Of a stretch of 64,000 bases of DNA, positions 1-64,000 are shown piece after piece; position 1 is the stretch's first letter; each line of letters opens with the position of its first letter. The notes under the pieces were generated by a model. That model saw only the letters and a list, made by a program, of their open reading frames with translations, was not told the DNA's origin and did no database searches. The translations under genes and the position numbers were made by a program. This stretch comes from Hydrogenobaculum sp. Y04AAS1 (GTDB lineage: Bacteria; Aquificota; Aquificia; Aquificales; Aquificaceae), in the NCBI RefSeq assembly GCF_000020785.1, contig NC_011126.1, forward strand, positions 1,240,001 to 1,304,000. Direction: 5' to 3'.

Positions 1-219
1 ATCTGATTTTATTTTATCATCTTGACATTCTAGCGTTTTGCCTGTTTCTACCTCTTCTTTAGCCTCTTTACTCAAACTATTCCATGCAACTATACCAAAG
101 CAAGCTATGTCTAAAATTATAAGGGCTAAATCAACAGCCATGTTTTTTACAAATATCCCCGCCAAGGCGCTTAAGAACAACAATACTACGCTAACTATAA
201 TTACATTTTCTTTTCTCAT
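1..219 (-). CDS. small membrane protein, 3' end cut by window edge
   Basis: The reading frame is open from ATG at 219 to the window edge (73 codons) and starts with MRKENVII. A clear AGGAGG ribosome site sits just upstream. Two hydrophobic segments (about residues 6-21 and 28-45) are separated by a short KN-containing turn. A charged, Glu/Lys-rich tail follows. This suggests a small two-helix inner-membrane protein. It follows the geranylgeranyl-reductase-like gene by 21 bases and is probably the last visible gene of the dnaX operon. No family was recognised. Confidence 0.6.
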   Translation of the reverse strand, partial: MRKENVIIVSVVLLFLSALAGIFVKNMAVDLALIILDIACFGIVAWNSLSKEAKEEVETGKTLECQDDKIKSD

Positions 220-240
220 ATACTCCTCCTATACTTTATA

Positions 241-1371
241 TTATATCATTTCGCTCAGTATCTTAGGTATATTTTTTACAAGCTCTTTCCAACCCCATCT
301 GTATAAATCTTTGTAGGTTTTCTCTCCTTTTAAAAGCTCAAAAAACATATAAAGGGCTTTGTCTTGAGATAGTTTAAAAGATAACTCTTGGATGTTGTAA
401 ACTATGGAAGCGATTTTACCAGCGTAAACGAGATCTTCCAAAATGGTATTTTTTACAAACCTTTCATACAAAGAATGGGCGTCTTTTTTGGCAAGTTTTA
501 TGGCTCTTGCGCAAAGGCTCCCACTTAAGTATGCGTATCTTATACCCTCTCCTAGCAATGGGTCTACTATAGCCCCAGCGTCTCCTGTTAAAAATACCCT
601 ATCTCTTCCAAGTCTTAACTCTTGGGCTTTTGAGATAAAAGGTATAAACCAAGATTTTATGCGATATTTTGATATATCAATAGGAAATAGCTTATGGTTC
701 TTTGTATAAGCTTTAAAGATATTTAAAAGATCTTCTTTTTCAGCGGTGGCTATACCTATATTTACAAACTCCCCTTGGGGGAAATACCATCCGTAGCCTT
801 TTTTTACAACGCCTATATCTATCAAAACCTCATCTTCTTTAAAATCTTTAAACATATCTTTTGGGACTTTTACCTCCATAGCTATAAAAAACTTTCTTGA
901 TGCACTTTTGCAGGCTATAGATTTTCTTGTGATAGAATGATAACCATCTGCCCCTATCACATAATCGGCTTCAAATACACCTTTGTCGGTGATGACTTTT
1001 CTTACGGTGGGTGTTAGCTCTATATCTTTTGCAGTGATCTCTTCTAAAAGATGGGCTCCTTTTTCTTGGGCTTTTGAAATCAAAAAATGATCAAACTCTT
1101 CTCTATCTACTATAACAGCGCATTCATCGGAAACTTTTTCTACAAACTCTTGGCCTTTGAAGCCCAGTATCCCTCCTTTTATGCTGTTTTTTATATTAAA
1201 AGCCGGAAACAAATCTACAGATCTTTTTGATATGCAACCAGCGCATAGCTTTGGTCTTGGGTATTTGGCTTTTTCAATTACTAAGACTTTTGCGCCAGCA
1301 TCCGCAAGCTCGTAAGATGCACCAGCTCCAGCAGGACCACCTCCTATAACTATAACGTCGTATCGCTCCAT
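241..1371 (-). CDS. geranylgeranyl-reductase family FAD-dependent oxidoreductase
   Basis: The N-terminus has the Rossmann FAD motif VIGGGPAGAGASYELA (about residues 8-23) and then the family motif CAGCISKRS. A second FAD-binding signature, FLTGDAGAIVDPLLGEG, lies near residue 265, and the length (376 residues) is usual for the family. Relatives saturate isoprenoid chains of quinones or lipids; the substrate here is not known. The start is ATG at 1371, sharing its A with the rbfA stop (TGATG). A TTG at 1374 is in frame but unlikely. It is translationally coupled to rbfA. Confidence 0.8.
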   Translation of the reverse strand: MERYDVIVIGGGPAGAGASYELADAGAKVLVIEKAKYPRPKLCAGCISKRSVDLFPAFNIKNSIKGGILGFKGQEFVEKVSDECAVIVDREEFDHFLISKAQEKGAHLLEEITAKDIELTPTVRKVITDKGVFEADYVIGADGYHSITRKSIACKSASRKFFIAMEVKVPKDMFKDFKEDEVLIDIGVVKKGYGWYFPQGEFVNIGIATAEKEDLLNIFKAYTKNHKLFPIDISKYRIKSWFIPFISKAQELRLGRDRVFLTGDAGAIVDPLLGEGIRYAYLSGSLCARAIKLAKKDAHSLYERFVKNTILEDLVYAGKIASIVYNIQELSFKLSQDKALYMFFELLKGEKTYKDLYRWGWKELVKNIPKILSEMI

Positions 1372-1658
1372 CAATCTTCCTTAGATATTACAAAATCGAT
1401 TTTTGGCATAGATTTGGTTTTTATTTTTTTGGTCAAAAGATGTCTTATATACTCTTTTGCGCTTTGAAGTCTTTTTAGTACGGCCTCTTCTTTGTCTTTT
1501 TCTAAAACGCTTATAGATATCAACACATTTTTACCATCTTCGCTTAAGAGTACACCGTTTACCGTTACAAAACCGGGCATATTCTCTATATCCTTTATTA
1601 GGATATTTGCCACTTCTTTTTCTATGGTTCTTTTTAGCATGTCTTTTTGTTTGTTCAT
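1371..1658 (-). CDS. rbfA: ribosome-binding factor A
   Basis: This 95-residue protein has the size and layout of RbfA, a KH-like 30S maturation factor that binds near the 16S 5' helix. An N-terminal helix (KRTIEKEVANIL) is followed by the GFVTVNGVLLSEDGKNVLISI strand pair and a C-terminal helix with KRLQSAKEYIRHLL. It overlaps the upstream regulator gene by 4 bases (ATGA) and the downstream flavoprotein by 1 base, so it lies in a tightly coupled operon. Confidence 0.8.
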   Translation of the reverse strand: MNKQKDMLKRTIEKEVANILIKDIENMPGFVTVNGVLLSEDGKNVLISISVLEKDKEEAVLKRLQSAKEYIRHLLTKKIKTKSMPKIDFVISKED

Positions 1659-2974
1659 TTGGAATCCTCTTCTATTTTGATGTTGTAAGCTTTTATCTTA
1701 CGGTATAAGTTTGTAAAATCCATACCTATAGCCTGGGCGGTTTGTTTTATATTGTAGTTGTGCTGGGCAAGCTTTTTTAGTATAAACTGCTTTTCAAATT
1801 CTTGTTTTGCGCTTTTAAAATCCTGAGACTCTTTGTTTTTGACTTTTATCTCAAGAGAATCAGCGTCTATCGTATCTTTTTCTACTATTATGCTTAGTCT
1901 TTCCATTAGATTTTTTAGCTCTCTTACGTTTCCTGGCCAGTGGTATTCTAAAAGGACTTCTTTTGCCTCTTCTGTTAATTTTTTTGGTTTTGTTTTGTTC
2001 TCTTGGCAAAACTTGTCTAAGAAATATTCTGCTAAGATTATTATATCCTGTCCTCTTTCTCTTAAAGGCGGTACTTCTAGTGTTATAACTGCGAGCCTAT
2101 AATAAAGGTCTTCTCTAAAAAGCCCTTGTTCTATAAGTGTTTTTAAGTCTTTGTTGGAAGCGCATATAAACCTTACATCCACATCTATTTTTTGAAGCCC
2201 CCCAAGCCGGTGAAAGCTTTTGGTTTCTATAGCCCTTAAGAGTTTTGCCTGGGCTTTTAGACTCATATCCCCTATTTCATCTAAAAATATCGTCCCTTCA
2301 TTTGCTATCTCAAGTTTTCCGGCTTTTCTTGACACTGCCCCAGTAAAAGCTCCCTTTTCGTATCCAAAAAGCTCAGATTCTATAAGCTCATCTGGTATTG
2401 CAGCACAGTTTATATCCACAAAGGGTTTGTCTTTTCTATAAGATAGTTTGTGGATGTTTTTTGCCACAAGCTCTTTACCGGTGCCATTTTCTCCAAATAT
2501 TACGATGTTTGCATTTGATTTTGCCACCTTTTTTACCTCTTCTTTTAATTTTTTTATAGCAATAGATTCTCCTATGATGTCATCACTATGTTCTATGTTG
2601 GTGAGTTTGTTTTTTATGTGTTCTTTGTGGGCTTTTTCTATAACGTTTAAAAGCTTTTCTATAGAAAGAGGTTTTTCTAAAAAATCAAAAGCCCCTTTTT
2701 TTATAGACTGAACTGCAAGCTCTATACCACCATGACCTGTTATCATAACTATAGAAGAATTTGGAGATAGCTCTTTTATGGTATCTATAAAATCTATACC
2801 AGAGCCATCTTCAAGCCATATATCAAGAAGTATCACCGGAAAATACTCTTTTGTAAGGATCTTTTTTGCCTCTTCCAAAGACTTTGCGGTTTTTGAGCTT
2901 ATATTTTCATCGCTTAGTATATTTGATATAGACTCTCTTATGGAAGCCTCGTCGTCTATTATAAGCACCTTCAT
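1655..2974 (-). CDS. NtrC-family sigma-54-dependent response regulator
   Basis: The protein has three domains. The receiver spans about residues 1-118, with the acidic pair D7/D8, phosphoacceptor D51 and K101. The AAA+ domain has Walker A GENGTGKE at 161-168, the sigma-54 contact loop GAFTGA at 208-213 and Walker B LDEIG at 231-235. A Fis-type helix-turn-helix lies near 395-432. It should activate sigma-54 promoters when phosphorylated. The output domain (NIKQTAQAIGMDFTNLYRKI) is close to the NtrX/NtrC4 type. No histidine kinase gene lies beside it. ATG overlaps the previous stop (CAATGA). Confidence 0.92.
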   Translation of the reverse strand: MKVLIIDDEASIRESISNILSDENISSKTAKSLEEAKKILTKEYFPVILLDIWLEDGSGIDFIDTIKELSPNSSIVMITGHGGIELAVQSIKKGAFDFLEKPLSIEKLLNVIEKAHKEHIKNKLTNIEHSDDIIGESIAIKKLKEEVKKVAKSNANIVIFGENGTGKELVAKNIHKLSYRKDKPFVDINCAAIPDELIESELFGYEKGAFTGAVSRKAGKLEIANEGTIFLDEIGDMSLKAQAKLLRAIETKSFHRLGGLQKIDVDVRFICASNKDLKTLIEQGLFREDLYYRLAVITLEVPPLRERGQDIIILAEYFLDKFCQENKTKPKKLTEEAKEVLLEYHWPGNVRELKNLMERLSIIVEKDTIDADSLEIKVKNKESQDFKSAKQEFEKQFILKKLAQHNYNIKQTAQAIGMDFTNLYRKIKAYNIKIEEDSK

Positions 2975-3204
2975 TGCTCTATCTCTATAGATTCTATACT
3001 AAAATAAGGTTTTAACGTTTCTAAAAACTCCATCAAATCATTAATTTGATACCCTGTAGTTAGTATTTCAAGGGTCTTTTTATCATAGGGTCTTGTCCTT
3101 GTAAGACCAAGCCTATTTGGTGCCCCTGTTATGATGGCATCTAATATAAGAAGCTCCCCTTCTTTTGAAAGATGTATCACCACTTTCATATCACTTTTTA
3201 TCAT
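2971..3204 (-). CDS. small conserved protein, DUF4911-like
   Basis: This 77-residue protein has strand-helix-strand character with the motif LDAIITGAPNRLGLTRTRPYD. It resembles the short DUF4911 proteins, but the assignment is from memory of the pattern and tentative. It lies between dnaX (14-base overlap) and the NtrC-type gene (4-base overlap). An alternative ATG at 3189 would start just after the dnaX stop and give 72 residues. Neither start has a strong ribosome site. No function can be given. Confidence 0.55.
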   Translation of the reverse strand: MIKSDMKVVIHLSKEGELLILDAIITGAPNRLGLTRTRPYDKKTLEILTTGYQINDLMEFLETLKPYFSIESIEIEQ

Positions 3205-4456
3205 GGTTTATTTTCTTTTCATAGTGAAGTATCTTTGCCGGTTTAAAGACTTCTAAAATTTTCTCTACTTCTTCTGGATACTCTTGATCCTTAGAGTTTT
3301 CAGCTTTTATATCCTCAGTAGGTTCATTTGGTGTTTTTTTTTCAGCGGATTTTGTGGGCAAATCTAAACTTTCTTTTAAAAGCTCTGAAATGGGCACAAA
3401 ATCTTTTATCAAAGAAGCTTTTAAGACTGTTATCTCAAGAGCAAGGATTGGATCTTTTTGATACATGGCGCTAAAACCTTGATTTATGATATCTTCAAGG
3501 TATAAAAATACTTCTAAGGGTTTTTCTAACATTTTTTTGTAAAACTCTTCTTCGGCTTCTCCGATGGCAAAAGCTTTTAGTATGTTTTTTATCTCTTTGT
3601 AAACTCCTTCCCAGAAAAGCCTTACGTTGTAGCCTTTTTCGTTTATGGTATTTAACATATTTATAGCTTCTTTTGTGTCTGATTCTATTAAAAGCTCCAA
3701 AAACTTTCTTATAGATGCTTTATCCACCGGTCCAAACATAGATTTTACTATGTCTATGGTTACTTTGTTGTTGCCGTATGTGCTAGCTTGATCTAAAAGA
3801 CTAGCGGCATCTCTCATAGAATCATCTGCTAAATCTGATAAAACATCCAAAGCCTCTTCGTCTATTTCGATGTTTTCTTGGTTGGCTATTCGTCTTAGGT
3901 ATGTTTTTATGTTTTCTTTTGAAGCTCTTGAAAACACAAGCTTTTGACATCTTGATTGAATGGTGGGAAGTATCTTGTCAAACTCTGTGGTACAAAGGAT
4001 AAATATCAAAGAAGGTGGTGGTTCTTCTATGGTTTTTAAAAGTGCATTAAAAGCTTCTTTTGTAAGCATATGAGCTTCATCTATGATATAAACTTTATAT
4101 TTGCCTTGCATCGGTAGATAGCTTGCCCCTTCTCTTACGGCTCTTATTTCATCTATGCCTCTGTTGGAAGCGGCATCCATCTCTATAAGGTCTACAAATG
4201 TACCTTTTTCTATAGCTTGGCAGTTTGGACAAGCGTTGCAAGGTTCTCCTTCTTGGGGATTTAGGCAGTTTAAGACTTTTGCAAATATCCTTGCGGTGGT
4301 GGTTTTACCTGTTCCTTTGTGTCCTGCAAATATATAAGCGTGATGTATTTTTTGGTATAAAAATGCGTTTTTTAATATGGTAGCTGGTATCTCTTGACCT
4401 ATTAGCTCTTTAAACGTTTTTGGTCTGTACTTTCTAGCAAAAGGTATATAACTCAT
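3191..4456 (-). CDS. dnaX: DNA polymerase III subunit gamma/tau
   Basis: This is the clamp-loader ATPase that opens the sliding clamp and bridges the replicase. Walker A GHKGTGKT lies at 45-52. The zinc module has C64, C73, C76 and C79. DEAH is at 126-129, and the SRC arginine-finger motif is near 168-170. At 421 residues it is short for tau, with only a brief charged C-terminal tail. An A9 run near codon 372 offers transcriptional slippage to shorter products. The promoter region upstream is shared with the divergent dehydrogenase gene; a TAAAAT box lies 7 bases before the ATG. Confidence 0.95.
   Translation of the reverse strand: MSYIPFARKYRPKTFKELIGQEIPATILKNAFLYQKIHHAYIFAGHKGTGKTTTARIFAKVLNCLNPQEGEPCNACPNCQAIEKGTFVDLIEMDAASNRGIDEIRAVREGASYLPMQGKYKVYIIDEAHMLTKEAFNALLKTIEEPPPSLIFILCTTEFDKILPTIQSRCQKLVFSRASKENIKTYLRRIANQENIEIDEEALDVLSDLADDSMRDAASLLDQASTYGNNKVTIDIVKSMFGPVDKASIRKFLELLIESDTKEAINMLNTINEKGYNVRLFWEGVYKEIKNILKAFAIGEAEEEFYKKMLEKPLEVFLYLEDIINQGFSAMYQKDPILALEITVLKASLIKDFVPISELLKESLDLPTKSAEKKTPNEPTEDIKAENSKDQEYPEEVEKILEVFKPAKILHYEKKINHDKK
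3334..3342 (-). other. A9 slippery homopolymer inside dnaX
   Basis: The coding strand reads GCTG followed by nine A and then CACC, near codon 372 of 421. One extra A leads to a TGA stop after AAC ACC AAA. One missing A leads to TAA about nine codons later. Either slip would remove most of the last 49 residues. Thermus dnaX uses a comparable A9 run to make gamma by transcriptional slippage. That slippage occurs here is inference. Confidence 0.5.
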
Positions 4457-4480
4457 CCTATATATTTTAAATTATTTTGC

Positions 4481-4509
4481 TTGAAAAAATATAAAAATAT
4501 TGATACACT
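4481..4509 (+). promoter_or_regulatory. sigma-70-type promoter, predicted leaderless
   Basis: TTGAAA (4481-4486), a 17-base spacer and TACACT (4504-4509). The -10 box ends 6 bases before the ATG at 4516, so the expected +1 falls on the start codon. There is no Shine-Dalgarno sequence. Confidence 0.6.
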
Positions 4510-4515
4510 ATTGGT

Positions 4516-5367
4516 ATGAAGGTAGGTTTTATAGGCTTTGGAAATCTTGGTTCAGCTATTGTAAGAAGAATGGCTTCTTTAGGTGTGGAGGTGATAGTTT
4601 ACAACAGGACAAAATCAAAGGTAAAAGACTTTAAAGCGGTAGATTATCCATACAATCTTTTAGAAGAGGTGGATATTGTTTTTATAAACGTTTTTGACTC
4701 TTTTGCTTCAAGAGAGGTTATCTTTGGAGAAAACGGTCTTGTAAAGGGAAATTTAAAAGATAAGACTATCGTAGATACCGCCACAAACCACTACGCCTAT
4801 GTAAAAGAAGCTTATGAGACATTAAAAGGGCTTGGGGCTAAGTATCTTGATGCACCTGTGCTTGGTTCTGTGATACCTGCTACGAAGGGCGAGCTTATTA
4901 TGCTCGTAGGGGGCGATGAGGATGTATTTAAAAGCGTTGAAGAGGTTTTAAAGCTTTTTACAAAAGAAAGAATGTATCTTGGACCAGTACCAAATGGCAC
5001 TTACGGAAAACTAATAAACAACATAGTACTTGGAGCTTTTATGGACGCTATAGCCCAAGCCATTGGCATTGGAGAAAGCGTTGGCCTTTCCAAAGAGATG
5101 ATTTTGAAGTTTTTAGAGCTTGGAGCTGGAAACTCTAACATATTAAACGTTAAAAAACAAAAGCTTTTACAAGAGGATTTTTCTCCTCAGTTTTCTGTAA
5201 AAGCCATATACAAAGACCTTCATTATGTGCAAGACCTTCTTAAAGATTTTGGGCTTTTCTCTTTTAGCTTAGGAGCTATTAAAGAGACTTATGGGCTTGC
5301 TATAAAATCAAACATGGAAGACCTTGATTTTTCAGCTATATATAATCTCTATAAGAAGAGTTTATGA
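4516..5367 (+). CDS. NAD(P)-dependent beta-hydroxyacid dehydrogenase family protein
   Basis: This 283-residue protein belongs to the 3-hydroxyisobutyrate / 6-phosphogluconate dehydrogenase group. The N-terminal Rossmann motif is GFIGFGNLGSAIVRRM. The substrate-binding stretch DAPVLGSVIPATKGELIMLVGG lies near 112-133. The catalytic lysine is in GTYGKLINN near 164. The substrate could be a glyoxylate- or succinic-semialdehyde-type compound, but the sequence does not decide. Its stop overlaps the recJ start (ATGATAA). Confidence 0.82.
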   Translation: MKVGFIGFGNLGSAIVRRMASLGVEVIVYNRTKSKVKDFKAVDYPYNLLEEVDIVFINVFDSFASREVIFGENGLVKGNLKDKTIVDTATNHYAYVKEAYETLKGLGAKYLDAPVLGSVIPATKGELIMLVGGDEDVFKSVEEVLKLFTKERMYLGPVPNGTYGKLINNIVLGAFMDAIAQAIGIGESVGLSKEMILKFLELGAGNSNILNVKKQKLLQEDFSPQFSVKAIYKDLHYVQDLLKDFGLFSFSLGAIKETYGLAIKSNMEDLDFSAIYNLYKKSL

Positions 5368-7037
5368 TAAGTGCTTTAGGTAGGCATGTTGTTGTTAAAA
5401 GTCAAATACAGAGTTTAGATGATTCGGCGGATTTATATAGCTTAGTTTTTAATACGCTTCTTGGCCTTAGAAATATAAATATTGAAGATTTGGATGTAAA
5501 GTTGAAAAATATACCAAGTTTTGAGCTTTTACCAAACATAAACCAAGCCGTAGATAGACTTGTAAAAGCCATAAAATCTAAAGAAAGGATACTGCTTTAC
5601 GGAGATTACGATGTGGACGGGGTTACTTCTACTACCATCATGTACGATTTTTTAAAGCAAATAGGTGCCAACGTAGTACCGGTGCTTCCAAACAGAAACT
5701 CCGGCTACGGGCTTTCAAAGGAGATTATAGATTTATTCTCAAAGTATTCTAACTTAGTGCTTACATTAGACAACGGTACCACAGCCGTTCATGAGACAAA
5801 ATATGCAAAAGAAAAATACAATATGGATTTTATCATTTTAGACCATCATATGATAAATCATGGAGAACATTTGCCTGAGGCTATATTGGTAAATCCAAAC
5901 TTAGAAAAAGACAACAAACTAAAAGGCCTATGCACAGCTGGGCTTTCCTTTTATATGGTGGGGGCTTTAAGAAGGGCTTTGGGTGTAGATTTTGATATAA
6001 AAAAATATCTTGATTTGGTGGCAGTAGGTACTGTAGCAGATGTGATGCCGATAAATTCATTAAACAGAGTCCTCATATCTAAAGGTCTTGAGCTTATAAA
6101 CAAGATAAAAGATATGCCTTGGGATATGGCTACAGATTTTGGAAAAGCTGGTATGAAAGCCCTTATAAACTACATATCAAAAACCCAAAACGGAAATCAA
6201 AAGATAATCACCGCCAAAGATATAGGATTTTCAATAGCCCCAAGAATAAACGCCGCAGGTCGCATAAGAAAACCTCAAATAGCTTTGAAGCTTTTGGCGG
6301 AAAAAAACTATGAGAAAGCTAGAATCTTAGCTGAAGACTTAAACAAGATAAACCAAGATAGAAGAAGAATATCAAACGAGATGTTTAAAGAGGCTTATAG
6401 CCTTGCCTCTCAGTCCAACGATGATTTTGTGATACTTGGAAAACAAACGTGGCATCATGGGGTTCTTGGAATTGTGGCTGGAAGACTTTCTAACAAGCTT
6501 AAAAAACCAACAGGTATATTTCACATCAACAACACTCACGCGGTTGGCTCTATAAGATCTGTGGAAGGTCTTGATGTTCATAAGCTTTTATCAAATTTAA
6601 GCTATATGTTTGATAAATGGGGAGGTCATGCTGGAGCAGCTGGGGTTACCATTAAAAAAGAATATTTTGATGCTTTTAGACAAAAGATAAACGATTTATT
6701 AAAGAGAGAATCCTTTGAAGTGGATAGGGTTTTAGAGGTGGATATGGAACTTCCCCTAAGAAGCGTTGATAAACGTATTGGAGAAATAATAGAGAAGCTA
6801 TCTCCATATGGTGAACTAAACCCAGAACCGATTTTTATATCTCAAGATATCACCGTATCTTCTATATCAAGCAAAGGCGTAGGCGTAAGGGTGAAAACCT
6901 TAGACAAAGATAAAGAGGTAGAGCTAAGCTGTTTTGAAGAGGAGCTTTTTGTAAAACTAAGACCTGGTCAACGTTTAAAAGCCATATACAACATAGATTC
7001 TTATGGAATAAACATGATAGATGTGGTATTTTGTTGA
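5364..7037 (+). CDS. recJ: single-stranded-DNA-specific exonuclease RecJ
   Basis: This is a 5'-3' single-strand exonuclease of recombination and mismatch repair. DHH-family motifs are in order: DYDVDG at 81-86, LDNG at 135-138, DHH at 160-162, and the DHHA1 motif GGHAGAAG in the last third. The C-terminal OB-like region ends with NMIDVVFC. At 557 residues it has typical bacterial length. It is coupled to the upstream dehydrogenase by a 4-base overlap. Confidence 0.93.
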   Translation: MISALGRHVVVKSQIQSLDDSADLYSLVFNTLLGLRNINIEDLDVKLKNIPSFELLPNINQAVDRLVKAIKSKERILLYGDYDVDGVTSTTIMYDFLKQIGANVVPVLPNRNSGYGLSKEIIDLFSKYSNLVLTLDNGTTAVHETKYAKEKYNMDFIILDHHMINHGEHLPEAILVNPNLEKDNKLKGLCTAGLSFYMVGALRRALGVDFDIKKYLDLVAVGTVADVMPINSLNRVLISKGLELINKIKDMPWDMATDFGKAGMKALINYISKTQNGNQKIITAKDIGFSIAPRINAAGRIRKPQIALKLLAEKNYEKARILAEDLNKINQDRRRISNEMFKEAYSLASQSNDDFVILGKQTWHHGVLGIVAGRLSNKLKKPTGIFHINNTHAVGSIRSVEGLDVHKLLSNLSYMFDKWGGHAGAAGVTIKKEYFDAFRQKINDLLKRESFEVDRVLEVDMELPLRSVDKRIGEIIEKLSPYGELNPEPIFISQDITVSSISSKGVGVRVKTLDKDKEVELSCFEEELFVKLRPGQRLKAIYNIDSYGINMIDVVFC

Positions 7038-7043
7038 TATCTG

Positions 7044-7535
7044 ATGGCTTCTGGTAATACCCACGATTTTTTAAACTTAGCGACGCTTCCTATCTTCCTT
7101 TACGGTGTGCCTCACGAGTATTTTTTATATTTTGGAAGTGCTTATGTGATTTCTACTGTTTTGCTATCTCCAGATATAGACCTTCATCATTCAAAACCCT
7201 CAAAAAGATGGAAAATATTAAAGTGGTTTTGGCATCCATACCGTATTGTTTTTAAGCATAGGGGCTTGTCGCACTTTCCTATAGTGGGTACACTCTCTAG
7301 GCTCTTATATGTTTTAATCTTGGTGGTGTTTTTATACTTTGTTATAGTGGGTATTATGAGCTTTTCGAATTATTCTCATACTTTTATTAAAAGCTCAGAT
7401 ACTTTTTTTCAACATATAAAATATAGGATAAAAGAAGAAGATATATTTTGGTTTGTAATGGGTGCAGTGGTATCTGATATAGTGCATATCTTTTGGGATT
7501 TTGTGTTTTCTTTTCTAAAAAAGTTTATAAAATGA
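7044..7535 (+). CDS. DUF2227-type putative metal-binding membrane protein
   Basis: This 163-residue protein begins MASGNTHDFLN and carries the His/Asp-rich signatures SPDIDLHHSKPSKRW and HRGLSHFPIVGT. These are characteristic of the DUF2227 family of predicted metal-binding membrane proteins. Hydrophobic segments lie at about 20-40, 90-112 and 137-158. It starts 6 bases after recJ and is the last gene of that operon. It converges on pabB with a 1-base gap. The cellular role is unknown. Confidence 0.72.
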   Translation: MASGNTHDFLNLATLPIFLYGVPHEYFLYFGSAYVISTVLLSPDIDLHHSKPSKRWKILKWFWHPYRIVFKHRGLSHFPIVGTLSRLLYVLILVVFLYFVIVGIMSFSNYSHTFIKSSDTFFQHIKYRIKEEDIFWFVMGAVVSDIVHIFWDFVFSFLKKFIK

Positions 7536-7536
7536 T

Positions 7537-8532
7537 TTAAAGGCTTTTAAGTTTAAAAAATTTTGATTTCAAAAGATTTTCAGCGTATTCTCTCTCTTCG
7601 TTTGAATCGTAGGTAATACCAGAACCAGCATAATAAGAAAAATATTTTGCATTTCCTACTATAGTCCTTATCAAAACACTTGAAACCATATTTTTACCTT
7701 TTAAAAGCAAAGCTACACCACAATAATACCCTCTATCAAGAGGCTCTAATGTTTTTATAAGATATGTGGCCATTTTCTTTGGAGCACCGCTTATAGAAGC
7801 CACTGGCAGGCATTGATTTATTATATTTATAGGCTTTTCCTTGGTTTTGCCAAATACTTCAGAAAACATATGATAAAGGGTTTTGTGTTTTGATATGGCA
7901 AAAAGTTTTTTACAGCTGACATTGTTTGATATTTTGTTAAAATCGTTTCTCATAACATCTGTTATCATAAGATTTTCAGATATGTCTTTTTGGCTTTTAA
8001 TAAGTTCACATTTTCGTTTTGAAGTGCCCTTTATAGGTTTTGATATTATGACATCTTTTTCTTTTTTTATGAAAAGCTCCATAGACCCACTTATTATATA
8101 AAAATCTTTATCTTTAAAGAAAAATCCAAAATCCACCGGCTGATATCTGAAAAAATGCCAAAACAATGCTTCTTCTTTTGATAAAAGCCCAAAGTCAAAC
8201 TTCATAGCTAAGTTTATTTGGTATATATCACCATTTTCTATGTGTTTTTTGGCTTTTAGTAGCATATTTATATAGTCTTGTTTTGGTGTCATATCAAGAA
8301 GTTTAAAACGAGATGTTGTATAAATGGCTCTAAGTCTTACAAAAGAAGATATCTTTATATCTATTATCTTGGCTTTTGAAAAGGGTATTATTAGAAAGTG
8401 TATATATTTATCTTCTTTAAACTGATCTAAACTATCTAAATATAATATATCTTTTATATTTGCTTTGTAGAGTAATTTATTGTGCTTATTTAAAAAGCCA
8501 GAGGCTATTATGAGTTTTCTTTTTCTATCCAT
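7537..8532 (-). CDS. pabB: aminodeoxychorismate synthase component I
   Basis: This is a chorismate-binding enzyme that converts chorismate to 4-amino-4-deoxychorismate for folate. The motif SKPIKGTSKR holds the PIKGT lysine typical of PabB; anthranilate synthases have PIAGT. The C-terminal signature VASISGAPKKMA and the YYAGSGIT/SNEEREYAE ending fit the family. At 331 residues it lacks the long N-terminal part of larger PabB proteins, as in compact forms. It overlaps pabC by 25 bases, so the two are translationally linked. Confidence 0.87.
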   Translation of the reverse strand: MDRKRKLIIASGFLNKHNKLLYKANIKDILYLDSLDQFKEDKYIHFLIIPFSKAKIIDIKISSFVRLRAIYTTSRFKLLDMTPKQDYINMLLKAKKHIENGDIYQINLAMKFDFGLLSKEEALFWHFFRYQPVDFGFFFKDKDFYIISGSMELFIKKEKDVIISKPIKGTSKRKCELIKSQKDISENLMITDVMRNDFNKISNNVSCKKLFAISKHKTLYHMFSEVFGKTKEKPINIINQCLPVASISGAPKKMATYLIKTLEPLDRGYYCGVALLLKGKNMVSSVLIRTIVGNAKYFSYYAGSGITYDSNEEREYAENLLKSKFFKLKSL

Positions 8533-9233
8533 GAATTTAAATAATACTCCAAATCTTGGTCTATTTTGTAGTTTATATGATCTATGCTTTTTATGGATTT
8601 TACACCGATTACAGAGTTTAGTATAAAAGCTTTTTCAAACTCTTTTAGGTCTTTTGCTTTTATTGGTAAAAACTCTATATTTAGATGGTCTTTTAGCGTT
8701 TGAAGGGTTATACCAAACAAAATACCGCTTTGAATATAAGGGCTGTAGTATTTGCCATCTTTTTCAAATAGTATATTTGAGCTTGAGCACTCTTGGATAT
8801 CATCGTTTTCATTTAAAAATATCCCGTCAAAAAATCCCATCTCTTGGGCTTTTCTTTTTGCTAGTGTGTTTAGAAGGTAGTTTGTGGTTTTGTGGTATAT
8901 GGTTATATCTTTACTATGTCTTTTATAGGGTGAGATTGTTAGGTTTACTACAGATGGAATAGGTCCTTTTTCACGGTTTTTGATATAAACTTTGTAAGTT
9001 TTTGGCTTTTCGTAGAAAATCTTAGTTTCATCGTAGGCTATTAAAATCTTTAAAACTGTGTTTTTGGGATATTGGTTTAATGTAGTTTTTATATTGTTTA
9101 GATCAAGTTCTATGTCAAATAGTTCTTTTGATGAGTTGTTTAATCGTTTTAGATGTCTTTCTAAAAAGGGTGTATAGCCGTTGTATATAAAAGTCTCAAA
9201 AAGCCCTTGAGAGTATTGGATGTTGTTGTCCAT
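8508..9233 (-). CDS. pabC: aminodeoxychorismate lyase (class IV aminotransferase fold)
   Basis: PabC makes 4-aminobenzoate and pyruvate from the PabB product. The N-terminus SQGLFETFIYNGYTPFLERHLKRL is the usual fold-type IV opening. KTTNYLLNTLAKRKAQ carries the PLP lysine region, and ECSSSNILF is the cofactor loop. The length is 241 residues. The ATG lies about 16 bases after the 5S rRNA gene with no terminator hairpin and no Shine-Dalgarno. TATATT sits 4 bases before the ATG. Expression by readthrough from the rRNA promoter is likely. Confidence 0.87.
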   Translation of the reverse strand: MDNNIQYSQGLFETFIYNGYTPFLERHLKRLNNSSKELFDIELDLNNIKTTLNQYPKNTVLKILIAYDETKIFYEKPKTYKVYIKNREKGPIPSVVNLTISPYKRHSKDITIYHKTTNYLLNTLAKRKAQEMGFFDGIFLNENDDIQECSSSNILFEKDGKYYSPYIQSGILFGITLQTLKDHLNIEFLPIKAKDLKEFEKAFILNSVIGVKSIKSIDHINYKIDQDLEYYLNSWIEKENS

Positions 9234-9248
9234 AGTAAATATAACCCC

Positions 9249-9367
9249 CCCGAGGGCGACCTACTTTCCCGTGCCGTTTGCCCAGCACAGTATCATCGGC
9301 GCAGAAGGGCTTAACTGCCGGGTTCGGAATGGATACCGGGTGTTTCCCCTTCGCTATTGCCCGCGGA
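9249..9367 (-). rRNA. rrf: 5S ribosomal RNA
   Basis: The reverse strand contains the 5S core GGTATCCATTCCGAACCCGG and the loop region GTAGGTCGCCC. The terminal helix pairs CCGCGGGC (9359-9366) with GCCCTCGG (9250-9257) with one mismatch. The ends are inferred from that helix. Confidence 0.92.
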
Positions 9368-9384
9368 GAATCTTGATTTTTAAT

Positions 9385-9427
9385 TTTATAAGCTCAATAG
9401 GTTTGAGAAAGAAGAAGTTAGTGGGTA

Positions 9428-9434
<7 letters not shown>
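9385..9434 (-). repeat. 3' arm of the 23S processing stem
   Basis: This 50-base arm is nearly perfectly complementary to 12344-12397. The inner 15 bases (9420-9434 against 12344-12358) match exactly. It forms the long RNase III-type stalk around 23S rRNA. Confidence 0.8.
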
Positions 9435-12343
<2,909 letters not shown>

Positions 12344-12351
<8 letters not shown>

Positions 12352-12397
12352 ACCCACTTTAATTACTTCTTCTCTCAAACCTATTCAACTTATAAAG
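12344..12397 (-). repeat. 5' arm of the 23S processing stem
   Basis: Complementary to 9385-9434; see that entry. It fills most of the tRNA-Ala to 23S spacer. Confidence 0.8.
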
Positions 12398-12422
12398 TAT
12401 GAGCTTCTCCACGTTTTATACA

Positions 12423-12494
12423 TGGAGATGGTGGGATTTGAACCCACGACATCCTGCTTGCAAAGCAGGCGCTCTCCCGCTGAGCTACATCCCC
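12423..12494 (-). tRNA. tRNA-Ala (TGC anticodon)
   Basis: The reverse strand folds as a cloverleaf. The acceptor stem is GGGGATG/CATCTCC, the anticodon stem is CCTGC/GCAGG with loop TTTGCAA, and the T arm is GTGGG TTCGAAT CCCAC. CCA is not encoded. It sits between tRNA-Ile and 23S. Confidence 0.95.
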
Positions 12495-12514
12495 TTAATA
12501 CGCATCCCTGATAA

Positions 12515-12589
12515 TGGGCCTCACTGGATTTGAACCAGTGACCTTACCCTTATCAGGGGTACGCTCTAACCAAACTGAGCTAGAGGCCC
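12515..12589 (-). tRNA. tRNA-Ile (GAT anticodon)
   Basis: Cloverleaf with acceptor GGGCCTC/GAGGCCC, anticodon stem TACCC/GGGTA with loop CTGATAA, and T arm CACTGG TTCAAAT. It is the first tRNA of the 16S-23S spacer. Confidence 0.95.
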
Positions 12590-12610
12590 TAAGGGTTAAT
12601 AGCTCAATGA

Positions 12611-12626
12611 GAGGATAGCGTAGCAA
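12611..12626 (-). repeat. 3' arm of the 16S processing stem
   Basis: GAGGATAGCGTAGCAA is the exact reverse complement of 14228-14243. Pairing extends about 11 bases further with two mismatches. It forms the stalk that frames the 16S precursor. Confidence 0.8.
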
Positions 12627-12641
12627 GTGTTATCCGTTAAA

Positions 12642-14197
<1,556 letters not shown>

Positions 14198-14227
14198 ATT
14201 TTATCCATGACTTTTGATGTTAATGTG

Positions 14228-14243
14228 TTGCTACGCTATCCTC
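14228..14243 (-). repeat. 5' arm of the 16S processing stem
   Basis: Exact reverse complement of 12611-12626; see that entry. It lies in the leader between the rRNA promoter and 16S. Confidence 0.8.
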
Positions 14244-14312
14244 TTATTCAGCTATTGAAGTACGCTTGCTGATAGCCAATGTTTTGAAGCTATCAACCAA
14301 TTGAGAATATTA

Positions 14313-14341
14313 AGTATACAGAAATTTTTTCTTTTTGTCAA
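14313..14341 (-). promoter_or_regulatory. rRNA operon promoter
   Basis: On the reverse strand: TTGACA (14336-14341), a 17-base A/T-rich spacer and TATACT (14313-14318). This is the strongest sigma-70 consensus match in the window. The predicted start near 14306 gives a leader of about 110 bases before 16S. Confidence 0.85.
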
Positions 14342-14424
14342 GAGGGTGTTATATGATGTGGGTTAGGGTGGTGGTTATCTTAAAAGCATAGCATACTAAG
14401 GAAAAATATAATATATTTAAAATT

Positions 14425-15630
14425 ATGAGTGAATTTGCAAGCATTGAAGAAGCTATAGAAGATATAAGGAACGGTAAGATGCTTATAGTGGTGGATGATC
14501 CCTCCAGAGAAAACGAGGGGGATCTTGTCATGGCTGCTGAATTTGTAACGCCAGAGGCTATAAATTTCATGGCTACCCACGGAAGGGGTCTCATATGCCT
14601 TACCTTGGAGGGAAAAAGATGTGATGAGCTTTCACTTCATCAGATGGTAAGTATTAATACAGACCCAAAAGGAACCGCTTTTTGCATATCTATAGATGCT
14701 CACCCTAAACATGGTACTACTACAGGTATATCAGCTTTTGATAGAGCAAAGACTATAAAGCTTGCCATCAGCGAAGATGCTAAACCATCAGATTTTATAA
14801 GGCCAGGACACGTGTTTCCCATAAGAGCTAAGGAAGGTGGCGTTTTGGAAAGGGCTGGGCATACCGAGGCCTCTGTGGACCTTGCAAAGCTTGCTGGTCT
14901 TTACCCTGCTGGTGTGATATGTGAGATTATGAATAAAGACGGCACAATGGCTAGATTGCCAGAGCTTCAAACGTTTGCAAAGGCTTTTAATCTAAAAATT
15001 ATTACTATTGAAGATCTTATAAAATATAGGTTGAAGAAAGATAGGACTATAGAAAGAGTTGCAAGTGCTACTTTACCTACCGCTTATGGACTCTTTAAAG
15101 TACACGCTTATAGAAATAAATTAAACGGCGAGGAGCAAGTGGCTCTTACAATGGGAGAATGGAAAGAGGACGAACCAGTTTTGGTGAGGGTGCATTCTGA
15201 ATGTCTTACCGGTGATGTGTTTAGATCTTTAAGATGCGATTGCAGGTCTCAGCTTGAAGCTGCTCTTGAAGCTATAGCGAAAGCGGGAAAAGGTGTTTTG
15301 GTGTATCTAAAGGGTCACGAGGGAAGAGGCATTGGTATAGCCAACAAAATAAAGGCTTACGCTTTGCAAGAACAGGGTTATGATACGGTAGAAGCCAACG
15401 AAAAGATAGGCTTTCCAGCGGATTTGAGAGAATACGGAACAGGCGTCCAGATACTTCTTGATTTGGGCATTAGAAAGATAAAACTTTTAACCAACAATCC
15501 ACGTAAGATAGTGGCTTTAAAAGGTTATGGCTTGGAAGTGGTAGAAAGAGTGCCCATAAGCATAAACCCAAACGAATGCAACAGAGTTTACCTCAATACT
15601 AAGAAAAATAAGTTAGGTCATATGTTGTGA
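14425..15630 (+). CDS. ribBA: bifunctional 3,4-dihydroxy-2-butanone-4-phosphate synthase / GTP cyclohydrolase II
   Basis: This enzyme supplies both precursors of riboflavin. The N-terminal RibB half (about 1-200) has [16 protein letters not shown] and the RPGHVFPI / GHTEASVDL motifs. The C-terminal RibA half (about 205-401) has [17 protein letters not shown] with the zinc cysteines and then GHEGRGIG. The length is 401 residues. TATATT lies 7 bases and TATAAT (14407-14412) 12 bases before the ATG, so any leader is only a few bases. No room exists for an FMN riboswitch. It heads an operon with the next two genes. Confidence 0.95.
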
Positions 15631-16580
15631 AGCTTATCTTAAAAGCTGTCGCATTGTTTGCTTTTGTAGCAGGTCTTAGTATATTATATATAATTTATAA
15701 GACTTTTAACAAATATACGATAGATGTTTTGTATAGATTAAACTTTAGATATGTGCTTTTGGCTCTTCTTTTGAGCTTTTTGTATCAAACTTTTGATGTA
15801 CTTAGGCTTTTTACCCTTTCAAAAGCCCTAAACGTGAAATATCCGATATTTTATGGCTATATTATGTCTTTTATAAATACTTTTGCAGCTACAGTCACAC
15901 CTCTTCACATAGGTGGAGAGCTAGCTAGCGTTTATATGTTAAAAAGAAGGGGTGTACATCTTCACAAAACCATGAGCATAGTCACTATGAAAACGCTTTC
16001 TGGTATGTTTTTTTTTATTGTGGCCTTTCCTATAACAGCTTTTTACCTTTATCAAAAGCCAAAGCTTGGCTTGAATGTCCTTAAGATTTTTCTAGTGTCA
16101 TTTGGTATTGGGTTTTTAATATATATAGGTGCTAAACTTTTTTTTAAAAGCAACATACTTAGCGACAAAAGAAAGCTAAACATAAAATATACACTAAGAA
16201 AATACGTAGCAACGTTGAGGATTTTTTTAAGAATTAAGAAAAGTAGCGTTTTTTTGGCGTTTTTTTACTCTGTTATGCTCTATATAACATTTTTGAGTAT
16301 AGCCCCAGTACTTATAAAAGCTTTTGGTAAGAATGTGGATGTTGTAAGTAGCATGTTGAGGCAGTTGGGTCTTTTGTATGGTATATACATGAGTCCTACT
16401 CCAGGGGGGGCTGGTGTAGGTGAGATAGGAGGGCTTGAAGTGTTTAAAGCTTATCTTAGTTTCTATGAGTTAGGGCTTTTTGTAATACTTTGGAGGTTTG
16501 TAAGTCAGTATTTTTCAGCTTTTATAGGCTGGATATTGTTTCAAATAATACTTATAAAGGACAATGAAAAACAAACTTAG
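15627..16580 (+). CDS. UPF0104 / lysylphosphatidylglycerol-synthase-TM family membrane protein
   Basis: This 317-residue protein has about seven or eight hydrophobic helices. Family motifs include [19 protein letters not shown] (about 89-107) and [16 protein letters not shown] near 252-267. Members are flippase-like membrane proteins or the membrane part of lipid aminoacyl transferases, and the substrate here is unknown. The start is GTG, overlapping the ribBA stop. It overlaps lnt by 17 bases. A second member of the family lies at 58064-58933. Confidence 0.8.
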
Positions 16581-17940
16581 TTTTTATCTTGGTATTGGGT
16601 TTTTATACTCTTTTTTATGCTATTACTGGATTTTTTATACGCTTTATAAATTTGGTGAGATGAATATATTTTTGGTGGTTTTGCTTTTTTTTGTTTTCTT
16701 GGTGGGGGTTGATATACTTCAATTTGGAAGCGTTTACTTGTTTCAAAAGCTTTATAAGTTTAATATTTACATGTTTCCCGTGTCATGGATAAGCGTTGAA
16801 TACCTAAGAGAGTTTTTGCCTTTTGATGGTTTTCCCTGGTATCCGGTAGGGACTTTAATAGTGCATGTACCTATTTTAAAGTACGCTTTGGCGTTTTTTG
16901 GTGTATATGGAGTGGGTCTTTTCTTGCTTTATTTTCTTGTTAGTCTTAAAAGCAAGAAACAATTTGTTTTTTCTATTGCTCTTACGATATTTTTAGCTAT
17001 AATTTGTTATAATTACAAATACTATGTTTATAACTTTTACAAAGATAAACCCTCTATAAAAGTAGCTACGATACAACCAAACATAGACGAGAACATAAAG
17101 CTAAATTATTATCAATTTGAGAAAGAGTCACTAGTTTACTTTCCTTTGATAAAAAAAGCTATATCAGAAAAAGCAGATCTTATAGTGCTTCCAGAATCTG
17201 CTTTTCCATTTTTGTACTCAGATTACAAAGATCCTGTAAGAGAGTTATTTATGTATTATACTTATTACAAACCTTTTGTGGTGGGACTTGTGGATATAAA
17301 ATACAAAGGCAATAAGATACTTCCCACCAACAACGCCTACTCTTTTTATAAGGGTAACATGATAGATTACTATTCTAAAATAAAACTTCTTCCCTTTGGT
17401 GAGTATATGCCTTATCCTTTTAAGTTTGCTAAAAAGCTTTTCGCTGCCATAAACGGTATAGATTTTGTACCTGGTAAAAGCATGAAACCTATAAATGTAA
17501 TTGTTAATGGACACATCTATAAGGTAGCAACACCCATATGCTTTGAATTGGATTTTTCTTCTTATGTAAGAAAATTATCTTTGCACAGCGATTTTATAAT
17601 AAATCTTACAAACGACGCTTGGTTTGGCCCTACTTTAGAACCTTATGAGCACAACGATCAAGCTGTTGCAAGGGCAATTGAAAACGGAGAATATCTTATA
17701 AGGTCCAACAACTCTGGTATATCTGCAATAATATCTCCTCTTGGTGATGAAAAGACGCTTTCTTATGGGAAAAAAGGTGCTCTTGTTGGTTATATAAAAC
17801 CCTACAAACTGAAAACACCCTTTGATATGTTTAGTTATAAACCGCTTGTTTTTGTAATACTTGGTGTAAATATATTTTATCTTTACAAGTTTGGAGCTTT
17901 TAAAAAGAGACACCAAAAAATCTATGATAAAAATCTATGA
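16564..17940 (+). CDS. lnt: apolipoprotein N-acyltransferase
   Basis: Lnt N-acylates the terminal cysteine of lipoproteins in the inner membrane. The N-terminal half has about six hydrophobic helices with the typical WISVEYLREFLPFDGFPW stretch. The nitrilase-like domain follows, with the catalytic triad regions VLPESAFPF (Glu), KIKLLPFGEYMPY (Lys) and TPICFELDF (Cys). The length is 458 residues. A lipoprotein substrate in this window is FlgH. Confidence 0.9.
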   Translation: MKNKLSFYLGIGFLYSFLCYYWIFYTLYKFGEMNIFLVVLLFFVFLVGVDILQFGSVYLFQKLYKFNIYMFPVSWISVEYLREFLPFDGFPWYPVGTLIVHVPILKYALAFFGVYGVGLFLLYFLVSLKSKKQFVFSIALTIFLAIICYNYKYYVYNFYKDKPSIKVATIQPNIDENIKLNYYQFEKESLVYFPLIKKAISEKADLIVLPESAFPFLYSDYKDPVRELFMYYTYYKPFVVGLVDIKYKGNKILPTNNAYSFYKGNMIDYYSKIKLLPFGEYMPYPFKFAKKLFAAINGIDFVPGKSMKPINVIVNGHIYKVATPICFELDFSSYVRKLSLHSDFIINLTNDAWFGPTLEPYEHNDQAVARAIENGEYLIRSNNSGISAIISPLGDEKTLSYGKKGALVGYIKPYKLKTPFDMFSYKPLVFVILGVNIFYLYKFGAFKKRHQKIYDKNL

Positions 17941-18031
17941 TTATCAAGTCATAAAAATTAATTTTAAACTAATACTTCTCATAAAATACCTTTAAAAAGT
18001 TTATATCTTTTTAAATTAAACGGAGGTAAGT

Positions 18032-19075
18032 ATGGCAGTAAAAGAAATTTTGGAAAAAATTAAAACTCTTGATTTGAAAGATTTAAACATTCAAGAGCCT
18101 ACAAGCATAGTCAAAGATTTAAAAGTGTCTGGAGATATTATAAATTTAAAGTTGGCTGTACCTGAATCTGTTAAAGAGCAGGTTAAAAATCGTTTTGAGA
18201 ACCTTATAAAAGAAACAAATCAAAACCTAAAGCCAAACATAGAATTTGTGGAAGGTGAGCCGAAGAAAAATCCCTTTGAACAGCCTGTTTTTAGCAAAAG
18301 AAGTATAAAGGGTGTTAAAAGGATTATCCCTGTAGCAAGCGGTAAAGGTGGTGTTGGTAAATCTACGGTGGCAACGAACTTGGCTATAGCTTTAAGCAAG
18401 CTAGGCAAAAGTGTCGGGCTTTTAGATGCAGATATTTATGGTCCTTCTGTACCTACTATGCTTGGTACCAAGGGGGCAAGGCTAACCGCAAACGTGTTTA
18501 ACAAAATAATACCCATAGAAAAATATGGCGTAAAGATGATATCTATGGGATTTTTGCTTCCTTCCGAAGACACCCCTGTAATATGGAGAGGTCCTATATT
18601 GATGCAGGCGTTAAATCAATTCTTGTTTGATGTAGATTGGGGACCGTTAGATTATCTTATACTTGATTTGCCTCCTGGAACTGGCGATGTCCAGCTTAGT
18701 CTTGCACAAAACACAGCTATAGACGGCGCTGTGGTGGTCACTACACCTCAGGATGTAGCTTTGGCGGATGTTAAAAAGGCGGTGTCTATGTTTAGAGAAG
18801 TAAATATACCTATACTTGGGGTTGTTGAAAATATGGCTTATTTTGTATGTCCAGAAACTGGGAAAGAGTACCGCATATTTGGAGAAAGCAAAGTGCCCCA
18901 ATTTGTGCAAACTTACAATCTAAAGCTTTTAGGCTCAATACCTATAGAGCCAGATGTTACAAAGTACGCAGATGAAGGAATGCCCATAGTGGAAGCCTCA
19001 CCGGAGTCTAGGACGGCTAAGGCTTTTATGGGAATAGCAAAAATAGTTGATTCTATATACCAAGGAGGTAAATAA
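18032..19075 (+). CDS. Mrp/ApbC (NBP35)-type P-loop ATPase, iron-sulfur carrier family
   Basis: Members carry or transfer Fe-S clusters. The deviant Walker A SGKGGVGKS is at 103-111, and the core has GFLLPSEDTPVIWRGP and DYLILDLPPGTGDV. The N-terminal region (1-85) aligns only loosely with the DUF59 domain. The cluster motif is unusual: it reads CPET (C273), whereas most members have CPxC, so the second cysteine is missing. The gene has a good ribosome site (CGGAGGTAAG) and is followed after 1 base by the NifS-like gene, suggesting joint work in sulfur or Fe-S handling. Confidence 0.88.
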   Translation: MAVKEILEKIKTLDLKDLNIQEPTSIVKDLKVSGDIINLKLAVPESVKEQVKNRFENLIKETNQNLKPNIEFVEGEPKKNPFEQPVFSKRSIKGVKRIIPVASGKGGVGKSTVATNLAIALSKLGKSVGLLDADIYGPSVPTMLGTKGARLTANVFNKIIPIEKYGVKMISMGFLLPSEDTPVIWRGPILMQALNQFLFDVDWGPLDYLILDLPPGTGDVQLSLAQNTAIDGAVVVTTPQDVALADVKKAVSMFREVNIPILGVVENMAYFVCPETGKEYRIFGESKVPQFVQTYNLKLLGSIPIEPDVTKYADEGMPIVEASPESRTAKAFMGIAKIVDSIYQGGK

Positions 19076-19076
19076 C

Positions 19077-20297
19077 ATGTTTTTCAAGAAGGCAGGGGAA
19101 AAGACGGTTTACTTGGATCACATAGCTACTACCCCGGTGGCTCAGGAAGTTTTAGAGGCAATGTTACCTTATTTTAGAGAGATCTTTGGAAATCCAACCT
19201 CTTTACACAGCTTTGGTCAGCAGGCTAAGAAAGCCATAAACCACGCAAGAGAGCAGATAGCTTATTTTATAAATGCTAAAAGCCCTGAAGAAATAGTTTT
19301 TACATCTGGTGGCATAGAGGCCAACAACTTAGCTATAAAAGGGATAGCAAAATCTTATGAAAAAAAGGGCAGACACATTATCACCACGCCGATAGAGCAT
19401 CATTCTATACTTCATCCTTGCAAAAATTTAGAGAAAGAAGGTTTTGAAGTTACATATCTTGAAGTGGATAAGTATGGATTTGTAAACCCAGAGCAGTTAG
19501 AAGAGGCTATAAGGCCAGATACCATATTAATTTCTATAGGGCATTCAAATAGAGAAATAGGTACTATTCAGGATATGAAAAATCTTGTTTCTATCGCAAA
19601 AGCTAAAAACCCTAAGGTTATATTTCATAGCGATATAGCTCCTTCTTGCGGTCATACTCCTATTGATGTGCAGGAGCTTGGTATAGATGCAGCCTCTTTT
19701 ACAGCCCATCTTATGTACGGACCAAAAGGTGTTGGTGCTCTTTGGACTAAAAAAGGCATTAAGGTAAAACCCCTTATAGAAGGAGGTGTTCAAGAGCGTG
19801 GTGTTAGAGCTGGTACTGAAAACGTGCCTGGTATAGTGGGCTTTGGAGCAGCCGCAGAGCTTGCTATGAAAGAGATGGACGATAGGGTAAAACGCCTTTC
19901 TTCCTACAGAGATAAAGTGAGAAAAGCCCTTGAAGAAAATCTTGATATGATAGAGTTTACTGGACACCCAACCCAAAGACTTCCTCATCATCTTTCCGTT
20001 ATAGTTCATCTTATAGAAGGTGAGGCTATGCTTCTTAGATTGGACCTACAAGGTATAGAAACAGCTTCAGGCTCTGCCTGTGTGTCTACAGCTTTAAAAC
20101 AATCCCACGTTATAGCAGCTATAGGTATACCAAAAGAAGTGTCAAACGGTTCTTTGGTGTTTAGTTTTGGAAGAGATAGTACCAATGAAGATATAGACTA
20201 TGTGGCGAGAGAGTTTCCTAAAGTCATCAAAAAGTTAAGGGAAATATCCCCTTTCAACAGGTCAAACTGGGATAACTACGTAAAGTCTAAAAAATAA
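19077..20297 (+). CDS. NifS/IscS-like protein lacking the catalytic PLP lysine
   Basis: This 406-residue class V aminotransferase fold protein resembles cysteine desulfurases along its length. The GNPTSLHSFG motif, H108/H109, D186, the RAGTEN motif (244-249) and the SGSAC loop with C335 are all present. At the Schiff-base position, canonical GHK is AHL: L212 (CTT at 19710-19712) replaces lysine just before YGPKGVGAL. DNAATT is DHIATT, and the AAQ of the cofactor pocket is IAP. Classical desulfurase activity is therefore unlikely. The start is ATG at 19077 with AAGGAGGT inside the mrp end; an upstream start at 19047 is not needed. Confidence 0.85.
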   Translation: MFFKKAGEKTVYLDHIATTPVAQEVLEAMLPYFREIFGNPTSLHSFGQQAKKAINHAREQIAYFINAKSPEEIVFTSGGIEANNLAIKGIAKSYEKKGRHIITTPIEHHSILHPCKNLEKEGFEVTYLEVDKYGFVNPEQLEEAIRPDTILISIGHSNREIGTIQDMKNLVSIAKAKNPKVIFHSDIAPSCGHTPIDVQELGIDAASFTAHLMYGPKGVGALWTKKGIKVKPLIEGGVQERGVRAGTENVPGIVGFGAAAELAMKEMDDRVKRLSSYRDKVRKALEENLDMIEFTGHPTQRLPHHLSVIVHLIEGEAMLLRLDLQGIETASGSACVSTALKQSHVIAAIGIPKEVSNGSLVFSFGRDSTNEDIDYVAREFPKVIKKLREISPFNRSNWDNYVKSKK

Positions 20298-20320
20298 TCT
20301 TATCTTACAATCTTGTCTAT

Positions 20321-20337
20321 GGGGCCTTCGCTGCCCC
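20321..20337 (+). terminator. possible weak terminator hairpin
   Basis: GGGGC and GCCCC pair around a 7-base loop, followed by GTTT and an A/T-rich run. The T tract is poor. It sits after the NifS-like gene and before the LysR promoter. Confidence 0.4.
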
Positions 20338-20397
20338 GTTTAAAAAATATTTTTCAATGTCTTTATGATACTGATTAAGTATAAATTTTATTTATAG

Positions 20398-20406
20398 TGC
20401 TATAAT
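20398..20406 (+). promoter_or_regulatory. extended -10 promoter of the LysR gene
   Basis: TGC followed by TATAAT (20401-20406) is an extended -10 element. No good -35 is visible. It gives a short leader containing the ribosome site. Confidence 0.5.
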
Positions 20407-20426
20407 ATATAATTAAGAGTGGTTGG

Positions 20427-21350
20427 ATGATAGATATTGTTAAGCTTAAAACGTTTATAACTGTAGCGGATCTTGGAAGTTTCTCAAAATCTTCAGATGT
20501 GCTTTACGTCACTCAGCCAGCTATAACCCAACAGATAAAATCTTTGGAAAAAACCATTGGTTGCAAGCTTTTAAGAAGACAAGGTGGTAAAATAGTTTTA
20601 ACAGAAGAAGGAGAGAGGCTTTACCAAAAAGCGAAACTTCTTTTAGAAAGCTACGACAATCTCGTAAAAGAGATGTCTCAGTTAAAAAAAGATATAAAAG
20701 ACACGCTTTATATAGGTTCTAGCCCTACCTTTGGTGAATACAAGCTCCCAAAACTTATAGTGGATTTTCAGAAGCTTTATCCGGGTATCACCGTAAAGCT
20801 CTACGTAGATACCTCTAAAAAGATAGAAGATAGTATAGTAAATGGACTAATAAACGTAGGTGTAGTGGATAAAGAAGCCGATTCTAAAATAAACAGCGTT
20901 GAACTTTTTAGAGACGAGCTAGTGCTTTGTGTTGGGAAAAATCACGAGCTTGCAAAAAAAGACATCATAGAACCAGAAGATCTTTATACTATAGACCTTG
21001 TAATGAGAGAGGCTTATTCTTGTACAAGGAAAACCGTAAAAGAAACGCTGGAAGCTATGGGTATAAATTTTGAGCTTTTAAACATAAAAATAGAAACAAA
21101 CTCTATAAGATCTATTATGAATATCGTAAAATCCGGATACGGTGCTTCATTTTTCCCTAGAAACTCAATACAAAAAGATATTGAAGAAGGGGAGCTTACG
21201 CCTGTTAAAATTAGAAACTTCAGCGCTTACAAAGTTTTTAACGTAATATATTATACCGATTTTACAAAATCAGCCCTTGTGGATAAATTTATAAAATTCC
21301 TTCTTGCCAACAAAGAAGCTCTTGGAGAAGCTGTTGGATTTCAATCTTAA
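20427..21350 (+). CDS. LysR-family transcriptional regulator
   Basis: The N-terminal winged helix-turn-helix reads LKTFITVADLGSFSKSSDVLYVTQPAITQQIKSLEK (in two parts, about 6-41). It is followed by the linker helix and a periplasmic-binding-protein-like effector domain (about 90-295). The length of 307 residues is typical. In this family the domain binds a small molecule and the protein often controls a neighbour. The target and effector are not evident. CysB/CbbR-like proteins share this layout. It overlaps the following HAD gene. Confidence 0.9.
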   Translation: MIDIVKLKTFITVADLGSFSKSSDVLYVTQPAITQQIKSLEKTIGCKLLRRQGGKIVLTEEGERLYQKAKLLLESYDNLVKEMSQLKKDIKDTLYIGSSPTFGEYKLPKLIVDFQKLYPGITVKLYVDTSKKIEDSIVNGLINVGVVDKEADSKINSVELFRDELVLCVGKNHELAKKDIIEPEDLYTIDLVMREAYSCTRKTVKETLEAMGINFELLNIKIETNSIRSIMNIVKSGYGASFFPRNSIQKDIEEGELTPVKIRNFSAYKVFNVIYYTDFTKSALVDKFIKFLLANKEALGEAVGFQS

Positions 21351-22101
21351 GGATAAAATAGACGCTGTTATATTTGATGTAGACGGCGTTTTGATAGACG
21401 TAAGACCTTCTTATCACAAAGCTATATATGAGGCTTTTAAGCATTACACCGGTAAGGATTTGAAAGAAGAAGATTTTATATTTGTAAAAAAGAAAGCCGG
21501 TATAAACAACGACTGGGAAAGTAGTTCTGTTTTGATATTGATGGCGTTTGGATATATAACAAAAAAAGAAGCTTTGCAGTATACCACAAATCAAACCTAT
21601 GTCCAGCAAAAGATTTTTAACAATCCTTACTTTGATTACAACGAGCTTGTAAATGTTTTTGAAGCTTTTTATAGAAAATTTAGAGAAAACGAAACACTTC
21701 TTTTGGATAAAGACTTTTTAAAAGCACTTAAAAAAAACTATAAAACTGGTATAGTGACCGGAAGACCTAAAGATGATTTGATATTTTCTTTAAGGCTTTT
21801 TGGTATTGAGGATATGTTTGACTTCGTGGTGGACGACGATTATATAGAGGACAAGACCAAAAGGAAACCAAGCAAAGAAGCTCTAAAGTTTTGCGTAGAT
21901 GCGATTTGTAAAAAAGGCGGAGTCTATATTGGAGATACTATAAGCGATATAATGATGACAAAGCATTACAACGACTTTTACAAGCCCTATGTATATTATA
22001 TACACTGCAATTTTTACAATGAAGAGAACACCATCTTGTCAAGAGAGTATATCTATGCTACAGCAAAGTCTCAAAAAGAGTTAGAAGATTTGCTTTTATG
22101 A
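21334..22101 (+). CDS. HAD-superfamily hydrolase, subfamily IA
   Basis: The HAD motif I reads VIFDVDGVLIDVRPSYHKAI. Motif II is in TGIVTGRPKDD, and motif III/IV is near KRKPSKEAL and YIGDTISDIMM. The DVRPSY feature recalls the small HAD-SF-IA-hyp1 group, tentatively. A TTG start at 21334 is preferred because GGAG lies 6 bases before it; the ATG at 21304 would sit deep in the LysR gene. This gives about 255 residues. The substrate is unknown. It converges with the J-domain gene by a few overlapping bases. Confidence 0.78.
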   Translation: MDFNLKDKIDAVIFDVDGVLIDVRPSYHKAIYEAFKHYTGKDLKEEDFIFVKKKAGINNDWESSSVLILMAFGYITKKEALQYTTNQTYVQQKIFNNPYFDYNELVNVFEAFYRKFRENETLLLDKDFLKALKKNYKTGIVTGRPKDDLIFSLRLFGIEDMFDFVVDDDYIEDKTKRKPSKEALKFCVDAICKKGGVYIGDTISDIMMTKHYNDFYKPYVYYIHCNFYNEENTILSREYIYATAKSQKELEDLLL

Positions 22102-22572
22102 TTTTAGCCCATTTATATAACTAAGCAAAACTTGATAATGATAGTTTATAAGTACGGTTTTCTCGTGGGATATTTTTTTATCTTTTACCTTATCAGGGTG
22201 ATATTCTTTTATCATTTTTCTGTAGGCTTTTTTTAGCCTGTCTTCATCAAGCTCTTCTAAGCCAAAAAACTTCATAGAATCTGATATTTTGGAGGAAAAA
22301 CCTTTTGGGTTTCTACAAAACCTCCAATAAGTGGAAACGTAGGATTTTGTGATATTCTTTCTTAAAGAGCAGTATCTATCAAAACATTCTACGAGCTTTG
22401 TATAAGGCATATATTTGTATAGGGTTTTTATTATAAATTTATCAAACCATTCTTTTATAAATTCTTCTTCGTTTAAATAGCGATATTCCCTGTAAAGGTT
22501 AAAAAATGAAGATTGAAACTCAGACAATCTATTTTGGTATATATAATCTACGATCTTTTCATGGAAACCCAT
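22096..22572 (-). CDS. protein with C-terminal J-domain
   Basis: This is about 158 residues. The last 60 form a J-domain with LKKAYRKMIKEYHPDK, whose HPD motif stimulates DnaK-type ATPases. The N-terminal 90 residues are a basic helical region (IYQNRLSEFQSSFFNLYREYRYL) with no recognised family. The start ATG at 22572 overlaps the cheW end by 14 bases. A TTG at 22596 is less likely. It would recruit Hsp70 to an unknown client. Confidence 0.75.
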   Translation of the reverse strand: MGFHEKIVDYIYQNRLSEFQSSFFNLYREYRYLNEEEFIKEWFDKFIIKTLYKYMPYTKLVECFDRYCSLRKNITKSYVSTYWRFCRNPKGFSSKISDSMKFFGLEELDEDRLKKAYRKMIKEYHPDKVKDKKISHEKTVLINYHYQVLLSYINGLKS

Positions 22573-23062
22573 TTTTGTCTTCAAAGATCTTGTCAATATC
22601 TATTATAATGAGTATGCCGTTGTCTATCTGGGCTATATTTTTTATGTATTCACTATATCTTCCTACCATTGGATTTGGTTCTAAATCATCTTCTCTTACT
22701 TTTATAACACCATAGATCTCATCTACTATGATACCAATTTTCCCAAACCTTGTTTCTAATATTACTATCCTTTGAGATTCCCTAGTTTCGCTTAGCCCAA
22801 GTGTCTCTTTTAAAGAGACTATGGCCATTATTTCACCGCGTATATTGATTACTCCTCTTATATGGCTTTTCGAAAAAGGTACTGGTACTATATCCCTCAT
22901 TTTTGTTATTTCTACTACTTTTGTAAGGGGTATACCCATAAGCTCACTCTCTAAGTAAATAGCCAAAAATTCCAATATATTTGCTTGAGCCTTCTTGCCC
23001 CTTTGAGTAGTTGTCTGCGTAGGCTTTGCTGGCGCACTTTCGGCTTTTAATATGTCTGCCAT
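22559..23062 (-). CDS. cheW: CheW-type chemotaxis coupling protein
   Basis: CheW links receptors to the CheA kinase. After a Pro/Thr/Lys-rich 28-residue N-terminal extension, the SH3-like fold has YLESELMGIPLTKVVEITKM, PVPFSKSHIRGVINIRGEI and the closing RVVIL-type strands. The length is 167 residues. It has its own promoter and a strong AGAAGGAGG ribosome site. No cheA or receptor gene is nearby. Confidence 0.9.
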   Translation of the reverse strand: MADILKAESAPAKPTQTTTQRGKKAQANILEFLAIYLESELMGIPLTKVVEITKMRDIVPVPFSKSHIRGVINIRGEIMAIVSLKETLGLSETRESQRIVILETRFGKIGIIVDEIYGVIKVREDDLEPNPMVGRYSEYIKNIAQIDNGILIIIDIDKIFEDKNGFP

Positions 23063-23078
23063 AAAATCCTCCTTCTAT

Positions 23079-23106
23079 ATTATATTAACATAATGTCGTT
23101 ATTCAA
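23079..23106 (-). promoter_or_regulatory. cheW promoter
   Basis: Reverse strand TTGAAT (23101-23106), a 16-base spacer and TATAAT (23079-23084), followed by AGAAGGAGG before the ATG at 23062. Confidence 0.55.
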
Positions 23107-23117
23107 TTGAAAATTTT

Positions 23118-23864
23118 TTAGATTCTTAGGACCGCATTTTCTAAAAACATTCTAACAGATGGTTCTTTTGAATTTAGGAACTCTTCTTTGGTGCCTAAAA
23201 ATTTTTGCTCTCCTTTGTCTAGCACCATTATTCTATTGCTAATACCAAGAGCGCTTACCATATCGTGGGTCACTACGATGGATGTTATACCTAACCTAAT
23301 TTTTAGATCCAATATCAATTTGTCTATTATGCGACTTGTAATTGGATCAAGGCCAGAGGTAGGTTCATCGTAGATGATAATCTCCGGGTCTGTGGCAAGG
23401 GCTCTTGCCAAGCTTACTCTTTTTCTCATACCTCCAGAAAGCTCCGACGGCATAAGATATAGTATCGACTCATCGAGGTTTACCTCTTTTAGCTTTTCTA
23501 TGGCTATTTTTATTATCTCGTCTTTAGATTTGTTTGTATGCTCTAAATAGTAAAAACCTACGTTTTCCCAAACCCTAAGGCTGTCAAACAAAGCCCCTTC
23601 TTGAAATACGTATCCCATCTTCATTCTTATTTTGTTTAGTTCATCTTTGTTTAGGTTTACTATAGATTTACCTTCAATCTCTATATCTCCTTCGGTGGGT
23701 TGCCAAAGTCCTATGATATGTTTTGTAATAGATGTCTTACCACTACCACTACCACCTATTATGGTAAATACCTCTTTCTTATAAACATCAAAAGATATAT
23801 TTTTTAGTATCGTCCTATTGTTTATTACCTTTGTAAGATTTCTTACGCTTATTGCGATATTCAT
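23118..23864 (-). CDS. MlaF-type ABC transporter ATP-binding protein
   Basis: Walker A is GGSGSGKTS near 38-46. The signature is ELSGGMRKRVSLARALA, followed by IIYDEPTSGLDPIT (Walker B). The sequence GYVFQEGALFDSLRVWENV is typical of the Mla/Ttg2 phospholipid-transport ATPases. No permease (MlaE) or MCE-domain (MlaD) gene is adjacent, so its partners must be elsewhere. It abuts an unknown 154-residue gene upstream with no gap. The length is 248 residues. Confidence 0.87.
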   Translation of the reverse strand: MNIAISVRNLTKVINNRTILKNISFDVYKKEVFTIIGGSGSGKTSITKHIIGLWQPTEGDIEIEGKSIVNLNKDELNKIRMKMGYVFQEGALFDSLRVWENVGFYYLEHTNKSKDEIIKIAIEKLKEVNLDESILYLMPSELSGGMRKRVSLARALATDPEIIIYDEPTSGLDPITSRIIDKLILDLKIRLGITSIVVTHDMVSALGISNRIMVLDKGEQKFLGTKEEFLNSKEPSVRMFLENAVLRI

Positions 23865-24329
23865 CTATTCTATATGAAGAAAGTCTATAGCTTGAAGACA
23901 TCTTATAACCACATTTTCAAAGTTTATATCTAGCACGTCCATAACGGCTTTTATTTGTTCTTCTTCTTTTAAGGCTTTAAAAGAGTCCGATTTTATGCCT
24001 TTTTCATGAAGAAGTATCGGTATGAAGTGTCTTCCAAGTACAAAAAAAAGATAGGAAAGCTGGTTTTCGGATAGCTTCGGAAAGTTGTTGAAAACCCTCA
24101 TAGTTTGATCTACACCCCAAATAGCCCATCTTCTTACCTCTTCGTCTTTTGTCCTTGACTCGATACCCCCTATTATAGCTGAGGCTATGGCGAGGGCTAA
24201 TCTTTCGTCAGTGGACTGATTTAAAAAGTCCTGTTTGTAGTTTTGTATGTTTTTAGTGGCTTCTTTATATTTTTCGTACAAGTCTATATACTTTTGAAGG
24301 GGTTTTATAGGATCTTCAATGTATGCCAC
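23865..24329 (-). CDS. conserved-looking protein of unknown function
   Basis: This 154-residue, largely helical soluble protein shows no family that I recognise. Visible features are an acidic/aromatic start (YIEDPIKPLQKYIDLYEKYKE), a helix with AIASAIIGGIE, and FFVLGRHFIPILLHEKGI. It lies between the zinc-ribbon gene (4-base gap) and the MlaF-type gene (0 gap), so it is translated with them. Confidence 0.55.
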   Translation of the reverse strand: MAYIEDPIKPLQKYIDLYEKYKEATKNIQNYKQDFLNQSTDERLALAIASAIIGGIESRTKDEEVRRWAIWGVDQTMRVFNNFPKLSENQLSYLFFVLGRHFIPILLHEKGIKSDSFKALKEEEQIKAVMDVLDINFENVVIRCLQAIDFLHIE

Positions 24330-24333
24330 GCTT

Positions 24334-24900
24334 TTAACCTGGCGTCTCAGCTTTCTGGTAATCTTTGCAATCTATCTGAGATACATCAATATTTGGTATT
24401 TTTTCTTCGTATACATTGTGAAAACCACACAAGTTACAAGCAATTTCCACAAGATAACCATTTCTTTTGTGGCCTATATCGTTTTTGCATATGGGACACT
24501 CGCCTTCTTGTGCCCTTACACAATCTTCTAGTTCTTCTTTCTTTAAACACTCCCATACTTTTTTAACGTTTTTTATAGCATGTTGAAGCTCCTTGCTGTT
24601 CCATTCTGCACCACAGTCAAGACACCTAAACTCTTTGTAATTTCCCTCGTCTATAAGCCTTATTATGTTTTTAGATCCGCAATCGTTGTCTACGCATACA
24701 AGACCTATTTGTTTTCTGCTTAAAAGCTCTAAAATATTTTTAAAATCTAAGTCGTAATGCTTTGGTATTTTGTCTTTTATAGTATAACCACAACAAAGAC
24801 AATTAGCCTCTACTCTCGGATAAGGCTCATTTAGCTCGCAAACTTTTAGAGCCACATGATAACAGTATGGGCAAACCTCTAAATGAGTTAAACATATCAT
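24334..24900 (-). CDS. protein with three zinc-ribbon-like cysteine modules
   Basis: This 188-residue protein has regularly spaced cysteine pairs: C10/C13 with C34/C37, C69/C74 with C93/C96, and C135/C138 with C155/C158. Each set looks like one zinc knuckle pair, so three zinc ribbons in tandem are likely. No catalytic motif is seen. It follows minE after 37 bases but has its own TATTAT box 6 bases before the ATG. Function unknown; nucleic-acid or protein binding is possible. Confidence 0.65.
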   Translation of the reverse strand: MICLTHLEVCPYCYHVALKVCELNEPYPRVEANCLCCGYTIKDKIPKHYDLDFKNILELLSRKQIGLVCVDNDCGSKNIIRLIDEGNYKEFRCLDCGAEWNSKELQHAIKNVKKVWECLKKEELEDCVRAQEGECPICKNDIGHKRNGYLVEIACNLCGFHNVYEEKIPNIDVSQIDCKDYQKAETPG

Positions 24901-24906
24901 ACTAAT

Positions 24907-24912
24907 ATAATA
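24907..24912 (-). promoter_or_regulatory. -10 box, predicted leaderless start
   Basis: TATTAT on the reverse strand, 6 bases before the ATG at 24900; no Shine-Dalgarno. Confidence 0.4.
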
Positions 24913-24937
24913 TCATGTTTTGTTATAAAAACTATGC

Positions 24938-25177
24938 TTAATGTTTGAATGGTATACTTATCCAAAGCTCTTCTGCAGAGTTGTCTTTTTTTAGCTCAAC
25001 TTCTATGTTGTTTACATCAAACTGGTAATATTTAGAGAAAACCGCTATGAGATCATCTCTTAAAGAATCTATAAAATTTGGCGCTAAACCTTTTCTTTCA
25101 TAAGCTAGCACCATAGTAAGGCGCTGCTTGGCAACATCTTTGCTTTTATTTTTAAAAAAAATATCTAATATACCCAT
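24938..25177 (-). CDS. minE: cell division topological specificity factor MinE
   Basis: This 79-residue protein has the MinE layout. A short membrane-targeting N-terminus (MGILDIFFKN) is followed by AKQRLTMVLAYERKG, the MinD-contact and beta region, and the C-terminal dimer strand VEVELKK-type segment. It drives MinCD oscillation so that the Z ring forms at mid-cell. It starts 2 bases after minD. Confidence 0.9.
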   Translation of the reverse strand: MGILDIFFKNKSKDVAKQRLTMVLAYERKGLAPNFIDSLRDDLIAVFSKYYQFDVNNIEVELKKDNSAEELWISIPFKH

Positions 25178-25179
25178 TT

Positions 25180-25974
25180 TTACCTCCCGAAGAGTTTTGC
25201 CAGTAAACCCTTCTCTTTGTTGTAGAGGGTAAGAGGTACATTTTCACCGGTTATTCTTTTTGCTATATCCATTATTGCTTTTGAGGCGTTATATGATTCA
25301 TCGAGCACTATAGGTTCACCTCTATTGGTAAAATCTACAAGCTTCTCTTCCTCTGGGACAACTCCGAGCACAGGCACTTTTAAAACCTCTACTATGTCTT
25401 CCATAGAAAGCATCTCCCCTTTTTTAACCTGGTGCCATCTTATGCGGTTTATGATAATCTTGTAATCATTCTTGCCCATGCTTTCCATAAGACCTATGGA
25501 CCTATCTGCATCTCTTACCGATGATACCTCTGGGTTTACTACCACTATGGCGCTATCTGCTGGAGTTACCGCATTTTTAAATCCTTGTTCTATGCCAGCC
25601 GGCGAATCTATTATTATGTAGTTGAATTTTCCAGATTCTTTAAAATCTTCTATAAGCTTGTTCCATTTTACTGGGTCTATAGCATCTTTGTTCTTTGTTT
25701 GATTTGCCGGTAAAAGCCATAAGGGTAATCCTCTCTTATCTTTTACCAAAGCTTTTTCTGGGCTTACTCTTTGCTCTATTGCATCTAATACGTCATAAAC
25801 TATGCGATTTTCAAGCCCAAGTATCATATCAAGATTCCTAAGGCCTATGTCGGCATCTATTACTAGTACGCTTTTTCCTAGCTTTGCCAAAGCGGTGCTT
25901 ATGTTGGCTGTCATCGTAGTTTTGCCGACACCACCTTTGCCGGATGTAATAACAATAACTTTCGAATCGCTCAT
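25180..25974 (-). CDS. minD: septum site-determining ATPase MinD
   Basis: The deviant Walker A SGKGGVGKTT starts near residue 11. DADIGLRNLDMILGLE and the C-terminal amphipathic membrane helix (KEKGLLAKLFGR) mark MinD. ATP-bound MinD sits on the membrane and recruits MinC and MinE. The start is ATG at 25974 with AGGAGG upstream, giving 264 residues; a TTG at 25977 precedes it. The A of this ATG is the last base of the minC TGA stop. Confidence 0.94.
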   Translation of the reverse strand: MSDSKVIVITSGKGGVGKTTMTANISTALAKLGKSVLVIDADIGLRNLDMILGLENRIVYDVLDAIEQRVSPEKALVKDKRGLPLWLLPANQTKNKDAIDPVKWNKLIEDFKESGKFNYIIIDSPAGIEQGFKNAVTPADSAIVVVNPEVSSVRDADRSIGLMESMGKNDYKIIINRIRWHQVKKGEMLSMEDIVEVLKVPVLGVVPEEEKLVDFTNRGEPIVLDESYNASKAIMDIAKRITGENVPLTLYNKEKGLLAKLFGR

Positions 25975-26567
25975 CAAAAACCTCCTATAGGTTCTAATAT
26001 TATTTTATTATCTATAACTTTTGCTATCTCAGCCTCTTGAGGTTCTTCTTCATTTTCTCCTCTTATGGCTATATGATGTCCTATCCTTAGCTGTTGGGGT
26101 ATCATCTTCTTCGCCACCACCACAGAGCTATCATCTCCTATAGCTCCAGCATGAGCATATCCTCTTAAAGCACCCATAACTACTATATTCCCTGCGGCTA
26201 TAACTTCCGCACCTTCATTTACATCACCAAGTATTAAAACATCTCCGCTATGCTCTATCATCTGTCCTGAACGAAGGTTTTTGTTTACTATTAAAAGCCT
26301 AGATACGCTTGTGGGTTTTTGTGCGCTTACCGTTTGGGCACTCATTGTTTTTATGCTTTTAACGTCTTTTCCTTCCAGCAGTTTTTCTATTTGTTTTAGA
26401 GTTTTTTTGTCTACGCTTTCATCTATTTCTATGAGAAAATAGCTGTTTGAGAATACGTTTGAGTTTATCTTCTCTACAAGCTCATTTATGAGGCTTTCTT
26501 TTGTGGTATCTTTTAAAGAAAGCGTCAAGCTCACAACAGGTAGCGTTATACCTTTTATCTTTATCAT
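25974..26567 (-). CDS. minC: septum site-determining protein MinC
   Basis: MinC inhibits FtsZ assembly. The C-terminal beta-helix is clear, with RSGQMIEHSGDVLILGDVNEG, EVIAAGNIVVMGALRGYAHAG and the MinD-binding RIGH region. The N-terminal 90 residues are the divergent FtsZ-binding domain. The length is 197 residues. The ATG lies 6 bases after a TATCAT box that overlaps the -10 box of the divergent ubiE-type gene. Confidence 0.9.
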   Translation of the reverse strand: MIKIKGITLPVVSLTLSLKDTTKESLINELVEKINSNVFSNSYFLIEIDESVDKKTLKQIEKLLEGKDVKSIKTMSAQTVSAQKPTSVSRLLIVNKNLRSGQMIEHSGDVLILGDVNEGAEVIAAGNIVVMGALRGYAHAGAIGDDSSVVVAKKMIPQQLRIGHHIAIRGENEEEPQEAEIAKVIDNKIILEPIGGF

Positions 26568-26573
26568 ATTAAT

Positions 26574-26583
26574 ATGATATCAT
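26574..26583. promoter_or_regulatory. overlapping divergent -10 boxes of minC and ubiE-type gene
   Basis: The palindrome ATGATATCAT contains TATCAT on both strands: 26578-26583 on plus and 26574-26579 on minus. Each is exactly 6 bases from its start codon, and only 22 bases separate the two ATGs. Both transcripts are predicted leaderless and mutually exclusive. On the minus strand TTTCCA (26597-26602) is a fair -35 at 17 bases. Confidence 0.55.
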
Positions 26584-26589
26584 ATTTGT

Positions 26590-27252
26590 ATGAATTTGGA
26601 AAATCTTGCCAATATTTTTGATTCAATATCTGGGGCTTATGATAAATTTGTGGGATTTATAAGTCTTGGCCAAAACAAAAAATGGCACAAAAGCATAGCC
26701 TACGAGTTAAAATCTGGAAACATGCTGGATATTGGTACTGCCACTGGAGATGTTATTTTTAGGGCTTTTGAGCAAAATAAAATAAAGACAGGTTTTGGTA
26801 TAGATTTATCTATAAAGATGCTTAAAATAGCCAAACAAAAACTAAAAGGAAAACCCACTTATTTGTTTATAGCATCTGCTGAGCATATGCCTTTTAAAGA
26901 TGGGGTTTTTGATAACGTATCCATGTCTTTGGTTTTTAGACATATAATAGACAAAGATTCTATGTTAAAGGAGATAAACAGAGTTTTAAGAAAAGGTGGT
27001 AGGTTTATAGTGCTTGATACTACGAAGTTTGTGGGTATGGATTTCTTTGCTAAAATCTCAAAGACGTTTTTAAGACCTCTTGGTATCGTCATCTTTGGTA
27101 ACAAAAATTGGGACTTTTTTATACACTCTTTGGAAAACAGTCTATCCACCGAAGAGATAAAAAACCTTTGCGAATCCTATGGCCTTAAACTCATAAATAA
27201 AAAGCTTTTTATCCTTGGTATGGTAGGATTGCTTGTGTTTGAAAAGCCTTAG
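26590..27252 (+). CDS. UbiE/MenG-type quinone-biosynthesis methyltransferase
   Basis: The SAM motif MLDIGTATGDVIFRA lies near 44-58, and the acidic GFGIDLSIKML follows. The family stretch SLVFRHIIDKDSMLKEINRVLRKGGRFIVLDTTKF matches the UbiE/MenG group, read in two parts. The length is 220 residues. In this group the enzyme methylates demethylmenaquinone or a related quinone; Aquificaceae use thio-menaquinones, so the exact substrate is uncertain. Confidence 0.8.
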   Translation: MNLENLANIFDSISGAYDKFVGFISLGQNKKWHKSIAYELKSGNMLDIGTATGDVIFRAFEQNKIKTGFGIDLSIKMLKIAKQKLKGKPTYLFIASAEHMPFKDGVFDNVSMSLVFRHIIDKDSMLKEINRVLRKGGRFIVLDTTKFVGMDFFAKISKTFLRPLGIVIFGNKNWDFFIHSLENSLSTEEIKNLCESYGLKLINKKLFILGMVGLLVFEKP

Positions 27253-27264
27253 GTAAAACGTTTA

Positions 27265-28005
27265 TTAGCAAGCGTTTATTATCTCTAAAAACGTGTTTGG
27301 ATCTAAGCTTGCACCACCTACCAAAAGCCCATCTACGTTTGGTGCTTTTAGAAATTCTTTAGCGTTTTGTGGATTTACACTCCCCCCATACAAAACTCTT
27401 ATGTCCGTATCTTTTTTTGCTATATCTTTTAATGTATCTTTTATAAAGCTATGTATCTTTGAAGCATCCTCTGTATTTGCAGATTTGCCAGTGCCTATTG
27501 CCCAAACAGGCTCGTAAGCTATTTCTATATTCTCAAACCACTCTTCTAAACCAGCCAGTGCAAGCTTTAATTGAGATTCTATAACGTTAAAAGTAAGCTG
27601 AGACTCCCTTTCTTCTAAAGTTTCCCCTACACAAAGCATCACCTTTAGACCTTCTTCCAATGAAGATATCACTTTTTTCCTTATTAACTCATCGGATTCT
27701 TTAAATATGTGCCTTCTTTCTGAATGTCCTATGAGCACATAATGGGCCTTACAGGATTTTACCATCACCGGTGATATCTCTCCGGTAAAAGCTCCTTTCT
27801 TTTCGTAGTATACGTTTTGAGCTCCTACTTTTATATTTGATTTTTCTAAAAGCTTAGAAACCTCGCATACATATAAAAACGGCGGATATATAAGAACATC
27901 TTTTTTTTCAAAATCTATATTTTTCTTCAACAGCTCATTTATATAAGATATGGCTTCCTCATAGGTTTTATGCATCTTCCAATTGGCGGCTATAATCTTT
28001 TTCAT
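27265..28005 (-). CDS. tpiA: triosephosphate isomerase
   Basis: Interconverts dihydroxyacetone phosphate and glyceraldehyde 3-phosphate. Catalytic motifs are visible: NWKMH (Lys), LIGHSERR (His) and AYEPVWAIGTG (Glu and the flexible loop). LYGGSVNP and LLVGGASLDP form the phosphate site. The length is 246 residues. It is preceded by a TATAAT box 6 bases before the ATG, and upstream of that by the hairpin-repeat array. Confidence 0.95.
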   Translation of the reverse strand: MKKIIAANWKMHKTYEEAISYINELLKKNIDFEKKDVLIYPPFLYVCEVSKLLEKSNIKVGAQNVYYEKKGAFTGEISPVMVKSCKAHYVLIGHSERRHIFKESDELIRKKVISSLEEGLKVMLCVGETLEERESQLTFNVIESQLKLALAGLEEWFENIEIAYEPVWAIGTGKSANTEDASKIHSFIKDTLKDIAKKDTDIRVLYGGSVNPQNAKEFLKAPNVDGLLVGGASLDPNTFLEIINAC

Positions 28006-28011
28006 AAAGTT

Positions 28012-28017
28012 ATTATA
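28012..28017 (-). promoter_or_regulatory. tpiA -10 box, predicted leaderless start
   Basis: Perfect TATAAT on the reverse strand, 6 bases before the ATG at 28005. No Shine-Dalgarno sequence. Confidence 0.5.
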
Positions 28018-28042
28018 CCATGTGTTAGTGTTTAATATATTA

Positions 28043-28255
28043 GCATCTCAATAAGCCTTTTAGGCCACTTAGCCAGTTAAACTAACATGTATATTAATAA
28101 GCCTTTCAGGCCACTAAACAATACAACAAATGTGCATATTAATAAGCCTCTTGCGAGGCCACTTTGCTTTCAAAGTACATGCATCTCAATAAGCCTTTTA
28201 GGCCACTCTCGCTTTCAACTAACATGCATATTAATAAGCCTCTTAAGAGGCCACT
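28043..28255 (-). repeat. five-unit tandem array of hairpin-forming repeats
   Basis: Units start at 28043, 28089, 28134, 28181 and 28226, a pitch of 45-47 bases. Each unit is 27-30 bases, of the form GCAT(A/C)T(T/C)AATAAGCCT...AGGCCACT, separated by 17-19 bases that often end in AACAT or ACAT. The stem varies in a compensatory way: GCCTTTTAGGC, GCCTTTCAGGC, GCCTCTTGCGAGGC and GCCTCTTAAGAGGC. Units 1 and 4 are identical. The fifth unit contains the stop codon of the GGDEF gene. The array fills the gap to the tpiA promoter. Confidence 0.85.
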
Positions 28256-30948
28256 ACTCTGTTTCTCCCTTCTCTCTTTGCTTTGTAAAGGGCTTCGTCT
28301 ACTCGTTTTAAAATGGTTTCTTTTGTATCTTCTTGGTTTAGCGATGTAACACCAAAGGAGCATGTTATACTAAAACCTTCTTCAAAAAGAAAATTTTCTA
28401 TTTCTTTTCTTAGTTTTTCAGCCAAGGCTTTCGCATCCTCTAAAGTGGTTTCTGGCGATATTATAACAAACTCCTCACCACCGTATCTTGCCAATATGTC
28501 TGTGGCTCTTATGTTTGATAAGACTATATTTGCTATAGTTTTTAACACTTTGTCTCCTATATCGTGTCCATAGGAGTCATTTATGTGTTTGAAAAAATCT
28601 ATGTCAAACATAATAACGCTTAAAGGCCTGTTGTATCTTTTTGCAAGGGTTAGATACTCTTCTAGCTTATCTTCTAAACACCTTCTGTTGCATATTCCAG
28701 TTAGGTCGTCTTTTATAGATAGTTCTTCAAAATATTTTATAATCATTGACTCTTCTGTGATATCTTGAAGTATACAAAGTATCAGTGTTTCATGGTTTTG
28801 GTTTATTCGGTTCATGTTTAGTTTTAGCACAATATTTTTATCTTGTTTCATAATAATATCGTTTATAGTAAAAACTCCACCCTCGTCTGCTGTAATTTTC
28901 CTCAAATATCTCTTCATTAGTTCTTTTTTATCATCATCAAATATAAGAAAATCTTCGAAAGTTTTTATACCTTGATTTTTTATCATAGTGTCAAAATATT
29001 TATTTTTATATATAATTTCTATCTCTAGATTTTCTAAATTTTTTAGTTTAAATATAAAAGCCCCAAAGTTTGCTCTATCTAATATATTTTCTAATGTTTT
29101 TTTCTCACGTGTTAGTATGTCTTTTAGTTGCTTTTCTTGTGTGGTATCTACAAAGCTAAATATAGCGATATCTTTACCGCTTAAATCTTTTGTTAGGGTT
29201 AAAGAGCCCTTTACATATACAAGATGGTTATTTTTATTTATCAGGTTAAACTCTTGTAAAAGTATCGATTTTTTGTTTGGGAAGGCTTCTATAAGATCTT
29301 TCGTGTGTATTGGAGAAAATATATCAAATATGCTTATTTCTTTTATCGTATCTTCGTCATATCCTAAAAGCTCAAGAAAGTATCTGTTTGTATAATAAAT
29401 ATTATCTATATCAAATACCACCACACCTATTTGAGTATTCTCTACTATATTTTTAAGAAGTTCATTCCTATAGTTTAACTCTTTTCTAAGATTTATGTGT
29501 TTTAATGCATTTTCTATCTTTTCTTTAAGCTGTGTGATGAAAAACCCATAATCTTCAAAGTAGCCTTTAATGTTTGAACATATGCAAAGGGCTCCGTAGG
29601 GCTTACCATCTTTCAATACAGGCACTGCAAAGGATGAGACGGTCCCTCTTTCTAAAAGCTTCTTTCTTACAAACTCATCTTCTATATCTTCCATATTTTT
29701 ATGGTAAACAGGGATTTTAAGATAAAAAGCCTCAAATATGGGAAAATTTTCTTCTTTATCTTTTACATTTTGAATACAGCTTTCTGATGACGAACTTATT
29801 TTGGTTTTGCCTTCTTGGTTTATCATAAAACATACATCTTTTGATATATCCTCTTTTTCTAAAAATCTAAAAAGATTTTCTATAAATTCTTCTTCTGTGT
29901 CAGAGATGTTGCTAAGACTATCTATCTCTTTTAAGATTTCTAAAAATTTTTTAGCCCTTTCTTCTTTCGTAACATCATATACGATGGACAAAAGGTATAT
30001 TTTACCACCCAGATAAACAGGGGATGAGTAAACTTCCACATCTCTTATCTCTCCAGATTTTAATCTGTGCTTAAACTTAAAGAAGTTTAGCTCTTTGTTT
30101 TTGGCTTTTGATATGAGTTCTTTCATTTCTTTTTCGCCTAAAGTGTTTATATCCCAACTTTTCAAAGTAGTTATTTCTTCTTTTGTGTATCCATAAAAAT
30201 CAAGAGCGGCCTGATTGGCGTTTGCTATGCTGTAGGTATCTGGATCTACCAAAAGCATGGGTATACTGTGTCCTTCAAAAAATGTCTTGTAAAATTCATT
30301 TTGATCTTTTAGAGTATAGATAGCTATAGCAGTTACTATTAAGATATTTAGATATCTCATACGCCAGTATATACCGTATAGATTTTCTGTGTCTTTTTCT
30401 TTTATAAGCTTATAAAAGTATTGAGCGGCATAATGAAGCCTCTCGTGTGCTTTATGAACATTCTCTTTAACATCTTTTGGCATTGCTGAGTTTTCTATTT
30501 CCTTGTAGACTGGGCAAGATTTTGCATCCATCGTTATGGAAGGTGTTTCGTTTAATTCAAGATAATCTTTTGTTATAGCGGCTTTAAATTGTGCGCTTGG
30601 TTTTAAAAGCTCTGGTAATATATCCTCAGCATACAAAGTAGATTCCAACGTTTCTGAATCTTCTATACACCTTATACCGTAAGCTCTTGATATATTTTTT
30701 TCAAGAATTTTAAAGAAAGAGTATATCTTGTCGTAAGCTTCCTCTGTAAATTCGTGGCTCTTGAAGTATTCTTTTATAAAGCTATTTTTTATATTCTCTA
30801 TATTGTGTTTTATATAGTTTATATGAGTTTTATCATAGGCTTCATACCCTATCTTCTTTATGGTTTCTTCATCTATAATCCCTGTATCTAGGTAATCATC
30901 TATCAATTTTTTTATGCTTTCTTTGTATACGCAATCAGAAGTTTCCAT
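28243..30948 (-). CDS. multi-sensor diguanylate cyclase (PAS/GAF/GGDEF)
   Basis: This 901-residue protein is soluble apart from one weak hydrophobic stretch. The N-terminal 200 residues are helical with C145, H165, H168 and H172, resembling a CZB zinc-sensor module. A PAS domain (about 218-335, ANQAALDFYGYTKEE), a GAF domain (about 345-490) and two further PAS-like regions follow. The last 165 residues form the GGDEF domain with an active GGEEF motif and the RATD inhibitory site five residues before it. It should make cyclic di-GMP under redox or ligand control. Its stop lies inside a hairpin repeat. Confidence 0.9.
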   Translation of the reverse strand: METSDCVYKESIKKLIDDYLDTGIIDEETIKKIGYEAYDKTHINYIKHNIENIKNSFIKEYFKSHEFTEEAYDKIYSFFKILEKNISRAYGIRCIEDSETLESTLYAEDILPELLKPSAQFKAAITKDYLELNETPSITMDAKSCPVYKEIENSAMPKDVKENVHKAHERLHYAAQYFYKLIKEKDTENLYGIYWRMRYLNILIVTAIAIYTLKDQNEFYKTFFEGHSIPMLLVDPDTYSIANANQAALDFYGYTKEEITTLKSWDINTLGEKEMKELISKAKNKELNFFKFKHRLKSGEIRDVEVYSSPVYLGGKIYLLSIVYDVTKEERAKKFLEILKEIDSLSNISDTEEEFIENLFRFLEKEDISKDVCFMINQEGKTKISSSSESCIQNVKDKEENFPIFEAFYLKIPVYHKNMEDIEDEFVRKKLLERGTVSSFAVPVLKDGKPYGALCICSNIKGYFEDYGFFITQLKEKIENALKHINLRKELNYRNELLKNIVENTQIGVVVFDIDNIYYTNRYFLELLGYDEDTIKEISIFDIFSPIHTKDLIEAFPNKKSILLQEFNLINKNNHLVYVKGSLTLTKDLSGKDIAIFSFVDTTQEKQLKDILTREKKTLENILDRANFGAFIFKLKNLENLEIEIIYKNKYFDTMIKNQGIKTFEDFLIFDDDKKELMKRYLRKITADEGGVFTINDIIMKQDKNIVLKLNMNRINQNHETLILCILQDITEESMIIKYFEELSIKDDLTGICNRRCLEDKLEEYLTLAKRYNRPLSVIMFDIDFFKHINDSYGHDIGDKVLKTIANIVLSNIRATDILARYGGEEFVIISPETTLEDAKALAEKLRKEIENFLFEEGFSITCSFGVTSLNQEDTKETILKRVDEALYKAKREGRNRVVAS

Positions 30949-30957
30949 AGTTGTATA

Positions 30958-30963
30958 ATTATA
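30958..30963 (-). promoter_or_regulatory. -10 box of the diguanylate cyclase gene
   Basis: TATAAT on the reverse strand, 9 bases before the ATG at 30948. The homopolymer at 30966-30983 occupies the region where the spacer to a -35 box would be. Confidence 0.45.
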
Positions 30964-30965
30964 TC

Positions 30966-30983
30966 AAAAAAAAAAAAAAAAAA
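30966..30983. repeat. 18-base A/T homopolymer
   Basis: Eighteen consecutive A on the plus strand. It lies immediately upstream of the -10 box of the diguanylate cyclase gene. Confidence 0.9.
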
Positions 30984-31015
30984 CGATTTTGGAAATATTT
31001 TAAATTAAGCTTAGG

Positions 31016-32182
31016 TTATAGCTTTAAAAACTTTTCAACGTTATCAACCACAAGCTTTGTTTTAGCGTCGTATTTTTTGAAAGCCTCCAACTGTTTTTCA
31101 TTAATATTGGTGTTATATTTTACCTCTATTAGGGTTTTGTCCTCTGTTAGAAAATCTATCTCAACGTTGTTTTCATAAACATAGCAAGGTTTTTTTGATT
31201 TTATTTTTAAAAATACAAGATTTTCAAATATTGCCCCTTTATCTTTGAAACCTGTAAATGCGTTTTTTATACCTACATCAGCCACGTAGATTTTCTTAGG
31301 GGATTTTATTCTCTCGTTTAACTTACCGCATTTTTCTATCGGATATATTAAAAACGAGTCTTTAAAGTATTCAAAAAACCTTCTTGCAGTATCTACGCTT
31401 ATTCCAAGCACTTTGGATACCTTGTTTAAGCTAAGCTGCTTTCCAGATCTTTCCATAAGAAGATAGAAAAAATCTCTTAAAAGTGACGCTTCTTTTACGC
31501 TATGAAAACTCATGATATCTTTGTATATAATATCATCGGCAAGCTGTTTTATATATTCTATATCCTCTGTTATCACATATTGGGGTACCCCCCCTAATTC
31601 CATGTATTTTTCAAAGAATGTATAGGTAAGATGATGGTTTGCTTTGGTTATTTTTAAGTTTTTAAAAGCCAAAAACTCTTCAAAATCAAGAGGTAAAATC
31701 TCAATCAAGTTGCTTCTTCCAGTAAGGTAAGCGTTTTCGTCTTTTAGCATAGAAGCTGATGAAGATGTTGCAAATAGCTTTATATTGTAAAGATCGTAAA
31801 TATTTTTAAGTTGTTGTGAAAAATCTTTTTTATAAGCTATTTCATCTAAAAAAACATAAACTCTTTGCTCAAAAGCTATGCCTTGAATCTTAAAGTAATC
31901 TTCCAATAAATCAAGGATTGATTTCTTTTCTAAAGCGTAAAAGTCCAGCGATATATAAAATATATGCTTGGGGTTTATACCGAGTTTATTTATAAGACTG
32001 TGTATTATTAGTTTAAAAATGGTTGATTTCCCCACTCTTCTAATCCCTGTTATCAACTCTATCTCTTTTTTATCAAGGCGCTTTATAAGTTTATCCACAT
32101 ACTTTGGTCTATTGATGGCGCTTATCTTATAATCATTTTCCCACCAAGGATTGAATCTATAAAGTATCTCCTCTATATCCAT
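31016..32182 (-). CDS. AAA-family ATPase with DUF4143 domain
   Basis: The Walker A motif GIRRVGKST lies near 45-53 from the chosen start. VYVFLDEIAY is Walker B. The C-terminal DUF4143 domain has KIYVADVGIKNAF and the nuclease-like IDFLTEDKTLIEVKY ending. The biological role of this family is poorly known. The start ATG at 32182 (MDIEEILYRF, 388 residues) is preferred over 32236 because a perfect TATAAT sits 6 bases before it. Two palindromes overlie the promoter. Confidence 0.85.
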   Translation of the reverse strand: MDIEEILYRFNPWWENDYKISAINRPKYVDKLIKRLDKKEIELITGIRRVGKSTIFKLIIHSLINKLGINPKHIFYISLDFYALEKKSILDLLEDYFKIQGIAFEQRVYVFLDEIAYKKDFSQQLKNIYDLYNIKLFATSSSASMLKDENAYLTGRSNLIEILPLDFEEFLAFKNLKITKANHHLTYTFFEKYMELGGVPQYVITEDIEYIKQLADDIIYKDIMSFHSVKEASLLRDFFYLLMERSGKQLSLNKVSKVLGISVDTARRFFEYFKDSFLIYPIEKCGKLNERIKSPKKIYVADVGIKNAFTGFKDKGAIFENLVFLKIKSKKPCYVYENNVEIDFLTEDKTLIEVKYNTNINEKQLEAFKKYDAKTKLVVDNVEKFLKL

Positions 32183-32188
32183 ATGTAT

Positions 32189-32194
32189 ATTATA
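32189..32194 (-). promoter_or_regulatory. -10 box of the DUF4143 ATPase gene
   Basis: TATAAT on the reverse strand, 6 bases before ATG 32182. A poor -35 (TAGATT) lies 17 bases upstream. The box is partly inside the palindrome at 32191-32209. Confidence 0.55.
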
Positions 32195-32209
32195 CGATAT
32201 CATCGTATA
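32191..32209. promoter_or_regulatory. palindromic operator candidate 1
   Basis: TATACGAT ATC ATCGTATA is a perfect 8-base inverted repeat with a 3-base centre, overlapping the -10 box of the ATPase gene. Confidence 0.55.
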
Positions 32210-32223
32210 AAAATCTATAAAAA

Positions 32224-32240
32224 TATACGATGCCATCGTA
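32224..32240. promoter_or_regulatory. palindromic operator candidate 2
   Basis: TATACGAT GCC ATCGTA repeats the same half-site. Its centre is about 33 bases from that of the first copy, roughly three helical turns, so the two sites lie on the same DNA face. Confidence 0.5.
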
Positions 32241-32329
32241 AAGAATTTGCAAAATAGTTTTTTGGCTTGACTACTGCCTTGATTGAAGATAAATTAATAG
32301 AGTTAGAATATTTGGAAAGGAGTGTTTTT

Positions 32330-33739
32330 ATGATTTTAGAAGCAATAGATGTAAAAGAGCTTTTACAAGAAAAGGCCGGTTATATACTGTCGTTTTTGAT
32401 GGGAAACGGCGGAGAATACGGAGAGATTTTTTATGAGGACTCTTCAAATACACGTATTGTTTTTGAAAACAACAAAGTGGATAAAATAGAACATGGGTCT
32501 GATGTGGGTGTAGGTCTTAGGCTTATAAAGAATCACAAGGTATATTATGGATATTCTACGGAGTTTGACATAGACTCTTTGGTGGAGCTTGCTAAAACCA
32601 TAGCAAACACGTCTTCTCAAGGTCCTATAAAGGTTGGAAAAGCCTACGCCAAAGCTTCTATGCCTATAGGGATAGACCCAGAACAAATAGAGCTTTCAAA
32701 GAAAATAGAGATTTTAAATAGAGCTAATGATGCTGCCAGGTCTTTTGGAGAATATGTAAAACAAGTGAGTGCAGTCTTGATGGATAAAAAAAGACAAATA
32801 ATGATAATAAACTCTTTAGGAGAGCATGTAGAAGACATCCAGACAAGAACAGTCTTCTACACGGAAGTTGTGTCTTACAAAGATGGCATCCTTCAAAGGG
32901 GATACGAATCTATGGGGGGCAACGTAGGTTTTGAGCTTTTTGAAAGAAAATCCCCTGAGGAAATAGCAAGTGTAGCTGCAAGAAGGGCTATCATGCTTTT
33001 GGATGCAAAACCAGCACCAGCGGGTAGTTTTACCATAGTGATGTCTTCAGAAGCAGGCGGGACGATGGTACACGAGGCTGTGGGTCATGGGCTTGAGGCA
33101 GATTTGGTACAGCAAGGCCAATCTGTTTATAAAGATAGGATAGGTCAAAAAGTGGCTTCTTCGTTGGTGAGTGTCATTGATGATGCTACGATTCCAGGCA
33201 TGAACGGCTCTTTTAACTTTGACGATGAAGGGGTTGAGGCTCAAAGGAAAGTTCTTATAGAAGATGGTTATCTGGTAGGCTATATGTACGATAGGTTAAG
33301 GGCTATGAAAGACGGTGTGAAATCCACTGGCAACGGTAGGCGTCAAAGCTATGCCCATCCTCCGGTGGTGCGTATGACAAATACCTTTATTAAAAGCGGT
33401 AAAACAAATCCAGAAGATATAATAAAAGACACCAAAAAGGGTATTTTGGTAAAGAAAATGGGTGGTGGACAAGTAAACACCATCACTGGAGATTTTGTTT
33501 TTGATGTAATGGAAGGCTATATTATAGAAAATGGCCAAATTACATATCCTATAAGAGGAGCAACACTCATAGGAAACGGCCCTAAGGCTTTGGAAGATAT
33601 AGATGCCGTAGGTTACGACGAGGGTTTTGCCATAGGCACCTGCGGTAAAGATGGTCAAGGGGTGCCAGTTTCAGATGCTCAACCCACTGTGAGGATAAAA
33701 TCTATGACTCTTGGTGGATGCGAGGTTTGCAGTGGATAA
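32330..33739 (+). CDS. tldD: TldD-type metalloprotease
   Basis: TldD, usually with TldE/PmbA, trims peptides such as modified leader peptides. The zinc motif HEAVGH followed by GLEAD lies near 248-257, and the later TCGKDGQG supplies the conserved cysteine. The start is ATG at 32330 with GGAAAGGAG upstream, giving 469 residues; an upstream in-frame start at 32267 lacks such a site. No pmbA partner is in the window. It overlaps the FliJ-MotE gene by 8 bases. Confidence 0.9.
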   Translation: MILEAIDVKELLQEKAGYILSFLMGNGGEYGEIFYEDSSNTRIVFENNKVDKIEHGSDVGVGLRLIKNHKVYYGYSTEFDIDSLVELAKTIANTSSQGPIKVGKAYAKASMPIGIDPEQIELSKKIEILNRANDAARSFGEYVKQVSAVLMDKKRQIMIINSLGEHVEDIQTRTVFYTEVVSYKDGILQRGYESMGGNVGFELFERKSPEEIASVAARRAIMLLDAKPAPAGSFTIVMSSEAGGTMVHEAVGHGLEADLVQQGQSVYKDRIGQKVASSLVSVIDDATIPGMNGSFNFDDEGVEAQRKVLIEDGYLVGYMYDRLRAMKDGVKSTGNGRRQSYAHPPVVRMTNTFIKSGKTNPEDIIKDTKKGILVKKMGGGQVNTITGDFVFDVMEGYIIENGQITYPIRGATLIGNGPKALEDIDAVGYDEGFAIGTCGKDGQGVPVSDAQPTVRIKSMTLGGCEVCSG

Positions 33740-34703
33740 AATAATAGATATAAAAAAACAAGAGCTAAACCTAAAACTATCCGAGCTAAACAAGGTAAAA
33801 GATGAAATAAACACCTTAGAAACCGAGAAAAAAGATATAGAGAAAGCTATGAACCTTTTAAATGAAGATGTTTCTTCTTACGATGAGTATATATCAAACT
33901 TGGTAGCTTATCAAAAGCTGTATGTAAGGTTAAAAGCTATAGAAAAAACGCTTGATGAGTTAAAACTGTTAGAGGAGGCTTTGGCTGAGGAAGCAAAAGA
34001 TATTGTTAGAGATATTAAAGCTATGGAGATCATAAAACACAATAGACTGATTGAGCATACAAAGAAAGAACTATACAAAGAGGAGATGAACGCCAGTTTT
34101 TTCTACAACCTAAAACATTTTTACATAGTTTTGATAGCCTTGTTTTTGGCTTTTAGTATGAAAAGCTTTGGAGCACCGGCTTTGTATCAAAACGCTAAAA
34201 CGCAAGTGGAACAAAATATTAACTCCGATGAACAAAACCTAAACCTTCTTTTAGACCAAAAACTTCAGAAGTTAGAAAAAGAAAAGAAAGAACTTCAAGC
34301 CCTTATAAAACAACAACAAGAGCTTCAAAAGCTTCAAAAGAAAAAGCAAGAAGAGGCCAAAAAGAAAAAACAGCAAGAAGAACAAGAAATACAAAAGTAT
34401 GTAAAAGTAGTAGCCGCTGCTGATAGTGACCAAGCGGGAGCTATGCTAAACGATGTAGACCCTGAGATAGCGGCTAAGATTCTTGTTATGCTACCTTCTA
34501 GAAAAGCTGGAGATATACTTTCAGCGATGGACCCTAAAAAAGCTGCCCTTGTTACTGATTATATTATGACACACAAAAAAGAACTAAACGCCATGAAAAA
34601 AGAGATTATGAACGCCAACAATCAAGCTCAAAATCAGAACGCGCCTTCGGTTTCTCCAAATCAAAACCAACCCCAAAATTCTCCACCACCTCCATCGGGA
34701 TAA
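33732..34703 (+). CDS. FliJ-like / MotE (YlxF)-like flagellar fusion protein
   Basis: Residues 1-125 are a coiled coil resembling the flagellar export chaperone FliJ. A membrane helix follows (FYIVLIALFLAFSMKSFG). After it come a Gln/Lys-rich coiled coil (about 165-215) and an MgtE_N/MotE-like module with AGAMLNDVDPEIAAKILVMLP. A Pro/Gln-rich tail ends the protein. In Bacillus fliJ and ylxF are adjacent separate genes, so this looks like their fusion. GTG at 33732 with GAGG upstream is the likely start (323 residues); a TTG at 33711 extends the frame. Confidence 0.68.
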   Translation: MDKIIDIKKQELNLKLSELNKVKDEINTLETEKKDIEKAMNLLNEDVSSYDEYISNLVAYQKLYVRLKAIEKTLDELKLLEEALAEEAKDIVRDIKAMEIIKHNRLIEHTKKELYKEEMNASFFYNLKHFYIVLIALFLAFSMKSFGAPALYQNAKTQVEQNINSDEQNLNLLLDQKLQKLEKEKKELQALIKQQQELQKLQKKKQEEAKKKKQQEEQEIQKYVKVVAAADSDQAGAMLNDVDPEIAAKILVMLPSRKAGDILSAMDPKKAALVTDYIMTHKKELNAMKKEIMNANNQAQNQNAPSVSPNQNQPQNSPPPPSG

Positions 34704-34706
34704 GAT

Positions 34707-36818
34707 ATGAAAACGTTAGATAAAACCAACGAAAAACTCATAGAAGATATTTTAAACAAATACAAAGAGCATGAGGATGTTATAAGCAAAGCTATAGATT
34801 TTATATATCAAAAGCATGAAAACCAAACAAGAAAATCTGGAGAACCCTACGTAAACCATCCTATAGCAGTAGCCAGCATATTAGCTTCTATAGGGATGGA
34901 TTATCATAGTATTGTGGCTGGGCTTTTACACGACGTAGTAGAAGATACTGATACTACCGTTGAGGAGATAAAAAAAGAGTTTGGCCCTCAGATCGCAAGC
35001 CTAGTGGATGGCCTTACCAAGATAGACAAGTATAAGTTTTCTTCAAAAGAACATGCAAAGGCTGAAAACTATAGGAAAATGCTTTTTGCTATGTCAAAGG
35101 ATGTAAGGGTCATAGTCATAAAGCTAGCAGACAGACTACACAACATGAGAACCCTTGATTACATGCCGAGGCACAAACAGCTTGAAATAGCCAATGAGAC
35201 TATAGATATATACGCTCCGATAGCCCATAGGCTTGGAATATGGAGCATAAAGAAAGAGCTGGAAGACCTTTATTTAAAATACACGCATCCTGAAGAGTAC
35301 GAAAAAATAAAAGATTTTGTCCAAAAAATAAGTACAGAATCAGAGGTTTATCTAAAAAAATACTTTATATCGAAAGTGGTAGAAGCCATAAACGATTTTT
35401 TCAAAGATAAAAAACCAAACTACACCATACAATATAGACAAAAGCATATATACAGCATATATCAAAAGCTAAAACGAAAAAATCTAAGCTTGGAGGATTT
35501 ACAGGATATTCTTGGCATAAGGGTGATAGTAGAGGATGTGGCAGAGTGTTATACTGTTTTAGGTATAGTTCATAGTATTTTTAGGCCTATACCAGGAAGC
35601 TTTGATGATTACATATCGCTTCCAAAACCAAACATGTACCAATCTCTTCATACTGCCGTGGAAGGGCCCAAAAAGAGAGTTGTGGAGGTACAGATAAGGA
35701 CTTACGAAATGCACGAGAGAGCTGAAAAGGGTATAGCAGCTCACTGGGCTTACAAAGAAAATTCCTCTACAAAAGACAACTCCATATTTGCATGGTTAAG
35801 AGAGGTGTTAAATAGCATAAAAACCAAAAACGCCAATGAGCTCATAGAAGCTGTTAAAGATGAGCTTTTCGAAGATGAGGTATTTGTATTTACTCCAAAA
35901 GATGATGTTGTAGTGCTTCCAAAAGGTGCAACGGTGCTTGATTTTGCATATTACATACATACAGATATAGGAAACCACTGTCAAAGGGCTATAGTAAACA
36001 ACAAGATAGTGCCTCTTTCTTATGTGCTTCAAAGCGGTGATAGGGTAGAAATTATAACAAACCCCTCTCAAAGCCCAAAAATAGAATGGCTTAAGATTGT
36101 AACCACAAAAAAAGCAAAAACTCGTATTAGGCTTTTCTTGAAAGCAAAAGAAAAAGAAGTGGCTATAGAAGAAGCTCACAAAACCCTTTTAAAGCTTTCA
36201 GAGAAACTAAGTTTAGGTTTCGAAGATATGATAAAAAAACTCAGTTCTCATTTTGATTTAAACGAGCAGGAGCTTTTTGCAAACATAGGTTTTGGTAAAA
36301 TCCCAATAAACAGGGTAATAAAGCTGTTTTCCAAAGAAAAAGAGCAAAAACATATAAAAGACGAGGGTAAAGAGGGGTCTTTAAAACTTGAGAGCGTATC
36401 AAACGTGCTTTTTAGTGTAGCGAAGTGTTGTATGCCAATTCCAGGAGATCCAGTAATGGGGGTTATATCAAAAAACGCTGGTATTGTTATACATCATGAG
36501 AAATGCCCAAACCTTCAATACGCCATTAGAAATATACCTCAAAAAGTGGTAAAAATAGACTGGAAGTCCCAAGACAAGTTATATACCACAAGGATGAGAG
36601 TTGTAGCTTCAGATAGACCTGGCATACTTTCAGAAGTGTCTTCTGCTTTTACAAAATCAAACATAAACATAGTAGAAGCTTCTACAAAAACCAACAACCT
36701 CAACATAGCAAACATGGATTTTAAAGTGCAATTAAGAAACACAAAAGACTTAAAAAGAGCTTTTGACGAAATAAAATCTATAAAAGGTGTAGAATCTGTA
36801 AAAAGGGTGTTTGGATGA
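34707..36818 (+). CDS. bifunctional (p)ppGpp synthetase/hydrolase (Rel)
   Basis: The HD hydrolase motif HDVVED is at 75-80. The synthetase domain has DILGIRVIVEDVAECY and PKPNMYQSLHT. TGS (EDEVFVFTPKDDVVVLPKGATVLDFAY, in two parts), a zinc-finger region with CC, and a C-terminal ACT domain follow. The length is 703 residues. The synthetase loop reads SFDDYI where bifunctional enzymes usually have RFKDYI, so it carries acidic residues more like monofunctional RelA. The hydrolase site looks intact. Confidence 0.93.
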   Translation: MKTLDKTNEKLIEDILNKYKEHEDVISKAIDFIYQKHENQTRKSGEPYVNHPIAVASILASIGMDYHSIVAGLLHDVVEDTDTTVEEIKKEFGPQIASLVDGLTKIDKYKFSSKEHAKAENYRKMLFAMSKDVRVIVIKLADRLHNMRTLDYMPRHKQLEIANETIDIYAPIAHRLGIWSIKKELEDLYLKYTHPEEYEKIKDFVQKISTESEVYLKKYFISKVVEAINDFFKDKKPNYTIQYRQKHIYSIYQKLKRKNLSLEDLQDILGIRVIVEDVAECYTVLGIVHSIFRPIPGSFDDYISLPKPNMYQSLHTAVEGPKKRVVEVQIRTYEMHERAEKGIAAHWAYKENSSTKDNSIFAWLREVLNSIKTKNANELIEAVKDELFEDEVFVFTPKDDVVVLPKGATVLDFAYYIHTDIGNHCQRAIVNNKIVPLSYVLQSGDRVEIITNPSQSPKIEWLKIVTTKKAKTRIRLFLKAKEKEVAIEEAHKTLLKLSEKLSLGFEDMIKKLSSHFDLNEQELFANIGFGKIPINRVIKLFSKEKEQKHIKDEGKEGSLKLESVSNVLFSVAKCCMPIPGDPVMGVISKNAGIVIHHEKCPNLQYAIRNIPQKVVKIDWKSQDKLYTTRMRVVASDRPGILSEVSSAFTKSNINIVEASTKTNNLNIANMDFKVQLRNTKDLKRAFDEIKSIKGVESVKRVFG

Positions 36819-38155
36819 ACTCTTTAGAAGTTTCTAAGAGCTTAGGTTTGATACATGAGGGGAAACCGTTTTTTATAAAAGATGTATTTTTTGATTCAAG
36901 AGAGTCTATAAAAGATGCTTTGTTTGTAGCTATAAAAGGAGAAAAAACCGATGGCCATCTTTATATAAAAAACCTTCTTGACGAAAATATAGCGGGTTTT
37001 TTGGTAAGAGAAGACTTTGACTGTAAAGAGATACTAGCAAAAGGTAAATCTTGTTTAAAAGCCAAAGATACGATAAAAGCTTTGCAGGACATAGCCTCTT
37101 TAAAAAGGAATAGCCTTAAAGCGAATGTTGTAGCGATAGCTGGTTCTGCTGGTAAGACCACTACAAAAGAGCTTATAGCCCATGTGTTGCCTGGCAAAGT
37201 GCATAAAACTTACAAAAATTTTAATTCTCAGATAGGTCTTCCAAAGGTGGTTATAACAGCTGATGATGATATAGGTTATCTTGTGTTGGAGATGGGAGCC
37301 ACCGCTTTAGAAGATGTTAAAAAGCTTACAAACATCGCAAAACAACATATAGGGGTTATATCTTCTATAGGAGAAGAGCATCTTGAGAGTTTTGGTTCTA
37401 TTGAAAACGTAGTAAAAGGAAACTTTGAAGTGTTTGACTCTCCAAATCTTTTGTCTGGGGTCTACCCTAAGGCGTTTCATAGCTTTTATAAAAAAGAATA
37501 TGGGCTTAGTTTTTGTAGGTTTAGAGACGATGCTGATATAAGGGTAAAAAATGTCTATATAGACGAAGAAGGTACACATTTTGAGATAATGGGAATTAGG
37601 CTTACTATACCAGTTTTGAGCATAGGTATAGCAGAGAGTGCAGCCGCAGCGGTTGGTGTTCTTGCATCTTTTGGTATAGATTGGAAGGAGCTAAAAGACA
37701 GGTTTGAGAGTTTTAAAGGTGTGCAAGGAAGGATGCAACTTATAAAAAAAGGACCTTTTAGAATAATAGACGATACTTACAACGCAAATCCTGTTTCTGT
37801 AAAAAATGCCATTCTTACTATAGATAGTTTTAAAGATTTTAATAAGATAATAGTTTTGGGAGATATGCTTGAGATGGGAGAGTATTCAAAGGCTCTTCAC
37901 GAGAAAGTAGGGGCTATGCTGAAGTCTTCTCATATTAACAATGTGTATCTTTATGGAAGCGATATGAAATACGCTTACGATGTTTTAAAACTTTCCAACA
38001 AAGAAGTTTTTTACTTTGATAATCAAGAGGAGTTGTCTTTTCATCTTGTTAAAAGCCTAAAACAAAAAACCGATACCAATACAATGATTTTGGTAAAAGG
38101 CTCTAGAGGCATGAAGATGGAAAATGTTGTGGATAGGCTTGTAAATGGTTTATAA
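36815..38155 (+). CDS. murF: UDP-N-acetylmuramoyl-tripeptide--D-Ala-D-Ala ligase
   Basis: MurF adds D-Ala-D-Ala to the peptidoglycan precursor in the cytoplasm. The P-loop GSAGKTTTKE lies near 111-120, and the middle domain has NSQIGLP and EMGATALEDV. The C-terminal domain has DDTYNANP and VLGDMLEMG. The length is 446 residues. It overlaps the rel gene by 4 bases (ATGA), and no other mur gene is adjacent. Confidence 0.93.
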   Translation: MNSLEVSKSLGLIHEGKPFFIKDVFFDSRESIKDALFVAIKGEKTDGHLYIKNLLDENIAGFLVREDFDCKEILAKGKSCLKAKDTIKALQDIASLKRNSLKANVVAIAGSAGKTTTKELIAHVLPGKVHKTYKNFNSQIGLPKVVITADDDIGYLVLEMGATALEDVKKLTNIAKQHIGVISSIGEEHLESFGSIENVVKGNFEVFDSPNLLSGVYPKAFHSFYKKEYGLSFCRFRDDADIRVKNVYIDEEGTHFEIMGIRLTIPVLSIGIAESAAAAVGVLASFGIDWKELKDRFESFKGVQGRMQLIKKGPFRIIDDTYNANPVSVKNAILTIDSFKDFNKIIVLGDMLEMGEYSKALHEKVGAMLKSSHINNVYLYGSDMKYAYDVLKLSNKEVFYFDNQEELSFHLVKSLKQKTDTNTMILVKGSRGMKMENVVDRLVNGL

Positions 38156-38216
38156 TATATATTGCTTTTATAGGTATTATATTTTGATTTATATATAGAT
38201 ATTTGGAGGTTTATAT

Positions 38217-38750
38217 ATGGAAGATTTAGGAAAAGACGAAGTGGTGATAGGAAGGTATATAGTAAAAACACAAAAGTACTACTATTCAAAAGATCATGTA
38301 TGGGTTTTGCTAAAAGGGAATATCGCTAAAATAGGTGTGACAGATTACGCGCAATTTCAAGTGGATACCGTAGAAGAGATAAAGCTTCCAAGCGTAGGAG
38401 ATTACTTTGAGCCACAAGATGTAATTTGCAGAATAGAAGGTCTTAAAGGAATGTTTGAAGTACTATCCCCTATTACTGGCACTGTAGAAAACACAAACTC
38501 TTACTTAGAAGACAACCCTAGTATAATAAACGAAGATCCCTATGAAGAAGGCTGGATTGCGGAGATTAGAATGTCAGACCCCCTTGAAGTAGAAGATCTC
38601 ATGTCTTCAGAGGAGTATATAGAATATTTGGAAGAGCTAATAAGAGAAGAATCTGGTTCAGTAGGTATAATACACTCACCAGATATATTAGAAGAAGAGC
38701 ATTTAGAAGAAATACCGGAAGAGGAGCTTGGTTATGAGGAAGAACATTGA
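38217..38750 (+). CDS. GcvH-like lipoyl carrier protein with acidic tail
   Basis: The lipoyl domain (about 15-125) has the lipoylation site CRIEGLKGMFEVLSPITG with K77 and the NEDPYEEGWIAEI ending of GcvH. The C-terminal 45 residues form an Asp/Glu-rich extension absent from typical 130-residue GcvH. No other glycine-cleavage gene is nearby. In sulfur-oxidising bacteria, GcvH-like LbpA proteins serve the sHdr system, so a non-glycine role is possible. A TTGGAGG ribosome site precedes the ATG. Confidence 0.82.
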   Translation: MEDLGKDEVVIGRYIVKTQKYYYSKDHVWVLLKGNIAKIGVTDYAQFQVDTVEEIKLPSVGDYFEPQDVICRIEGLKGMFEVLSPITGTVENTNSYLEDNPSIINEDPYEEGWIAEIRMSDPLEVEDLMSSEEYIEYLEELIREESGSVGIIHSPDILEEEHLEEIPEEELGYEEEH

Positions 38751-38772
38751 TTTATTTTATATTAAATAAATC
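38749..38772. terminator. bidirectional terminator hairpin between convergent genes
   Basis: GATTTATTT and AAATAAATC pair around TATATT, followed on the plus strand by TTCGTTG and seven T. It overlaps the ends of the GcvH-like and LolA-like genes. Confidence 0.6.
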
Positions 38773-39330
38773 TTCGTTGTTTTTTTCATTGTAAAAGCTC
38801 AATACCTTTATATATAAAACGCCTTTTTGTGGCATATAAACGTAAAAAGATTCTGGAGTTAGATTTCTTGTTAATTTTAGGATTACGTAGGATACATCTT
38901 TTACGATGCTTGATTTTGGTATAAAGAGTATCTCATAATAGCCATCCTGATAAGAGGTAAGTATAGGTCTAAATACGCTGGTTATATCTTTGTTTAATAT
39001 GCTTATACCTTTTATCTCTTGGCTTTTACCTTTTATATCGTAAGTATAGTTTGAGCTTTTGTTGTAGAGTATGGTGCTTTTACCGTTGTATAGTATAACA
39101 AACTTGTTTGGCTTTTCATATGTAAGTTTTATTTTAAAAGGTGGTTTGTTTTCAATATATGCTTCACCATAAGATACAATAGGCTTAGTGTAACCTATAG
39201 GGTAAAACTTTTGCTGAAAATCTATCTTTATAAGCTCCATATGTTTTATCTTATCTAAAAATTTATCTACTACCTCGCCAAAAGCCAAAGATATCATCAA
39301 AATAATCACTAAAATATATCTAAAGCGCAT
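38752..39330 (-). CDS. LolA-like outer-membrane lipoprotein carrier protein
   Basis: This 192-residue protein has a signal peptide (FRYILVIILMISLAFG). The LolA-type beta barrel is suggested by LIKIDFQQKFYPIGY, GEAYIENKPPFKIKLTYEKP and FVILYNGKSTILYN. LolA moves lipoproteins across the periplasm. The family is divergent, so this rests on pattern only. A good ribosome site (AAGGAGA) lies inside the end of the upstream gene. Confidence 0.72.
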   Translation of the reverse strand: MRFRYILVIILMISLAFGEVVDKFLDKIKHMELIKIDFQQKFYPIGYTKPIVSYGEAYIENKPPFKIKLTYEKPNKFVILYNGKSTILYNKSSNYTYDIKGKSQEIKGISILNKDITSVFRPILTSYQDGYYEILFIPKSSIVKDVSYVILKLTRNLTPESFYVYMPQKGVLYIKVLSFYNEKNNEDLFNIK

Positions 39331-40420
39331 GAAATCTCCTTAAAAATCCTGACAATATTTCAAACCAAGAGTACAGCTCTTCAAACCTCACACTTTCTAT
39401 GTTGTCATATTTCGTATTTGATACAATGCAAGGATAAGAACCAAGCATGAGCGTTTTTACATCTTTATTTTTGAAGGGAGCATGCAAAAAAGACATTGTT
39501 TTTGTCTTTAGGAAAAATATGTTTTGATTTATGCTTTTTGCATATTTATAAAATTTTTCGCTCATATAAAAGGAGTTATCCCCGTGGGCGTCTTCATAAA
39601 AACAGCTTTTGTTTGTCCAGCCCATATTGAAAACAGATATTGCATAATAAACGTGTTTTAGATGTTTGCTAATATGCTTTTGCACACTATCAAAGTTGTA
39701 GTTATCTTCTTCTGTAAAAAAGAACCTAAATCTAAAATCGCTATTGTAATGTTTACAAAAAGATTGTGCGATACCAAGGGACAAAGCTATTGATGAAGCA
39801 CTGTATATAGATCCGTAGCTGTCGTCTTTTGAGCTTATTGAGGTAATGACATATACAATAGGGCCTCTTCCTATATCAAAAGATATATTTTCTATCTCTA
39901 TCTGTTCTTCTTTTATGGGTTCTAAGGTTATGTATGTTAACTCTTCTATATATTCTAAGTCTTTAGAGCTTATAGAAAACACCGGCATGTTGAAGTTGAA
40001 AACTCTCTGGTAAAAGTTTGTGTCGATGGTTATCAGGCTAAATATAACGGCTTTTGGTTTTATCTTATTTATCCTATCTTTATAAAGTTCTATATCTACT
40101 ATATCTTTGATTAGCAAAATTGGAATATAATCTTGAAGGGTGTTTATATATTTTAACTTTTCTATTTCAACAATAAGAATTTTACCCTCTACATGCTCTT
40201 TGAATTTGTTTAATATATTTAGTTTTACAAGTTTTTTAGCTTTTAGAAAAAAATGTGTAGGTGTGGTTTTAGATCTATGCTCTTCTATGTTTAATAGTAG
40301 ATTGTTTTTTATAGCAAACTCTTTTACAAGATCTTTTGCATAGCCAGATCCTAAAGAATTTACAGGTCTTGGGTATTTTGATACCTCTTGGCAAACCTCC
40401 TTTAAAAATTTATGTGTCAT
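39320..40420 (-). CDS. M28-peptidase-like protein with degraded metal ligands
   Basis: This 366-residue protein has the order of an M28-type aminopeptidase fold without a signal peptide. FFFTEEDN matches the EE catalytic/metal motif, and VITSISSKDDSYGSIYSAS sits where families have an H-x-D and a GAxDnxSG stretch. The first metal histidine is replaced by serine/threonine, so activity is doubtful. The N-terminal part resembles a protease-associated insert. It overlaps ilvE by 11 bases. Confidence in the family is moderate. Confidence 0.5.
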   Translation of the reverse strand: MTHKFLKEVCQEVSKYPRPVNSLGSGYAKDLVKEFAIKNNLLLNIEEHRSKTTPTHFFLKAKKLVKLNILNKFKEHVEGKILIVEIEKLKYINTLQDYIPILLIKDIVDIELYKDRINKIKPKAVIFSLITIDTNFYQRVFNFNMPVFSISSKDLEYIEELTYITLEPIKEEQIEIENISFDIGRGPIVYVITSISSKDDSYGSIYSASSIALSLGIAQSFCKHYNSDFRFRFFFTEEDNYNFDSVQKHISKHLKHVYYAISVFNMGWTNKSCFYEDAHGDNSFYMSEKFYKYAKSINQNIFFLKTKTMSFLHAPFKNKDVKTLMLGSYPCIVSNTKYDNIESVRFEELYSWFEILSGFLRRFHAL

Positions 40421-41327
40421 ATACTGGAGTAAGCCAGTGCCTATATCTTTCTATATTTCCCCTTACTGCATCAAAGTATAGTTTTTGAAGCTTTTGAGTT
40501 ATGGGACCTATACCTCCATCTCCTATTGGTCTATTGTCTACCGCTATTACTGGGGTTATCTCTGCTGCTGTACCCGTTAGAAACACTTCGTCAGCCATAT
40601 AAAGCTCGCTTCTGGCTATAGATCTTTCTTCTACCTCTAAAAAAAGTTCATTTTTCGCAAGCTTTATGACGGCTCTTCTTGTGATACCTTCTAATATGCC
40701 TTCGCTAAAAGATGGTGTGATAAGCTTTTTGCCTCTTATTATAAATATATTTTCACCAGAGCCTTCAGCTATATTTCCTTGTTCGTTTAAAAGTATAGCC
40801 TCATCATATCCAGACATCAAAGCTTCTGTTTTGGCTAAAGCGCTATTTACATAAGCCCCAGCCACTTTCCAGCGAGAAGGTATAGAGTTGTCGGGGTTTC
40901 TCTTCCAAGAAGATACTTTTGCATGGATACCTTTTGAAGTGTCTAAGTATCTACCAAACTTATACGTATATATAGCTATTTCTGGCGTAAAATCTTTGAG
41001 CTTTGGTGTTAGCGCCAAATCTTTAAAATATACAAAAGGTCTTATGTAAGTATCTTCCTTTATTTTGCTTTTTCTCAAAATTTCTTTTGTAATTTCTGTT
41101 AGTTCTTCTGGGGTTTTATTTATGTTCATAAACATAGCTTTTGCATTTTTTAAAAGCCTAAGATAATGTTCGTTGGAAAAAAGTATGTAAAGCTGTTTAT
41201 GTTCTTCGTTGTAATATGTTCTTATGCCTTCAAAAACAAGTGTACCGTAGTGTATAGAGTTGGTTTTGATGTTTATGTTGGCTTGTTCTACTGGTATTAT
41301 GTTTCCTTCAAAATAAGCGTATTCCAT
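40410..41327 (-). CDS. ilvE: branched-chain amino acid aminotransferase
   Basis: This fold-type IV PLP enzyme makes Val, Leu and Ile from their keto acids. The opening [31 protein letters not shown] is typical (read in two parts). The PLP lysine lies in SRWKVAGAY, and AEGSGENIF binds the cofactor. The length is 305 residues. A clear AAGAGGTGG ribosome site precedes the ATG. Confidence 0.93.
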
Positions 41328-41357
41328 TTAACCACCTCTTAAAAAATAAAATAAAAA

Positions 41358-41440
41358 TGCCGAAGGTGGGACTTGAACCCACATGCCCTTGCGGGCGGGG
41401 GATTTTGAGTCCCCTGTGTCTGCCATTCCACCACTTCGGC
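41358..41440 (-). tRNA. tRNA-Leu (CAA anticodon)
   Basis: The cloverleaf has acceptor stem GCCGAAG/CTTCGGC. The anticodon stem GGGGA/TCCCC encloses loop CTCAAAA, and the long variable arm GCCCGCAAGGGC is that of a class II tRNA. Confidence 0.95.
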
Positions 41441-41448
41441 TAGTTATT

Positions 41449-41478
41449 ATAATATCATATAAAAGGCTTTTAAGTCAA
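41449..41478 (-). promoter_or_regulatory. tRNA-Leu promoter
   Basis: Reverse strand TTGACT (41473-41478), an 18-base spacer and TATTAT (41449-41454), ending 8 bases before the tRNA. Confidence 0.6.
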
Positions 41479-41486
41479 TGACTTCT

Positions 41487-42116
41487 TCAAATCATATACA
41501 CCAAATCCTCAAAGCTTTTTAGAACAAAATCTGGCTTTGTTTCTTTCAATTTTACATAGCCCCAGCTTGCCAATGCACTTTTACAATTTGATTTTTTCGC
41601 GCTCTCTATATCTACATACGTATCTCCTATTACTATACTCTCTCCTGGGTTTATACACATTTTTTCCAGAGTCCTCGCAATAGGCACTGGAGAAGGTTTT
41701 CTTTCATTGTAGGTTTCTGGACCTACTATATATTCGAAATAGTTTTCTATGTTTAGAGCTTTTAATATTATATTGCTAAGCTCTAAAGGTTTGTTTGATA
41801 CTACGGCCATCTTCTTGTTTTTTGATTTTAAAAGCTTTAAAACCTCCGAAGCCCCTTCGAAAAGCTTTGTGTTTTTGATGGGTTCTTGGGCGTAGTAAGA
41901 TTTAAATACCTCTATGGCTTTTTCTAAATAGGTTTTATCCTCTAAAATTCCTTTAAAAAGCTCCCTTGTACCAGAGCCTATATGTTTTTTTATCTCTTCT
42001 TTTGATTTTTCCTCAAAGCCTAAATCTTTCAGTGTTTTGTTGGCAGCGTTTGCTATGTCTTCCAAAGAATCTATCAAAGTGCCGTCCAAATCAAATATGT
42101 ATCCTTCAAAGTGCAT
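41487..42116 (-). CDS. phosphoglycolate-phosphatase-like HAD hydrolase
   Basis: HAD motif I is YIFDLDGTLIDS, motif II lies in MAVVSNKP, and motifs III/IV are RKPSPVPI and VIGDTYVDIESAKKS. These match the Gph group, although pyrophosphatase PpaX has a similar pattern. The start is ATG at 42116, overlapping the rsmD stop (TTTGATG) with AGAGGA upstream, giving 209 residues; a more upstream ATG at 42137 is in frame. Confidence 0.8.
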   Translation of the reverse strand: MHFEGYIFDLDGTLIDSLEDIANAANKTLKDLGFEEKSKEEIKKHIGSGTRELFKGILEDKTYLEKAIEVFKSYYAQEPIKNTKLFEGASEVLKLLKSKNKKMAVVSNKPLELSNIILKALNIENYFEYIVGPETYNERKPSPVPIARTLEKMCINPGESIVIGDTYVDIESAKKSNCKSALASWGYVKLKETKPDFVLKSFEDLVYMI

Positions 42117-42544
42117 CAAAGTTCCTCTTTGTACCAAAAAGATATTGCTGTATCTCCGTAAACTCTCTTGTCTTTTGAGCCAAAATCAAGCTTTGAACTG
42201 TGTTCTAGTATAAAAAGTCCACCTTCTGACAAAACATTTTTTACCAAAAAAAGAAGCTTATCGTAATCTTGAAATTTGTAAGGAGGGTCTGCAAATACAA
42301 TATCAAACTGCTCTTTTGAGCTTTTTAAAAACGATAAAACATCTCTTTTAACAAACTTTACATCTTTGGTTTTTACGTTTTTATTAGATATATCTACTGC
42401 CGTTGGTATGGCACCTCGCTTTTTTGCTTCCAAAGATATTGTAGCGCTTCCAGCAAAAAGCTCTAAGAACATGAGCCCCTCTATATCTCCAATTATGTTG
42501 AATATAGCTAATTTCACCATTGAAGATGTGGGTCTATAAGACAT
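42116..42544 (-). CDS. rsmD: 16S rRNA (guanine-966 N2) methyltransferase RsmD, compact
   Basis: The N-terminal RPTSSMVKLAIFNII is the RsmD signature, LELFAGSATISLEA is the SAM motif, and DIVFADPPY is the catalytic motif. At 142 residues it is shorter than the usual 180-190; the N-terminal region before RPTS is missing. It is preceded by a perfect TATAAT exactly 6 bases before the ATG. The gene leads a two-gene unit with the gph-like gene and is divergent from gmhA. Confidence 0.85.
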   Translation of the reverse strand: MSYRPTSSMVKLAIFNIIGDIEGLMFLELFAGSATISLEAKKRGAIPTAVDISNKNVKTKDVKFVKRDVLSFLKSSKEQFDIVFADPPYKFQDYDKLLFLVKNVLSEGGLFILEHSSKLDFGSKDKRVYGDTAISFWYKEEL

Positions 42545-42550
42545 TTAATT

Positions 42551-42556
42551 ATTATA
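42551..42556 (-). promoter_or_regulatory. rsmD -10 box, predicted leaderless start
   Basis: TATAAT on the reverse strand, 6 bases before ATG 42544. No Shine-Dalgarno. Confidence 0.5.
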
Positions 42557-42594
42557 TCATTTTATGATCTAAAGACTTTGCTTTTAGGATAATT

Positions 42595-42600
42595 TATAAT
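42595..42600 (+). promoter_or_regulatory. gmhA -10 box, predicted leaderless start
   Basis: TATAAT, 6 bases before ATG 42607. No Shine-Dalgarno and no clear -35. Confidence 0.5.
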
Positions 42601-42606
42601 ATTTAC

Positions 42607-43200
42607 ATGGAAGACTTGTTAAAAATTGTAAATGACTCTTTTATAAACAGCATAGAGACCAAAAGGGCCTTTTTAGAGATGTATAAAGATAGGATAGTGG
42701 AAGTGGGACTTATTATGGCTCAGGCGCTTTTGGATGGTAATAAGATTTTGTTTTTTGGAAATGGAGGCTCAGCAGCAGACTCACAGCACTTAGCGGCAGA
42801 GATTGTTGGCCACTACAAAAAAGAAAGAAAAGGCCTTCCTTCTATAGCCCTTACTACAGATACTTCCATACTTACTGCCGTTGGCAACGATTATGGATTT
42901 GATGTTATATTTGAAAGGCAGATAGAAGCCCTTTGTATGCCGGGGGATGTGGCTATTGGTATATCTACATCTGGGAACTCTCCAAACGTGATAAAAGGTC
43001 TTATGAAAGCCCACGATATGGGAGCTACCACCATAGCTTTTAGCGGTAAGCAAGGGGGCAAGGTGGTGGATATAGCCCATTATAGTTTTGTAGTACCCTC
43101 TTACGATACAGCAAGAATCCAAGAGTGCCACATAACCCTTGGACACACTTTATGCGAAATCATAGATGAAGTTGTAAATGAAAAGCTATCTATGGCCTAA
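42607..43200 (+). CDS. gmhA: sedoheptulose-7-phosphate isomerase
   Basis: GmhA starts ADP-heptose synthesis for the LPS inner core. SIS-domain motifs GNGGSAADSQHLAAEIVG (about 51-68) and GISTSGNSPNVIKG (about 119-132) are clear, with TTDTSILTAVGNDYG between. The length is 197 residues. It overlaps the ComEC-type gene by 23 bases. Confidence 0.93.
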   Translation: MEDLLKIVNDSFINSIETKRAFLEMYKDRIVEVGLIMAQALLDGNKILFFGNGGSAADSQHLAAEIVGHYKKERKGLPSIALTTDTSILTAVGNDYGFDVIFERQIEALCMPGDVAIGISTSGNSPNVIKGLMKAHDMGATTIAFSGKQGGKVVDIAHYSFVVPSYDTARIQECHITLGHTLCEIIDEVVNEKLSMA

Positions 43201-44407
43201 AAGTGTATTTTTATATCCATTTTTATTTTTTATACTTTTGGGTTTTTTGACTTTTAAAAATAATATCAAAATCCCTAAAACTCATCTAAAGGATGGTTTT
43301 TACAAAATAGAAGCTAAAGCGCTAACAAGCTCCGAAATAAAGATCATAAACCCATCTTATCTAAAAGGTAATATTTTGCGTTTAAATATAAAACTCCCAA
43401 AAGACAGCTACATAAAAGGTTATATAAAGGTAAAAAACGGCATCGCAAAAACTTCAAAAGATTTCCTTGAAATATCAAAACCATATAACCGTGATTTGGG
43501 GTTTTTAGAAAGACTAAAGATATTTTTAAAAAATAGGTTCAAAAGCACCACTTCAAACGATTGGTCAAAGGATATAGGCCTTGCGCTTTTGTTTGGAGAG
43601 GGAGTGAAGGCTCTTCCAGAAGATCTTCTTACAAGTTTTTCGGTAAACTCTTTGATATTTTTACTTATTATGTCTGGGATTCATATAGATATGATTTTTA
43701 AAAACATGTCAAATCTCTTTTTTGGTGAGTATAAAGATGTTTTTGCACTTTTACTTTTGATAATCTATATCGGTATTTTTATGGAACACGGGGCCCCTAT
43801 AATAAGGGCTGTTAGTTATCTTATGGTGAGTGTTTTGCTAAAAACCTTTTATAGATACGCAAGCAACATAAAAATATTTTTTATATCTGGTATTCTTACG
43901 CTTTGTTTTAATTTATCTTTTTATAAAAGTGTTGGTTTTTGGCTTTCAATGATTATAACATTCTATATACTTTTTTATCTTAAAAGCGTCGATACCCCTA
44001 AAACCTTCTTTGGTAAGATATTGCTTTCTATGGAGCTTTCTTTGGTGGCAATACTTAGCTCTATGCCAATGGTTTCAAAGCTTGGGCCTATATCTATATT
44101 AGCTGTTTTGGTGGTGCCATTTTTGCTTTTGGTTGTAGAATTATACCTTGTTTTTGGGTTTTTAAACATATTAACGGTTTTCTCTATACCTATATTTTAT
44201 ATACCTTTAAATAAAATAGCTTACTACTTTGGAGATTTTGTTTATAGCATTAATCTAATGCCTATTTATTTTAAAATACCTATTTACTATGGAGTGGTTT
44301 TTGATGGACTTTTGCTACTATCTATAGTTTTTATAAAAGATAGATTTTTAAAGATCTTTTCTATGATACTTCTTTTTGGTTTAGCTTACGCTATGTGGAG
44401 CTTATAA
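43178..44407 (+). CDS. ComEC/Rec2-family membrane protein
   Basis: This 409-residue protein has an N-terminal hydrophobic anchor, an extracytoplasmic region (about 30-115) and then about eight membrane helices. The competence-domain motifs are ALLFGEG, FLLIMSGIHID (SGxH) and APIIRAVSYL (PxxRA). ComEC forms the inner-membrane channel for DNA uptake. The C-terminal metallo-beta-lactamase domain found in many members is absent. It ends 4 bases from the convergent argD gene. Confidence 0.83.
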   Translation: MKSYLWPKSVFLYPFLFFILLGFLTFKNNIKIPKTHLKDGFYKIEAKALTSSEIKIINPSYLKGNILRLNIKLPKDSYIKGYIKVKNGIAKTSKDFLEISKPYNRDLGFLERLKIFLKNRFKSTTSNDWSKDIGLALLFGEGVKALPEDLLTSFSVNSLIFLLIMSGIHIDMIFKNMSNLFFGEYKDVFALLLLIIYIGIFMEHGAPIIRAVSYLMVSVLLKTFYRYASNIKIFFISGILTLCFNLSFYKSVGFWLSMIITFYILFYLKSVDTPKTFFGKILLSMELSLVAILSSMPMVSKLGPISILAVLVVPFLLLVVELYLVFGFLNILTVFSIPIFYIPLNKIAYYFGDFVYSINLMPIYFKIPIYYGVVFDGLLLLSIVFIKDRFLKIFSMILLFGLAYAMWSL

Positions 44408-44411
44408 AATC

Positions 44412-45542
44412 TCACAAAAACTCTTTTAGCGTAGAGGTCAATATATCTAATCCTTCTTCTATCTCTTCTTTTGTAATAACAAGGGGAGGAAGCATCCTTA
44501 AAACGCTATTGGCGGTGCAGTTTATCACTAGTCCCCTTTTGTGAAGTTCTGTAGATATCTCCTTGCAATCTTTTTTTATATCAAGCCCAAGCATCAATCC
44601 TTTTCCCTTTAAAAGCCCAAAACCTTCTAAAGCATTTCTAAATATTGCCTCTTTTGAAGGTATATCTTTCATAAGATTTGGTAGCTCATCAAGGGTAATA
44701 GAGGCTGCCATACAAGAAAGGGCGTTTCCTCCAAAAGTAGCCCCGTGGGTACCCACTCCAAAAGATTCTGAAATCTCATCTTTTGCAATAACAGCTCCTA
44801 TCGGAAGCCCAGAGCCAAGTCCTTTTGCCATTGTAACGATATCTGGTTTTATATCTGCATGCTGATATGAAAAAAACTTACCTGTCCTTCCCATGCCAGC
44901 TTGGACTTCATCCAATATTAAAAGTATGTCATTTTCTTTACATATATTTTCAAGCTCTTTTAGAAACTCAAGGTTTGCTTCGTTTATACCACCTTCTCCT
45001 TGAATGGCTTCTATCATTATGCCTGCCGTTTTATCCGTATCTTTTATCAGGCTTTTAACGGAGTTTATATCGTTAAACTCGGCATAATCAAAACCATCAA
45101 GCATTGGCTCAAAACCTTGGTGTAGGTTTGGTCTAGGGGTAGCCGATAAAGAACCCATGGTCCTTCCGTGAAAACCACCTTTAAAGGTGATGATACGGTA
45201 TTTGTCTTTTCCTTTGTCTTTGAAGTATTTTCTTGTAAGTTTTATGGCTGCTTCGTTTGCTTCAGTGCCACTGTTGCAAAAAAATACTTTGCCGTTATCT
45301 TTATAAAAGCTTATCAACTTTGAGGCCACTTCTTCTTGCCAAGGGTTTTCGTATAAATTTGAAGTATGGATTATCTCGTCTATTTGATGTTTCAAAGCGT
45401 TTTTAAGCTTTTGATGTGAGTATCCCAACGTATTTACAGCAATACCCGATAAAAAATCTATGTACCTTTTGCCATTTTTGTCAAATAAAACAGAATTTTC
45501 TCCTCTTACAAAGACTATATCTTTACGAGGATACGTGTTCAT
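44412..45542 (-). CDS. argD: acetylornithine aminotransferase
   Basis: This class III PLP aminotransferase serves arginine biosynthesis. The opening NTYPRKDIVFVRGENSVLFD is typical. SGTEANEAAIKL binds the cofactor phosphate, LILDEVQAGMGRTG holds the PLP aspartate, and TMAKGLGSGLPIGA holds the lysine. The length is 376 residues from 45542; an ATG at 45551 is also possible. It follows recA after a short gap and probably shares its transcript. Confidence 0.92.
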   Translation of the reverse strand: MNTYPRKDIVFVRGENSVLFDKNGKRYIDFLSGIAVNTLGYSHQKLKNALKHQIDEIIHTSNLYENPWQEEVASKLISFYKDNGKVFFCNSGTEANEAAIKLTRKYFKDKGKDKYRIITFKGGFHGRTMGSLSATPRPNLHQGFEPMLDGFDYAEFNDINSVKSLIKDTDKTAGIMIEAIQGEGGINEANLEFLKELENICKENDILLILDEVQAGMGRTGKFFSYQHADIKPDIVTMAKGLGSGLPIGAVIAKDEISESFGVGTHGATFGGNALSCMAASITLDELPNLMKDIPSKEAIFRNALEGFGLLKGKGLMLGLDIKKDCKEISTELHKRGLVINCTANSVLRMLPPLVITKEEIEEGLDILTSTLKEFL

Positions 45543-45555
45543 TAAAAACATAAAA

Positions 45556-46614
45556 CTACGCTTCTTCTTTTTTGGCTTGGGCTTTTTGCTCTTTTTTGTT
45601 TTCTTCTGATGGTGTTGGGTTGTTGGAGCTGTATATGGCTTGTCTTATTTTGGTTTCTATGCCTTTTGCTACATCTTTGTTTTCGTTTAGGAACGTTTTT
45701 ACTTGCTCTTTGCCTTGTCCTATCTTTGTATCTTGATAGCTGTACCAACTACCGCTTTTTTGAATTATACCCATCTCTATTGCTACATTTACAAGGTCAC
45801 ATATTTTGCACACACCTTCGCCAAAGTAAACTTCGTATTCACCCTCTTGGAAAGGTGGTGCTACTTTGTTTTTTACTACCCTTACCTTTGCGCTATAACC
45901 TATCTTGTTATCCCCGCTTTTTATGTCTCCGGTTTTTCTTACTTCAAGCCTCATATCTGCAAAAAACTTCAAAGCTCTTCCACCGGGTGTGGTCTCTGGG
46001 TTTCCGTACATTTGGCCTATCTTTTCTCTTATTTGATTTATAAATATAAGGGTTGTATTAGATTTGTTGGTGGCGCCCTTTAGTTTTCTTAAAGCCTGAG
46101 ACATAAGTCTTGCTTGTTTACCTACTTGAGCATCGCCCATTTCACCTTCCAATTCATCTTTTGGTACCAACGCTGCCACTGAGTCTACTACTATAATATC
46201 CACTGTGTTTGAGTTTATAAAAGCATCCGCTATCTCAAGAGCTTGCTCTCCATAATCCGGCTGAGATATATACATAGCATCAAGATTTACTCCAAGCTTT
46301 ACGGCATACTTCGGGTCTAAAGCGTGCTCTGCGTCTATAAAAAGTGCTATACCACCTTGTTTTTGGGCTTCTGCTATAGCATAAAGAGCTAGCGTGGTTT
46401 TACCTGCAGATTCTGGTCCAAATATTTCTATAATTTTGCCCCTTGGTAAGCCACCTACTCCCGAAGCTTTATCCACAGACAATATCCCTGTGGGAATGAC
46501 GTTTACAGTTTGCTTCTCATAGGCAGCCTTCATAGGCATAACGGCACCTTTGCCGTATTTCTTTTCTACTTGTGTAAGAGTTGCCTCTAGAGCTTTTTTC
46601 TTTTCTTGATCCAT
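45556..46614 (-). CDS. recA: recombinase RecA
   Basis: This is the strand-exchange ATPase. Walker [10 protein letters not shown] lies near 65-73 of the chosen frame. [19 protein letters not shown] and loop L2 ([20 protein letters not shown]) are conserved. The C-terminus is a Lys/Glu/Gln-rich tail. The start is ATG at 46614 (352 residues), with GAGGTAA just upstream inside the gatC end. A further in-frame ATG at 46632 would overlap gatC. Confidence 0.97.
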
Positions 46615-46621
46615 AGTTACC

Positions 46622-46906
46622 TCAGTTTGCATCTACTATTTTAGGAACTTCAAACATGTTTAAGCGCTTGGCTGGAGCGTTTAGAAGGACTTTGTCCACT
46701 TCTAAAGAAGTCTCTGGCTCGTCTTTTCTTAACGGTGTTGAGTCGCTATACTCTTCTTCTAGGAGCTCGGCTTTTACTTCGTTTAACTTGTTTACAAACT
46801 CAAGTATGTTTTTTATCTGAGCTGAGAAAAACTCTACTTCATCCTCTTTTAACTCTAACCTTGAAAGCTTTGCTATTTTGATGACCTCTTCTTTGCTAAT
46901 ACTCAT
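46622..46906 (-). CDS. gatC: Asp-tRNA(Asn)/Glu-tRNA(Gln) amidotransferase subunit C
   Basis: This 94-residue protein has the GatC pattern [20 protein letters not shown] and the ending [10 protein letters not shown] followed by [18 protein letters not shown]. It stabilises GatA/GatB in tRNA-dependent amidation. TATAAT lies exactly 6 bases before its ATG. It heads the recA-argD unit. Confidence 0.92.
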
Positions 46907-46912
46907 ATTCTT

Positions 46913-46918
46913 ATTATA
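46913..46918 (-). promoter_or_regulatory. gatC -10 box, predicted leaderless start
   Basis: TATAAT on the reverse strand, 6 bases before ATG 46906; it overlaps the stop codon of the upstream P-type ATPase gene. Confidence 0.5.
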
Positions 46919-49196
46919 TCATTTTGAGGCTTTTAAAAGTAAAAATCTTTAATATATTAAAGGGTATAAACATTAAGAATATGTAAAGGTCTATGGTGAG
47001 TACTATATAAACTGGAAGCTTTGGCATTAGAAAACCGTATAAAGCCATAAGGTTTGAACCTATTATTGCAAAAAGCATAGAAAACAATAATGCTTTTGAA
47101 GGCATATTTTTTATGCCAAAGCCTCTTTCTCTTACGGAGAATACACTGACGGGTATGGTAAGGACTAAGGCAAGAAAAGTTAGGGTTTTTATATTTTGAA
47201 GAGGGAGCTTGAATACTAGATGACCAAAGATGTATATACCACCTACAATCCATAAAACACTAAAAATACCAAATACCAAAGATGCTATAGATATCTTTTT
47301 TATATCCCATTTATCTGGTTTTTGAGAATAGCCGACGTTGTCGGTGGCCAAAGAAAGCGTAAGAAAATCGTTGTAGAAAAACATGGCTATTATCATTTTT
47401 GTAGTAAGTACAAAATCTTTGTCTATGATGAAAAATGCAAATATCGTAAGCACTACGGCAAAAACCCTTATGGTCTTTGAGAATACGTATGTTAGAAGTC
47501 TTTGATATATTTTTCTTGATACCACTATGGCAGAAACTATATTTATTAGTCCCTCTTCCGTTAAAACCACCGAAGCAGCCGCTTTTGCCACATCAGTGGC
47601 GTTTGACACTGCTATACCAAAATCCGCTTGTTTTAGAGCGGGGGCATCGTTGATGCCGTCTCCAGTCATACCCACTGTATGACCCATCTTTTGGTAGGTT
47701 TTTACAATTTTAAATTTATCTTCTGGTAATACTCCGGCAAACACTCCGCAGGTTTCTCTTATATCTTTTGCTTCGCAAATATCACCTTCTATTCCTACCA
47801 AAGAGGCTATATGACTTGCAGTTTCTTTGGTATCACCGGTTATCATTTTTACATCTACACCTAAGCCCCTTATTTTTTCTATAAGTTCTTTAGAGTCTTC
47901 TCTTGGAGGATCAGAAAAGCCTATAAAACCCACCAACTCTTTTTTGTGGTCTTTTTCTATCCAAACCGCCAAAACTCTTAACCCCATACTGGCCATTTCT
48001 TTGTAAAGATTTTCTTGTTTTTCATTTTCTATAGGAGCCATCTTAGGCGAACCCTTAAATATATATATTTCTTCGTTGTCTTTTTTGATTTTTGCTGTTG
48101 AGTATTTTTTTGATGGATCAAAAGCCTCAAAACCTTCTTTTTCTATTTTGTAGCAATCATCTTTTAAATAGTTAAATATTGCCTCTTCTATGGGGTCTTT
48201 TTGTTTTGGATCTGAAGCTAGAGCTCCGTAGCACATTACATCTTTTTCTTGGTAATTGCCTAAAGGAGTTATCTTATCTACTGTTATCTTGTTTTTTGTA
48301 ATAGTACCGGTTTTATCGGTGCAAAGTATATCCATCGATGCAGCAGATTCTATGGCTGAGAGTTTTGTGGTGAGGACGCCGTTTTTAGCTAGTTCTTTTG
48401 CTCCAAGTGCTGTGGAGAGTGTGAAAGCTGCTGGCAAAGCCGCTGGTATGATAGGAAGAAGCATCACCACAAGAACAGGTAAAACATCGCCTAAATAAAA
48501 ACCTTTTGATATGGAAAGACCTAACAATATTATTATGAGAAAGACCCCAAACAAAAATAAGTATTTTACCAACTCAAAAACCACTACTTCAAGTTGGGTT
48601 TTGGTTTTAGCCTCTTGTACTAGCTTTGCAGATTTTCCAAAAAACGTATGCTCTCCTACGTTTATCACCCTTCCTATAGCCTCTCCTCTTACCACAAAAG
48701 AACCCATATACGCTGTGTCCTTAGGTTTTAGGCTTTTAGGAAGAGATTCTCCTGTTATGCTTGATTGGTCTACTGATATTGCACCTTCTAAAATCTCTAC
48801 ATCAGCTGGTACTGCAAATCCACTTTGTAAAAGTACAATATCATCTATTGTAATATACTTTGCGTCTATCTCTTTCCAAGTGCCGTCTCTTAGTACTTTA
48901 GCTTTTATGCTTAGATGTTTTTTTAAAAGCTCCAAAGCGTTTTGAGCGCTTAGTTCATGCCAAAAGGATACTACCCCGTTAAATATTAGCAATACAAAGA
49001 TAGCTATCGCATCAGGATACTTTTTTAGTAAAAACGTCAATATACCTGTAAATTCTAAAAGCCAAGGTATAGGACCCCAAAATTTTTTGAGAAACAAAAC
49101 AAAAGCTGGTTCTCTTTTTTCTTTTATCTCGTTGAAGCCATACTTTCTTATATTTTCTTTGGCTTGATCTTCCGTTAAGCCTTTGTAACTTTCCAC
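46914..49196 (-). CDS. plasma-membrane-type H+-transporting P-type ATPase
   Basis: This 760-residue P3A-type pump has TGES (near 150), the phosphorylation motif CTDKTGTITKNK (near 300) and TGDGINDAPALKQADFG. About ten membrane helices are present, and the LATDNVGYSQKPDKWD segment near the end is typical of H+-ATPases. It could extrude protons in acidic habitats. The start is GTG at 49196 with TAAAAT 7 bases before it. It follows the 44-residue membrane protein by 26 bases. Confidence 0.88.
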   Translation of the reverse strand: MESYKGLTEDQAKENIRKYGFNEIKEKREPAFVLFLKKFWGPIPWLLEFTGILTFLLKKYPDAIAIFVLLIFNGVVSFWHELSAQNALELLKKHLSIKAKVLRDGTWKEIDAKYITIDDIVLLQSGFAVPADVEILEGAISVDQSSITGESLPKSLKPKDTAYMGSFVVRGEAIGRVINVGEHTFFGKSAKLVQEAKTKTQLEVVVFELVKYLFLFGVFLIIILLGLSISKGFYLGDVLPVLVVMLLPIIPAALPAAFTLSTALGAKELAKNGVLTTKLSAIESAASMDILCTDKTGTITKNKITVDKITPLGNYQEKDVMCYGALASDPKQKDPIEEAIFNYLKDDCYKIEKEGFEAFDPSKKYSTAKIKKDNEEIYIFKGSPKMAPIENEKQENLYKEMASMGLRVLAVWIEKDHKKELVGFIGFSDPPREDSKELIEKIRGLGVDVKMITGDTKETASHIASLVGIEGDICEAKDIRETCGVFAGVLPEDKFKIVKTYQKMGHTVGMTGDGINDAPALKQADFGIAVSNATDVAKAAASVVLTEEGLINIVSAIVVSRKIYQRLLTYVFSKTIRVFAVVLTIFAFFIIDKDFVLTTKMIIAMFFYNDFLTLSLATDNVGYSQKPDKWDIKKISIASLVFGIFSVLWIVGGIYIFGHLVFKLPLQNIKTLTFLALVLTIPVSVFSVRERGFGIKNMPSKALLFSMLFAIIGSNLMALYGFLMPKLPVYIVLTIDLYIFLMFIPFNILKIFTFKSLKMI

Positions 49197-49222
49197 AAAG
49201 CTTATTTTAACATAACATTAGT

Positions 49223-49357
49223 TTATGTTTCATCCTCTTGCTCATCGTAATCTAAGACTTTATCGGATTCATCATTTGGATCGTAAACAAACATCCATAT
49301 AAAATACACCACTATACCAATAAGCGTTATCACGCCTACTATCTCAGAAATTCCCAT
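49223..49357 (-). CDS. 44-residue single-span membrane protein
   Basis: This short gene begins MGISEIVGVITLIGIVVYFI. One membrane helix (about 6-25) is followed by a very acidic tail (YDPNDESDKVLDYDEQEDET). It has a strong AAGGAGA ribosome site and a TTGACT-N17-TAATAT promoter, so it is very likely expressed. It resembles small oxidase or pump accessory subunits such as CcoQ only in size. It lies directly upstream of the proton-pump gene. Confidence 0.7.
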   Translation of the reverse strand: MGISEIVGVITLIGIVVYFIWMFVYDPNDESDKVLDYDEQEDET

Positions 49358-49377
49358 AAAAAATCTCCTTTGATATC

Positions 49378-49406
49378 ATATTATTGCGATTTATGAAAAA
49401 AGTCAA
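49378..49406 (-). promoter_or_regulatory. promoter of the small membrane protein gene
   Basis: Reverse strand TTGACT (49401-49406), 17-base spacer, TAATAT (49378-49383), followed by the ribosome site and ATG 49357. Confidence 0.65.
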
Positions 49407-49425
49407 TGATTTTATTTTAAAAGTT

Positions 49426-50100
49426 TTAAAATGGGAGAATTTTAGCTAAGAATCTAGCTAGCCATCCTGGTTGAGAGCCATTCACTAGATAACCATGACC
49501 TTGATATAAGATCTCTAAGTTTGCTATATCCTGGCTTGGGACGGTATCTGTGTTGTCTATGTCTTGAGGTCTTACGATGCCCCTTAGCGTAATTACCCTT
49601 TCTACGTTGTTTAGGTATATGATTTTATGACCCTCTATTAGAAGGTTGCCGTTTGGGTAAACTCTTTTTACATAAGCTGTAATAGTAGTAGTAAAAACCC
49701 CACTCTGGCTTTCTGTGCCTTGAGCTTTCTGCTGGTTGTTTGAGCTTGCTCCAACCCCTAAATTTCTAAGAGTGCTTGAAGGAAGTCCAAAAAACGATGA
49801 CACTGCATCGTTGAAGGTACTTGAACGTTGGGTTTGGTTTGATATACTTTCTACGGCGTTTACGCTTTCTGAAACAAGGATGTGTACTAAATCCCCGACC
49901 GCAAAAGCCCTTTGGTCGCTATAAAGATTAGCCATAGGACTATCTGGTACGTACAGGCTACCTTTCACATAGTTTAGGTTTTGAGATGGTGTTGAATAGG
50001 GTAAGTATTTTAGGTGATGAGGTGTTGAAGCACAACTATTTAGTAATAAACTAAGCATTGTAACGTTAAAAGCTAAAAAAACAAACTTTTTAAACTTCAT
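49426..50100 (-). CDS. flgH: flagellar L-ring protein precursor
   Basis: FlgH forms the outer-membrane ring of the flagellar basal body. A lipoprotein signal peptide with lipobox LLNSC ends at about residue 23. The conserved AVGDLVHILVSESVNA, GNLLIEGHKIIYLNNVERVITLRGIVRPQDI (in parts) and IANLEILYQGHG follow. The length is 224 residues. No flgI or flgG is adjacent. A TATAAT box lies 7 bases before its ATG, inside the end of the biotin carboxylase gene. Confidence 0.93.
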   Translation of the reverse strand: MKFKKFVFLAFNVTMLSLLLNSCASTPHHLKYLPYSTPSQNLNYVKGSLYVPDSPMANLYSDQRAFAVGDLVHILVSESVNAVESISNQTQRSSTFNDAVSSFFGLPSSTLRNLGVGASSNNQQKAQGTESQSGVFTTTITAYVKRVYPNGNLLIEGHKIIYLNNVERVITLRGIVRPQDIDNTDTVPSQDIANLEILYQGHGYLVNGSQPGWLARFLAKILPF

Positions 50101-50108
50101 TTTCCAAA

Positions 50109-51434
50109 TTATATCATGTTTTCTAAAAATCTTACATGATGCTCATTTTTTTTAAACTCTGTTGTGTCTAAAAGCTTTTTGTGAAGATCCAAATTTGATT
50201 TTAGAGATTTTCCTTCTATCTTTGCTTCGTTAATGGCTCTTTTCATACGATCTATAGCTTCTTCTTTGTTTTTGCCGTGAGCTATTATCTTGGCTAAAAG
50301 AGAGTCGTAATATTGAGGTATGGTATAGCCTTGGTAAAGATGAGTATCTACTCTTACCCCGAACCCACCGGGTAGTCTTAGTTTTTCAACAACACCCACA
50401 GAAGGCATGAAGGTTATAGGGTCTTCTGCATTTATTCTACATTCTATGGCAAATCCCTTTGGTTTTATAGAGCCTATGTCGAGATCGCCTTCATCCGCTA
50501 TTAAAAGCTGATAAGATACTATGTCAACACTTGTGGTCATTTCGGTTACAGGATGCTCTACTTGTATGCGAGCGTTCATTTCTATGAAATAAAATTGCCC
50601 TTCTGTGTAGAGAAACTCTACAGTACCAGCACCTATATAGTTTATAGCTTTTGCAAACCTTACGGCGTATTCGTAGAGCAGTTCTCTTTCAGAATCGGAT
50701 ATTGAAGCAGAAGGTGATTCTTCTATTATCTTTTGATGTCTTCTTTGTAAAGAACATTCTCTTTCTCCTAAGGTTATAACGTTTCTCCCATCAGATAGTA
50801 TTTGTACTTCTATGTGCTTTGGGTTTATAAGATACTTTTCTATATATATCCTTTCATCTCCAAAGGCATTTTTTGCTTCGCTCATGGCCGTTTGCATCAC
50901 CTCAAGGAGCTCTTTGTCGTCTCTTACTATCCTTATGCCTCTACCACCGCCACCGGCTGCCGCTTTTAACACAGCTGGATATCCTATTTTGTGAGCTATA
51001 TCCTTTGCTTCTAAAAAGCTTACTTCGCCGTCGCTTCCTGGCACTACCGGTACTCCGGCTTTTTTTGCTATTTCCTTTGCCTTTACCTTATCACCACTTA
51101 ACTCTATAACTTCTGAAGGTGGTCCCACAAACTTTATATTGCTAGCCTGAACTATTTCTGCAAATGTTGGATTTTCCGACAAAAAGCCGTATCCTGGATG
51201 TATGGCGTCTGCTTTTGTGACTTCTGCAGCCGCCATTATGGAAGGAATATTTAAATAACTATCCGATGCCTTTGGTGGACCTATACATATTGCTTCATCT
51301 GCCATCTCCACGTGTAAAGCATTTTTATCTGCTTCGGAGTAAATAGCCACCGTTTTTATGCCCATCTCTTTGGCGGTTCTTATGATTCTTACAGCAATTT
51401 CGCCTCTGTTTGCTATAAGTAGCTTTTTAATCAT
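50109..51434 (-). CDS. biotin carboxylase subunit (acetyl-CoA, pyruvate or 2-oxoglutarate carboxylase)
   Basis: The ATP-grasp biotin carboxylase has KKLLIANRGEIAVRIIRTAK, the glycine-rich loop AAAGGGGRGIRIV (about 160-172) and FIEMNARIQVEHPVTE with the catalytic region. The length is 441 residues from ATG 51434, which overlaps the DUF167 gene by 8 bases. It could be AccC, or the small subunit of a pyruvate or 2-oxoglutarate carboxylase. Hydrogenobacter uses the latter in the reductive TCA cycle. The neighbouring citryl-CoA lyase makes an rTCA role plausible. Confidence 0.85.
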   Translation of the reverse strand: MIKKLLIANRGEIAVRIIRTAKEMGIKTVAIYSEADKNALHVEMADEAICIGPPKASDSYLNIPSIMAAAEVTKADAIHPGYGFLSENPTFAEIVQASNIKFVGPPSEVIELSGDKVKAKEIAKKAGVPVVPGSDGEVSFLEAKDIAHKIGYPAVLKAAAGGGGRGIRIVRDDKELLEVMQTAMSEAKNAFGDERIYIEKYLINPKHIEVQILSDGRNVITLGERECSLQRRHQKIIEESPSASISDSERELLYEYAVRFAKAINYIGAGTVEFLYTEGQFYFIEMNARIQVEHPVTEMTTSVDIVSYQLLIADEGDLDIGSIKPKGFAIECRINAEDPITFMPSVGVVEKLRLPGGFGVRVDTHLYQGYTIPQYYDSLLAKIIAHGKNKEEAIDRMKRAINEAKIEGKSLKSNLDLHKKLLDTTEFKKNEHHVRFLENMI

Positions 51435-51648
51435 ATATTTCCACAAGCTTTTCTCTGGAGCTTTTTCCAGCTTTTATATTTATCTTAGATTTTGACACCT
51501 TTAGAAATTCCGATAGCACTTTGATGAGTTCTTCGTTGGCTTTACCATTTACCGGCGGAGATTTTATACTTATTTTTAAACTTTTATCTTCTAATTGCTC
51601 CACCGAAACGGTTTTTGCGTTTGGTTTTACTTTTACCCTTAAAATCAT
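51427..51648 (-). CDS. DUF167 (YggU) family protein
   Basis: This 73-residue protein matches the DUF167 pattern VKVKPNAK, SPPVNGKANEELIKVL and IKAGKSSREKLVEI. It is a small conserved alpha/beta protein with no established role. It overlaps the citryl-CoA lyase gene by 1 base and the carboxylase gene by 8. Confidence 0.85.
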   Translation of the reverse strand: MILRVKVKPNAKTVSVEQLEDKSLKISIKSPPVNGKANEELIKVLSEFLKVSKSKINIKAGKSSREKLVEIYD

Positions 51649-52421
51649 TAAAACTTTTTAAACTCTTGAGGTAGCTCTCTTGGTTCTATCCCGGTGTATT
51701 CAGTTTCTTCTTCTTCGTTTAATCTTTTGCTAAAGGGCTTTTCTTTGGTAAGTTCTTCGTATACATGAGCCACAAGCCCAGGAACCCTTCCTATTATAAA
51801 AAATCCTTTTCCAAGCCTCCAATCAAACCCCATTTCCGATGTAACGGCAGCTATGGCACCGTCTACGTTTAGCACAAGCTTTTTACCTTTTTGCTTAAAT
51901 ATTTCTTCTTCTACTTTTTCGGCAAAAGCACAATATCTATCGTAAAAGCCCAAAGATTTAGCTATATCCATCAACCTCTTTGTTCTTGGATCGAATTCTT
52001 TATAGTATTTGTGTCCAAAACCAGGTATTGGTTTTTTATTTTCAAGATATTCTTTTACAAGCTTTTCTATATTTTTGTCTATGTTGTCTTGCATAAACTT
52101 CATTGCATCTTCCAAAGCCCCACCGTGAGCAGAACCAAATGTAGCAACACCAGCAGCTACACCTACGTTTAGCGTATTCCCCCCAGAAGCTACAGCCCTT
52201 GCAGCTATTACAGAAGGCGGAGCTATACCGTGGTCTATCACAGATACAAAGATAGCATCCATCATTTTAGCTTCTTTTTCAGACGGCAACTCACCCTTTA
52301 ATATGAGGTATATCGCTTGCGAAAAGCTAAGGTTACCTACCAAGTCCAATAGCTTGTAACCTCTTATATAGGTATCTTCGCCTTTGTGAAGAGTGATACC
52401 GGTGCGCCATTTCTTTTCCAT
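51648..52421 (-). CDS. ccl: citryl-CoA lyase (reductive TCA cycle)
   Basis: This 257-residue citrate-synthase-fold protein lacks the N-terminal domain of citrate synthase. Motifs include TFGSAHGGALEDAMKFM, GFGHKYYKEFDPRTKRL with the catalytic His region, and VDGAIAAVTSEMGFDWRLGKG. Length and pattern match the citryl-CoA lyase of Hydrogenobacter, which cleaves citryl-CoA to acetyl-CoA and oxaloacetate after citryl-CoA synthetase. This two-step citrate cleavage is characteristic of Aquificaceae. The synthetase genes are not in the window. Confidence 0.86.
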   Translation of the reverse strand: MEKKWRTGITLHKGEDTYIRGYKLLDLVGNLSFSQAIYLILKGELPSEKEAKMMDAIFVSVIDHGIAPPSVIAARAVASGGNTLNVGVAAGVATFGSAHGGALEDAMKFMQDNIDKNIEKLVKEYLENKKPIPGFGHKYYKEFDPRTKRLMDIAKSLGFYDRYCAFAEKVEEEIFKQKGKKLVLNVDGAIAAVTSEMGFDWRLGKGFFIIGRVPGLVAHVYEELTKEKPFSKRLNEEEETEYTGIEPRELPQEFKKF

Positions 52422-52430
52422 CTAAACCTC

Positions 52431-53246
52431 CTAAAAATGAACATCGCAGGTTTGTTCATATTCTATCAGCTCTTTTATATGAGCATTTTCTCCGCAAAGT
52501 GGACAAGATTTATCTTTTCTTAAATTGACTTTCCTAAAATCCATAGACAAAGCATCCATTATAAGCAGTTTACCTATAAGGGGCTCTCCACATCCTATTA
52601 CAAGTTTTAAAGCTTCTGTGGCTTGTATTGCACCCATTATACCACCGATAGAACCAAGAATACCGGCTTCTTGGCAAGTGGGTACCAATCCTTGAGGCGG
52701 TGGTTCCGGGAACAAACATCTATAGCAAGGAGAGTTCTCTTTGTCCTCGTAATTAAATACGGTTATCTGGCCTTCGAATCTAAGCATTGCGGCGGATACA
52801 AGCTTTTTACCTAAGAAATAGCAAGCGTCGTTTATTAAAAACCTCGTGGGAAAGTTGTCGGTGCCATCTAGTATTATATCGTAATCTTTTATAATATCCA
52901 TTACGTTGTCTTTGTTTATCATCGTGTTGTAAGTGATAACGTTTACATCTTTGTTCAGAGCTTTTACCGTCATAGCGGCAGATTCAACCTTAGACATTCC
53001 TACTCTATCTTCTGTATGAATAATTTGCCTTTGGAGATTTGAATAGTCTACTTTATCAAAATCTACAATACCAAGCGTGCCAACCCCAGCAGCTGTTAAG
53101 TAATATATGGCTGGTGATCCAAGTCCACCTGCACCTATCACTAAAATTTTGGCTTGGCTTATCTTTTTTTGTCCAGCACCGCCTACTTCTGGTAATATTA
53201 TATGTCTTGCATATCTTTTAATTTGCTCCTCAGTGAAATCAAACAT
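52431..53246 (-). CDS. ThiF/MoeB-type adenylyltransferase (E1-like)
   Basis: This 271-residue protein adenylates the C-terminus of a ubiquitin-like sulfur carrier (MoaD or ThiS). The nucleotide motif VIGAGGLGSPAIYYL lies at about 36-50. NLQRQ supplies the Arg of the active site, and GTDNFPTRFLINDAC follows. CYRC and CPLCGE form the zinc site, and TCQEAGILG holds the conserved Cys. It could serve molybdopterin or thiamine synthesis, or both. It is separated from the lyase by 9 bases. Confidence 0.86.
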   Translation of the reverse strand: MFDFTEEQIKRYARHIILPEVGGAGQKKISQAKILVIGAGGLGSPAIYYLTAAGVGTLGIVDFDKVDYSNLQRQIIHTEDRVGMSKVESAAMTVKALNKDVNVITYNTMINKDNVMDIIKDYDIILDGTDNFPTRFLINDACYFLGKKLVSAAMLRFEGQITVFNYEDKENSPCYRCLFPEPPPQGLVPTCQEAGILGSIGGIMGAIQATEALKLVIGCGEPLIGKLLIMDALSMDFRKVNLRKDKSCPLCGENAHIKELIEYEQTCDVHF

Positions 53247-53259
53247 GCTTAAAACCCCT

Positions 53260-54711
53260 TCAACGCCTTGATCTTTCTATGGTGATATCAAGGCTGTTGT
53301 TGTGCCTTTTTATATCTGTTACATATAGATCTTCTTTTTCTGGCACAAGCACAACAACAACGGTATCTTTACCATTTTGAACTATTAACTTGCCAAGAGC
53401 TTCGTTTCCAAAGTATACAGGTTTTACAGTCCTGGTTATTGGATGTTTTATCCTTCTTGTGAAAAACACATCTATTATACCTATTCTCCTTCCGTCCACA
53501 AACTTAGTGTGGTAATCATATTTTCTGATAGATCCATAAGCTTTCGGAAACTCTAAAGAAGCTACTTCTTTATAAATATTTTTTTGTGGTTTTGTCAGTT
53601 CTTTCTTCTTAGGCTTTGGTATGTTTGTGGGTTGTAGCTTTGTAACTTCTTTTTGGATGGTTTGTGCTGGTTTTCTGGGTGTCATACCCTTTATGTATGC
53701 AGATATTGTTATTGGCTCCGATTTCGTATATATAAGGCTTACCTTTGCTGTGCCGTTTATGAAATCCTCTGGAGGTATTACGTCTGGAATAAGCTTGCCA
53801 CTGCCACTTGCCACAAGGTGAACAGTTTTACCCACTATGTTGTAATTTCTTATAACGTGATCATCTTGATCGTAGGCCGTAACGTATACTTCAAAGGGCT
53901 CACCGGCGGATATGGTACTTTCTGGAATCTCTACTCTGAACTTAGACGGTTTTGGTGGATATAAATCTACGTAATAATCTTGGCTTGATATTTTACGGTT
54001 GTTTACTTCGTAAGCGTCTATAGCTACTTTGGAAGGCGTATCGTATCTCAATACCACATCAGCTATACCGTTTTTAAACTTATAAGCATGAACCGTGTAA
54101 GGAAGCGTGCCGTTTGGTGTTTTAAGCTCTATTACAACGTCAGAGCCTATAGAAGCATAATTTCTAACGACATTTCCATAATTGTCTAAAGCGATAATCT
54201 TAGCTGCAAAGTCCCTACCAGCTTCTACTGTAGAAGGCGCTTCTATGGCGAACTTATAGACAGGACCATTGACTACTTTTATGCTAATTACAGGCATCAT
54301 ACTACCGGTGGCTTCGTTTTTTATAAGGATTGGATAAGAGCCTTCCAATATTGATAAAGTAGCCACCCCTGCTTTATTGTCTTCTATGGTTATACTAAAA
54401 GAACCATCTTTAAAGCTTTTTGAAGAAAAAAGCGCTGGATCTACAGATAACTCACCGGTGCTTCTTACAAGAAACTTCTTATCGTAATAAGAGAAATCTT
54501 TTATAAAATTTCCATAAGCATCCATTGGTCTTAAAATAAAGGTTACTTTTTGTCCAGCGGTGATGTAAGTTGGTATATAAGCATCAAAGTAAGAAAAATT
54601 ACCAGGTTTTACGTAAACTTGCTCTGCTCTTGATAAACCTACACCTACTAATACACTCATAAATATTAAAAATAGATACACCTTGGTAGTTTGTATATAA
54701 CTTTTCATCAT
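53260..54711 (-). CDS. exported protein with Ig-like repeats and AMIN-like C-terminus
   Basis: From ATG 54711 (483 residues, ribosome site AGGAGGTG) the protein has a signal peptide (VYLFLIFMSVLVGVGLSRA). At least three beta-sandwich repeats follow, each with an A-x-D-x-(Y/D)-G-N/H-x3-N/DY motif: MDAYGNFIKDF, ALDNYGNVVRNY and AYDQDDHVIRNY. A Lys/Pro-rich linker (about 355-390) leads to a 95-residue AMIN-like domain ending NSLDITIERSRR. It probably acts in the periplasm or at the cell wall. No family name is certain. Confidence 0.62.
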   Translation of the reverse strand: MMKSYIQTTKVYLFLIFMSVLVGVGLSRAEQVYVKPGNFSYFDAYIPTYITAGQKVTFILRPMDAYGNFIKDFSYYDKKFLVRSTGELSVDPALFSSKSFKDGSFSITIEDNKAGVATLSILEGSYPILIKNEATGSMMPVISIKVVNGPVYKFAIEAPSTVEAGRDFAAKIIALDNYGNVVRNYASIGSDVVIELKTPNGTLPYTVHAYKFKNGIADVVLRYDTPSKVAIDAYEVNNRKISSQDYYVDLYPPKPSKFRVEIPESTISAGEPFEVYVTAYDQDDHVIRNYNIVGKTVHLVASGSGKLIPDVIPPEDFINGTAKVSLIYTKSEPITISAYIKGMTPRKPAQTIQKEVTKLQPTNIPKPKKKELTKPQKNIYKEVASLEFPKAYGSIRKYDYHTKFVDGRRIGIIDVFFTRRIKHPITRTVKPVYFGNEALGKLIVQNGKDTVVVVLVPEKEDLYVTDIKRHNNSLDITIERSRR

Positions 54712-54779
54712 AGCACCTCCTATTAAAATATTATATAACATTTTTTTCATAAAAATAGAAATTTTATGTCAAACTCATG

Positions 54780-54785
54780 TAAAAT
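54780..54785 (+). promoter_or_regulatory. -10 box of the DegT aminotransferase gene, predicted leaderless
   Basis: TAAAAT, 6 bases before ATG 54792. No Shine-Dalgarno. Confidence 0.4.
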
Positions 54786-54791
54786 ATTAGA

Positions 54792-55826
54792 ATGATAAAG
54801 ATAATTGAGCCAAGGTTTACGGAAGAAGATGCAAAAGTCTTATCAGACATAGTGCTATCTGGTCATATCACCAGAGGTCCTTGGACTAAGAAATTTTCTG
54901 AAGCTTTTGCACGGTTTTTAGGCGTAGAAAAAGTTTATACGGTTTGCTCTGGCACCGCCGCTTTATATGTGATATTAAAAGCCTTAAGCGTTGAAGGTAA
55001 ACATGTTATAGTCCCAGCTCTTAGCTTTATGGCTACGATAGATACAGTACTTTTGGCGGGTGGTATACCGGTGGTGGTGGATGTGGATGAGTATTACACC
55101 ATGGATCCAAATCAATTAGAAGATGCTATAAAAAAATACAACCCAGTTTGTATAATACCGGTGCATCTTTATGGTGGTATGGCTGATATGGATTCAATTA
55201 TGTCGCTTGCAAATAAATACAACATATATGTACTAGAAGATGCAGCCCAAGCTCACGGTGCATCGTTTGAAGGTAAGATGGCTGGTGCTATAGGACATGT
55301 GGGAGCTTTTAGTTTTTACGCTTCTAAGAATATTCCAATGGGAGAAGGCGGTGCTATATCAGTTTCCGATGAATATATATCAAAAGCCATAAACTCCTTG
55401 ATAGATTTTGGAGATTCACCGGCTTTAAACTTAAGAATTACAGAGTTTCAGGCTGCCTTAGGGTTTTTAGGACTTCAAAGGATAAAAGAGCAGAACGATA
55501 AGCGTATAAAAAACGCAGAGTTTTACAACGCACATATCAGCGATGAAATCATAAAACCAAAAAAAAGACCAAACTCTTTCCACGTTTATCATCTTTATAC
55601 GTTAAGGCATAAAAATAGGGACCATATAATAGAATCTCTTAAAAAAGAGGATATAGACGCAAGGGTATATTACACTTATACGCTGGCTGGTCTTAGAAAT
55701 GCTTTGCATCTGCCACTTGATAATGCTAACAGATATATAAACGAGCTTTTTAGTATACCGGTGCACCCTTACCTTTCTCAGGAGGATTTAGAAAAAATAG
55801 TTTATATTATAAACAAAAGCCTATGA
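54792..55826 (+). CDS. DegT/DnrJ/EryC1/StrS-family PLP aminotransferase
   Basis: This sugar aminotransferase has CSGTAALYVILKAL (phosphate site), EDAAQAHGASF (PLP aspartate) and SFYASKNIPMGEGGAI with the Schiff-base lysine. It is 344 residues long. It transfers an amino group to a nucleotide-sugar keto group. It leads an operon with hisH, a YaaA-like protein, a polyprenyl-phosphate glycosyltransferase and a UPF0104 protein, which hints at decoration of a surface lipid or polysaccharide with an amino sugar. Confidence 0.87.
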   Translation: MIKIIEPRFTEEDAKVLSDIVLSGHITRGPWTKKFSEAFARFLGVEKVYTVCSGTAALYVILKALSVEGKHVIVPALSFMATIDTVLLAGGIPVVVDVDEYYTMDPNQLEDAIKKYNPVCIIPVHLYGGMADMDSIMSLANKYNIYVLEDAAQAHGASFEGKMAGAIGHVGAFSFYASKNIPMGEGGAISVSDEYISKAINSLIDFGDSPALNLRITEFQAALGFLGLQRIKEQNDKRIKNAEFYNAHISDEIIKPKKRPNSFHVYHLYTLRHKNRDHIIESLKKEDIDARVYYTYTLAGLRNALHLPLDNANRYINELFSIPVHPYLSQEDLEKIVYIINKSL

Positions 55827-56431
55827 TAGGTATAATAGATTACGGTATGGGCAATTTGGGAAGCGTGTTTAAGGCTTTTGATAAAGTGGGTTTAAACCCT
55901 AAGATAATAAACACCAAAGACCAAATAAAAACTTCTGATGCTCTTTGCCTTCCGGGTGTTGGAGCTTTTAAAGATGCAATGGATAATTTGAATAGTGCTG
56001 GTCTTGTTGAAAGTGTTGTGGGTTTTATAAAATCTGGTAAACCCTTTATAGGTATTTGTCTTGGATACCAGCTGTTGTTTGAAAAGAGCTATGAGTTTGG
56101 TGAACATAAAGGACTTTCTATTTTTAAAGGAGATGTGAGATTATTTCCCGTTGGTGTTAAAATACCTCATGTAGGATGGAACCAGCTTTGGGTAAATAAA
56201 AAAGATGGTATTTTTAAAGGTGTAGAAAACGGGGCTTTTGTATACTTTGTGCATTCATATTATGTAAATCCTCAGGATAAAGGAATAATCTCTACCTACA
56301 CCGATTATAGCGTTGATTTTGCATCTTCTATAGAATACGAGAATGTAGTGGGTTTGCAGTTTCATCCAGAAAAAAGCCAAGAAGTAGGCCTTAAAATACT
56401 TTCTAATTTTAAAGAAAAATACAGGCTATGA
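55823..56431 (+). CDS. hisH: imidazole glycerol phosphate synthase, glutaminase subunit
   Basis: HisH releases ammonia from glutamine for HisF in histidine synthesis. The opening MIGIIDYGMGNLGSVFKAF and PGVGAFKDAM are typical, the nucleophile lies in GICLGYQLLF, and LQFHPEKSQ holds the His/Glu pair. The length is 202 residues. No hisF is adjacent. HisH homologues also serve sugar amidation in LPS clusters, but the sequence looks like standard HisH. Confidence 0.9.
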   Translation: MIGIIDYGMGNLGSVFKAFDKVGLNPKIINTKDQIKTSDALCLPGVGAFKDAMDNLNSAGLVESVVGFIKSGKPFIGICLGYQLLFEKSYEFGEHKGLSIFKGDVRLFPVGVKIPHVGWNQLWVNKKDGIFKGVENGAFVYFVHSYYVNPQDKGIISTYTDYSVDFASSIEYENVVGLQFHPEKSQEVGLKILSNFKEKYRL

Positions 56432-56443
56432 GGTGAGAAAGCT

Positions 56444-57118
56444 ATGAGAGTGCTTTATCTTACAAGATGTGCCAACAAGTTTAGCGCTTATTCTGATTTG
56501 GATTGTAAACAAAATTTGTTTGTCGATGGAAAATTTTCTTTTTTACAAGGAAAAAGAAACAAAGCCTTTAAGCTTTTAAAAGCTAAAAAACCAAAAGAAG
56601 GAGGGCCTCTTTGGAGAATATACAAAGACAAGTTTTGGGAAGGGCTTCATATGCACGTCATGCCAAAAGCCGTAAAAGAGAGAATTTTTGAAAGGACGAT
56701 AGTATTACATCCTATAATGGGTATGCTATCACCAGAGGACAAGGTTTGCAAATGGGATGTTTCTTGTCAGTATAAGTCTATGGCTTTTTGGAAAGAAGAT
56801 ATACAGAGATATATACTTAACGATGATTTTATTGTGTTTAACTTTCTGCCAAGCGCTTTTGATAGGCTTTTACCAAAAGAAACAAAGGTAGTAAACTTTA
56901 AATACATAATAAAAGATAAACCCATGAAAGATAGTTCTTTGATAAAAGCTTACACGATGAGATATGTAGTTGAAAAAGACGTAAACAGCATAGAAGAGCT
57001 TAAAAAGATAAACTTTTTAGATTTTGTGGTAAGCGATATACAAGAAGAGGGTAACGCTATAACGGTTTATATGCATTCTGAGGGAAAATACTCTGTTAAA
57101 AAAGCGGGCATCATATGA
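56444..57118 (+). CDS. YaaA/DUF328-like protein, divergent
   Basis: This 224-residue protein has two segments that resemble YaaA. VLHPIMGMLSPEDKVCKWDVS corresponds to the LYGLLRPLD region (given in part), and KAYTMRYVVEKDVNSIEELKK corresponds to the C-terminal RYIIE region (given in part). YaaA proteins limit peroxide damage and bind DNA. It has a GAGGTGAG ribosome site and overlaps the glycosyltransferase gene by 4 bases. The assignment is moderate. Confidence 0.58.
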   Translation: MRVLYLTRCANKFSAYSDLDCKQNLFVDGKFSFLQGKRNKAFKLLKAKKPKEGGPLWRIYKDKFWEGLHMHVMPKAVKERIFERTIVLHPIMGMLSPEDKVCKWDVSCQYKSMAFWKEDIQRYILNDDFIVFNFLPSAFDRLLPKETKVVNFKYIIKDKPMKDSSLIKAYTMRYVVEKDVNSIEELKKINFLDFVVSDIQEEGNAITVYMHSEGKYSVKKAGII

Positions 57119-58074
57119 AAATTTCTATAGTGATACCAATTTACAACGAGGAAGAAAGCGTAGGAACGCTTTACGAAAAAATCGTAAACACTATGAAGAA
57201 GCTTCCCTACGATTATGAAATAATAGCGGTAGATGATGGAAGTACGGACAACACCTTTAACAAGTTAAAGGAAATAGCCTCAAAAGATGAGCGTTTAAAG
57301 GTAATAAGCTTTAAAAGAAATTATGGACAAACGGCAGCCATGTTTGCTGGTTTTCAGCACGCTTCTGGAGACGTAGTCATCACTATAGATGCAGATCTTC
57401 AAAATGACCCGGCTGATATACCGCTTTTACTTGAAAAAATGAACGAAGGTTACGATGTGGTAAGCGGTTGGCGTAAAGACAGAAAAGACCCGTTTTTTTC
57501 AAGGACATTGCCTTCTAAAATTGCCAATTACATAATCTCTAACGCTACAGGTGTTTATCTTCATGATTACGGATGCTCTTTAAAAGCTTACAAAAAAGAT
57601 ATTGCTAAAAACTTTAGACTATACGGAGATATGCATAGATTTTTACCGGCTTTAGCCAAAGGCTTAGGGGCCAAGATAACAGAAGTACCTGTGAGTCATC
57701 ATCCAAGGGTTTATGGTAAATCAAAATACGGTATAGGGCGCACGGTAAGGGTTGTGCTTGACATATTTTTGGTAAAGTTTTTAAATGAGTATATAAACAA
57801 GCCCCTTTATGCTTTTGGGGGCATAGGTTTCGTACTTTTTAGCCTTGGATTTTTATCTGGGCTTTATCTAACCTACGATAAACTTATAAACCATCAAGAG
57901 ATAGGTCAAAGACCTCTTTTGTTTTTGACAGTCCTTCTAATAATATCTGGTCTTCAGTTTATATCTACTGGCATCATAGCAGAAGTTATTATAAGAACCT
58001 ATTACGAATCTCAAGATATAAAACCCTATAGGATAAAGGATGCAATAAATATAGAACCAATAGATGAAAATTAA
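57115..58074 (+). CDS. GT2 polyprenyl-phosphate glycosyltransferase with two C-terminal membrane helices
   Basis: The catalytic domain has VIPIYNEEESVGTLYE, AVDDGSTDNT and the DxD region TIDADLQNDP. SGWRKDRKDP and HDYGCSLKAYKKD also match the DPM1/ArnC/GtrB group. Two membrane helices lie at about 232-253 and 270-293. Such enzymes transfer a sugar from a nucleotide to undecaprenyl phosphate. The length is 319 residues. The UPF0104 gene overlaps it by 11 bases and may encode the flippase. Confidence 0.87.
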   Translation: MKISIVIPIYNEEESVGTLYEKIVNTMKKLPYDYEIIAVDDGSTDNTFNKLKEIASKDERLKVISFKRNYGQTAAMFAGFQHASGDVVITIDADLQNDPADIPLLLEKMNEGYDVVSGWRKDRKDPFFSRTLPSKIANYIISNATGVYLHDYGCSLKAYKKDIAKNFRLYGDMHRFLPALAKGLGAKITEVPVSHHPRVYGKSKYGIGRTVRVVLDIFLVKFLNEYINKPLYAFGGIGFVLFSLGFLSGLYLTYDKLINHQEIGQRPLLFLTVLLIISGLQFISTGIIAEVIIRTYYESQDIKPYRIKDAINIEPIDEN

Positions 58075-58933
58075 AATACTGATCTCTTTTCTTTTGAGTT
58101 TTTTATTTTTGTATGTGTTTTATAAAACCGTTGGTTTTGAAGAGGCTAAAAAAGAGTTTGAAGCTTTAAACCCCATTTATGTAGGTATTGGTTTTACTCT
58201 TTACGCTTTTAGTTCTTTCTTAAGAGCTTATCGCTGGCATCTAATGATAAAAGATATAAACATGAAAGATTTTTTTCTTATAAATAATGTCCATATTTTT
58301 TTGAACAACATACTACCGGCTAGGACTGGAGAGTTTAGCTTCTTTTATATGCTTAAAAAGCGTGGAATAAACCTTACAAAATCCTTTTGGATATTTGCTT
58401 TGGCTAGGCTCATGGACGCCTTGGCGCTTCTCGGGTTTTTCTTTGGTTTTTTCTTTAAGTTTTATTTTGTGGCTTTTATCGTTGTATTTGGTCTGATAAT
58501 GGTTTTTTTGCTAAAGCATACTATAGCTATTTTACCAAATATATTTATCTTAAAATCCCTAAAACAAAATCTATCAACTCATTTTGAAAGCAAAACCGCC
58601 ATAAAGCTTTACTTTATCTCGGTGATGTCTTTTGCTTTTAAGTTTCTTGGATTTTATGAGATGGCAAAAAACATTATACCTATGGGATTTTTTGAGATAT
58701 TGCCCTCTTATGTTTTAGCAGAGTTAAGCTCTATATTGCCTATAAACGGTGTAATGGGTCTTGGCACTTACGAGTTTGGCTTTTCTATACCGTCAAAACT
58801 AACCGATATATCTTTAAAAACTTCTTTGGATCTTGGTTTTATAACCCATGTGTTTTTGCTTGTTTCTTCTTCTATACTTGGTATACTATCTTTATTATTT
58901 TTGAAGCTTGAACACTACAAAGAAGAAAGATAG
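58064..58933 (+). CDS. UPF0104 / flippase-like membrane protein
   Basis: This 289-residue protein has about seven hydrophobic helices and the family motif NNILPARTGEFSFFYMLKKRG (given to position 102, in part LPARTGEFSFF). The second motif is ELSSILPINGVMGLGTYEFG. It is a shorter relative of the protein at 15627-16580. Its place after a polyprenyl-phosphate glycosyltransferase suggests lipid-linked sugar translocation, by inference. It converges with the PAP2 gene. Confidence 0.78.
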   Translation: MKIKILISFLLSFLFLYVFYKTVGFEEAKKEFEALNPIYVGIGFTLYAFSSFLRAYRWHLMIKDINMKDFFLINNVHIFLNNILPARTGEFSFFYMLKKRGINLTKSFWIFALARLMDALALLGFFFGFFFKFYFVAFIVVFGLIMVFLLKHTIAILPNIFILKSLKQNLSTHFESKTAIKLYFISVMSFAFKFLGFYEMAKNIIPMGFFEILPSYVLAELSSILPINGVMGLGTYEFGFSIPSKLTDISLKTSLDLGFITHVFLLVSSSILGILSLLFLKLEHYKEER

Positions 58934-59505
58934 AGTTTTTCTAACTTTACAACCAAAATAGATATCAAGCATCCCATACCAAAACTCACAAGCACATCCC
59001 CCACATAGTGCATAAAAAGTAAAACCCTTGATAGACCCACCAGCATTGACCAAAGTATAAGATAAAACCCTAGTTTTTTATTTTTAAGATAAACGCTAAA
59101 AGCTATAGAACTGTTTAAGAGCGTATGTCCAGAGGGTAAAGAAGAATACTCTTTCTGGCTTTTAAAAAAGTAAAACCCATATATATCTTTTTTCAAAAAA
59201 AGCTCTGGCCTTGCTTTACCAAATGTAAACTTAAATAGCATGATAGCACTATCTGAAAGCACAAGGCAAACCGATAGTAAGAGTATATACTTTCTTAGGC
59301 TTTTAACATAAAAACTAATCAGCATAAGCACCGTGCACGCATAAAAAACAATGTCAAAATGCCCAAGCGTTGTAATAAGTTTTATTAGACTTTTAAAAGC
59401 CACAAAACTATCCCTATGGACATACAAAAAATATGTTATATCCTTATCAAATAAAAATATGCTTATAAACCCAAAGACTATAAGAAATATCCCTATTTTA
59501 ATCAT
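58915..59505 (-). CDS. PAP2-family phosphatase
   Basis: This small membrane phosphatase has all three PAP2 motifs: KFTFGKARP, SLPSGHT and SRVLLFMHYVGD. About five membrane helices are present. It may act on undecaprenyl pyrophosphate, phosphatidate-type lipids or lipid A. The start is ATG at 59505 (196 residues), chosen because a perfect TATAAT sits exactly 6 bases upstream. An ATG at 59529 is also in frame. Confidence 0.85.
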   Translation of the reverse strand: MIKIGIFLIVFGFISIFLFDKDITYFLYVHRDSFVAFKSLIKLITTLGHFDIVFYACTVLMLISFYVKSLRKYILLLSVCLVLSDSAIMLFKFTFGKARPELFLKKDIYGFYFFKSQKEYSSLPSGHTLLNSSIAFSVYLKNKKLGFYLILWSMLVGLSRVLLFMHYVGDVLVSFGMGCLISILVVKLEKLYLSSL

Positions 59506-59511
59506 ATATCT

Positions 59512-59517
59512 ATTATA
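59512..59517 (-). promoter_or_regulatory. PAP2 -10 box, predicted leaderless start
   Basis: TATAAT on the reverse strand, 6 bases before ATG 59505. Confidence 0.5.
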
Positions 59518-59533
59518 AGATAAAAACATATAA

Positions 59534-59553
59534 AGAGCCCGTGAAAGGGCTCT
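59534..59553 (-). terminator. terminator of the RND operon
   Basis: AGAGCCC and GGGCTCT form a 7-base GC-rich stem with a 6-base loop. On the minus strand TTATATGTTTTT follows. It lies 19 bases after the pump gene. Confidence 0.6.
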
Positions 59554-59572
59554 AAAGGTATTAAGATCTTAA

Positions 59573-62500
59573 CTAACTTCTTAGGTCTTTACTTATTTCT
59601 TCTGGCAATGGGCAAGCTTCTGGGGGCAAGCCTTTTACTTTAGACCCATAATACATAACTGGTATAAGCACCAAGCTAAGGGCAGTGGAGGCTATTGTAC
59701 CAAAAATAAGGGATATGGCAAGGCCGTTGAATATCGGGTCAAATATGATAACAAAAGCACCAACTATAAGGGCTGCCGCTGTTAAAAGCACCGGTCTTGT
59801 TCTTATGACACCGGCTTCTACCACAGCCACATGAAGAGGTACTCCTTCTCTTATACGCTGTTCTGCAAATTCCACAAGAAGTATTGAGTTTCTAAGGATT
59901 ATACCAGCAAGAGCTATAAAACCTATCATAGAAGTGGCTGTAAAGAAAGCGTGTAGTATAAAGTGTCCTGGGACTATACCAACTAAAGTTAGTGGAATAG
60001 GAGACATGATGATACCAGGGGTTTTGAAGTCTTTAAACCATCCTACTATGAGGATATAGATTATGAAAAGAGCACCGGCAAAAGCAATGCCAAGATCTCT
60101 AAACACTTGTAGTGTGATGTACATCTCACCGCCCCATCTTACATATATATGATTTGTAATCTTTGGGAAAGACATCCAAAGTTCTGATACATGGCCATAC
60201 GGGTTAGGTATGCTTAAAACCTTTTTCCTTATATCCCATATGCTATAAAATGGTGCACCTGCACCTTTTGCCACATCTCCTACCACATATACTACCCTTC
60301 TTAGATTTTCGTGATAGATGGTTTTGTGTATAGGGTGTTTTACTATTTTGATGAGGTTTGATAGTGGTATAAGCTGACCTTGTTTGTTGGGTATTTGTAG
60401 GTTTTCAAGGTTTTGAAGCGTCCTATAAGGTCTTGCTATCCTTACTTCTATTGGTACTGCTTCCGTGTCTGTGGACTGGATGATACCAGCATTATAACCA
60501 GCCGTTGCCACTCTTAAAGTCCTTACTATATCCTTTTTTGAAACCCCAAACTGGGCCGCCCTTGCTTGGTCTATCACAAAATCTATTTGAGGAGCGTTTG
60601 ATTCTAAGTATATACCGCTATCGGTTATTTCTTTATCTTTTCTAAAAAGCTTTAAAACCTGCTTGGCAAAAGTCCTTTGAGAAGAAAGCGTTGGACCGTA
60701 TATCTGAGCTACTATTGGGTCTAAAACTGGTGGTCCTGGCGGGGTCTCTACTACAGCCACATAAGAAGCTCCCATGGAGTAAGCTATCTTTTGTACCATT
60801 GGCCTTAACGACTGGGCAAAAGCGTGGGATTCTATCTTTCTTTTATCTTTTCCAACAAGCTCTATGGCGATCTGGGCATAGTAAGGTCTTGTTCTAAGAT
60901 AGTAGTGTCTTATAAGGCCGTTAAAACCATAGGGTTTTGGCAAACCTGCATATATTTGATAGTATTTGACCTCTTTTTGTTTTGCTATGTAATCGGCGAT
61001 CTTTTTAGCCACTAAGTATGTTTGTTCTGTGGTGGTGTCTTCTGGCATGTTTAAGACTACCGATAGCTCTGATTTGTTGTCAAAAGGAAGCATCTTTACT
61101 ATTACAGCCCTACTTAGTATAAGAGCTACAGATATACCCAATAAAGACCAAACGGCTATGTAAAATAGGCTTCTTTTTGATTTTGATATAAGAAGAGGTT
61201 CTACCATCTTACAGTATAGTTTCCAAAATACGGTATCTTTTATATTTATGATAGGTTTTTGGCTTTTATTATGATCATGATGTTCGTGCTTTAAAAGTCT
61301 ATAGGCTGCCCAAGGGGTTGTTGTAAAAGCCACCCACAAAGAAAAAACTATCGCTGCACTGGCGTTTACTGGTATTGGCCTCATGTAAGGACCCATCAAA
61401 CCACCCACAAAGGCCATGGGCATCAAAGCGGCTATAATGGCAAAGGTTGCAAGTATGGTGGGGTTTCCTACTTCATCGGTGGCTCTTATGATGGCATCGT
61501 GTTTTGGAAGTTCTGGGAAAAACTCAAACCATCTATGGATATTTTCTACCACCACAATAGCAGCATCTACCAATATACCAATTGAGAATATCAGAGCAAA
61601 AAGCGTAACCCTATTTATAGTAAAACCATAAAGCTTGCTAAAGAACAATGCAAATGCAAGAGTCACAGGCACAGCTATTGCTACTATAAGAGACTCTCTG
61701 AGACCAAGAGCTACTGCTATAAGAAGTATAACAGACGCAGTGGCTATAAAAAGGTGCTCTATAAGTTCGTTGGATTTGTTTTGAGCGGATTTCCCGTAGT
61801 TTCTTGTAACGGTTATATGTAAGCTTGATGGAACGACAGTGCCTTTTAAAGAATCTATCTTTTTAAGTACATCGTTGGCTACATTTACTGCGTTTGTACC
61901 TGCTCTTTTTGCTATTGAGATAGTAACAGCAGGGTACATAGGAGATCCATAGCGTTTAGAAGCAGCACCAAAGCCCATAGTCACGTAATTGTGTATACCG
62001 CCTGGACCGTCTGTTATGGTTGCCACGTCTCTTAAATAGACTGGTTTTCCGCCATACCATCCCACCACCAAATCTTCTAAGTCTTGTTTAGATCTTATGA
62101 AGTTCCCAGTTTTTACATAATAAAGTTTATTGTTTTGATTTACATAACCGCTTGGAAGTTCTTGGTTTGCCTCTTGGATGATATGTACTATATAAGCTGG
62201 TGAAAGACCGTAAGCCGCTTCTTTAGCTGGATCTAACATTACCCTTAATTTTCTTGGTTGGCCACCATAGATTTTTACTTGAGCTACGTTTGGCACGGTT
62301 TTAAGCTCGTTGTCTAAGGTGTCTGCAATCCTTCTTAGAGAATAATAGTCATATCCTTTTCCCCACAGCGTAAGTGTCATTATCGGTACATCGTCTATGG
62401 ATTTTAGTTTTATAAGAGGTGGTAGTTGAACGCCTGGTGGTACTAAATCCATTGAAGCCATCATTTTGGCGTTTAACTGCACAAGTGCTTTTATAGGGTC

Positions 62501-62809
62501 TGTGCCAACGTGAAACCTTGCGGTCACAAGACCGTAACCATCACCAGAAGCGCTGTATATATAAGATATATCTTTTAATTCCCAAAGCTTCTTCTCTAAC
62601 GGTGTAACCACTCTTTTTTCTACTTCTCTTGGAGCAGCGCCTGGATACGGTATCATAATATCTATCATTGGTACTACGATATCTGGGTCTTCTTCTTTCG
62701 GCGTTGTTACCACTGCAAATATACCAAGGGCCAAAAGCGCTATTATCATTATAGGCGTAAGCTTGGAATCTATAAAGTATTTTGCTATTCTTCCGGCTAT
62801 CCCGTACAT
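59573..62809 (-). CDS. RND efflux transporter, inner-membrane pump
   Basis: This 1078-residue AcrB-superfamily pump has two repeats of one helix, a large periplasmic loop and a helix bundle. The fourth-helix proton-relay segment FSIGILVDAAIVVVENI is present, and GLMGPYMRPIPVNASAAIVFSL follows. Drug versus metal export cannot be settled; methionine-cluster metal motifs typical of CusA are not obvious. It ends the operon, 1 base after the adaptor gene, and is followed by a hairpin terminator. Confidence 0.92.
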   Translation of the reverse strand: MYGIAGRIAKYFIDSKLTPIMIIALLALGIFAVVTTPKEEDPDIVVPMIDIMIPYPGAAPREVEKRVVTPLEKKLWELKDISYIYSASGDGYGLVTARFHVGTDPIKALVQLNAKMMASMDLVPPGVQLPPLIKLKSIDDVPIMTLTLWGKGYDYYSLRRIADTLDNELKTVPNVAQVKIYGGQPRKLRVMLDPAKEAAYGLSPAYIVHIIQEANQELPSGYVNQNNKLYYVKTGNFIRSKQDLEDLVVGWYGGKPVYLRDVATITDGPGGIHNYVTMGFGAASKRYGSPMYPAVTISIAKRAGTNAVNVANDVLKKIDSLKGTVVPSSLHITVTRNYGKSAQNKSNELIEHLFIATASVILLIAVALGLRESLIVAIAVPVTLAFALFFSKLYGFTINRVTLFALIFSIGILVDAAIVVVENIHRWFEFFPELPKHDAIIRATDEVGNPTILATFAIIAALMPMAFVGGLMGPYMRPIPVNASAAIVFSLWVAFTTTPWAAYRLLKHEHHDHNKSQKPIINIKDTVFWKLYCKMVEPLLISKSKRSLFYIAVWSLLGISVALILSRAVIVKMLPFDNKSELSVVLNMPEDTTTEQTYLVAKKIADYIAKQKEVKYYQIYAGLPKPYGFNGLIRHYYLRTRPYYAQIAIELVGKDKRKIESHAFAQSLRPMVQKIAYSMGASYVAVVETPPGPPVLDPIVAQIYGPTLSSQRTFAKQVLKLFRKDKEITDSGIYLESNAPQIDFVIDQARAAQFGVSKKDIVRTLRVATAGYNAGIIQSTDTEAVPIEVRIARPYRTLQNLENLQIPNKQGQLIPLSNLIKIVKHPIHKTIYHENLRRVVYVVGDVAKGAGAPFYSIWDIRKKVLSIPNPYGHVSELWMSFPKITNHIYVRWGGEMYITLQVFRDLGIAFAGALFIIYILIVGWFKDFKTPGIIMSPIPLTLVGIVPGHFILHAFFTATSMIGFIALAGIILRNSILLVEFAEQRIREGVPLHVAVVEAGVIRTRPVLLTAAALIVGAFVIIFDPIFNGLAISLIFGTIASTALSLVLIPVMYYGSKVKGLPPEACPLPEEISKDLRS

Positions 62810-62810
62810 A

Positions 62811-63935
62811 TTACTCTCCTATCTTGCATTTATCGCAAACGTTGTATACGTTTCCTTCCACTATTCTATCGCCTGGTTTTAAACCAGATAGTACTACGTA
62901 GCTATCGCCTACCTTTTGACCAAGCTTTACAAACTGCATATGGGTTATGTTGTTTTTGTCTACTAGCCATACCGCGTCTATATCGTCCCATTTAAACAGT
63001 GCATCCTTTGGTATAGTAACGACAGTTTCCTGGCTTTTAGGAATATAAACTTTTGCGTAAAGCCCGCTTGTGATACCATCTTGGTTTGGTATATCTATTT
63101 TTACATCGAACGTATGAGACATAGGATTTAAAGCTTTGGATACCTCTTTTACAGTGCCTTCTACTGTTTTATCTATGCCACCTATATATACTTTCAACGT
63201 TTGTCCTGGGGTTATTTTGTTTATATACTTTTCTGGTAGTGCCACATCTACTCTGTATGGTGGTTTATCTATCATCATAAGTGGCATACCAGGGGCTGCT
63301 ATATCTCCTGTATTTACATTTTTCATATATATGCACCCTGAAAACGGAGCTGTTATATTGGCATAGGCTAAGTTTGCCCCGGCAGCGGATGCTCCAGCTT
63401 TTGCAGCCATTATAGCGTTTTTGGCTTGTTCTACCATAGCTTTTGCCGCTTCGTACTTGGCTTTTACCTCATCGTACTCTTGCTCTGTTACTGCTCCTGT
63501 TTTTATAAGCTTTTGAAATCTTTGATAGGTTTTTGAGATAGCTTGTAAGTTAGCTTCGGCTGCTTTCATCTGGTCTTGGGCTTGCTTGGCTCCGTAATTT
63601 GCTTGAGCTACCATACTTGATATATCTTTTGTATCAAGTTTTACCAAAAGCTGTCCTCTTTTCACACAATCACCATCTTTTACATAAACCCCCAAAACTT
63701 TGCTCATAAGCCTTGTGGAGATAGCAGCGTGGTTTTTGGCACTCACTACACCCTCAAACTCTTCTTCTAAAGGTGTGGAAGAAGATACTGTGATAACGTT
63801 TACATTTGAAATAACCTTTGGTTTTAGGGGCTTTTCACCGGGAGAGATTTTATGCTCAAAAAACCCACCAAGCCAAAGTATGATAACAACCATTGGTATC
63901 AGGAAATATAGCACATACTTTTTTAGAGTGTTCAT
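62811..63935 (-). CDS. RND efflux periplasmic adaptor
   Basis: This 374-residue membrane-fusion protein has an N-terminal anchor helix (YVLYFLIPMVVIILWLGGFF). It continues with a lipoyl half-motif, a coiled-coil hairpin (about 105-185, rich in Ala/Lys/Glu) and a beta-barrel domain (ITAPFSGCIYMKNVNTGDIA). It links the pump at 59573-62809 to the TolC-type channel whose end lies just upstream. Confidence 0.9.
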   Translation of the reverse strand: MNTLKKYVLYFLIPMVVIILWLGGFFEHKISPGEKPLKPKVISNVNVITVSSSTPLEEEFEGVVSAKNHAAISTRLMSKVLGVYVKDGDCVKRGQLLVKLDTKDISSMVAQANYGAKQAQDQMKAAEANLQAISKTYQRFQKLIKTGAVTEQEYDEVKAKYEAAKAMVEQAKNAIMAAKAGASAAGANLAYANITAPFSGCIYMKNVNTGDIAAPGMPLMMIDKPPYRVDVALPEKYINKITPGQTLKVYIGGIDKTVEGTVKEVSKALNPMSHTFDVKIDIPNQDGITSGLYAKVYIPKSQETVVTIPKDALFKWDDIDAVWLVDKNNITHMQFVKLGQKVGDSYVVLSGLKPGDRIVEGNVYNVCDKCKIGE

Positions 63936-63936
63936 A

Positions 63937-63999
63937 TCACTTTACCTCCTTGTTCAATATACCTGCTTGATATAGGCTTTTAATATAGGCTAAATTGCA
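63937..63999 (-). CDS. end of a TolC-type outer-membrane channel gene, cut by window edge
   Basis: Twenty codons ending NLAYIKSLYQAGILNKEVK are followed by TGA. The segment fits the C-terminal helix of TolC-family channels and the efflux-operon context. The gene is truncated by the right edge. AAGGAGG inside it serves the adaptor ATG. Confidence 0.6.
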   Translation of the reverse strand, partial: CNLAYIKSLYQAGILNKEVK

Positions 64000-64000
64000 A

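Follow-up and report, generated by a model that had tools for sequence, protein, structure and literature searches.

A NifS/IscS-like protein of Hydrogenobaculum that lacks the PLP lysine is probably an assembly partner of IscU

In the textbook account, bacterial Fe-S cluster biogenesis starts with a cysteine desulfurase. In E. coli IscS, Lys206 forms the internal aldimine with PLP, Gln183 hydrogen bonds to the phenolate oxygen of the cofactor, Arg354 binds the substrate carboxylate, and the K206A variant has no activity and still binds some PLP (PMC9978102). The precedent for the protein considered here is IscS of Archaeoglobus fulgidus, which is described as having no desulfurase activity and as contributing a Cys ligand to the IscU-bound cluster; the same source indicates that IscS1 of M. 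acetivorans is also without the lysine (PMC7585200). PDB entries for the A. fulgidus system comprise IscS-IscU complexes (4EB5/4EB7), IscS (4HVK) and a D199K mutant (4R5F). Two later papers that cite the MIS (minimal) Fe-S system of Garcia et al. 2022 term its MisS a cysteine desulfurase (PMC12442378, PMC11559095).

We analysed a window of 64,000 nucleotides of the Hydrogenobaculum sp. Y04AAS1 chromosome, in which a lysine-less NifS/IscS-like gene occupies positions 19077..20297 of the forward strand, immediately preceded by a ribosome-binding-like aaggaggt. The open reading frame is intact and encodes 406 aa, as first reported. The protein is a class V aminotransferase of fold type I (Pfam Aminotran_5, PF00266, 4e-83). 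It misses the NCBIfam equivalog models for NifS (482.6 vs a cut-off of 530.75) and IscS (403.8 vs 643.2), and the only NCBIfam model that it passes is the broad subfamily model NF002806 (335 vs 304). An AlphaFold2 model made with 17 homologs as input has a pLDDT of 87.9, and in Foldseek it matches the A. fulgidus IscS-IscU entry 4eb5 (TMq 0.90) and IscS/NFS1 structures, including E. coli IscS and human NFS1 complexes (TMq 0.88-0.91).

Active-site residues were assigned by alignment with E. coli IscS, and column states were scored over 50 Aquificaceae and 30 Hydrogenothermaceae sequences, family names that we presume for the two genome groups. Leu212 (codon CTT, 19710..19712; this and the following codons are on the forward strand) falls on the PLP Schiff-base lysine, Lys206, in agreement with the preliminary description, which had proposed this replacement and a look at orthologs in the same column. 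The residue is Leu in 50/50 Aquificaceae and Tyr in 30/30 Hydrogenothermaceae, and none of the 80 orthologs carries Lys. The preliminary description had also noted further pocket changes (DHIATT, DIAP), and its residue claims are borne out. Ile80 (19314..19316) replaces Thr76 and is Ile in 80/80, and Pro189 (19641..19643) replaces Gln183 and is Pro or Ala in 80/80. Arg159 (19551..19553) stands at Asn155 of the active-site pocket (Arg in 80/80), Val361 (20157..20159) at Arg354 (Val in all 79 readable sequences) and Thr209 at Ser203. The equivalents of Lys206, Gln183 and Arg354 are all gone, rather than one residue, so the damage extends to the cofactor chemistry as well as to the binding of substrate. 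Three functional positions are invariant in the alignment: the catalytic His108 (19398..19400; E. coli His104), Asp186 (19632..19634; Asp180) and the mobile-loop cysteine, Cys335 (20079..20081; Cys328). H211 (His205) and T247 (Thr243) are also kept in the window protein. The original list of retained residues (H108/H109, D186, C335) thus holds, with the correction that the catalytic His is H108 and not H109. The evidence favours the earlier proposal that the fold persists and the PLP chemistry has gone, the loss of activity being read from sequence.

The gene is real, conserved and functional. Against three close orthologs its dN/dS is 0.035, 0.030 and 0.075, and selection on it is purifying. 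A congener (G030) that seemed to be without the gene was rejected as a true absence, its contig ending within mrp at an assembly gap. Three other genomes (G097, G102, G107), which have matches to neither mrp nor nifS, look like assembly gaps as well.

Directly upstream lies an mrp/apbC-type P-loop ATPase gene (18032..19075, forward strand; Pfam ParA/NUBPL, 1.7e-103) with a deviant Walker A motif, KGGVGKS. It ends at 19075, and the nifS-like gene follows directly, as originally described. This arrangement, on the same strand, recurs in 49/50 Aquificaceae (the exception is G101) and 30/30 Hydrogenothermaceae, or 79/80. The neighbour had been called an Mrp-type Fe-S ATPase, and the ATPase assignment stands; the canonical CxxC site reads Cys-Pro-Glu-Thr (CPET, 18848..18859, forward strand), with the second Cys missing. 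That Cys is absent from every Aquificales Mrp compared, and L074/L159 lack the first as well. CxxC is the cluster-binding motif of Mrp/ApbC (PMC8593673), and with its second Cys absent, Fe-S binding by the neighbouring Mrp is not to be assumed. Judging from these residues, cluster binding by Aquificales Mrp, if any, must differ from that of canonical Mrp/ApbC. The neighbour is probably a carrier or an ATPase partner.

Linkage to iscU differs between the two families. In Hydrogenothermaceae, iscU as a rule belongs to the operon of the nifS-like gene: in 22/30 it comes after that gene in the same orientation, within 330 bp in 14 and at about 2.1 kb in 8. In Aquificaceae, including the window genome, it is at a separate locus outside the mrp-nifS operon. 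There it heads an operon of iscU, a ThiI-like gene with an NFACT-R domain, TusA, a small unknown protein and Nfu. The operon of iscU, ThiI-like thiouridylase, TusA and Nfu occurs in both families (L169 5207-7539 in G000; L061 7560-9852) and suggests a joint sulfur route for tRNA thiolation and Fe-S clusters. Near the iscU operon we also noted a protein of 120 aa that matches NifU_N weakly and in part (G000:C1:356465-356626) and is found in other Aquificales too.

Of 61 genomes sampled from the phylum, the 47 that belong to Aquificaceae or Hydrogenothermaceae all encode IscU, and none of the 14 from the other two families does. For SufB/D the pattern is exactly inverted, with 0/47 in the former and presence in the other 14. 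The two families therefore rest on IscU, and the presence of the lysine-less NifS/IscS follows IscU phylum-wide. The lysine-bearing paralogs of both families (L086-L091, L093, L139-L155) adjoin neither mrp nor iscU.

A search of the PDB with the window protein returned seven 406-aa chains. Chain A of 9WFY is identical over 405 aa to L012, the ortholog in G046, a genome that we take to be Aquifex aeolicus, and chain D has exactly the sequence of IscU from that genome, the wild-type A. aeolicus IscU. The two chains are presumably in contact, given their common entry. Mutants of the same ortholog occupy 9WFE, 9WFB, 9WF8, 9WEW, 9WER and 9WEP. As judged from alignments, they step towards canonical residues, with L212K and R159N, then V361R, P189Q, I80T and I16A, and then G154M, A188V and T209S, a series which suggests that the depositors regarded the wild type as deficient. 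Our literature search found no paper describing the 9W* structures. The entries are missing from a Foldseek library ending 8 April 2026 and are thus probably later than that date. The A. aeolicus ortholog is 79% identical to the window protein and shares Leu212, R159, P189, I80 and V361. Unlike the window organism, A. aeolicus has a second, lysine-bearing NifS (L091).

So, what does a NifS/IscS protein do without its lysine? We favour, with a probability of roughly 0.75, a role as a PLP-less assembly partner of IscU that acts through Cys335, with sulfur supplied from elsewhere. This reading draws on the loss of the whole PLP and substrate set, purifying selection, the mrp and iscU neighbours and the presence of ortholog and IscU in 9WFY; the location of Aquificaceae iscU outside the mrp-nifS operon counts against it. 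The IscS-fold dimer would not release sulfur from cysteine and would retain docking on the scaffold IscU. By analogy with the Archaeoglobus IscS-IscU complex, the flexible Cys335 loop would reach the IscU cluster site and help to assemble or retain the [2Fe-2S] cluster as it forms, with Cys335 as a putative ligand. Mrp and Nfu may act as downstream carriers. We infer from the residues lost that there is no PLP-dependent activity in vivo. PLP could still be present without catalysis, as in E. coli K206A. Of the sulfur sources, sulfide would be the simplest, with a persulfide carrier as another candidate. In E. coli, loss of iscS can be rescued by H2S and loss of iscU cannot, which indicates that IscU can be fed by sulfide alone (PMC13015791), and M. 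maripaludis uses sulfide (PMC12442378, PMC8593673). The preliminary description had suggested a new role as a scaffold or partner subunit. Linkage and 9WFY favour the partnership with IscU, and the Archaeoglobus precedent means that the role is not new in kind.

The main alternative to sulfide is that TusA or some other persulfide carrier loads Cys335. Here Cys335 would receive sulfane sulfur from TusA, a rhodanese or polysulfide of sulfur oxidation and pass it to IscU. The IscU-partner role is common to this persulfide relay and to the favoured reading, and the difference is in what Cys335 does. We consider the relay possible and hold it tentatively. In its favour, iscU of both families shares an operon with the ThiI-like thiouridylase, TusA and Nfu, and Cys335 and H108 are invariant. 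Against it, sulfur in E. coli flows from IscS to TusA and not in reverse, the donor in Aquificales is only putative, and the A. fulgidus case is interpreted as a ligand role.

Could the protein still be a PLP enzyme that has kept some desulfurase activity? The cofactor might bind with no Schiff-base lysine at all, or a different lysine, such as Lys217, might take over. The pocket residues H108, D186, H211 and T247 are kept, E. coli K206A retains some PLP (PMC9978102), and both the PDB depositors and NCBI use the family name cysteine desulfurase. But the Gln183 and Arg354 equivalents are gone too, K206A is inactive (PMC9978102), the PDB mutants step back to canonical residues as if the wild type were deficient, and Lys217 belongs to the YGPKG motif that canonical enzymes have as well, and we regard residual activity as improbable. 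A regulator or Mrp-specific subunit, acting outside cluster assembly on IscU, would fit the mrp link (79/80), which is tighter than that to iscU. We think it equally doubtful, given that the lysine-less protein tracks IscU over the phylum, that iscU lies downstream in one family and that 9WFY combines the A. aeolicus ortholog with IscU. That Leu212 is a sequencing error or the gene a decaying pseudogene, for which we found no supporting point, is ruled out by one fixed state per family over 80 sequences from two families, intact frames and dN/dS of 0.03-0.08.

If the lysine-less protein partners IscU, is there a separate desulfurase? The window genome was searched as a single contig of 1,559,514 bases. 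A PF00266 search gave four class-V-like matches including the window gene, and no other NifS, IscS or SufS was found among them; the other three, which we read as AGXT-, AspAT- and DegT-like, were rejected as backup SufS/IscS. A lysine-bearing query recovered a canonical paralog in 2/29 sampled Aquificaceae (A. aeolicus and G028) and in most Hydrogenothermaceae. In a PF00266 search of 31 Aquificaceae, strong second matches, scored by the PF00266 match alone, occur also in G061 and G066. Most sampled Aquificaceae thus appear, on gene content, to have no backup enzyme of known families. They may have a sulfur-releasing enzyme of another, new type.

In some Aquificaceae, a nif cluster encodes a further, divergent NifS-like protein in which Tyr, Phe or Ser stands in for the lysine (loop NSPC/SSPC); its gene lies between AOR-like and NifV-like genes and near nifB and nifI genes (L085 2157-3353 in G086; L092 5647-6768 in G013; L094 in G031). 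By its residues, this nitrogenase-linked NifS may be PLP-less as well. We put at about even odds the broader proposal that no cysteine desulfurase takes part in making any Fe-S cluster of most Aquificaceae, which are partly oxygen-respiring, not even the clusters of nitrogenase in those that have it. Their only IscS, like the NifS of the nif cluster, would then be a PLP-free scaffolding protein, with sulfide or sulfane sulfur feeding IscU directly.

Lysine-less homologs are not confined to these families. We scanned about 85,000 species with a degenerate DNA pattern for Asn, His, Asp or Tyr at the lysine, which left lysine-bearing forms outside. The scan yielded about 31 further lysine-less homologs of the group, which carry Asn or His. 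These come from Zixibacteria, Deltaproteobacteria, Nitrospirae, Actinomycetota, one Myxococcales and one Euryarchaeota MAG. In most of them the Gln and Arg are gone as well, in most the gene is directly followed by iscU, and their genomes also carry lysine-bearing paralogs. Three pattern matches (L119, L123, L128) were rejected as chance. The scan also found two distant Planctomycetes homologs (L113, L117), in which His occupies the lysine position and Asp that of the catalytic Cys, so neither key residue remains.

With the active-site columns left out of the alignment, the tree places the non-lysine forms to one side, together with three relatives that have the lysine and a link to iscU and are already without Gln183 (support 88, not starred). 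A. fulgidus IscS is on that side, beside one of the three. A single clade of all non-Lys rows is not rejected (p-AU 0.23). The tree fits one loss of the lysine or several, and lysine-bearing relatives in this clade are under-sampled because the search pattern had excluded them.

This kind of protein is already known from the Archaeoglobus precedent, and the Aquifex ortholog has already been crystallised. What seems new is that the lysine-less form is fixed order-wide, that most Aquificaceae have no known desulfurase as a backup, and that forms with Asn or His adjoin iscU in several other phyla; to these we add the linkage evidence and the range of parallel cases. In two entire families of heat-loving bacteria, the form that lacks the PLP lysine has become fixed, as the probable partner of the only IscU/SUF-type scaffold detected. 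If this is confirmed, IscS would be needed beyond sulfur release, for docking, ligand donation or control of IscU, and the two jobs could be separated for study. The case also cautions that 'cysteine desulfurase', as assigned automatically, is probably a wrong name in many genomes of several phyla.

E. coli IscS and human NFS1 share with the window protein the fold, the Cys loop and the pocket His and Asp, but they have the PLP lysine, the Gln and the substrate Arg and are active enzymes. MisS resembles the present case in forming an IscS-IscU pair as a minimal system. A. fulgidus IscS, 42-43% identical to the window protein in structural alignment, has Asp for the Lys, Ala for Gln183 and Leu for Arg354, keeps the Cys and has IscU as its partner. 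It differs in having Asn at H205, in keeping N155 and in being archaeal. The window protein shows the same traits, with another residue for the Lys, no equivalent of Gln183 or Arg354 and the Cys in place, and the IscU partnership is seen on its relatives, in the downstream iscU of 22/30 Hydrogenothermaceae and in the A. aeolicus ortholog deposited together with IscU in 9WFY.
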